This document shows positions 1-36,977 of a stretch of 36,977 bases of DNA, piece after piece. The stretch lies in assembly GCA_011051715.1 (NCBI GenBank), contig DRKP01000011.1, forward strand, positions 1 through 36,977, in the 5' to 3' direction. This stretch comes from Sedimenticola thiotaurini. Its GTDB lineage: Bacteria > Pseudomonadota > Gammaproteobacteria > Chromatiales > Chromatiaceae. Every line of letters starts with the position of its first letter. Position 1 is the first letter of the stretch. The notes below the pieces were generated by a model. That model had not been told where the DNA came from, searched no databases, and was given only the letters and a program-made list of their open reading frames with translations. The position numbers were made by a program, and so were the translations under genes.

Positions 1-567
1 CACATCTCGGAGCTGACCGAGCGCATGGCCCGGATCAGTTCCCAGCTGAAGATCTTCGCCCGCAGGACCTCGGGCGAGACCACCCCGGTCCCCCTCTCCG
101 CGGCCATCGACGATTCCCTCGACCTGCTGGCGGCGCGGCTGCGCGAGACCGGCACCGAGGTCCGCCGCAGCGGCGACCCGTCGCTGGTGGTGCGCGCCAA
201 CCGGGTGCAGCTGGAGCAGGTCCTGGTCAATCTGATCGGCAACGCCCTGCATGCGGTGGAGGCGGTGCCGGAGCGGTTCATCGAGATCCGCACCCGGGCC
301 CTGGATTCACGGGCGATGCTGTCGATCCGGGACAGTGGCCCGGGCATCGACCTGGAGATCCTGAACCGGATCTTCGATCCCTTTTTCACCACCAAGGAGG
401 AGGGGCGTGGCCTCGGTCTCGGTCTCTCCATCTCCCAGCGCATCATGGAGGTGATGGGGGGGACGCTGGAGGCCGGCAACCATCCCGAAGGGGGGGCGGT
501 CTTCACCCTCATCCTGGCGCTGGAGGATACGGCCGCGCAGGGCAGCCCGATCCCGGATACAGTGTGA
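1..567 (+). CDS. dctB: DctB-type sensor histidine kinase, C-terminal part (5' end outside window)
   Basis: The reading frame is open from base 1, so the gene starts before the window. The first visible residues (HISELTERMARISSQLKIFA) match the second dimerisation helix of DctB-type HisKA domains; the phosphorylated His lies upstream and is not visible. The ATPase domain follows with an N box (NLIGNALHAV), G1 box (DSGPGID), F box (FDPFFTTKEEG) and G2 box (GLGLGLSIS), all intact. DctB kinases sense periplasmic C4-dicarboxylates and phosphorylate DctD. The sensor domain cannot be seen, so the ligand is inferred from neighbours: dctD starts 61 bp downstream and a dctPQM operon lies further on. 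An internal ATG at 25 is not the real start. Confidence 0.85.
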   Translation, partial: HISELTERMARISSQLKIFARRTSGETTPVPLSAAIDDSLDLLAARLRETGTEVRRSGDPSLVVRANRVQLEQVLVNLIGNALHAVEAVPERFIEIRTRALDSRAMLSIRDSGPGIDLEILNRIFDPFFTTKEEGRGLGLGLSISQRIMEVMGGTLEAGNHPEGGAVFTLILALEDTAAQGSPIPDTV

Positions 568-628
568 GCACCGGAATGCCCGGTACCCGGTATGGGCGCG
601 CGCTCCCGGAACCGGTACCATCGACACC

Positions 629-1984
<1,356 letters not shown>

Positions 1985-2018
1985 CGAAAAGCAACCGGCG
2001 TACGAGCGGAGGCGGGCC

Positions 2019-4364
2019 ATGACGGACGGGACCACGGAGCCGCCGGCGCAGATCCCCGCCGCGGTGACGATGCAGCTGCTGGAGGTGGTCGGCGACTGGA
2101 CCTGGCAGTGCGACCGCGAGGGCCGGCTGACCTTCGTCAGCGACAGCGTCGAGCGGCACATCGGCTACACGCCGGAACAGCTGATCGGAACCAGCCTGTT
2201 CCGGCGCCTGTCGCAGGACGAGGACGAGCGGATACGCCGCATGTTCGAGGAGAAACGCCGCCGTTGCGAAAGCCTCGTTCGCATCACCACCCGCATCTCC
2301 CACCGCAACGGCCGTGCCATGACCCTGGAGGTCAGCGCCATCCCCCTGACCGACGCCGAAGGGCGCTGCCACGGCTACCTGGGGGCGAGTCGGGACGTGA
2401 CCGCCGCCGAGCTGGTGATGGCGGAGATGAAACGGGGTCGCAGCCGCCTCGCCGAGGCCCAGCGCATCGCCCACCTGGGGAGCTGGGAGCTCGACCTGGT
2501 GCGTAACGAGCTGCACTGGTCGGAGGAGATATTCCGTATCTTCGGCATCGCCCCGGAGGAGTTCGAGCCCAGCTACGAGGGTTTCCTCGCCGTGATCCAC
2601 CCGGACGACCGGGACATGGTCAGCCGGGCCTACGAGGAGTCGGTGGCGAACCACCAGCCCTATGACATCACCCACCGGCTGCTGATGAAGGACGGCTCGA
2701 TCAAGTACGTGCACGAGCGCTGCGCCACCTTCTACGACGAAGAGAACCGTCCGATCCGTTCCACCGGCACGGTCCAGGACGTCACCCGCCAGGTGACGCT
2801 GGAACGGAGACTGAAGGAGTCGGAACAGCGCTTCCGGGCGCTGGTGGAGCAGTCGCCGCTGAGCATCCAGCTGTTCGCCGCCGACGGTTCCGTGGCCCTG
2901 GTAAACCGGGCGTGGGAGCAGTTGTGGGGTGCCGATGCCGGGCTGCTGCAGGGATACAACATCCTGAGGGATCGCCAGCTGGAAGAGAAGGGCATCCGTT
3001 CCTACATCGAGCGTGGCTTCGCCGGCGAGGCATGCCAGGTTCCGCCGATCGTCTACGACCCATCGGAACTGCCCTGGATTCCGGAGAAGTACCGCAATAC
3101 CGGGCGCTGGATCCAGGCCTTCATCTATCCGATCAAGGACGAACAGGGAAAGGTGAAACAGCTGGTGGTGATGCACGAGGACGTGACCGACCGCTTTCTC
3201 GCCGAGCAGCGGTTGAAGCGCAGCGAGGCGCTGCTGTCGGAGGCGCAGCAGATCGCCCACCTGGGCAACTGGGAGCTGGATCTGGCGACCTGGCAGGCGA
3301 CCTGGTCGGACGAGGAGTACCGCCTGCTCGGCTACCGTCCGGGGGAGGTGGAGGCCAGCGCCGAGAAGTTCGTGCAGGCGGTCCATCCGGACGACCGGGA
3401 ACGGGTCGGTCAGGCGATGAGGGAGGCGATGCAGCCGCCGGAGGGAGAGGAGAGAAGACGTTACCATACGGTGCACCGGGTGCAGCACCGGGATGGCCGG
3501 GTCACCGTGGTGGAGGAGGACGGCTGGGTCACCTTCGACCGGGAGCAGCGTCCACTGCGCATGTTCGGGACCACCCTCGACATCACTGAACGCAGGCGCG
3601 TCGAGCAGGAACTGGAACAGTATCGCGAGCATCTGGAGCAGCTGGTGGAGCGGCGCACCGAAGAACTGGAGGCGACCAACCGGGAGCTGGAATCGTTCGC
3701 CTATTCCGTTTCCCACGATCTGCGTGCGCCGCTGCGCTCCATCGACGGCTTCAGCCTGGCCCTGCTGGAGGACTACGAGGAGCGGCTCGACGAGACCGGC
3801 CGCGATTACCTGTACCGGGTGCGTCGTGCCAGCCAGCGCATGGGCGCCCTGATCGACGATCTGCTGATGCTGTCGCGCCTGACCCGCCACAACCTCAACA
3901 TCGAGCAGGTGGATCTGTCCGCCCTGGCGCGACGCCTGCTGGCGGAACTGGCCGAGGCCCACCCGGAACGGACGGTCGAGACCGAGGTGGAGGAGCGGCT
4001 GCGGGTGCAGGCGGATCCGAAGCTGCTCGCCATCGCCCTGTCGAACCTGCTGGAGAATGCCTTCAAATACACCGCCGGCAGGGAACCGGCACGTATCGAG
4101 GTGGGCAGCCTGCTGCAGGAGGAGGGGGAGAGGGTCTACTATGTGCGCGACAATGGCGCCGGTTTCGACATGCAGTACGTGGACAAGCTGTTCAGCGCCT
4201 TCCAGCGTCTGCACCGGGAGGAGGAGTTTCCCGGCTCCGGCATCGGCCTGGCGACGGTTGCACGCATCGTCCACCGTCACGGCGGCAGGGTATGGGCGGA
4301 GGGGGCCACCGGTGCCGGTGCAAGCTTCTATTTCACCCTCGGCCGGGGCGACGCCGAACGCTGA
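2019..4364 (+). CDS. Soluble multi-PAS sensor histidine kinase (Cph1-like kinase core)
   Basis: 781 aa with no membrane segment, so it should sense a cytoplasmic signal. Four PAS-type segments lie at roughly 15-130, 145-265, 275-395 and 405-525. The second and fourth share the pattern AHLG.WELDL...HPDDR typical of PAS_3 folds. A coiled coil (about 530-560) leads to the HisKA domain with His566 in SVSHDLRAPLRS, the H-box type of Cph1-like kinases. The ATPase domain has NLLENAFKYT, DNGAGFD and GSGIGLATV. The ATG at 2019 follows a GGAGG-like site. An Rcp1-like receiver gene follows after 88 bp and a REC-GGDEF-EAL gene after that, the likely phosphotransfer partners. No chromophore or heme ligand can be assigned. 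Confidence 0.88.
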   Translation: MTDGTTEPPAQIPAAVTMQLLEVVGDWTWQCDREGRLTFVSDSVERHIGYTPEQLIGTSLFRRLSQDEDERIRRMFEEKRRRCESLVRITTRISHRNGRAMTLEVSAIPLTDAEGRCHGYLGASRDVTAAELVMAEMKRGRSRLAEAQRIAHLGSWELDLVRNELHWSEEIFRIFGIAPEEFEPSYEGFLAVIHPDDRDMVSRAYEESVANHQPYDITHRLLMKDGSIKYVHERCATFYDEENRPIRSTGTVQDVTRQVTLERRLKESEQRFRALVEQSPLSIQLFAADGSVALVNRAWEQLWGADAGLLQGYNILRDRQLEEKGIRSYIERGFAGEACQVPPIVYDPSELPWIPEKYRNTGRWIQAFIYPIKDEQGKVKQLVVMHEDVTDRFLAEQRLKRSEALLSEAQQIAHLGNWELDLATWQATWSDEEYRLLGYRPGEVEASAEKFVQAVHPDDRERVGQAMREAMQPPEGEERRRYHTVHRVQHRDGRVTVVEEDGWVTFDREQRPLRMFGTTLDITERRRVEQELEQYREHLEQLVERRTEELEATNRELESFAYSVSHDLRAPLRSIDGFSLALLEDYEERLDETGRDYLYRVRRASQRMGALIDDLLMLSRLTRHNLNIEQVDLSALARRLLAELAEAHPERTVETEVEERLRVQADPKLLAIALSNLLENAFKYTAGREPARIEVGSLLQEEGERVYYVRDNGAGFDMQYVDKLFSAFQRLHREEEFPGSGIGLATVARIVHRHGGRVWAEGATGAGASFYFTLGRGDAER

Positions 4365-4452
4365 ACATCCATAGGCGTTGTGTGGCAAACTGCCTCGCGA
4401 CAGAAGGACCGGTGGCGGCACGCACCGCTGCAACAGGGAGAGGACAGGGGAG

Positions 4453-4902
4453 ATGAACGAAAGCAGGACGATCCTCCTGGTGGAGGACAACCCGGACGAC
4501 GTGGCGCTGACCGTCCGGGCGCTGAAGAAGAACAACATCGCCAATGAGCTGGTGGTGGCGAGAGACGGGGTCGAGGCGCTGGACTACCTGTTCGGAACCG
4601 GTACCCACCAGGGCCGGGACAGCAGGGAGCTGCCGCAGGTGATCCTGCTGGATCTGAAGCTGCCCCGGGTCGACGGTCTCGAGGTGCTCAGGCGCATCCG
4701 CGGCGACGAACGCACCCGGCTGGTGCCGGTGGTGATCCTCACCGCATCCGACGAGGAGCGGGACGTGGTCGAGAGCTACAGCCTGGGCGCCAACAGCTAC
4801 ATCCGCAAGCCGGTCGATTTCAACGAATTCATCCAGGCGGTGGCGCAGCTCGGGCTGTACTGGCTGATCCTCAACCTGGCGCCACCCGGCGGGGACGTCT
4901 GA
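4453..4902 (+). CDS. Rcp1-like single-domain response regulator
   Basis: 149 aa consisting of a receiver domain only. The phosphorylation site is Asp67 (LLDLKLP), with acidic residues EDN at 11-13, Thr97 and Lys119 in the RKP motif. The long alpha1-beta2 region and the C-terminal ending ([13 protein letters not shown]) are typical of Rcp1, the partner of Cph1-type kinases. It has no output domain, so it probably passes phosphate to, or regulates, another protein. The REC-GGDEF-EAL gene 2 bp downstream is the obvious candidate, which is inference. The ATG at 4453 has a GGGGAG site just before it; a frame-open TTG at 4378 lacks such support. Confidence 0.9.
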
Positions 4903-4904
4903 CC

Positions 4905-7965
<3,061 letters not shown>

Positions 7966-8127
7966 AACAGGTAATTCGGACGCCGGGCTTGGCGTGGGCC
8001 AGGGAGGGCCCATCTCAACCGGCGCCACCGCCCCCCTCCCCGGAGCGGATCCCCAATCTGCGGGGGTGATCCGGGGGGATGCACCCACCGGCGGAAAATA
8101 AGCCTGCATTGGCCCGGGAGGAGAGCC
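7966..8127 (+). promoter_or_regulatory. dctP-dctQ intercistronic region with two RNA hairpins
   Basis: This 162-bp spacer has a hairpin TGGGCC (7995-8000) / GGCCCA (8007-8012) and a larger imperfect one between 8047-8054 and 8062-8072. Neither is followed by a T-run. Such structures between P and QM genes could slow 3' decay of the dctP message and keep DctP in excess over the membrane proteins. That role is inferred from position and from how TRAP operons generally behave. Confidence 0.4.
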
Positions 8128-8679
8128 GTGAACCGACTCATCCAGTTCTGGCACCGCACCGAAGAGACCGTCATCGCCCTGCTGCTGGTCTGCATGACCC
8201 TGCTGGTGTTCATCGAGGTGGTGCTCCGCTTCGGCTTCGGCACCGGCTTCATGTGGTCCCAGGAGCTGACCCTGCTGCTGTCGGCCTGGTTCGTCCTGTT
8301 CGGCATCAGCTACGGCCTGCGCATCGGTGCCCACATCGGCGTCGACGTGCTGGTACGGGCCCTGCCGGACAGGGCACGCCGGGTGGTCTCGGCACTGGCG
8401 GTGATTCTCAGCCTGGTCTACTGCGGCCTGTTCCTGGCCGGTTCCTGGGTCTACCTGGCGAAGATGAAGATGATCGGCATCGAGCTGGAGGATATGGCGA
8501 TCCCGGCCTGGCAGGCGCACAGCATCCTGCTGATCGGCCTCGGCCTGTTCTCCATCCGGCTGCTGGAGATGCTGTGGGGGATCGTCCGCGGCACCTCGAC
8601 CGGCTTCCAGCACGTGGACGAGGCCGAGGAGAGCCTGCACCTGGCCGAGCAGCTGAAGCGGGAGGGGGGCGCCGAATGA
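8128..8679 (+). CDS. dctQ: TRAP transporter small membrane subunit DctQ
   Basis: 183 aa with four hydrophobic segments (about 13-35, 47-63, 88-110 and 128-150), the standard DctQ topology. The motif GAHIGVDVLV after the second segment is typical of the family. It starts with GTG at 8128, preceded by GGAGGAG, and its stop codon overlaps the ATG of the next gene (ATGA), a sign of translational coupling. It pairs with DctM in the inner membrane to form the sodium-coupled permease served by DctP. The charged tail (EAEESLHLAEQLKREGG) is cytoplasmic. Confidence 0.92.
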   Translation: MNRLIQFWHRTEETVIALLLVCMTLLVFIEVVLRFGFGTGFMWSQELTLLLSAWFVLFGISYGLRIGAHIGVDVLVRALPDRARRVVSALAVILSLVYCGLFLAGSWVYLAKMKMIGIELEDMAIPAWQAHSILLIGLGLFSIRLLEMLWGIVRGTSTGFQHVDEAEESLHLAEQLKREGGAE

Positions 8680-10076
8680 CCACAGCCGCCCTGTTCCTGC
8701 TGCTCTTCTTCTGCATGTTCATCGGCATGCCGATCGCGGTGGCGCTGGGCCTCTCCAGCATCACCACCATCCTGCTGTTCTCCAACGACTCCCTCGCCTC
8801 GGTGGCGCTGAAACTGTTCGAGGCCCTGTCCGAGCACTACACCCTGCTGGCGATCCCCTTCTTCATCCTGTCGTCGGCCTTCCTCTCCACCGGTGGCGTG
8901 GCCAAGCGGCTGATCAACTTCGCCCTCGATACCGTCGGCCATATCCGGGGCGGCCTGGCGATGGCCTCGGTGATGGCCTGCATGCTGTTCGCCGCCGTCT
9001 CCGGTTCGTCGCCGGCCACGGTGGCGGCCATCGGCACCATCGTCATCGCCGGCATGGTGCGCTCCGGCTATCCCGAGAAGTTCGCCGCCGGGGTGATCGC
9101 CAATGCCGGCACCCTGGGCATCCTGATACCCCCCTCCATCGTGATGCTGGTCTACGCCGCCGCCACCGAGGTCTCCGCCGCCCGCATGTTCATGGCCGGC
9201 TTCATCCCCGGCCTTATGATGGGGCTGATCCTGATGATCGCCATCTATATCGCCGCCCGGGTGATGCATCTCCCGGCCCGGCCCTGGCCCGGCTTCCGCG
9301 CCCTGCTGAAGTCGGGCTTCATCGCCTCCGGCGGCCTGATGCTGATCGTCATCGTGCTCGGTTCCATCTACGGCGGCATCGCCAGTCCGACCGAGGCGGC
9401 GGCGGTCTCCGCCGTCTACGCCTTCCTGATCTCGGTGTTCGGCTACCGCGACATGGGGCCGCTGAAGGAGGTCCCCTGGCGCCTGCCGGGTGAGGGGACC
9501 GGCCGGATGCTGTGGCGCAACGGCGTCGCCTCCCTGCTCGCCCTCCCGCGCAGCCTGATGGATCCGGAGGTGAAGAAGACGGTGCTGGACGCGGCCAAGG
9601 TGAGCATCATGCTGCTGTTCATCATCGCCAACGCCATGCTGTTTGCCCATGTGCTGACCACGGAGCGCATTCCCCACGCCATCGCCGACACCATCGTCCA
9701 CTGGGGACTGCCGGCCTGGGGCTTCCTCATCGTCGTCAACCTGCTGCTGCTGGCGGCGGGCAACTTCATGGAGCCGTCGGCGATCCTGCTGATCATGGCG
9801 CCGATCCTGTTCCCCATCGCCATGAAACTGGGGATCGATCCGATCCACCTGGGCATCATCATGGTGGTGAACATGGAGATCGGCATGCTGACGCCGCCGG
9901 TGGGGCTCAACCTGTTCGTCACCGCCGGCATCACCGGCAACAGTATCGGCTGGGTGATCAGGGCGGCCCTGCCGTGGTTGATGCTGCTGCTGCTGTTCCT
10001 GATGGTGATCACCTACGTCCCCAAGGTCTCCCTGTTCCTGCCCGAGTACATCGACTATCTCAAGGGCTACAACTGA
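8676..10076 (+). CDS. dctM: TRAP transporter large permease subunit DctM
   Basis: 466 aa, strongly hydrophobic with roughly 12 membrane helices. Family signatures are visible: LLAIPFFILSSAFLSTGGVAK, SGSSPATVAAIG, GTLGILIPPSI, ASPTEAAAVSAVYA and LTPPVGLNLFV. It is the ion-coupled translocation subunit for dicarboxylates. Somewhat longer than the second DctM in this window, it has an extra loop (about residues 255-305, GPLKEVPWRLPGEGTGRMLW and following). The ATG at 8676 overlaps the dctQ stop as ATGA; an open frame extending back to 8079 is the shadow of dctQ. Confidence 0.93.
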   Translation: MTTAALFLLLFFCMFIGMPIAVALGLSSITTILLFSNDSLASVALKLFEALSEHYTLLAIPFFILSSAFLSTGGVAKRLINFALDTVGHIRGGLAMASVMACMLFAAVSGSSPATVAAIGTIVIAGMVRSGYPEKFAAGVIANAGTLGILIPPSIVMLVYAAATEVSAARMFMAGFIPGLMMGLILMIAIYIAARVMHLPARPWPGFRALLKSGFIASGGLMLIVIVLGSIYGGIASPTEAAAVSAVYAFLISVFGYRDMGPLKEVPWRLPGEGTGRMLWRNGVASLLALPRSLMDPEVKKTVLDAAKVSIMLLFIIANAMLFAHVLTTERIPHAIADTIVHWGLPAWGFLIVVNLLLLAAGNFMEPSAILLIMAPILFPIAMKLGIDPIHLGIIMVVNMEIGMLTPPVGLNLFVTAGITGNSIGWVIRAALPWLMLLLLFLMVITYVPKVSLFLPEYIDYLKGYN

Positions 10077-10085
10077 GGCGCCGCC

Positions 10086-10574
10086 ATGCACATCCCGGAG
10101 TACAGGACCATCCTCTATGCCACCGACATGGGTGAGTCGATGCGGCCGGTGTTCGCCCACGCCGTCGGCCTGGCCCGGCACTACCGGGCCCGGATCGTGA
10201 TGCTGCACGCGGTCGAGCCCCTGGGCAGCACCGGCGAGTGGGTGCTCGACGCCTTTCTGCCGCCCCGGCTGCGGCAGGGGGACGGGGAGAAGAGGATCCT
10301 GAAGAAGATGCTGAAGAAGATGCGCAAGCGGCTGCGGCGCATCTGCGAGGAGGAGCTGGGCGAGAGCGGGACCGACCCGGTCTCCGACATCGTGGTGGTG
10401 AGCGGACGCCCCGCCGATGCGATTCTGCATCAGGCGGAGAAGATCGACGCCGATCTCGTCATCGTCGGCAGCCACACCGATACCGGCCTGGGGCATGGCC
10501 TGCTCGGCTCCACCGCCCGCTCCCTCACCCAGCACTCCCGCCGGCCGGTGCTGGTGGTGCCGGTGAACCGCTGA
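10086..10574 (+). CDS. Universal stress protein (UspA family) in the dct operon
   Basis: 162 aa with one Usp domain. The ATP-binding signature near the C-terminus is intact: IVGSHTDTGLGHGLLGSTAR, matching G-x2-G-x9-G-S/T, followed by RPVLVVPV. A lysine/arginine-rich insertion (KRILKKMLKKMRKRLRR, about 69-85) precedes it, which is unusual and could contact a membrane or nucleic acid. The gene starts 9 bp after dctM and is very probably co-transcribed with it. The known precedent is TeaD, an ATP-binding Usp encoded with the TeaABC ectoine TRAP transporter of Halomonas that modulates uptake. A similar role here is inference. Confidence 0.88.
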   Translation: MHIPEYRTILYATDMGESMRPVFAHAVGLARHYRARIVMLHAVEPLGSTGEWVLDAFLPPRLRQGDGEKRILKKMLKKMRKRLRRICEEELGESGTDPVSDIVVVSGRPADAILHQAEKIDADLVIVGSHTDTGLGHGLLGSTARSLTQHSRRPVLVVPVNR

Positions 10575-10615
10575 AGCGAACATCGGCGCCGGCCGGCGCC
10601 GACATTGCCGACGCC

Positions 10616-10644
10616 TTAACAGCCGGAATTCGGTATCCTATCGG
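10616..10644 (+). promoter_or_regulatory. Possible sigma-70 promoter of maeB
   Basis: TTAACA, a 17-bp spacer, then TATCGG, about 59 bp before the maeB start. The -35 is fair and the -10 weak; an alternative -10 (TATCCT, 10634-10639) lacks a well-spaced -35. Confidence 0.3.
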
Positions 10645-10702
10645 GTTTCCGGGACCGCCCGGATCGATCCTGATTTCATACAAGCCAGAGAGATTCACCC
10701 CC

Positions 10703-12976
<2,274 letters not shown>

Positions 12977-12984
12977 GGCCGGTT

Positions 12985-13013
12985 TTCCCGCAGCCATCCC
13001 GAATTGGTACAAT
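12985..13013 (+). promoter_or_regulatory. Probable sigma-70 promoter of the FKBP gene
   Basis: A good -10 (TACAAT, 13008-13013) with a poor -35 (TTCCCG, 17 bp upstream) lies just before the gene, giving a short leader of about 25 nt. Confidence 0.4.
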
Positions 13014-13044
13014 GCCCCGGTTTTCAGCCCCAGGCGGAGCCCCC

Positions 13045-13521
13045 ATGGCCAGAGAAGTGATCAAACCCGGTAAGTACGTCTCCCTCACCTACACCATCTC
13101 CGACGACCAGGGCAACCTGCTGGAGCAGAACGACATCCCGGTGAACTACATCCACGGCGGCGAGACCGAACTGATCGGCGGCATGGACCGGGCGGTGGAG
13201 GGCAAGGGGGTCGGTGACACGGTGGAGGTGACGGTACCGCCGGAGCAGGGCTTCGGGGAGCACGACCCCAACCTCACCTTCACCGACGACCTGGACAACG
13301 TCCCCCCCCAGTTCCGCCATGTCGGCGCCGAGGTGGAGATGCAGAACGAGTCCGGAGAGACCCGCAGCTTCATCGTCACCCGCATCGAGGACGGCCGGCT
13401 GACGGTGGACGGCAACCATCCCATGGCCGGCAAGACCCTGGTGGTGCGGGTGAAGATCCTGGAGGTGCGGGACGCCACCATGGAGGACATGAAGCCGCCC
13501 GCCGACGGCCTGCTCAACTGA
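13045..13521 (+). CDS. FKBP-type peptidyl-prolyl isomerase, SlyD-like without metal-binding tail
   Basis: 158 aa. The sequence follows the SlyD layout: an FKBP strand (KYVSLTYTISDDQGNLLEQ), the active-site region YIHGGETELIGGMDRAVEGK, then the insert-in-flap chaperone domain beginning PPEQGFGEHDPNL and running to about residue 125. It ends GLLN and lacks the long His/Cys-rich nickel-binding tail of E. coli SlyD, so it is a folding isomerase/chaperone without that metal function. No signal peptide, so cytoplasmic. The ATG at 13045 follows AGGCGGAG. It is a stand-alone gene between maeB and glmU. Confidence 0.87.
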   Translation: MAREVIKPGKYVSLTYTISDDQGNLLEQNDIPVNYIHGGETELIGGMDRAVEGKGVGDTVEVTVPPEQGFGEHDPNLTFTDDLDNVPPQFRHVGAEVEMQNESGETRSFIVTRIEDGRLTVDGNHPMAGKTLVVRVKILEVRDATMEDMKPPADGLLN

Positions 13522-13529
13522 TCGCCGCC

Positions 13530-13601
13530 GATCGCCCGGGCGATCCCCGATCAGGGATGATCCGGTCGGAAGCCCTGTCTAAAGGCGCCGCCCGTGGCGC
13601 C
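13530..13601. repeat. Palindromes between the FKBP gene and glmU
   Basis: A perfect 16-bp palindrome GATCGCCCGGGCGATC (13530-13545) lies 8 bp after the FKBP stop, and a GGCGCC hairpin (13584-13589 with 13596-13601) follows. No T-run follows either, so they may be a weak or Rho-assisted 3' end rather than a classical terminator. Confidence 0.4.
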
Positions 13602-13663
13602 GCTATCCCCAGCAGGATCCAGGTTCCGAACGTCCCTGTTCGAGCAACGACCGAGGAACACCA

Positions 13664-15031
13664 ATGAAGCTTGGAGTCGTCATTCTCGCCGCCGGCCAGG
13701 GCACCCGGATGAAATCCGCTCTGCCCAAGGTGCTGCACCCGCTGGCGGGCCGCCCCCTGCTGGGCCATGTCATCGATGCCGCGCGCGGGCTGCAGGCGGA
13801 GCGCATCGCGGTGGTCTACGGCCACGGCGGCAGCCGGGTCCCCGAGGCCTTCGCCGACGCACCGGTCCAGTGGGTGGAGCAGGCGCAGCAGCTCGGCACC
13901 GGCCACGCGGTGGAGCAGGCCCTGCCGGCGGTGGCCGGCATGGAGCGGGTGCTGGTGCTCTACGGTGACGTCCCCCTCACCTCCCGGGAGACCCTGGAGT
14001 CGCTGCTGCGGGCGGCGGAGCAGAGCCCCCTGGCGCTGCTCACGGTGGAGCTGGACGACCCGGCCGGCTACGGCCGCATCGTGCGCGACGACGACGGCCG
14101 CATCGTGCGCATCGTCGAGCACCGCGACGCCACCCCGGCGGAGCTCGCCATCGCCGAGATCAATACCGGCATCCTGGTCGCCGACGGCCCCAGCCTGGAG
14201 CGCTGGATCGCCCGGCTCGAGAACGGTAACGCCCAGGGCGAGTTCTACCTAACCGACATCGTCGCCATGGCGGTGGCCGAGGGCGCCGGGGTGACCAGCG
14301 CCCCGGCCGCCGACCCGCACGAGGTGGCCGGGGTCAACGACCGGGTGCAGCTGGCCGGGCTGGAGCGCTGGTACCAGGGCCAGCAGGCCAGGCGCCTGAT
14401 GCGCGACGGCGTCACCCTGCGCGATCCCGCCCGCTTCGACCTGCGCGGCACCCTGGCCACCGGGCGCGACGTGGAGATCGATGTCAATGTGGTGATCGCC
14501 GGTGACGTCACCCTCGGTGACCGGGTGCGCATCGGCGCCAACACGGTGATCCGCGACAGCCGCATCGGCGATGACGTGCAGATCCTCGAGAACTGCGTCA
14601 TCGAGGAGGCGGTGGTGGGCGAGGCGAGCCGGATCGGCCCCTTCTCCCGGCTGCGTCCGGAGACGGTGCTGGCCGGCCGGGTCCACGTCGGCAACTTCGT
14701 CGAGATCAAGAAATCCGAGGTGGCCGAGGGCAGCAAGATCAACCACCTGAGCTACATCGGCGACACCAGCATCGGCCGCTCGGTGAACATCGGAGCCGGC
14801 ACCATCACCTGCAACTACGATGGCGCCTTCAAGCATCGCACCGTGATCGGCGACGATGCCTTCATCGGATCGGACACCCAGCTGGTGGCGCCGGTCAAGG
14901 TCGGTGCCGGGGCCACCATCGGTGCCGGCTCCACCATCACCCGGGACACCCCGGACGGGGGGCTGACCCTGAGCCGGGCGAAGCAGACCAGCATCCCCGG
15001 CTGGCAGCGGCCGACCAAGGAGAAGAAATGA
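13664..15031 (+). CDS. glmU: Bifunctional GlcNAc-1-phosphate uridyltransferase / GlcN-1-P acetyltransferase
   Basis: 455 aa, the standard GlmU length. The N-terminal uridyltransferase domain starts with the nucleotide-binding LAAGQGTRMKSALPKVLHPL and contains GTGHAVEQALP and the metal-binding VLYGDVPL. The C-terminal half is a left-handed beta-helix of hexapeptide repeats (GDVTLGDRVRIGANTVI, CVIEEAVVGEASRIGP) with the acetyltransferase region NFVEIKKSEVAEGSKINHLS and GAGTITCNYDGAFKHRT. It makes UDP-GlcNAc for peptidoglycan and lipopolysaccharide. The ATG at 13664 follows GAGGAAC. glmS starts 1 bp after the stop, forming a glmUS operon as in many gammaproteobacteria. Confidence 0.97.
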   Translation: MKLGVVILAAGQGTRMKSALPKVLHPLAGRPLLGHVIDAARGLQAERIAVVYGHGGSRVPEAFADAPVQWVEQAQQLGTGHAVEQALPAVAGMERVLVLYGDVPLTSRETLESLLRAAEQSPLALLTVELDDPAGYGRIVRDDDGRIVRIVEHRDATPAELAIAEINTGILVADGPSLERWIARLENGNAQGEFYLTDIVAMAVAEGAGVTSAPAADPHEVAGVNDRVQLAGLERWYQGQQARRLMRDGVTLRDPARFDLRGTLATGRDVEIDVNVVIAGDVTLGDRVRIGANTVIRDSRIGDDVQILENCVIEEAVVGEASRIGPFSRLRPETVLAGRVHVGNFVEIKKSEVAEGSKINHLSYIGDTSIGRSVNIGAGTITCNYDGAFKHRTVIGDDAFIGSDTQLVAPVKVGAGATIGAGSTITRDTPDGGLTLSRAKQTSIPGWQRPTKEKK

Positions 15032-15032
15032 C

Positions 15033-16859
15033 ATGTGCGGCATCGTAGGGGCCATCGGCCGGCGCGACGTCACCCCGGTGCTGATGGAGGGGCTGCGGCG
15101 GCTGGAGTACCGTGGCTACGACTCCGCCGGCATCGCCATCCGCGACGCCAGCGGCCATATTCAGCGGATCCGCTCGGTGGGCAAGGTCTCCTCCCTGCAG
15201 CAGCGGCTGGAGCAGGCCCCCATCGCCGGCGAACTGGGCATCGCCCACACCCGCTGGGCCACCCACGGCATGCCGGCGGAGCGCAACGCCCATCCCCACA
15301 TGAGCGGCGAGCGGGTGGCGGTGGTGCACAACGGCATCATCGAGAACCACGCCGAGCTGCGCCAGGAGCTGCAGGCGGCCGGCTATCGTTTCGTCTCCGA
15401 GACCGATACCGAAGTAATCGCCCACTTACTCGCAGACACCCTGGAACGGGAGGGAGACCTGCTGCAGGCGTTCCGTGCCGCGGTGCGCCGCCTGCGCGGC
15501 GCCTATGCCCTGGCGGTCTCCAGCCCGGACGACCCCGACCGTATCCTGGTGGCCCGCGCCGGCAGTCCGCTGGTGATCGGCATCGGTGACGGCGAGCACT
15601 TCATCGCCTCCGACGTCTTCGCCCTGCTGCCGGAGACCCAGCGCTTCGTATTCCTGGAAGAGGGTGACCAGGCCGAGATCCGCCGCGACGGCATCCGCGT
15701 GTTCGACCGCGACGGCAATCCGGTGGAGCGGCCGGTGAGCGACTCCCAGCTCAGCGCCGGCGCCGCCGACAAGGGTCCCTATCCCCACTACATGCTGAAG
15801 GAGATCTTCGAGCAGCCCGGCGTCATCGCCGAGACCCTGGAGGGGCGCATCCACAAGGGGCGGCTGCTGGAGGAGAGCTTTGGCCACGTAGCCAGGGAAC
15901 TGCTCGACGGCACCCGGCAGATCCACATCGTCGCCTGCGGCACCAGCTACCATGCCGGCCTGGTGGCGCGCTACTGGTTCGAGGAGATCGGCATCCCCTG
16001 CTCGGTCGAGGTGGCCAGCGAGTACCGCTACCGCCGGGTGGTGGTGCCGCAGCAGACCCTGTTCGTCACCATCTCCCAGTCCGGCGAGACCGCCGACACC
16101 CTGGCCGCCCTGCGCGGTGCCCGGGAGGCGGGCTATCTGGGCAGCCTGGTGATCTGCAACGTGCCGGAGAGCTCCCTGGTGCGCGAGTCGGACGTGGCCC
16201 TGATGACCCGTGCCGGCACCGAGATCGGCGTCGCCTCGACCAAGGCCTTCACCACCCAGCTGGTGGCCCTGCGCCTGCTGGTGCTGGCCCTGGCCAAGCG
16301 CATGGGCCAGGACGAGGAGGAGCAGAGGCGGCTGATCGACGAGCTGCACGCCCTCCCCCGCCAGGTGGAGGTGGCGCTGCAGCTGGACGAGCCGATCCGG
16401 CAGATGGCGACTGCGTTCGGGGACAAGGAGCATGCCCTGTTCCTCGGCCGCGGGCCCTTCTACCCCATCGCCATGGAGGGGGCGTTGAAGCTGAAGGAGA
16501 TCTCCTACATCCACGCCGAGGCCTACCCGGCGGGGGAACTGAAGCACGGTCCCCTGGCGCTGGTGGACGAGCGGATGCCGGTGGTCTGCGCCCTGCCGGA
16601 CGATCCGCTGCTGGACAAGGTGCTCTCCAACCTGCAGGAGGTGCGCGCCCGTGGCGGCGAGCTGTTCCTGTTCAGCGACCACAAGGTGCAGATCGGGCTG
16701 GACCGGTTCCAGAGCCTCACCCTGGCGGACATCAACCCGAGCACCGCTCCCATCGTCTACACCATCCCGCTGCAGCTGCTCTCCTACCACGCGGCGGTGC
16801 TGAAGGGCACCGACGTGGACCAGCCGAGGAACCTGGCCAAGTCGGTGACGGTGGAATAG
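15033..16859 (+). CDS. glmS: Glutamine-fructose-6-phosphate aminotransferase
   Basis: 608 aa, matching E. coli GlmS (609 aa). After removal of Met1, Cys2 (MCGIVGAIG) is the glutaminase nucleophile. The glutaminase domain (about 1-240) has RWATHG and the EYRGYDSAGIA segment. Two SIS sugar-isomerase domains follow, with ACGTSYHAG, SQSGETADTLAALR and EIGVASTKAFTTQ. The C-terminal signature NLAKSVTVE is complete. It makes glucosamine-6-phosphate, the substrate feeding toward GlmU. The ribosome site (AAGGAGAAG) lies inside the end of glmU, so the two are translationally close-coupled. I see no glmS ribozyme, as expected in a gammaproteobacterium. Confidence 0.97.
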   Translation: MCGIVGAIGRRDVTPVLMEGLRRLEYRGYDSAGIAIRDASGHIQRIRSVGKVSSLQQRLEQAPIAGELGIAHTRWATHGMPAERNAHPHMSGERVAVVHNGIIENHAELRQELQAAGYRFVSETDTEVIAHLLADTLEREGDLLQAFRAAVRRLRGAYALAVSSPDDPDRILVARAGSPLVIGIGDGEHFIASDVFALLPETQRFVFLEEGDQAEIRRDGIRVFDRDGNPVERPVSDSQLSAGAADKGPYPHYMLKEIFEQPGVIAETLEGRIHKGRLLEESFGHVARELLDGTRQIHIVACGTSYHAGLVARYWFEEIGIPCSVEVASEYRYRRVVVPQQTLFVTISQSGETADTLAALRGAREAGYLGSLVICNVPESSLVRESDVALMTRAGTEIGVASTKAFTTQLVALRLLVLALAKRMGQDEEEQRRLIDELHALPRQVEVALQLDEPIRQMATAFGDKEHALFLGRGPFYPIAMEGALKLKEISYIHAEAYPAGELKHGPLALVDERMPVVCALPDDPLLDKVLSNLQEVRARGGELFLFSDHKVQIGLDRFQSLTLADINPSTAPIVYTIPLQLLSYHAAVLKGTDVDQPRNLAKSVTVE

Positions 16860-16920
16860 CCGGCGCTGCCGGTCCGCCTGGTCACGCCATCGCCACCGGC
16901 CGCTCACCGGCCGCAGGGCG

Positions 16921-17565
16921 TCAGAGCGTTCGCTGCCCCGCTTCGACCGGTATCAGGGCGATCCGGTTGCCATCGATGCGGATCCGTCCGCTCCGCCGCA
17001 GCGAGGCCAGGGTGCGGTAGAGGCTTTCGTGGCTGACGCCCAGCTCGGCGGCCCAGGATTTCCTGGAGTGGGAGAGGTGGACCACGCCGTCGACCCCCTC
17101 GCTGCGCAGATAGTGGAGAATCCGTGCCGCGGTCCCGTTCAGCGCCAGCCGCTCGCAGCGGGCCCGCAGGGTGCGGATCTCGTCCGACAGCAGGGACAGC
17201 CAGCGGGTGCGGAACGGCTCCGCATCCAGCGCCGTACGGAAGGCGCCGCGGGGAAAAGCGATCGATTCCCCGTCCCCGGCAGCGATTGCATTGCAGTGGT
17301 AGTTGCGGGCATAGAGGCTGGCCTCGGCGATGAAGCCGTGGCGGACGCGCTGGAGCAGCAGTTCCCCGCCATCGGGCGACAGCCGCGTCAGGCGTACCTC
17401 ACCGCGCAGCAGAAACAGCATGTCGCGGGGCTCTGCGCCCATGCGGAACAGCTGCTCCCCGCGCTGGAATTTCCGCCTCCGCGCCAGGGCCGCCAGCTCC
17501 CCGGGGATGATCGCCAGCGTCCGGTGCTGCCGCGTCAGCTCCCGCCAGTCGGTCCGCATCTCCAT
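16921..17565 (-). CDS. Crp/Fnr-family transcriptional regulator (DNR-like)
   Basis: 214 aa. A cyclic-nucleotide-type beta barrel (GEQLFRMGAEPRDMLFLLRG, about residues 40-60, then GFIAEASLYARNYHCNAIAA), a long dimerisation helix and a Crp-type winged helix (HSRKSWAAELGVSHESLYRT) are visible. The recognition helix has E-x3-R (ESLYR), as in FNR/DNR proteins that read TTGAT half sites. The N-terminal cysteine cluster of FNR is absent, so it is not an Fe-S oxygen sensor; heme-based NO sensing as in DNR is possible but unproven. The ATG at 17565 has GGGAGGGG before it; an upstream ATG (17598) lies within the palindrome itself. A TGAT-N4-ATCA box lies 26 bp upstream, suggesting autoregulation. Confidence 0.85.
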   Translation of the reverse strand: MEMRTDWRELTRQHRTLAIIPGELAALARRRKFQRGEQLFRMGAEPRDMLFLLRGEVRLTRLSPDGGELLLQRVRHGFIAEASLYARNYHCNAIAAGDGESIAFPRGAFRTALDAEPFRTRWLSLLSDEIRTLRARCERLALNGTAARILHYLRSEGVDGVVHLSHSRKSWAAELGVSHESLYRTLASLRRSGRIRIDGNRIALIPVEAGQRTL

Positions 17566-17583
17566 TCCCCTCCCACTGAAGCA

Positions 17584-17599
17584 TATGATTCCAATCATA
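17584..17599. promoter_or_regulatory. FNR/DNR-type operator (TGAT-N4-ATCA)
   Basis: TATGATTCCAATCATA is a 16-bp inverted repeat with 7-bp arms, matching the FNR/DNR consensus TTGAT-N4-ATCAA at four of five positions per half. It lies between the divergent regulator and cytochrome genes. Its centre (17591.5) is 41.5 bp before the start site predicted from the extended -10 at 17621-17626. Confidence 0.75.
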
Positions 17600-17617
17600 G
17601 GGAAGCCGAGGCGGGCC

Positions 17618-17626
17618 TGCTAGCAT
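17618..17626 (+). promoter_or_regulatory. Extended -10 element of the cytochrome gene
   Basis: TGC-TAGCAT is an extended -10 with start expected near 17633, leaving a leader of about 57 nt. There is no -35; the operator occupies that position, as in class II Crp/Fnr-activated promoters. Confidence 0.6.
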
Positions 17627-17689
17627 CTCTTCCCGGGGTGCCGTGTCCGGTGCCCCTTGTCACGGCGGATCAACGACAGGAGCCGACTC

Positions 17690-18217
17690 ATGTGGTTCAG
17701 GACAGTTGTCGCAGTCGGGGCATGGGCCCTGCTCGCCACCGGGGCGGGGGCCGCCGGCCAGGCCCGGGAAGGTTCCATGGCCGGCGGACACATGCAGCAC
17801 ATGGCGACGATGGGGAGCGGCAAGGGGCCGCAAACCGCGGCCGTTACCGACACCAGGGAACCGGTCCGGTTCCCCCCGCGGATCAGGGCCCACGAGTTGT
17901 GGAGCATGCGCGACCATCTGCGGACGCTGCAGAAGATCCAGCAGTATCTGGCCGAAGAGCGGTTCGAGGAGATCGCCGGGATCGCCGAACAGCGGCTCGG
18001 CATGTCCTCGTTCGGGCTGCACGGGGCCCATGAGTCGGCCCCCTACATGCCGGAGGGGATGAGACAGGCCGGCGGCGCCATGCACCGGAGCGCGTCGCGG
18101 CTGGCGCGGCTGGCCACCGATGCGGCGGTCACCGGGGAGACCAAGCCGGTCCTCCAGGCGGTTGCCGATCTCACCGCCAGGTGCGTCGCCTGCCACGACG
18201 CCTATCGCCTGGAATAG
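17690..18217 (+). CDS. Periplasmic cytochrome c'-like protein (class II c-type)
   Basis: 175 aa with a Sec signal peptide (about 1-22, FRTVVAVGAWALLATGAGAA). A single heme site CVACH (165-169) lies almost at the C-terminus and is preceded by amphipathic helices, the layout of cytochrome c' and c556 four-helix bundles. Before the helices is a His/Met-rich stretch (MAGGHMQHMATMGSG, about 30-44), not usual for cytochrome c' and possibly metal-binding. Cytochromes c' bind NO and can protect against it. The ATG at 17690 follows ACAGGAG; an in-frame TTG at 17657 would put extra charged residues before the signal peptide. The gene is divergent from the Crp/Fnr gene and under its likely operator. Confidence 0.8.
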   Translation: MWFRTVVAVGAWALLATGAGAAGQAREGSMAGGHMQHMATMGSGKGPQTAAVTDTREPVRFPPRIRAHELWSMRDHLRTLQKIQQYLAEERFEEIAGIAEQRLGMSSFGLHGAHESAPYMPEGMRQAGGAMHRSASRLARLATDAAVTGETKPVLQAVADLTARCVACHDAYRLE

Positions 18218-18334
18218 CCGCTGTCGAAGGGATGCCCCCTCCCCCGGCGTATCGGGGGAATGCGGCCGATGCGCTTGCCACGCCGCCCCGGGGCTGACAG
18301 ACTCCCCGCCTTTGGTCGTACTCGGGGGACGTTC

Positions 18335-19507
18335 ATGCACTGGCGGTCGCTGCTGCGGCTACTCCATCCCGGACCGGACACCACCTCCCTGGCCGAGAAG
18401 GCCCTCTCCGGCCTTGGCGGGCTGGTCGGCATCGGCCTGATCATGCTGGTCAGCCGGCAGTTCCTCGGCGACGGGGCGCTGCCCTGGGTGGTGGCCTCCA
18501 TGGGCGCCTCGGCGGTGCTGCTGTTCGCGGTGCCGCTGGGGCCGCTGTCCCAGCCCTGGCCCCTGGTCGGCGGCCATCTGCTGTCCGGCGTCATCGGCGT
18601 CACCGTGGCGCGCCTGGTGCCGGACATCGCCCTGGCCGCCGGGCTGGCGGTGGCGCTGGCCATCTTCGTGATGTACCTGACCCGCTCGCTCCACCCCCCC
18701 GGTGGCGCCACCGCCCTCACCGCGGTGGCCGGCGGCAGCCAGGTGCAGGCCCTCGGCTACCAGTTCCTGCTGACCCCGGTGCTGCTGAACCTGGTGGTGA
18801 TCCTCGCCTGGGCCCTGCTGATCAACAATCTGCTGCCCAACCGCTACTACCCCAACACCCTGCGGGGCCTGCGCCAGTCCCGTGAGCGGCCGCTGGGCCA
18901 CGACCGCAGCGACCGTGCCCTGGCGATCACCCACGACGACCTGGAGTACGCGCTGAAGGAGATGAACGAGTTCATCGACGTCTCGGAGGACGACCTGTCG
19001 CGCCTGTTCAACCTCTCCGCGACCCACTCGCGCCGGCGGCGCATGGGCGAGATCCTGTGTGGCGAGATCATGACCACCGACGTCATCCACGCCCGTTACG
19101 ACACCGAGGTGGAGGAGTTGTGGCAGCTGATGGGCCGGCACCGGATCCGTGGCATCCCGGTCATCGACGACGAACGGCGCGTCATCGGCATGGTCACCAT
19201 CGCCGATTTCCTCAACCAGGTGCGCCATCCGGATCGGGGCCTGCCGCTGCGCGAGCGGTTGCAGCGCTTTCTCAAGCGCAGCGACGGACTGCACGCGGAC
19301 AAACCGGAGTATGCCGGCCATCTGATGAGCTCACCGGCGATCACCATCGACCACCGGCAGCACATCCTCGAGCTGTTCCCGATCTTCTACCGCCAGGGCA
19401 TCCATCATCTGCCGGTGGTGGACGGGGAGGGGCGCCTGTGCGGCATCGTCACGCCGAAGAACCTGCTGGTCGCGCTGCACGCGGATCTGCAGGCGGCCGG
19501 TGCCTGA
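18335..19507 (+). CDS. HPP-family membrane protein with two CBS domains
   Basis: 390 aa. The N-terminal part (about 20-170) has four to five membrane segments and the family motif SLHPPGGATALTA (118-130). Two CBS domains follow: MTTDVIHARYDTEVEELWQL...GIPVIDD (about 240-300) and MSSPAITIDHRQHILELFPI...HLPVVDGEGR (about 330-388), likely sensing an adenine nucleotide. HPP proteins of cyanobacteria and chloroplasts have been linked to nitrite transport; their bacterial function is mostly unknown. The ATG at 18335 follows CGGGGGAC. It lies 117 bp after the cytochrome gene, same strand, with a CCCCCG/CGGGGG hairpin (18241-18258) between, so co-transcription is uncertain. Confidence 0.85.
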   Translation: MHWRSLLRLLHPGPDTTSLAEKALSGLGGLVGIGLIMLVSRQFLGDGALPWVVASMGASAVLLFAVPLGPLSQPWPLVGGHLLSGVIGVTVARLVPDIALAAGLAVALAIFVMYLTRSLHPPGGATALTAVAGGSQVQALGYQFLLTPVLLNLVVILAWALLINNLLPNRYYPNTLRGLRQSRERPLGHDRSDRALAITHDDLEYALKEMNEFIDVSEDDLSRLFNLSATHSRRRRMGEILCGEIMTTDVIHARYDTEVEELWQLMGRHRIRGIPVIDDERRVIGMVTIADFLNQVRHPDRGLPLRERLQRFLKRSDGLHADKPEYAGHLMSSPAITIDHRQHILELFPIFYRQGIHHLPVVDGEGRLCGIVTPKNLLVALHADLQAAGA

Positions 19508-19517
19508 TCCGGGGCGC

Positions 19518-20006
19518 TCAGGCCTGGTAGACCGGCTCCCAGACGGCGCCGTCGCAGCAGGGGGGCAGCACCACGATCTCGTTCGGCGGGATCACGCCGG
19601 GGCCCATGCCGAACAGGTCGATGCGGGCGAAGCGGTGGCAGGCAGCGGGATCGGCCACGTCCCGGCCGATGCGCAGGCGGTAGCCGGTCAGGTCCGGGTG
19701 GGTACTGGTCTGGAAACGGTCGAACTCGTCATAGATGCGCGCCACCTCGCGCTCGATCATGGCCTGGATCGGCGCCGGCTCCCGGCTCCTGCCGCCGCGC
19801 TGGTTGATGATCGCCATGATGCGCCCCTCGACACGCCGGCGTGTCTCGGGGTCCAGTTCCCCGCCGGGCTGCTGCAGGCCGCCCGCCCGCAGGTAGGCCG
19901 CCGCGAACACCCGGGGGGAGCGTTCACCAATGGACAGGGCACGACGCCCGGCCTCGATGGCGGCGCGGATCTGTGCACTCTGATCTGGGCTGTAGCTGTT
20001 GTTCAT
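19518..20006 (-). CDS. Conserved-looking protein of unknown function
   Basis: 162 aa, no signal peptide or membrane segment, so cytoplasmic. I do not recognise the family. The N-terminal half is helical (QSAQIRAAIEAGRRALSIGE; RRRVEGRIMAIINQRGG; IQAMIEREVARIYDEFDRFQ). The C-terminal part is less helical and has three cysteines (AACHRFAR; LPPCCDGAVWEPV). The ATG at 20006 follows GGACGGAG; the frame is open further upstream, but that part reads as random proline/arginine-rich sequence. It is convergent with the HPP gene, 10 bp from its end. Codon use resembles its neighbours, so it looks like a genuine resident gene. Confidence 0.65.
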   Translation of the reverse strand: MNNSYSPDQSAQIRAAIEAGRRALSIGERSPRVFAAAYLRAGGLQQPGGELDPETRRRVEGRIMAIINQRGGRSREPAPIQAMIEREVARIYDEFDRFQTSTHPDLTGYRLRIGRDVADPAACHRFARIDLFGMGPGVIPPNEIVVLPPCCDGAVWEPVYQA

Positions 20007-20369
20007 CGATCTCCGTCCCTTTCCCGAACGGCCCCGGGAGAGGGCGCCACCAGCGAATATATCGGGGATCGCCCGTCGAGGGAACGGATGCGGTGGAAGA
20101 ATCGTGCGTCCGGTCATGTCACGGGGCTACAATCGAACAGGAGAGAACGGCGACGGGGGACGAGGCATGGGATCCTGGCCCGAATGTTTCACCCGGGAAC
20201 GCGATGATCGCGCCGGAACCGGCGTTCAGGTGCGGATTTGCGACTGAATCAATGGCCCAGGCTGTTGATGATTGAGCAAATACCGCAGATATGCGGCGAG
20301 ACCGGTGCGAGGGCGCGTTCAGCGATGCCCGGTAACATTTTGGACTCCGCTGATATCCCAGGACTTCGT
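20007..20369. other. 363-bp intergenic region between divergent genes
   Basis: No convincing gene is present. It holds a possible minus-strand -10 (TATATT, + coordinates 20056-20061) and a possible plus-strand -10 (TACAAT) near 20121. A 26-codon open frame from 20167 to 20247 has only a poorly spaced ribosome site. From about 20260 the sequence is less GC-rich than the rest of the window, which fits a promoter for the lipoprotein gene. Confidence 0.4.
20056..20084 (-). promoter_or_regulatory. Possible promoter of the unknown gene 19518-20006
   Basis: On the minus strand a good -10 (TATATT) is preceded at 17 bp by a weak -35 (TTCCCT). The leader would be about 43 nt. Confidence 0.35.
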
Positions 20370-21041
20370 ATGAAATACAGCAAGTTGAAACATAATTTCA
20401 GCGATCGGATGAAATATTCGGGCTGGCGCTGGATCGTGTTACCGGTGATGCTGCTGGCGGGCTGCAGCGCTCCCCTGCTGCAGGAGACTGCCCCACCGCA
20501 GTTCAATGCCGGATCGTGGCTGGTGCTGCAGCAGCCGGTAGAGGTACCGGCGGACCGGTCCCGGGTCTTCTTCCAGGGCGGCAGGGTGCTGCCGGATGCC
20601 CGCTTCGACCAGTACCGCCCCAGCTGCGACCTCGAGATCAGGGATCTCGCCAGCGAGCCCCGCCGGATCGAGCCGGACCGGTTCGTCATCACCCGGATCG
20701 AATACGGTGAGGAGGCCGTCGCCCTGCTGCGGGAGCTGGCGGCCACCCGGCTGGCGGGGGTCGGCATCGGTATCGGCGGGGGTGGCGTCGGCGTGGGCGT
20801 CGGCACCTTCTGGTGGGGCCGGGGCCAGTCCATCTTCCGCTATGTCCGGCTCTGGCTCCGGTCGGAGCGCCAGCCGGGGGTGATGCGCCTCACCTGCCGC
20901 GGTGCCTGGGAGGACTACTTCCGGGCCAGTCCACCCAATGCGGTGGAGATCCGCATCGCGCTGGGCGACTACCTCCGCTTCGAGGCGGCGCCGCCGGAGC
21001 GCGGGACCGCGGCGCCATCGGGCAACCCGGGGAGCGGGTGA
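20370..21041 (+). CDS. Predicted lipoprotein of unknown function with glycine-zipper segment
   Basis: 223 aa. A lipoprotein signal (WRWIVLPVMLLAGC) ends at a clear lipobox, LAGC, so the mature protein begins with an acylated Cys. ATG 20370 has AGGA at good spacing but gives a long N-region; ATG 20409 would give an ideal 19-residue signal but has a poor ribosome site. The two starts sit in repeated MKYS codons (MKYSKLKHNFSDRMKYSG). A glycine-rich stretch (GVGIGIGGGGVGVGVGTFWW, about residues 131-150) is reminiscent of membrane-inserting glycine zippers. Conserved-looking parts are VFFQGGRVLPDARFDQYRPS and MRLTCRGAWEDYF. I do not recognise a named family. Confidence 0.7.
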   Translation: MKYSKLKHNFSDRMKYSGWRWIVLPVMLLAGCSAPLLQETAPPQFNAGSWLVLQQPVEVPADRSRVFFQGGRVLPDARFDQYRPSCDLEIRDLASEPRRIEPDRFVITRIEYGEEAVALLRELAATRLAGVGIGIGGGGVGVGVGTFWWGRGQSIFRYVRLWLRSERQPGVMRLTCRGAWEDYFRASPPNAVEIRIALGDYLRFEAAPPERGTAAPSGNPGSG

Positions 21042-21154
21042 TCCTCCGTGGGAAACGCCTCTGACGCCCGGCTTGGGGGGCTGCCGGGAGACGGTTGGCC
21101 ATGGATCCACTGTCGCTGCGGCGGGCGGCGAAGAGGGGGCACCGGCGCCGGGCT

Positions 21155-21184
21155 TTGCCTTTCCCGGCCGCTTTCGCGTACCCT
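21155..21184 (+). promoter_or_regulatory. Probable sigma-70 promoter of the acyl-CoA synthetase gene
   Basis: TTGCCT, an 18-bp spacer, then TACCCT. The start site would be near 21191, about 44 nt before the ATG. Confidence 0.4.
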
Positions 21185-21234
21185 GCGTTGCGGTTCCTGC
21201 AACCCGACGAGCGAGTTCCCACGGACAGCCGACC

Positions 21235-22797
21235 ATGGTGATTACCGAGATACTGGCGCGCAACGCCAGGATGTACGGGCCGGAGACGGCCCTGGTGGAG
21301 CGCGATCCGGCCGCCGGCCGCCGGCGCGAGATCAGCTGGACCGAGTTCGACCGCGAGGCCAACCGCTTCGCCAACGCCCTCATCGCCCGTGGTGTGGAGC
21401 GGGGCGACCGGGTGGCCCATCTGCTGATGAACTGCCTGGAGTGGCTGCCGGCCTATTTCGGCATCCTGCGCACCGGCGCCTGGGCGGTGCCTCTCAACTT
21501 CCGCTTCGAGGCGGAGGTGCTGCAGGCCTGCTCGGAGCTGGCCCGGCCGCGGGTGTTCCTGTTCGGCGAGGAGTTCGTCGACCGCATCGCCGCCATCCGG
21601 CCGGTGCTGGACCGCAGTGTCGTCGCCTACGTCTATCTCGGCCCGGAAGAGGGTCGCCCCGATTTCGCCGAGAGCTATGAACAGTTCGTCTCCGGCGCCG
21701 CCGACACCGATCCGGCGGTGGCGCTGGAGATCGGCGACGATGCCGCCCTCTACTTCACCTCCGGCACCACCGGCCGGCCCAAGGCGGTACGTCTTACCCA
21801 CCGCAACCTGGAACACGCCTGCTACGTGGAGAACCACCACCACCGGCAGACCCACGACGACATCTTCCTCTGCATCCCGCCGCTGTACCACACCGGCGCC
21901 AAGATGCACTGGTTCGGCAGCTTCATCGTCGGTGGCCGCGGGGTGATCCTGAAGGGGGTGAAACCACACTGGATCCTGCAGGCGGTGTCGGAGGAGCGGG
22001 CCACCATCGTCTGGCTGCTGGTGCCCTGGGCCCACGACATCCTGATCGCCTGGGAGCGCGGCGAGATCGATCCGGCCGAGTACCGGCTCGACCAGTGGCG
22101 GCTGATGCACATCGGTGCCCAGCCGGTGCCGCCCAACCTGATCCAGGCCTGGAAACGGCTGTTCCCCCACCATGACTACGACACCAACTACGGCCTCACC
22201 GAGAGCACCGGTCCGGGTTGCGTCCACCTGGGGCTGGAGAACACCCACAAGATCGGCGCCATCGGCATCCCCGGGTTCGACTGGGAGTGCCGGGTGGTGG
22301 ACTTCGACGGCAACGACGTGGCCTCCGGCGAACGCGGCGAGCTGCTGGTGAAGGGCCCCGGGGTGATGAAGGAGTACTACCGCGATCCGGGGGCCACCGC
22401 CGCCACCCTGAGGGACGGCTGGCTGCACACCGGCGACATCGTGCGCCGGGACGACGACGGCTTCCTCTGGCTGGTGGATCGCAAGAAGGACCTGATCATC
22501 ACCGGCGGCGAAAACGTGTCGCCGGTGGAGGTGGAGCACTTCTTCATGGCCCACCCGGCGATCCAGGACATCGGCGTCATCGGCACCCCGGACCAGCGCC
22601 TCGGTGAGCTGGTCACCGCCGTGGTCCAGGTCAAGGTGGGGGCCACCCTGACCGAGGCGGAGCTGCTCGCCTTCGCCGAGGGCCTGCCCCGCTACAAGCG
22701 ACCGCGGGTGATTCACTTCGCCGAGGTGCCGCGCAACGCCACCGGCAAGATCGAGAAACCGAAGCTGCGCGAACGCTACGGCGCACCGAAGGATTGA
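21235..22797 (+). CDS. AMP-forming acyl-CoA synthetase
   Basis: 520 aa, ANL superfamily. The phosphate-binding loop is YFTSGTTGRPKAV, the adenine motif YGLTEST, then GWLHTGDI and DRKKDLIITGGENVSPVEVE (hinge). The C-terminal catalytic lysine lies in NATGKIEKPKLRE. It activates a carboxylic acid with ATP and joins it to CoA in the cytoplasm. Length and motifs fit medium- or long-chain fatty-acid or aromatic-acid ligases, but the substrate cannot be told from sequence. The ATG at 21235 begins the normal N-terminus (MVITEILARNARMYG); the frame is open further back but into non-coding-like sequence. It appears to be a single-gene unit. Confidence 0.9.
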   Translation: MVITEILARNARMYGPETALVERDPAAGRRREISWTEFDREANRFANALIARGVERGDRVAHLLMNCLEWLPAYFGILRTGAWAVPLNFRFEAEVLQACSELARPRVFLFGEEFVDRIAAIRPVLDRSVVAYVYLGPEEGRPDFAESYEQFVSGAADTDPAVALEIGDDAALYFTSGTTGRPKAVRLTHRNLEHACYVENHHHRQTHDDIFLCIPPLYHTGAKMHWFGSFIVGGRGVILKGVKPHWILQAVSEERATIVWLLVPWAHDILIAWERGEIDPAEYRLDQWRLMHIGAQPVPPNLIQAWKRLFPHHDYDTNYGLTESTGPGCVHLGLENTHKIGAIGIPGFDWECRVVDFDGNDVASGERGELLVKGPGVMKEYYRDPGATAATLRDGWLHTGDIVRRDDDGFLWLVDRKKDLIITGGENVSPVEVEHFFMAHPAIQDIGVIGTPDQRLGELVTAVVQVKVGATLTEAELLAFAEGLPRYKRPRVIHFAEVPRNATGKIEKPKLRERYGAPKD

Positions 22798-22901
22798 CCA
22801 TCAGGGAATCCTTCGCGCCGGGGGTGGGCGCCCCCACCGGTGCGTTGGATGCTGGAGCGGCGCCCCCGCCGCGAATGCACGGATGCCCTCCCCCCCTCTG
22901 A

Positions 22902-22930
22902 TACATGGCGCAACCGATTCGCGCTAGAAT
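22902..22930 (+). promoter_or_regulatory. Probable promoter of uvrD
   Basis: A good -10 (TAGAAT, 22925-22930) with no clear -35 (TACATG at 17 bp). It lies about 48 bp before the ATG. A CTG-N10-CAA sequence overlaps the -35 region but is a poor LexA box. Confidence 0.4.
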
Positions 22931-22978
22931 GGCGGCACTCGATCCCCGGCACCCTCACAGGACCCCTGCCCCCACCCC

Positions 22979-25147
22979 ATGGACGTCTCCCACATCCTCG
23001 ACGGCCTCAACGATGCCCAGCGAGAGGCGGTCTCGGCGCCGCCCGGCGGCATGCTGGTGCTGGCCGGGGCCGGCAGCGGCAAGACCCGGGTGCTGGTCAA
23101 CCGCATCGCCTGGCTGATCCAGGTGGTGGGGGCCTCGCCCTGGAACGTGCTGGCGGTCACCTTCACCAACAAGGCGGCGCGGGAGATGAAGGGCCGTATC
23201 GAGGAGCTGCTGGGCCAGCCGGTGGGGGGGATGTGGGTCGGTACCTTCCACGGCCTGGCCCACCGCCTGCTGCGGGCCCACTGGCAGGACGCCGGTCTGC
23301 CGCGGGAGTTCCAGATCCTCGATGCGGACGACCAGTTCCGCCTGCTGCGGCGGCTGATCAGGGAGATGGGGCTGGACGACGCCAACTGGCCGCCGCGGCA
23401 GGCCCAGTGGTACATCAACGCCCAGAAGGACGAGGGGCTGCGGCCGCAGCACCTGGACGACGGCGGCGACCCCTACCAGAAGCAGATGATCCGCATCTAC
23501 CAGGAGTACCAGGCCGCCTGCGACCGCAGCGGGCTGGTGGATTTCGCCGAGCTGCTGCTGCGCGCCCACGAACTGCTGCGCGACCGCCCCGACATCCTGC
23601 ACCACTACCGGGAGCGGTTCCAGCACATCCTGGTGGACGAGTTCCAGGACACCAACGCCATCCAGTACGCCTGGCTGCGGCTGCTGGCGGGCGAGCGCGA
23701 CAACCTGTTCGTGGTCGGCGACGACGACCAGTCCATCTACGGCTGGCGCGGCGCCCGGGTGGAGAACATCCGCGACTTCCGCAAGCACTTCCCGGCGGCG
23801 CCGCTGCTGCGGCTGGAGCAGAACTACCGCTCCACCGCCACCATCCTGCAGGCGGCCAATGCGGTGATCGCCCACAACCCGTCGCGCCTGGGCAAGAAGC
23901 TCTGGACCGCGGGCAGCGAGGGCGAGCCGATCGCCCTCTACGCCGCCTTCAACGAGGTGGACGAGGCGCGCTTCGTGGTGGAGCGGATCCGCCAGTTCAC
24001 CGGGCAGGGCCGCAGCCGCAGCGAGGTGGCGATCCTCTATCGTTCCAACGCCCAGTCACGGCTGTTCGAGGAGGCCCTGATCCAGGCCGGCATCCCCTAC
24101 CGGGTCTACGGCGGTCTGCGCTTCTTCGAGCGTGCCGAGATCAAGGACGCCCTCGCCTACCTGCGGCTGATCGCCAGCCCGGCGGACGATGCCGCCTTCG
24201 AGCGCGCCGTCAACATGCCACCCCGGGGCATCGGTCCGCGCACCCTGGAGGCGGTGCGGGCCCACGCCCGCGACTTCGGCTGCTCCCTGTGGCGGGCGGC
24301 GGAGGAGCTGATCGGGGGCGGCGGCATGACCCGGCGTGCCGCCAACGCCCTCTCCGCCTTTCTCGACCTGATCCGGGAGCAGGCCGCCACCAGCCATGAT
24401 CTCTCCCTGCCCGAACTGGCCGACCAGGTGGTGACCGCCTCCGGCCTGCCGGAGCACTTCCGCAAGAGCCGCGATGGCAAGGGCCAGGACCGGGTGGAGA
24501 ATCTGGAGGAGCTGGTCAACGCCACCCGCCAGTTCCACTACGAGCCAGTGGAGGAAGAGGAGGAGCCGCTGGACGACCTCTCCGCCTTCCTCGCCCACGC
24601 CGCCCTGGAGGCGGGCGAGGCCCAGGCCGATCCCCACGAGCCCTGCGTCCAGCTGATGACCCTGCACTCGGCCAAGGGTCTGGAGTTTCCACTGGTGTTC
24701 ATCGCCGGCCTGGAAGAGGGCCTGTTCCCCCACAGCATGTCGAGCGAGGATCCGGAGCGGCTGGAGGAGGAGCGCCGCCTCTGTTACGTCGGCATGACCC
24801 GGGCCATGGAACAGCTCTGTCTCTGCTACGCCGAGAGCCGGCGCCTGCACGGCAGCGACAGCTATCCCCTCCCCTCCCGCTTCCTGCGCGAGATCCCGGC
24901 GGAGCTGATCCGCGAGGTGCGCTCGCGGCCCCAGGTGAGCCGTCCGGTCCATCTGCCCCGCTCCGGCCCGGACGAAGACGACGGCCCCGGTTTCCGCCTG
25001 GGCCAGCGGGTGGTCCATCCCAAGTTCGGCGAAGGCGTGGTCCTCAGTGCCGAGGGCCAGGGCGGCAGCGCCCGGGTGCAGGTCAATTTCGAGGCGGCCG
25101 GCACCAAGTGGCTGGTGCTCGCCTACGCCAATCTCGAGGCGGTCTGA
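22979..25147 (+). CDS. uvrD: DNA helicase II
   Basis: 722 aa against 720 in E. coli UvrD, and recognisably the same protein from the first residues (MDVSHILDGLNDAQREAV) to the last (TKWLVLAYANLEAV). Superfamily 1 motifs are intact: Walker A AGAGSGKT, motif Ia TFTNKAA, GTFHGLAHRLLRAH, motif II VDEFQDTN, motif III GDDDQSIYGWRGA, motif IV LEQNYRST, motif V TLHSAKGLEFP and motif VI YVGMTRAM. The C-terminal Tudor-like RNA-polymerase-binding domain is present (GFRLGQRVVHPKFGEGVV). It is a 3'-5' helicase for nucleotide excision repair and mismatch repair. The start is certain from alignment, though the ribosome site (ACAGGA) is distant. Confidence 0.97.
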   Translation: MDVSHILDGLNDAQREAVSAPPGGMLVLAGAGSGKTRVLVNRIAWLIQVVGASPWNVLAVTFTNKAAREMKGRIEELLGQPVGGMWVGTFHGLAHRLLRAHWQDAGLPREFQILDADDQFRLLRRLIREMGLDDANWPPRQAQWYINAQKDEGLRPQHLDDGGDPYQKQMIRIYQEYQAACDRSGLVDFAELLLRAHELLRDRPDILHHYRERFQHILVDEFQDTNAIQYAWLRLLAGERDNLFVVGDDDQSIYGWRGARVENIRDFRKHFPAAPLLRLEQNYRSTATILQAANAVIAHNPSRLGKKLWTAGSEGEPIALYAAFNEVDEARFVVERIRQFTGQGRSRSEVAILYRSNAQSRLFEEALIQAGIPYRVYGGLRFFERAEIKDALAYLRLIASPADDAAFERAVNMPPRGIGPRTLEAVRAHARDFGCSLWRAAEELIGGGGMTRRAANALSAFLDLIREQAATSHDLSLPELADQVVTASGLPEHFRKSRDGKGQDRVENLEELVNATRQFHYEPVEEEEEPLDDLSAFLAHAALEAGEAQADPHEPCVQLMTLHSAKGLEFPLVFIAGLEEGLFPHSMSSEDPERLEEERRLCYVGMTRAMEQLCLCYAESRRLHGSDSYPLPSRFLREIPAELIREVRSRPQVSRPVHLPRSGPDEDDGPGFRLGQRVVHPKFGEGVVLSAEGQGGSARVQVNFEAAGTKWLVLAYANLEAV

Positions 25148-25162
25148 CCCAATCCTCTGCTC

Positions 25163-25187
25163 CCCGCTCCTGCCTGGCCGGAGCGGG
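25163..25187 (+). terminator. Hairpin after uvrD, possible terminator
   Basis: CCCGCTCC pairs with GGAGCGGG (8-bp stem, 9-nt loop), 15 bp past the uvrD stop. It lacks a T-run (followed by TTCCCC), so it would be a weak intrinsic terminator. Confidence 0.45.
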
Positions 25188-25355
25188 TTCCCCGGCCCCT
25201 GCCGCAGGCCGGTTCGCTCCACCCTCACCCTCCCTTCCCGTGCCGTTCGATCCCGTCCGGGACAGGCTTCCAGATCAAAATTCCGGTGGTCTGCCCTGCC
25301 CTTTTCCTTTACCCTTTGAGCCGCCTTTTTTTTGGGGATCCCCGGGGGACCATCG

Positions 25356-25916
25356 ATGGAGAAACTGCTGCATATCAGCGGCATGATCGACCGCTTCAAC
25401 CAACGGGTGGGCAGCGCCATCTCCTGGCTGGTACTGCTGATGACCCTGCTCGGTGTCTACAACGCCGTCACCCGCAAACTGAGCCAGACCATCGGCATCG
25501 ATCTCAGCTCCAACAGCTACATCGAGGGCCAGTGGTACATGTTCAGTCTCATCTTCCTCTGGGGCGGTGCCTATGCCCTGAAGAACGGCGTCCACGTGCG
25601 GGTGGACATCGTCTACAGCAAGCTCGGGCAGCGTGGCAAGGCGTGGGTCGATGTACTCGGCACGATACTGTTCCTGATCCCGCTGTGCCTGCTGATCCTG
25701 TGGATCAGCGTGCCCTATGCGATGGACTCCTGGCACGTGATGGAGGGCTCGCCCGACCCCAACGGCCTGCCCCGCTACCTGATCAAGAGCGCCATCCCCA
25801 TCGCCTTCGTGCTGCTGCTGGCCCAGGCCTTCAGCGAGCTGGTGAAGAACATCGCCGTGCTGCGCGGGATCCGTGGTGATGGTGACGGCGACGGGGTCAG
25901 GGAGGCGGCGCTGTGA
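25356..25916 (+). CDS. TRAP transporter small membrane subunit (second system)
   Basis: 186 aa with four hydrophobic segments, DctQ family. The loop GVHVRVDIVY after the second segment is the family signature. The insert IDLSSNSYIEGQWYMFSL and the long loop with DSWHVMEGSPDPNGL mark the subtype that works with larger TakP-like binding proteins. The ATG at 25356 follows GGGGGA; an in-frame TTG at 25332 has no site. Just before it lie a run of eight T (25326-25333) and the palindrome GGGGATCCCC. Its stop overlaps the GTG of the next gene (GTGA). Confidence 0.9.
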   Translation: MEKLLHISGMIDRFNQRVGSAISWLVLLMTLLGVYNAVTRKLSQTIGIDLSSNSYIEGQWYMFSLIFLWGGAYALKNGVHVRVDIVYSKLGQRGKAWVDVLGTILFLIPLCLLILWISVPYAMDSWHVMEGSPDPNGLPRYLIKSAIPIAFVLLLAQAFSELVKNIAVLRGIRGDGDGDGVREAAL

Positions 25917-27292
25917 ACCCGGATCTGCTCGGTCCGCTGATGTTCGGGGCGGCGCTGCTGCTGATCTTCACCGGCTACCCGGTTGCCTTCGCCCTCGGCG
26001 GTACGGCGCTGATCTTCGCCGGCATCGGCATCCACATGGAGCTGCTGGATTTCGCCATGATGCAGGCGATCTCCCAGCGCATCTTCGGCGTGATGCAGAG
26101 TTACACCCTGCTGGCGGTGCCCTTCTTCATCCTGATGGGAACCATCCTGGAACGGACCGGGCTGGCCAAGGACCTGCTGCGCACCATGGGCATCGCCTTC
26201 GGTCCCCTGCGGGGCGGCCTCGGTTTCTCGGTGATCATCGTCGGCACCCTGCTGGCGGCGGCCACCGGCGTGGTCGGTGCCACCGTGGTGGCGATGGGCA
26301 TGATCGCCCTGCCGGTGATGCTCAAGTACAACTACTCCAAGCCCCTCGCCACCGGCATCATCTCCGCCTCCGGCACCCTGGGCCAGGTGATCCCGCCCAG
26401 CATCGTGTTGATCGTGCTGGCGGATCAGCTCGGCGTCTCGGTGGGCGACCTGTTCGTCGGCTCCCTGCTTCCCGGTCTGATGCTGGCGGCGATGTATCTG
26501 ATCTACGTGGCCGGCGTGGCCGTGACCCGTCCCGCCGCCGCCCCGGCGATGCCGGCAGAGGACCGGACCATGCACGGGTGGGAGCTGTGGAGTCAGATCA
26601 TCTGGGTGATGATGCCGCCGCTGGTGCTGATCGTGGTGGTGCTGGGCAGCATCTTCATCGGCTGGGCGACGCCCACCGAGGCGGGCGCCTTCGGCGCGGT
26701 GGGGGCCATGATCCTGGCCTTCCTCAACCGGCGCCTGAGCTGGGGCTCGGTGCGCGAGAGCATGGATACCACCGCCAAGCTGACCAGCATGGTGCTGTTC
26801 ATCCTGGTCGGATCCCAGACCTTCTCGCTGGTGTTCCGCGGCCTCTACGGCGATCTCTGGATCGAGGACCTGCTCACCGGCCTGCCGGGTGGCGAGATCG
26901 GTTTCCTGGTGCTGGTCAACCTGGCGATCTTCGTTCTCGGCTTCTTCATCGACTTCTTCGAGATCGCCTTCATCATCGTCCCCCTGGTGGCGCCGGTGGC
27001 GGCCCGCATCCTGGCGCCCATGTTCGAGGGCTTCGACGAGCCGGCCCGGATGGCCCTGGTGTGGTTCGGCGTGCTGATCGGCATGAACCTGCAGACCTCC
27101 TTCCTGACACCGCCGTTCGGCTTCTCCCTGTTCTATCTGCGGGGAGTGGCGCCACCGGAGGTGCGCACCGGCCATATCTACCGTGGCGCGGTTCCGTTCA
27201 TCGCCATCCAGGTGATCGGGCTGCTGCTGCTGTTCTATTTTCCGGAACTGGTGACCTGGCTGATCAGCATCGGTTTCGGTCAGCAGAACTAG
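25913..27292 (+). CDS. TRAP transporter large permease subunit (second system)
   Basis: 459 aa, DctM family, about 12 membrane helices. Visible signatures: LLAVPFFILMGTILERTGLAK, GTLGQVIPPSIVLIVLADQL, ATPTEAGAFGAVGAMILA, GFFIDFFEIAFIIVPLVAP and SFLTPPFGFSLFYLRG. The FFIDFFEIAFI segment is characteristic of the subtype paired with TakP-like proteins, which carry 2-oxoacids and related anions. It starts with GTG at 25913, overlapping the Q-subunit stop. Its own stop codon (AAC TAG) is formed by the CTAG target site of a small mobile element that follows directly. The partner binding-protein gene is downstream on the other strand. Confidence 0.92.
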   Translation: MNPDLLGPLMFGAALLLIFTGYPVAFALGGTALIFAGIGIHMELLDFAMMQAISQRIFGVMQSYTLLAVPFFILMGTILERTGLAKDLLRTMGIAFGPLRGGLGFSVIIVGTLLAAATGVVGATVVAMGMIALPVMLKYNYSKPLATGIISASGTLGQVIPPSIVLIVLADQLGVSVGDLFVGSLLPGLMLAAMYLIYVAGVAVTRPAAAPAMPAEDRTMHGWELWSQIIWVMMPPLVLIVVVLGSIFIGWATPTEAGAFGAVGAMILAFLNRRLSWGSVRESMDTTAKLTSMVLFILVGSQTFSLVFRGLYGDLWIEDLLTGLPGGEIGFLVLVNLAIFVLGFFIDFFEIAFIIVPLVAPVAARILAPMFEGFDEPARMALVWFGVLIGMNLQTSFLTPPFGFSLFYLRGVAPPEVRTGHIYRGAVPFIAIQVIGLLLLFYFPELVTWLISIGFGQQN

Positions 27293-27452
27293 GAGCCTGT
27301 CGGACTTGATCGTTTGAAGCGAAAATCACAGGGGGCGAATCAAATCGGTTTATCGAATAAGGCGAATAGCAGGGCTATTTAACGAGTTCGATAAGCTGAG
27401 TTGATCGCCATCCAGGGATTTGCAGCCAAACAGCATCAAGTCCGACAGGCTC
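27293..27452. mobile_element. 160-bp palindromic MITE flanked by CTAG duplication
   Basis: Perfect 18-bp terminal inverted repeats (GAGCCTGTCGGACTTGAT at 27293-27310 and its complement at 27435-27452) bound a 160-bp element with no coding capacity. CTAG directly flanks both ends (27289-27292 and 27453-27456), consistent with a 4-bp target duplication. Because CTAG is itself palindromic, the perfect repeat reads as 22 bp. The inner arms also match imperfectly (for example TTATCGAA at 27340-27347 and its counterpart near 27386-27393) down to AATAGC-AGG-GCTATT (27365-27379) at the exact centre, so the whole element can fold as one hairpin. A YTAR 4-bp target is known for IS5-group elements, so an IS5-type relative may mobilise it. 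This assignment is inference. Confidence 0.85.
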
Positions 27453-27492
27453 CTAGGCGTTTGCCTGCCCCCTGGGGGGCATTCGGCCATCG

Positions 27493-27526
27493 AAAAAAAA
27501 CCCTCCACGCCTGCTGGCGTGGAGGG
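27493..27526 (-). terminator. Rho-independent terminator of the minus-strand TRAP binding-protein gene
   Basis: An 11-bp perfect stem (CCCTCCACGCC / GGCGTGGAGGG) with a 4-nt loop, followed on the minus strand by eight T. It lies 24 bp past the stop of the gene at 27550-28632. Confidence 0.93.
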
Positions 27527-27549
27527 CTGTTGCCGGGGCTAGTGGGTGA

Positions 27550-28632
27550 TCATCTCTTGAACACGAAAGCGGCGTAGGCCGTCTCTTCCGTGCTGAGCCA
27601 CTGGTCGGAGTCCTTCTTGAACTTGCTCCAGTTCTCGTAGATCGCCTTGTAGGTGGGGTCGGCGGCGGCCAGTTCGGCGTACAGGCCGAAGGCCTCCTTC
27701 TGTGCCGCCTCCAGGATCTCGTCCGTGTAGGTGCGCAGCTGCACGCCCTTCTTGACCAGGCTCTGCAGTGCCTTCGGATTCTTGGTGTCGTAATCCACCA
27801 TCATCTTCTGGTTGGCCTCGGCGGCGGCGGTGGAGACGATGGCCTGGTACTCCTTGGAGAGGCTGTCCCAGGCCTTCCGGTTGACGTACAGGCTCAGGGT
27901 CGGGGCGGGCTCCCACCAACCGGGATAGTAGTAGTATTTCGCCACCTTGTAGAAGCCGGCCTTCTCGTCGTCGTAGGGACCGACCCACTCGGTGGCGTCG
28001 ATCACGCCGCGCTCCAGGGCGGGATAGATGTCGCCGCCGGCCAGCACCTGCACGGTGACGCCGAGGCGGTTCATCACCTTGCCGCCGAGGCCGGGGATGC
28101 GCATCTTCAGGCCCTTCAGGTCCGCAACGCTGTTCACCTCCTTGCGGAACCAGCCGCCCATCTGGGCCCCGGTGTTGCCGGCCGGGAAGTTGACGATGTT
28201 GAAGTCGCTGTAGACCTTGCGCATCTGCTCGATGCCGCCGTTGCCGTACAGCCAGGCATTCTGCTGCCGGTAGTTGAGGCCAAAGGGCAGGGTGGTATCG
28301 AAGGCGAAGGCGGGGTTCTTGCCGATGTAGTAGTAGGAGGCGGTGTGACCCATCTGAAAGGTACCCTGGGAGACGGCGTCGAACACCTCCAGGCCACCGA
28401 CCAGCTCGCCGCCGGCGTAGGGAATGATCTCGAAGCGGCCGCCGGTCATTGCCTTGACCCGGTCGGCGACGGTCTCGGCGCCGCCATAGATGGTGTCGAA
28501 GGCCTTGGGCCAGCTGGTGGGCATGCGCCAGCGAATGCGCTTGGGGCCGGCGATGACGGCGGGTGCTGCAACCGTTGCGGTGGCCGCGGCGGTGCCGACG
28601 GCGGCCTTCTTGAGGAAGTCACGACGTTTCAT
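27550..28632 (-). CDS. TRAP transporter substrate-binding protein, TakP-like (second system)
   Basis: 360 aa. The N-terminus MKRRDFLKKAAVGTAAA is a twin-arginine signal (RRDFLKK), so the protein is likely exported folded and cleaved near VIAGP. The mature part has MPTSWPKAFDTIYGGAETVA, QMGGWFRKEVNS and the ligand-site segment ATEWVGPYDDEKAGFYK, typical of the TakP type of TRAP proteins that bind 2-oxoacids or related anions. The substrate is not certain. The ATG at 28632 follows AAAGGAGAA. It faces the QM genes (25356-27292) convergently, with a MITE and terminator between, so the three subunits come from two transcripts. Confidence 0.9.
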   Translation of the reverse strand: MKRRDFLKKAAVGTAAATATVAAPAVIAGPKRIRWRMPTSWPKAFDTIYGGAETVADRVKAMTGGRFEIIPYAGGELVGGLEVFDAVSQGTFQMGHTASYYYIGKNPAFAFDTTLPFGLNYRQQNAWLYGNGGIEQMRKVYSDFNIVNFPAGNTGAQMGGWFRKEVNSVADLKGLKMRIPGLGGKVMNRLGVTVQVLAGGDIYPALERGVIDATEWVGPYDDEKAGFYKVAKYYYYPGWWEPAPTLSLYVNRKAWDSLSKEYQAIVSTAAAEANQKMMVDYDTKNPKALQSLVKKGVQLRTYTDEILEAAQKEAFGLYAELAAADPTYKAIYENWSKFKKDSDQWLSTEETAYAAFVFKR

Positions 28633-28706
28633 CCAGTTCTCCTTTCGGGCAGGATTGTTATTCAATAGGGATCTGAACCCGGCGGGGTTCGGCATAAGGA
28701 AATTTA

Positions 28707-28735
28707 TATATAGGCCAAAGCGTCCCAAAGCGCAA
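28707..28735 (-). promoter_or_regulatory. Sigma-70 promoter of the TakP-like gene
   Basis: On the minus strand TTGCGC, a 17-bp spacer and TATATA lie in an AT-rich stretch; start near 28700 and a leader of about 68 nt. Confidence 0.6.
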
Positions 28736-28765
28736 ACGATATCCACTACAGAGATCACCCTGCCC

Positions 28766-29914
28766 GTGAAAACCCCTCCGCTCGGCCTCTATCTGCATAT
28801 TCCCTGGTGCGTCCGCAAGTGTCCCTACTGTGATTTCAACTCCCACGCCGCCGGCACCGGCTTCAGTGAAGAGGCCTATGTGGATGCTCTGCTCGCCGAT
28901 CTGCGCTTCGAACGCTCCCTGGTGGGGGAGCGCAGGGTGGAGAGCCTGTTCATCGGCGGAGGTACCCCGAGCCTCTTTTCCGGTGCTGCCATCGGCCGTC
29001 TGCTGGCCGGGGTTCGCTCCCTGCTGGCGTGCAGTGAAGAGATGGAGGTCACCCTGGAGGCCAATCCGGGGACCCTGCAAGAACGGCGGTTCGAGGCCTA
29101 CCGCGAGGCCGGGGTCAACCGGCTCTCCATCGGTGCCCAGAGCTTCGATGCCGGGGCGCTCCGGCGGCTGGGGCGGATCCATGGACCCGGTGAGATCGGC
29201 GAGACGGTGGCCGCGGCGCGTGCGGCCGGCTTCGACGACATCAACCTGGACCTGATGTTCGGCCTGCCGGGGCAGACGCTGCGGGCTGGGCTGGACGACG
29301 TGCGCGCGGCCATCGCCCTGGAGCCCGGACACATCTCCTACTATCAGCTGACCCTGGAACCCAATACCCGGTTCGCCTCGGCGCCGCCGGTGCTGCCGCC
29401 GGAGGAGGGGATCTGGGAGCTGCAGCAGCGGGGGCAGGCTATGCTGCGGCAGGCCGGATACCGGCAGTACGAGATCTCCGCCTTTGCCCGTCCGCACCGG
29501 CGCTGCCGGCACAATCTCAACTACTGGCGGTTCGGTGACTACCTCGGCATCGGTGCCGGTGCCCATGGCAAGCTCACCGACGCCGCCGCCGGCCGGGTGG
29601 TGCGGCGCTGGCGTCGGCGCCAGCCAGGGCGTTACCTGGCGACGGCCGGTGGTCCCGCGGCCATCGCCGGTGAGCGGGTGCTGGGGGCGGCGGACCTGGA
29701 GCTGGAGTTCATGATGAACCTGCTGCGGCTCACCGGCGGATTCGACGGCGCACTGTTTCCGGAACGTACCGGACTGCCACCGGAGGGGTGGCTGGCGCGG
29801 GTCGACGAGGCGGTCGGCGCCGGCCTGCTCGACCGCTCTTCCGGCCGTATCCGCCCCACCGGGCTGGGCGGTCGCTTTCTCAATGACCTGCTGCTGCATT
29901 TCGATGCCGGATGA
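28766..29914 (+). CDS. hemW: Radical SAM heme chaperone HemW
   Basis: 382 aa (E. coli HemW 378 aa). The radical SAM cluster motif is C15-x3-C19-x2-C22 in HIPWCVRKCPYCDFNSH, the HemW form. GGGTPS and the segment NLDLMFGLPGQT follow. The C-terminal HemN_C domain covers about 290-380 (LELEFMMNLLRLTGGFD). HemW binds heme and inserts it into respiratory enzymes; it was formerly annotated as an oxygen-independent coproporphyrinogen oxidase. The GTG at 28766 gives the standard N-terminus (VKTPPLGLYLHIPW); the ribosome site is weak and ATG codons further upstream lie inside the divergent gene. Confidence 0.93.
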   Translation: MKTPPLGLYLHIPWCVRKCPYCDFNSHAAGTGFSEEAYVDALLADLRFERSLVGERRVESLFIGGGTPSLFSGAAIGRLLAGVRSLLACSEEMEVTLEANPGTLQERRFEAYREAGVNRLSIGAQSFDAGALRRLGRIHGPGEIGETVAAARAAGFDDINLDLMFGLPGQTLRAGLDDVRAAIALEPGHISYYQLTLEPNTRFASAPPVLPPEEGIWELQQRGQAMLRQAGYRQYEISAFARPHRRCRHNLNYWRFGDYLGIGAGAHGKLTDAAAGRVVRRWRRRQPGRYLATAGGPAAIAGERVLGAADLELEFMMNLLRLTGGFDGALFPERTGLPPEGWLARVDEAVGAGLLDRSSGRIRPTGLGGRFLNDLLLHFDAG

Positions 29915-29945
29915 GGGCGGATCCGGGGCGAAAGGGCGTCAGAGG

Positions 29946-29985
29946 CCGTCAGAAAACTGACGGAATCTTGTTCTTCAGATATAAT
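29946..29985 (+). promoter_or_regulatory. Promoter with an inverted repeat over the -35 element
   Basis: CTGACG, a 17-bp spacer and a perfect TATAAT (29980-29985) form a strong-looking promoter. The -35 is the right arm of an 18-bp inverted repeat CCGTCAGAAAACTGACGG (29946-29963), with another GCGTCAG just upstream. The repeat may be an operator, or the 3' hairpin of hemW. The leader before the next gene is about 130 nt. Confidence 0.6.
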
Positions 29986-30124
29986 CTATTGATTTAAAAG
30001 GATATTGTAAAAATGACAGGATCGCCAATCCTTTGATCCCGGGCTGTTGTCGTGGTTATGATGGAAGCCACTCCCCGAACCCGGGACCATGCCGGGGCCG
30101 GAGGAAGGAGACGGAGGGCGAGAC

Positions 30125-30496
30125 ATGACGAAGAACAATATCGCACCCGAACCGGGTCAGCTGGATTTCGAACGCTGGGCCCGGATGGCGCAAGACGACC
30201 CGGCCGGGTTCGAGAAGATGCGCCTGGCCGCCATCGAAGAGGTCATCTCCAGGGCGCCGCGGGAACACCAGCGCCGCCTGCGTGGCCTGCAGTGGCGTAT
30301 CGATCAGGAGCGGCGTCTGGCCCGTACACCGCTTGGCGCCTGTATTCGCATCTCCCGGATGATGTGGGAATCGGTCTCCGCCCCCGGCGGTCTGCTGGAC
30401 AGCCTGCGGCTGCTGGAGCGACCGGCCGGTGCATCCGCGCAGGCCGGCGCGGAGCCCCGGGCCGAGGTGGTGCCTCTGCGCGGATCGGCGGACTGA
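30125..30496 (+). CDS. DUF3135 family protein
   Basis: 123 aa, no signal or membrane segment. The sequence LDFERWARMAQDDPAGFEKM, then RRLRGLQWRIDQERRLARTP and GACIRISRMMWESV, is the pattern I recognise as DUF3135, a small family of gammaproteobacterial cytoplasmic proteins without assigned function. The C-terminal 25 residues (PAGASAQAGAEPRAEVVP) look disordered. The ATG at 30125 follows AAGGAGACGGAGGG. A promoter at 29957-29985 serves it, with a long leader that contains an eight-codon open frame (30013-30036). Confidence 0.75.
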   Translation: MTKNNIAPEPGQLDFERWARMAQDDPAGFEKMRLAAIEEVISRAPREHQRRLRGLQWRIDQERRLARTPLGACIRISRMMWESVSAPGGLLDSLRLLERPAGASAQAGAEPRAEVVPLRGSAD

Positions 30497-30569
30497 GACT
30501 CCCGGTCACCGGAGCGGGGCGTCGTTGGCGGAGACGGTCTCCCACGACCGGCCCTGACAGGTGATTCCC

Positions 30570-30598
30570 TTGCGCCGCCACACAGGTTGGCATAGAAT
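30570..30598 (+). promoter_or_regulatory. Sigma-70 promoter of rpmE
   Basis: TTGCGC, 17-bp spacer, TAGAAT; start near 30605, leader of about 57 nt. Both elements are good, as expected for a ribosomal protein gene. Confidence 0.75.
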
Positions 30599-30661
30599 GC
30601 GCGATTCCCGAACGCCGCCCGGGGGCGGAGAACGACACCGAATCTATTACCAGAGGCGATC

Positions 30662-30865
30662 ATGAAACCGGACATTCACCCCAACTATTGTGAGATCAAG
30701 GTGGCCTGCAGCTGCGGTAACGAGTTCACCACTCGTTCCACGCTGTGCGAGGATCTGCACGTGGAGGTCTGTTCCGCCTGCCATCCCTTCTTCACCGGCA
30801 AGCAGAAGATCATGGATACCGCCGGTCGGGTGGACAAGTTCCGCAAGCGGTATTCGCGCGGCTGA
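30662..30865 (+). CDS. rpmE: 50S ribosomal protein L31, zinc-binding type
   Basis: 67 aa. Four zinc ligands are present (C16, C18, C37, C40, in ACSCGN and VCSACHPF), so this is the zinc-containing C+ form rather than the zinc-independent paralogue YkgM. The start MKPDIHPNY and the end [16 protein letters not shown] are typical. It is a single-gene transcript with its own promoter and a strong terminator 40-60 bp downstream. Confidence 0.97.
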
Positions 30866-30904
30866 TCGCCCATCGACAACGCCGGTCCCGCCGGGGCCGA
30901 TGAT

Positions 30905-30933
30905 AAAAAGCACCGCTCAGCGGTGCTTTTTTA
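30905..30933. terminator. Bidirectional-looking terminator after rpmE
   Basis: GCACCGC / GCGGTGC with a 3-nt loop, flanked by A5 on the left and T6 on the right, so it could stop transcription from either side. Confidence 0.93.
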
Positions 30934-31050
30934 TTGCCTGGGAAAGCGCCCGCGGTGGGGTCTTTCCGGGGTTGCGGGGGGAAACGACTGAGCAAGTCTC
31001 TGCTTTTTCATTCCGGCACCGGCCGCAAACCGGAAGATGCGACCCCCAGG

Positions 31051-31175
31051 ATCCCGGCCCTCGCCGGGATAACGTGTTGTCTGTCAGGCATTCCCGGGCA
31101 ACTCCCTTCCCGTCATTCCGGCGAAGGCCGGAATCCATCCCGTTCAACCGCGTCGATCCCGGCCTTCGCCGGGAC
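31051..31175. repeat. Cluster of three REP-like palindromes
   Basis: Three 20-bp near-palindromes lie between rpmE and the hemerythrin gene: ATCCCGGCCCTCGCCGGGAT (31051-31070), ATTCCGGCGAAGGCCGGAAT (31115-31134) and ATCCCGGCCTTCGCCGGGAC (31156-31175). Unit 2 is in the opposite sense to unit 3, and its surroundings (CGTCATTCCGGCGAAGG) match dispersed repeats common in proteobacterial genomes. A more degenerate copy may start near 31009. This is most of the 340-bp gene-free stretch 30866-31205. Confidence 0.75.
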
Positions 31176-31205
31176 GAGGGGGATGTCCGAAGGTCGCCGG
31201 AATTC

Positions 31206-31775
31206 TTAGGTAACGCCGCGCTCGTTCAGGTAGGCGGAGTACTGCTTGTCCGTCACCTTGATATGGTCGGTGAGCCACAGAGTGAGATAGTCGGCCACTT
31301 CGGGCAGGATCTTGCGACCCTGCTCGTCGTAGCGCCGGACGTAGGTGTTGACGTAGCTGATCATCTGATCGTGCTGGGCCTTGTGGCCCTCGTAGTTGGG
31401 GAATTCATGCTGTCGCAGCAGCTCCTCTTCCCGCTGCAGGTGCTCCTTGGTGTACTCCACCAGGTCTTCCAGATTGCGGCGCTCGAAGGCCTCTCCCGTG
31501 TTGCACAGCACTGCGGCACGCAGGTTGTTGATCAGGTTCAGCAGCTTCTTGTGGTCCCGGTCCATGGCCTCGATACCGACACTCAGGTCCTCGTCCCAGA
31601 CCAGGAAACTGTCGCATTTGGTGGCCTTGCTCCGGAGCAGCAGGGGCACCAGCAGGAGTCCGACCAGCAGCAGCCATGGGGCCGGGGATGCCGCCCCCAT
31701 GGCCATGAATACCAGGACATCGGCGGCTGCCAGCAATACCAGGATGACAGCCAGCAGTATCTTCTTGTTCTGCAT
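31206..31775 (-). CDS. Membrane-anchored bacteriohemerythrin
   Basis: 189 aa. Two N-terminal membrane segments (about 5-26 and 33-48) are followed by a hemerythrin domain (about 58-185). All seven di-iron ligands are visible: H75 (MDRDHKK), H112 and E116 (EHLQREE), H131 and H135 (HKAQH), H171 and D176 (HIKVTD). It should bind oxygen reversibly at the membrane, supplying oxygen to a membrane enzyme or shielding oxygen-sensitive ones. The ATG at 31775 follows AAAGGAGGGGG. It lies after the rnf operon on the same strand but has its own promoter at 31843-31872. Confidence 0.9.
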   Translation of the reverse strand: MQNKKILLAVILVLLAAADVLVFMAMGAASPAPWLLLVGLLLVPLLLRSKATKCDSFLVWDEDLSVGIEAMDRDHKKLLNLINNLRAAVLCNTGEAFERRNLEDLVEYTKEHLQREEELLRQHEFPNYEGHKAQHDQMISYVNTYVRRYDEQGRKILPEVADYLTLWLTDHIKVTDKQYSAYLNERGVT

Positions 31776-31842
31776 ATCTCCCCCTCCTTTGTTTCTTGAT
31801 CTTGGTGGGCACTGCCGTTCGGCCGTGGACGATCCAGCCGCA

Positions 31843-31872
31843 ACTGTACGTAAAAATTCGGGTTTTCAGCAA
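31843..31872 (-). promoter_or_regulatory. Promoter of the bacteriohemerythrin gene
   Basis: On the minus strand TTGCTG, an 18-bp spacer, then TACAGT; start near 31836 and leader of about 60 nt. The -35 overlaps a 7-bp inverted repeat (CAGCAAC 31867-31873 with GTTGCTG 31880-31886), a possible operator or a hairpin ending the rnf transcript. Confidence 0.5.
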
Positions 31873-32043
31873 CAACCGGGTTGCTGTCCTGGATGTTTAC
31901 GGGGCAGGATGCGTCCGGCCCGCTCAGGCCGTTCCATGCGGCCGGGGCCGGGACCGCGGTTGCCGGTTGCGAAGCCATGGTGTCGGGTGGCCGCAGGAAA
32001 CGCTCTTTCTATCGCAACGGCGCGGCCGCCGCATGGAGAATTG

Positions 32044-32202
32044 TCAATCCCTGCGCTGGGGGCACCCCTTGCTGCTGCAGGCGCCGCAGCCGGGCCGGAA
32101 ACCGGCCCTCTTGTCCGGGTCCTGGCGCCCCAGCCAGAGCTGGAACCCCATCCAGCCGGCGCATAGCAGCACCAGCCCCAGCAGTGCCAAAACATGTGTC
32201 AT
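32044..32202 (-). CDS. Small cysteine-rich membrane protein linked to rnf (52 aa)
   Basis: 52 aa, starting ATG at 32202 after GGGAG and ending TGA at 32044. One membrane helix (about 3-24, HVLALLGLVLLCAGWMGFQL) is followed by a short basic tail with the motif C39-x2-C42-x4-C47 (GCGACSSKGCPQ). A fourth Cys (C14) is in the helix. It starts 31 bp after rnfA, same strand, so it is very likely the last gene of the rnf operon. The layout resembles NqrM (DUF539), needed to mature the related Na+-NQR by supplying iron, and FeoB-associated Cys-rich proteins. A role in iron or Fe-S delivery to RnfA/RnfE is inference. Longer open frames overlap it but lack ribosome sites and a credible composition. Confidence 0.75.
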   Translation of the reverse strand: MTHVLALLGLVLLCAGWMGFQLWLGRQDPDKRAGFRPGCGACSSKGCPQRRD

Positions 32203-32233
32203 CGATCCCGTCTCCCGTCACGAACCCCGCCAG

Positions 32234-32812
32234 TCACCCCGAGCTGAACAGCCCCGCGAACCCCATGAACGCCATCGACAGGATCCCGGCGATGATCAGG
32301 TTCATGGCCGTCCCCTGCACCAGCGCCGGCACGTCCGACAGCTCGGTCTCCTCCCGCAGACCGGCCATCAGTACCAGGGCCAGGGTGAAGCCGCCCCCGG
32401 CGCCGAGGGCGAATACCAGCCCCTCCATTAGATCATAGCCCCGGTTGGTGGCGAAGATGGCCAGCCCCAGGATGGCGCAGTTGGTGGTGATCAGTGGCAG
32501 AAAGATGCCCAGGGCCTTGAACAGGGCGGGGCTGGTCTTCTTGATCGCCATCTCGATGAACTGCACCGTGCTGGCGATCACCACGATGAAGCTGATCAGC
32601 CGCAGGTAGGGGGCGTAGATCAGCACGTAGGTGTTCAGGATCCAGGCGCAGAGGGCGGTGACCACCAGTACGAAGGTGGTGGCCAGGCCGAGCCGGAACG
32701 AGGTCTCCAGCCGCCCCGACACCCCGAGAAAGGGGCACAGGCCGAGAAAGTAGGCCAGCACGAAGTTGTTGACCAGCAGGGCGCTGATGAAGATCCAGAT
32801 CAGGTTGTCCAT
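32234..32812 (-). CDS. rnfA: Ion-translocating electron transport complex subunit RnfA
   Basis: 192 aa, six membrane helices, closely matching E. coli RsxA (NNFVLAYFLGLCPFLGVS; KKTSPALFKALGIFLPLITT). The conserved cysteines in LGLCPF and TTNCAI are those that, together with the RnfE pair, hold the Fe-S centre inside the membrane. The ATG at 32812 follows GGAGGT. It lies 132 bp after rnfE; the gap has no credible gene. Confidence 0.95.
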   Translation of the reverse strand: MDNLIWIFISALLVNNFVLAYFLGLCPFLGVSGRLETSFRLGLATTFVLVVTALCAWILNTYVLIYAPYLRLISFIVVIASTVQFIEMAIKKTSPALFKALGIFLPLITTNCAILGLAIFATNRGYDLMEGLVFALGAGGGFTLALVLMAGLREETELSDVPALVQGTAMNLIIAGILSMAFMGFAGLFSSG

Positions 32813-32944
32813 CTATTCCCTACCTCCATTGTCAAAAAGGACGCCATGAACCCATCCAGGAGGGCTTGCCGCCGGGCTCCATGGCCGCCGACGCCTCCCG
32901 AAGCGGAAACCGGCCCCCCTTCCGACCATCGGATGGCCATCGAT

Positions 32945-33598
32945 TCAGCCCTCCTCGGCGTCGAGGGCCGCCACCCGCTGCAGGAAGGCGCGCCGGCGGA
33001 CGGTGAACCAGTTGAAGAACAGCAGGATCAGTCCCAGGGTGAGGAAGCCGCCCGGAGGCAGGATCATGATCACCCAGGGCTCGAAGCCGTCGCCGAACAG
33101 GTCGACGTTGAACAGGGAGCCGCTGCCGAGGATCTCGCGCACGCCGCCGAGGGCGAGCAGGGCCAGCAGAAAGCCGCCGGACATGCCCAGGGCGTCCATC
33201 ACCGCATAGCGCACGCTGTGGCGGGAGGCGAACGCCTCCTGCCGGCCCAGGATCATGCAGTTGGCCACGATCAGCGGGATGAAGGCGCCCAGCTCCTTGT
33301 GCACCTTCGGCAACAGCGCCAGCAGGGTGTAGTCGGCCACGGTGACGAAGGTGGCGATGATGATGACGTAGAGGGAGATGCGCACCTGCTTCGGGATCAG
33401 GTGCTTCATCGCCGCCACCAGGAAGCTGGAGCCGACCAGCACGAACAGGGTGGCGCCACCCATGACCACGGCGTTGACCGCGGAGTTGGTCACCGCCAGC
33501 ATCGGGCACATCCCCAGCACCTGCACGAACACCGGGTTGTCGCGCCAGATTCCCTTGATGAACTCCTGGTAGGCGTCCAGGTCTTTCTCGGTACTCAT
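32945..33598 (-). CDS. rnfE: Ion-translocating electron transport complex subunit RnfE
   Basis: 217 aa, six membrane helices, homologous to RnfA. The conserved cysteines are in VLGMCPMLAVT and IVANCMILGRQEAFAS, the RnfE signature. It pairs with RnfA in inverted topology to form the intramembrane Fe-S site that passes electrons across the membrane. The ATG at 33598 follows GAGGTGAG. A 176-bp spacer with a strong hairpin separates it from rnfG, unusually long for an rnf operon. Confidence 0.94.
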   Translation of the reverse strand: MSTEKDLDAYQEFIKGIWRDNPVFVQVLGMCPMLAVTNSAVNAVVMGGATLFVLVGSSFLVAAMKHLIPKQVRISLYVIIIATFVTVADYTLLALLPKVHKELGAFIPLIVANCMILGRQEAFASRHSVRYAVMDALGMSGGFLLALLALGGVREILGSGSLFNVDLFGDGFEPWVIMILPPGGFLTLGLILLFFNWFTVRRRAFLQRVAALDAEEG

Positions 33599-33687
33599 GA
33601 CATCTCACCTCGATTCGGTGCGTTACGCTGCGCCGGCAAAGGGCCGCGCAGGGCGCCGGTATCGCCCGGGGTCCCGTCTCACCCATG

Positions 33688-33709
33688 CTCCCGGTCCGGC
33701 GACCGGGAG
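33688..33709. repeat. Strong hairpin in the rnfG-rnfE spacer
   Basis: CTCCCGGTC pairs with GACCGGGAG (9-bp stem, CGGC loop). No T-run follows on either strand, so it is more likely an RNA-stability or processing element, or a REP remnant, than a terminator. Confidence 0.55.
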
Positions 33710-33774
33710 GTGGCGTTGCCGGTCACGCCCCATCTTCGTGCCCTCTCTTCTGTTTCGCCCCCTTGCGGGAGACA

Positions 33775-34434
33775 TCACTCCATCCGGTCGGGTGCGGGCC
33801 CGCTGCCCGGCGCCGGCAGCCGCTTCTCCCAGCGGGACCGGGCCCGGTTGATGATCCGTACCACCGCCTTGGAGGAGATGGTGGCGCCGGTGATGGCGTC
33901 GATCTGGTTGGGCGCCGTGCTGGTGCCCTTCTTCACCGCCACGATCTCCGGGTCGACCGCCAGATCGTCGAAATTGGCCACGAAGTCGGCGTCCTTGTAG
34001 ATTTTATCCCCCAGCCCCGGCGTCTCGCGGCTGTCCAGGATCGCCATGCCGACGATGCGCCGCTGCCGCGGCAGGTAGCCGTAGAGCAGCTTGATGGTGT
34101 CCTGGAAGCCCGGGCCCTCGGCCGGGATGGCATAACCGATGAAGCGTCCGGCGCCGTCGTAGCCGGCATAGAGGGTGTCGTCGTCCGCCTTGCCGGGATT
34201 GGGCACCAGACCGCGGCCGTCGTAGCGCAGCGCCTGCATCTTCCGGACCCCCGGCAGCACCTGGAACACCGCCTCGCGCAACTCCCGCGCCCTGTTGGCC
34301 TCGATCGTGGGCAGGGTCGCCTCGTAGACGCCGATGATGATGATGCCGGCGAGCAGGCCCGCCAGCGCCATCGCCAGCACCAGCCGGGTGCTGCCCGGTT
34401 CCCGCTGCGGCTGGACCGGCACCGGGGTGCTCAT
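33775..34434 (-). CDS. rnfG: Electron transport complex subunit RnfG, FMN-binding
   Basis: 219 aa. One N-terminal membrane helix (about 18-38, LVLAMALAGLLAGIIIIGVY) anchors a periplasmic FMN domain. The covalent flavin attachment motif is intact: DAITGATISSKAVV, where the Thr of TGAT-I carries FMN through a phosphoester bond. The motif ETPGLGDKI precedes it, as in other RnfG/NqrC proteins. The ATG at 34434 overlaps the rnfD stop (ATGA). Attachment needs an ApbE flavin transferase, which is not encoded in this window. Confidence 0.94.
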   Translation of the reverse strand: MSTPVPVQPQREPGSTRLVLAMALAGLLAGIIIIGVYEATLPTIEANRARELREAVFQVLPGVRKMQALRYDGRGLVPNPGKADDDTLYAGYDGAGRFIGYAIPAEGPGFQDTIKLLYGYLPRQRRIVGMAILDSRETPGLGDKIYKDADFVANFDDLAVDPEIVAVKKGTSTAPNQIDAITGATISSKAVVRIINRARSRWEKRLPAPGSGPAPDRME

Positions 34435-35450
34435 GGCCGGCGGCCCCCACGGCCGAAGATGCGGGGCTGGGTCCAGCGGTCGATCAGGGGGGTGGCGGCG
34501 TTCATCAGCAGGATGGCGTACATGGTCCCCTCCGGCAGGCCGCCGAACATCCGGATCAGCACCACCAGCAGGCCGATCCCGACGCCGAAGATCCAGGCCC
34601 CGCGGGGCGTGGTGGGCGAGGTGACCGGATCGGTGGCCATGTAGATCGCCCCCAGCAGCAGGCCGCCGGAGAAGAGGGTGGCCTGGGGCGGCGGGAAGCG
34701 GCTGCCGTCGACCAGGAACAGGACCAGGGAGAAGAGGGCGGCGCTGGCGAAGATGGCGGCCGGGATGCGCCAGTCCAGGTCCCGGCGCAGCCACAGCCAG
34801 ATCCCCCCGAGGAGCAGCAGCAGGCCCGAGGTCTCGCCCAGGGAGCCGGCGGTGTTGCCGATCAGCAGCCGGGTGAACCCGGTCCCCTGCTGCTGGAACT
34901 TCATCAGTCCCAGCGGGGTGGCGGCGGAGACCGCGTCGTAGTCCGGGCTCTGCAGCGGCAGCGCCAGCAGGCTGGCGGAGAGGTCGAAGAAGGCGGCAGG
35001 GTCGCCGGCGGGGCTCCAGGTGGTCATGGCGATGGGAAAGGTGCCGAGCAGGAAGGCGCGCCCCACCAGGGCCGGGTTGAACAGGTTGCCACCCAGGCCG
35101 CCCCAGATCGTCTTGCCCAGGCCGATCGCCACCACGCCACCGAGAAAGGCCATCCACAGGGGCAGCCCCGGGGGCAGGGTGAGGCCCAGCAGCAGGCCGG
35201 TGAGGGCGGCGCTGTTGTCTCCCAGGACCACCTTTCTGCGTTCCGGCGGAGTAAACACCCACTCCGTCCCTACAGCCGCTATGACGGTGGTCAGGAGCAG
35301 GAGCAGGGCGCCGATACCGAAGAACCACAGGGCCGCCAGGGTGGTCGGCAGCAGGGCCAGCCAGACATCACGCATGGCCTGGGGAGTGGTCATCCCCTGG
35401 TGCAGCAGGGGTGCCGACTGGAGCAGCAGGCGGGGATCCTTGCGTTCCAT
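34431..35450 (-). CDS. rnfD: Electron transport complex subunit RnfD
   Basis: 339 aa, about nine to ten membrane helices. The covalent-FMN region is DAVSAATPLGLMK, the Rnf version of the SGAT motif in NqrB. Other signatures are GDNSAALTGLLLGLTLPP, GGNLFNPALVGRAFLL and AIYMATDPVTSPTTPRG. It forms the ion-pumping membrane core with RnfA, E and G. The ATG at 35450 lies 2 bp after the rnfC stop, and the stop overlaps rnfG, so C, D and G are tightly coupled. Confidence 0.95.
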   Translation of the reverse strand: MERKDPRLLLQSAPLLHQGMTTPQAMRDVWLALLPTTLAALWFFGIGALLLLLTTVIAAVGTEWVFTPPERRKVVLGDNSAALTGLLLGLTLPPGLPLWMAFLGGVVAIGLGKTIWGGLGGNLFNPALVGRAFLLGTFPIAMTTWSPAGDPAAFFDLSASLLALPLQSPDYDAVSAATPLGLMKFQQQGTGFTRLLIGNTAGSLGETSGLLLLLGGIWLWLRRDLDWRIPAAIFASAALFSLVLFLVDGSRFPPPQATLFSGGLLLGAIYMATDPVTSPTTPRGAWIFGVGIGLLVVLIRMFGGLPEGTMYAILLMNAATPLIDRWTQPRIFGRGGRRP

Positions 35451-35452
35451 GC

Positions 35453-36793
35453 TCAGCGTGCTCCCCCCTGGTGGCGGAGATTGTCCTTGGCGGTGCGGAT
35501 CAGCTGCACGATGGGGATGCTGGAGGGGCAGGCGAAGGTGCAGGCGCCGCACTCGACGCAGTCCATCACCCGGTAGCGTTCCTCCATCTCCCGGAACAGC
35601 CGCGCCCGCCCCAGCCGCGCCAGCCGTGACGGGTTGAGAAAGTAGGGGCAGGCCTCCAGGCAGCGGCCGCAGCGGATGCAGGGATACTCGCGCGGGCGCG
35701 CCGTCTCCCGCTCGGTGAAGGCGAGGATGCCGGAGGTCCCCTTCAGCACCGGCACGTCCAGGCTGGCCAGGGGCGTGCCCATCATCGGGCCGCCCATGAT
35801 CACCTCCCGGGTCTCCTCCTTCAGGCCGTTGCAGAAGCGCAGCACGTCACGCACGGGGGTGCCCAGGGGCACCACCAGGTTGGCCGGATAGGCGGCGCCG
35901 GGGCCGGAGACGGTCACCACCCGCTCGATCAGGGGCATGCCGCGGTCGAACCAGTCGGCGATCGCCACCAGGGTGCCGACGTTGTTGACCGCGATCCCCA
36001 GGTCCCGGGGCAGCTGGCCGGCCGGCACCTCGCGGTCGTAGACCGCCTTGATCAGCATCTTCTCCGCCCCCTGGGGATACTTCACCGGCAGCGACACCAC
36101 CTCCACCGGGTCGTCGGGCCGGATCTGCCCCTCCAGGGCCCGGATCGCCTCCGGCTTGTTCGCCTCCACGCCGATGCTGGCCCGCTCCGCCCCCAGCTTG
36201 GCCAGCAGGATCCGGATCCCCCGCAGCAATGCCTCCGGGCACTCGATCATCAGCCGGTGGTCGTTGGTCAGGTAGGGCTCGCACTCGGCCCCGTTGACCA
36301 GCAGATCGCGGATGCGCTGGCCCTCGGGGAGGGAGTACTTGACGTGGGCCGGGAAGGCGGCGCCGCCCATGCCGACGATACCCGCCCGCTGTACCTCGGC
36401 GATGAACTGATCCAGGCTGAGGGACTCCCACTCGCGTGGGGGGCGGGGCGGCAGCTGCTGGGTGGAGTAGGGGTCGGCCTCGATCTCGATGGCGGGGCGG
36501 AAGCTGCCATCGGTGCAGCGGCGCGGGCCGATCTCCGTCACCCGGCCGGTCACCGGGCTGTGCAGGCAGGTGGAGACGAAGGCCCCGGCCTCGGCGATGA
36601 GCTGACCGCGCACCACCTCCTCGCCAGGCGCCACCACCGGTTTCGCCGGTGCGCCGATGTGCTGGCCCAGGGGCATGACGTAGCGTTCGCCGAACGGAAC
36701 CCGCTGGATCGGCCGGTCGGCGGTCTGCTCCTTGTGGCCCTCGGGGTGGACGCCGTGGGAGAAGCTGCGTTCGAACAGGGTCAGCAGGGACAT
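35453..36793 (-). CDS. rnfC: Electron transport complex subunit RnfC
   Basis: 446 aa, the short form found in clostridial-type Rnf; E. coli RsxC is about 740 aa because of a long C-terminal extension absent here. The NADH/FMN-binding part has GIVGMGGAAFPAHVK (138-152) and NGAECEPYLTNDHR. Two [4Fe-4S] motifs follow: C372-x2-C375-x2-C378-x3-C382 and C412-x2-C415-x2-C418-x3-C422. It is the cytoplasmic subunit that exchanges electrons with NADH. The ATG at 36793 gives the usual N-terminus; the ribosome site is weak. It is the first visible rnf gene. Confidence 0.95.
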   Translation of the reverse strand: MSLLTLFERSFSHGVHPEGHKEQTADRPIQRVPFGERYVMPLGQHIGAPAKPVVAPGEEVVRGQLIAEAGAFVSTCLHSPVTGRVTEIGPRRCTDGSFRPAIEIEADPYSTQQLPPRPPREWESLSLDQFIAEVQRAGIVGMGGAAFPAHVKYSLPEGQRIRDLLVNGAECEPYLTNDHRLMIECPEALLRGIRILLAKLGAERASIGVEANKPEAIRALEGQIRPDDPVEVVSLPVKYPQGAEKMLIKAVYDREVPAGQLPRDLGIAVNNVGTLVAIADWFDRGMPLIERVVTVSGPGAAYPANLVVPLGTPVRDVLRFCNGLKEETREVIMGGPMMGTPLASLDVPVLKGTSGILAFTERETARPREYPCIRCGRCLEACPYFLNPSRLARLGRARLFREMEERYRVMDCVECGACTFACPSSIPIVQLIRTAKDNLRHQGGAR

Positions 36794-36877
36794 GGCACCC
36801 GTGCCTCGGCGATCGCCCCGGGCGGGACGGGATCCGGACGGTGGGGTCGTGGGGGCCTGTTGCCGGTGTGGCGCATG

Positions 36878-36977
36878 CTATTCGTACCCCGCCAGGTTCA
36901 GCAGGCGCTGGCGGATGCGGCCGGCGATCTCGTCCTCGAGCTGCCCCTGCAGCGCCTGCAGACGCGCCTCGTAGTCG
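36878..36977 (-). CDS. 3' end of an unidentified gene upstream of rnfC
   Basis: The last 32 codons of a minus-strand gene that begins beyond the window. The visible C-terminus is charged and helical (ARLQALQGQLEDEIAGRIRQ, ending LLNLAGYE). No cysteine motif is seen, so it is not recognisably RnfB. It ends 84 bp before rnfC and may belong to the same operon. Its function cannot be assigned. Confidence 0.6.
   Translation of the reverse strand, partial: DYEARLQALQGQLEDEIAGRIRQRLLNLAGYE

Follow-up and report, generated by a model that had tools for sequence, protein, structure and literature searches.

Four cysteine ligands hold the intramembrane [2Fe-2S] centre, according to the accessible part of PMC12174285, and the same text indicates that NqrM seems to be required for inserting a centre of this kind into NQR. 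In the accessible part of PMC6209661, NqrM is predicted to deliver iron to NqrD/NqrE. For Rnf, the preliminary description of the locus analysed here had known of no dedicated maturation factor, a statement that needs qualifying, since RseC, a cysteine-bearing membrane accessory protein, is needed for the SoxR-reducing Rsx system of E. coli (PMC11729352, accessible part). That same part cites V. cholerae and Acetobacterium woodii as cases in which Rnf is assembled although RseC is lacking, so that RseC is no more than a possible assembly factor. Extra Rnf subunits RnfH, RnfX and RnfY have been proposed (PMC4014512, accessible part), and an rnfBCDGEA operon with PFOR genes between rnfB2 and rnfC2 is reported from the Solemya velum symbiont (PMC4287430), the accessible part of which mentions no small gene. 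A description of the gene presented below was not found in the accessible open-access literature, an absence that is not proof.

The window, by which is meant the whole stretch of 36,977 nucleotides of Sedimenticola thiotaurini DNA that was analysed, contains the genes rnfC, rnfD, rnfG, rnfE and rnfA followed by a small gene with the working name M, in that order and on one strand throughout. The features are listed in the table. The preliminary description had reported a 52-residue membrane protein with one helix and a C-x2-C-x4-C tail located 31 nt behind rnfA, and this is confirmed by both the sequence and an AlphaFold2 model. Read from its ATG start, protein M is MTHVLALLGLVLLCAGWMGFQLWLGRQDPDKRAGFRPGCGACSSKGCPQRRD. 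A consensus scan of the 31-nt gap between rnfA and gene M returned no promoter-like or terminator-like sites, which is weak evidence for a single transcript. RnfA and RnfE of the window each have two cysteines, placed by eye, where the ligands of the intramembrane [2Fe-2S] centre are expected. The contig stops just upstream of rnfC; an RnfB-like match (42% identity) is present on contig C8, and it may belong to the operon of the window.

Features of the rnfCDGEA operon and gene M in the window
Feature	Position	Strand	Basis
Gene M, 52 aa, single helix and Cys tail	32044..32202, including stop codon	(-)	ORF, homologue searches, profile, substitution pattern
Cys tail of M	32062..32088	(-)	C39 32086-32088, C42 32077-32079, C47 32062-32064
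Cys14 codon of M, within the helix	32161..32163	(-)	sequence
Gap between rnfA stop and gene M	32203..32233, 31 nt	(-)	
rnfA, 192 aa, cysteines in GLCPFLG and TTNCAI	32234..32812	(-)	PF02508, E 5.3e-56
rnfE, 217 aa, cysteines in GMCPML and ANCMIL	32945..33598	(-)	PF02508
rnfG	33775..34434	(-)	homology to rnfG of related loci; ATG placed from frame
rnfD	34431..35450	(-)	PF03116, E 1e-107; ATG at 35450 placed from frame
rnfC	35453..36793	(-)	RnfC_N, Complex1_51K, Fer4

The next gene on the same strand past M encodes a hemerythrin-domain protein (31206-31775, minus strand; PF01814, E 9e-14), behind which lie REP-like repeats (31008-31181): a 62-nt unit occurs twice, with 71% similarity between the copies, alongside an inverted repeat of 36 nt. 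Elsewhere in the window a perfect 22-nt inverted repeat (27289-27310 and 27435-27456, with 124 nt between the arms) stands directly behind a transporter gene named TRAP-like by eye, and it looks like the remnant of a small mobile element.

Gene M is real, conserved, and tied to one clade of rnfA. In tblastn searches of 55 genomes (S. thiotaurini and relatives), nine genomes including that of S. thiotaurini have a match at E <1e-4, and all nine matches are located directly behind rnfA. RnfA proteins of these 55 genomes fall into ten of type I (74-100% identity to the window RnfA), eighteen of type II (59-63%), and a remainder at or below 57%. Gene M follows nine of the ten type I rnfA genes, the window's own included; the contig of the tenth (G025, taken to be the same contig as locus L060) ends about 190 nt past rnfA, and M is not encoded in that stretch. 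A second rnfCDGEA operon of S. thiotaurini, on contig C10, ends in a gene for a 59-aa protein with a transmembrane (TM) segment and cysteines that overlaps rnfA by 8 nt, and with this protein as the query an M-type gene was found at all 18 type II loci. An extra copy in G013 has an internal stop and lies behind an rnfA that is frameshifted and split over two frames. Of the three Rnf-type clusters in the S. thiotaurini genome (contigs C11, C10 and C76), two are rnfCDGEA operons that include a Cys-tail gene and the third is an rnfABCDGE operon that has no M gene.

A wider sample consists of named loci from Gammaproteobacteria, Bacteroidota, SAR324 and other groups, which are the best 80 of 562 confirmed matches to the window RnfA in public genomes. 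The expectation that a short frame would be kept after rnfA in relatives is borne out, with an M relative directly behind rnfA at 70 of these best 80 of 562 and, class-wide, in 25 of 26 profile matches described below; at one further named locus (L121) the relative lies about 480 nt downstream. A profile of 86 sequences, 68 of which come from these same loci, finds M at 71 of the best 80, including a copy in L120 that is truncated by the contig end and the real copy in L093, a locus left out of the family set owing to the selection of a wrong 157-aa frame. The start of M overlaps the rnfA stop by 4 nt at seven of the best 80 of 562. A filter requiring an ORF of 30-95 aa no more than 100 nt past the rnfA stop, with a hydrophobic stretch, W-x3-[QE] and then at least two cysteines, is passed at 69 of the best 80 of 562, against 11 of 3684 positions drawn at random from those loci, the filter having been designed after the family was seen; the two copies that the profile adds to these 69 are those in L120 and L121. 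To judge from record titles, most of which denote metagenome bins, carriers include Thiocystis violacea, Ca. Thiodiazotropha, tubeworm endosymbionts, Woeseiaceae, Methylophaga, Saprospiraceae, Cyclobacteriaceae, Flavobacteriales, SAR324 and a Ca. Eisenbacteria record; Bacteroidota are covered by the named loci. The profile finds no match at E 1e-3 at nine of the best 80 of 562 (L060, where the contig ends, L087, L105, L107, L113, L117, L118, L119 and L136), and L087, L107, L113, L117 and L118 bear the titles Thiomargarita, Halobeggiatoa, Parabeggiatoa, Achromatium and Thiotrichales, several of them giant sulphur bacteria. In L135 a near-identical second Cys-tail copy (L135:4275-4514) is situated about 1.2 kb downstream, with no rnfA of its own in view.

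A profile of 39 family rows (alignment A2) was run over 369 Gammaproteobacteria genomes and gave 26 matches in 21 genomes, 25 of which begin -7 to 58 nt from the point where an RnfA match ends. In the same genomes 32 RnfA proteins are at least 59% identical to that of the window, constituting the complete top of the ranking down to a break at which identity drops from 59% to 57%; 25 of them have M by profile, two have a diverged ORF with a TM segment and cysteines, and five have no M-type ORF within 250 nt. All 25 Rnf-linked matches fall among these 32 RnfA proteins, which marks a sharp boundary. The remaining match is the weakest of the 26 (E 1.2e-4; L274:1501-1665) and is an ORF with a TM segment and cysteines directly behind feoB, the gene of an iron transporter, a hint that small membrane proteins for handling iron may form a broader class. 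In a phylum-wide sample of 398 genomes, matches occur in four, all of them Gammaproteobacteria: S. thiotaurini, G744 and G651, in both of which M overlaps rnfA by 4 nt, and the FeoB case (G256). At eight control loci of the rnfABCDGE type rnfA is followed by rnfB, with no M gene. No M-type gene follows at six further control loci, taken to be NqrE from 42-48% identity, and three of these six show an NqrF-like ORF, named by eye, at that place. The proposed co-occurrence of M with rnf holds for one rnfA clade but not for rnf in general: classical rnfABCDGE operons have no such gene, and the five loci within the clade and the nine among the best 80 of 562 show no copy.

Purifying selection acts on the protein encoded by the M frame. 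Differences at codon positions 1, 2 and 3, summed over 24 independent pairs of sequences, number 256, 173 and 551, respectively, in agreement with the third-position substitution bias that had been expected, and the median dN/dS is 0.19 over 23 pairs, the 24th being saturated and yielding no value. For the window and L061 there are 12, 7 and 18 differences with a dN/dS of 0.34, and one close pair has a dN/dS of 0.89 on 11 differences.

In the AlphaFold2 model, residues 2-27 of M form the helix, with mean pLDDT of 93 for residues 1-10 and 97 for residues 11-20, and the tail is without secondary structure, with pLDDT of 50-59 in blocks from residue 31 onward. The tail reads C39-x2-C42-x4-C47, and a fourth cysteine, C14, which the preliminary description had not mentioned, is inside the helix. 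All 39 rows of A2 share W17 and C47, at least 90% have Q21 and C42, and most family members carry a W-x3-Q signature close to where the helix ends. Outside A2 the signature is looser, Trp being absent in L286 and L291 and Gln replaced in L269, L271 and L290. Conservation of all three tail cysteines, as had been anticipated, is thus seen for the last and nearly so for C42, but the exact C-x2-C-x4-C spacing varies: C-x2-C-x3-C, C-x2-C-x5-C, C-x3-C-x-C-x5-C and C-x-C-x4-C occur among 87 collected sequences. All 87 have 3-5 tail cysteines, a count that is partly by construction, as 68 of them were picked by a filter for W-x2-3-[QE] and at least two cysteines; the counts from the class-wide profile survey (26 matches, 32 RnfA) are less biased. 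A cysteine no more than four residues before the Trp is present in 58 of the 87. The net charge of the 12 residues past W-x3-Q averages +1.0 (positive in 48 of 87, negative in 17), and there is almost no charge ahead of the helix; by the positive-inside rule, this distribution makes it likely that the tail faces the cytoplasm. Subgroups differ in the residues past the helix, which are K-N-H in most members of the Bacteroidota/SAR324 form (K-H-H once) and (H/N)-P-x-(F/L)-G in the type II form. Profiles of the gamma and Bacteroidota/SAR324 subgroups match each other with an hhalign probability of 98.4, and the subgroup profiles match type II with 97 and 98.8, a score that none of 60 shuffles reaches.

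The M family is unnamed in Pfam and NCBIfam. Neither the window M nor any of seven members examined reaches a Pfam or NCBIfam cut-off, and NCBIfam gives scattered single-member matches among the 39 members of A2, the best at E 0.0012. No relatives were found among PDB chain sequences at E 1, among PHROGs at E <0.05 (three members), or among plasmids at E 0.01 (one type II member).

The surroundings of the operon vary between subgroups. In L236, L237, L239 and L240, which represent types I and II, rnfB is followed by a protein of 1500-1650 aa and later by rnfCDGEA and M. The long protein is PFOR-like by Pfam in both cases checked (L236:4733-9247 and L239:4960-9918), and its place between rnfB and rnfC suggests that electrons from 2-oxoacids are fed directly into type I and II Rnf. 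In the two type II regions a gene named thiol-peroxidase-like from its sequence precedes rnfC; the type II order is the one reported from the Solemya velum symbiont (PMC4287430). The tubeworm symbionts L064, L067, L069 and L072, as well as L099 and L127, have no long frame of this kind ahead of rnfC. When the surroundings of rnfCDGEA in the named loci (best 80 of 562) were searched with RnfB, a weak match in L081 was the sole result. In a third subgroup (L282-L284, L286, L287 and L289) a protein of 284-291 aa resembling ferredoxin-NADP reductase, named by eye, is encoded behind rnfA; M is present by profile in L289, where the reductase-like gene is followed by that of RnfB, a diverged Cys-tail gene is present in L283 and L286, and L282, L284 and L287 have none. 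In two Bacteroidota loci the operon contains other ORFs between rnfC and rnfD (L124:950-2521 and L133:948-2804), and an ORF between rnfE and rnfA (L133:5535-5891) resembles, by eye, a 23S rRNA intervening-sequence protein.

The most likely reading, to which we give about an even chance, is that M is an accessory protein dedicated to Rnf and, in the manner of NqrM, supplies the [2Fe-2S] centre of RnfA/RnfE with iron or with a cluster. The helix of M would pack against RnfA/RnfE, the tail cysteines would bind Fe2+ or a nascent [2Fe-2S] cluster for a short time on the cytoplasmic side, and M would then, as the complex is assembled, pass the iron or cluster on to the four cysteines where RnfA and RnfE meet, a task parallel to the one that NqrM seems to perform on NqrD/NqrE. 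Iron or cluster delivery is favoured by the NqrM-like layout and position, by the location of M beside the gene of a subunit that provides half of the ligands, and by the flexible Cys tail, whose variable spacing would be easier to reconcile with transfer of a cargo than with a redox site in a fixed position. Against a maturation role is the fact that classical rnfABCDGE complexes have the same centre and no M gene. The earlier proposal of an Rnf counterpart of NqrM accordingly retains the Cys tail, the layout, and the rnfA linkage, but receives no backing from the NqrM profile or from the GSCGG motif.

Operon linkage alone cannot separate an assembly factor from a stable subunit, and the main alternative, a tentative one, is that M is a small permanent component of the complex, its one helix serving as a clamp or docking site and perhaps accompanied by an Fe-S or thiol site of its own, that would aid the passage of electrons from RnfB or the neighbouring 2-oxoacid:ferredoxin oxidoreductase to RnfA/RnfE. 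Such a subunit would be consistent with the tight coupling to rnfA, including the 4-nt overlaps in seven of the best 80 of 562, with the PFOR-like protein in the four operons laid out (domains checked in two), and with the Trp and Gln of the helix, which could form a packing site. A redox centre of fixed geometry, however, would not usually show such variation in number and spacing of the cysteines; the model of the tail has low confidence and no secondary structure, and solved-structure chains include no relative at E 1.

The delivery role proposed above is described as analogous to that of NqrM; that M is instead a very diverged true NqrM orthologue, or a member of an NqrM/FeoB-associated superfamily, is considered unlikely. 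M shares with NqrM the layout of a single helix followed by a Cys-rich tail, which in some NqrM sequences also reads C-x2-C-x4-C, and comparison of M and NqrM profiles with hhalign gives probabilities of 60-94, with scores reached by none of 60 shuffles in four comparisons and by one of 60 in the fifth. However, four of these five comparisons align just 17-21 columns, and the two short alignments inspected cover different parts of the protein, the Cys tail in one subgroup and the start of the helix in another; moreover, the composition shared by small proteins with a TM segment and cysteines can mimic homology. The NqrM profile PF04400 matches neither the window M nor any of the 39 members at E 0.1, and it is absent at E 0.001 from the S. 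thiotaurini genome and 14 control genomes, whereas it exceeds its cut-off in 23 of 185 class genomes. GSCGG is present past the helix in all 18 NqrM sequences extracted from 26 PF04400 matches and absent from the M family. No genetic link to nqr was found, 25 of the 26 profile matches lying behind an rnfA of the group with at least 59% identity. On the features compared, M is not an NqrM member, and homology between the two is possible on the strength of the profile alignments. As to the FeoB_associated family, PF12669 gives the best Pfam match among the 39 members, three of which match at E 0.1 (best E 3.3e-4); one weak match, G135, is an M family member behind rnfA. The window M itself scores E 0.6 and 10.9 bits against a cut-off of 27 bits. 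PF12669 exceeds its cut-off in none of 185 class genomes and for that reason is unusable as a decoy calibration family.

Still less probable is an RseC-like regulator or redox sensor that would tune the synthesis or activity of Rnf to iron or oxygen. RseC has a cytoplasmic C-x2-C-x5-C motif and interacts with Rsx, and a fragment of it forms an Fe-S cluster that is sensitive to oxygen (PMC11729352, accessible part), and deletion of rseC lowers rnf transcription in autotrophic Clostridium ljungdahlii (PMC9124969, accessible part). Against this, M is too small for a further domain, has one helix, and is positioned after the rnf genes, and the RseC_MucC profile PF04246 reaches E 0.4-1.1 at best in three of seven members and matches none of the 39 at E 0.1. 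The idea that M is a truncated RnfB, with the TM anchor and the first three ligands of the first RnfB cluster motif C-x2-C-x4-C, is very improbable and largely refuted, for although RnfB begins with a helix, D-P and C-G-x-C-x4-C and M occupies the rnfB slot of clostridial rnfCDGEAB (order from the accessible part of PMC4841214), type I and II genomes encode an RnfB of ~290-300 aa upstream of rnfC, beyond the PFOR-like gene, G281 encodes both proteins in the order E-A-M-(reductase-like ORF)-B, the gamma subgroup aligns with the RnfB N-terminus at hhalign probabilities of 43-71, weaker than with NqrM (93), and PF04060 (RnfB FeS) matches none of the 39 members at E 0.1.

Gene M makes it testable how the iron-sulphur centre in the middle of the membrane core of Rnf is put together. 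Marine bacteria, sulphur-oxidising symbionts among them, possess this branch of Rnf; if the delivery role is correct, its heterologous production would require M, and a construct without M could fail. The finding further suggests a rule tying NqrM, RseC and the M family together. As a speculative generalization, to which we attach rather little probability, NqrM, RseC/RnfF and the M family might be branch-specific partners, each with a helix and a cytoplasmic Cys motif, that load or repair every [2Fe-2S] centre of RnfA/RnfE or NqrD/NqrE, M being the missing factor of the rnfCDGEA branch.

Among the known systems, RnfB resembles M in its N-terminal domain (TM segment and PF04060), where the TM segment is followed by C-x2-C-x4-C, whereas M lacks the fourth ligand and the ferredoxin domain, and RnfB is encoded separately in the operons examined. 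RseC/MucC (PF04246), together with the N-terminal part of RnfF, is likewise a membrane protein with a cytoplasmic Cys motif (C-x2-C-x5-C in RseC) and a functional tie to Rnf/Rsx, but it is larger, has two helices and an N-terminal Cys domain, and gives no significant profile match. FeoB_associated (PF12669) shares the small TM protein with a Cys tail, and the lone non-Rnf match of the M profile is behind feoB; the window M differs in falling far below the curated cut-off and in having rnfA as its genomic partner. NqrM (PF04400, DUF539) is, like M, a small protein with a single helix and a similar Cys tail, encoded after the operon for a complex that has this intramembrane [2Fe-2S] centre, and M is distinguished from it by the lack of a PF04400 match and of GSCGG, by linkage to rnfA rather than nqr, and by the W-x3-Q that most members carry in the helix.
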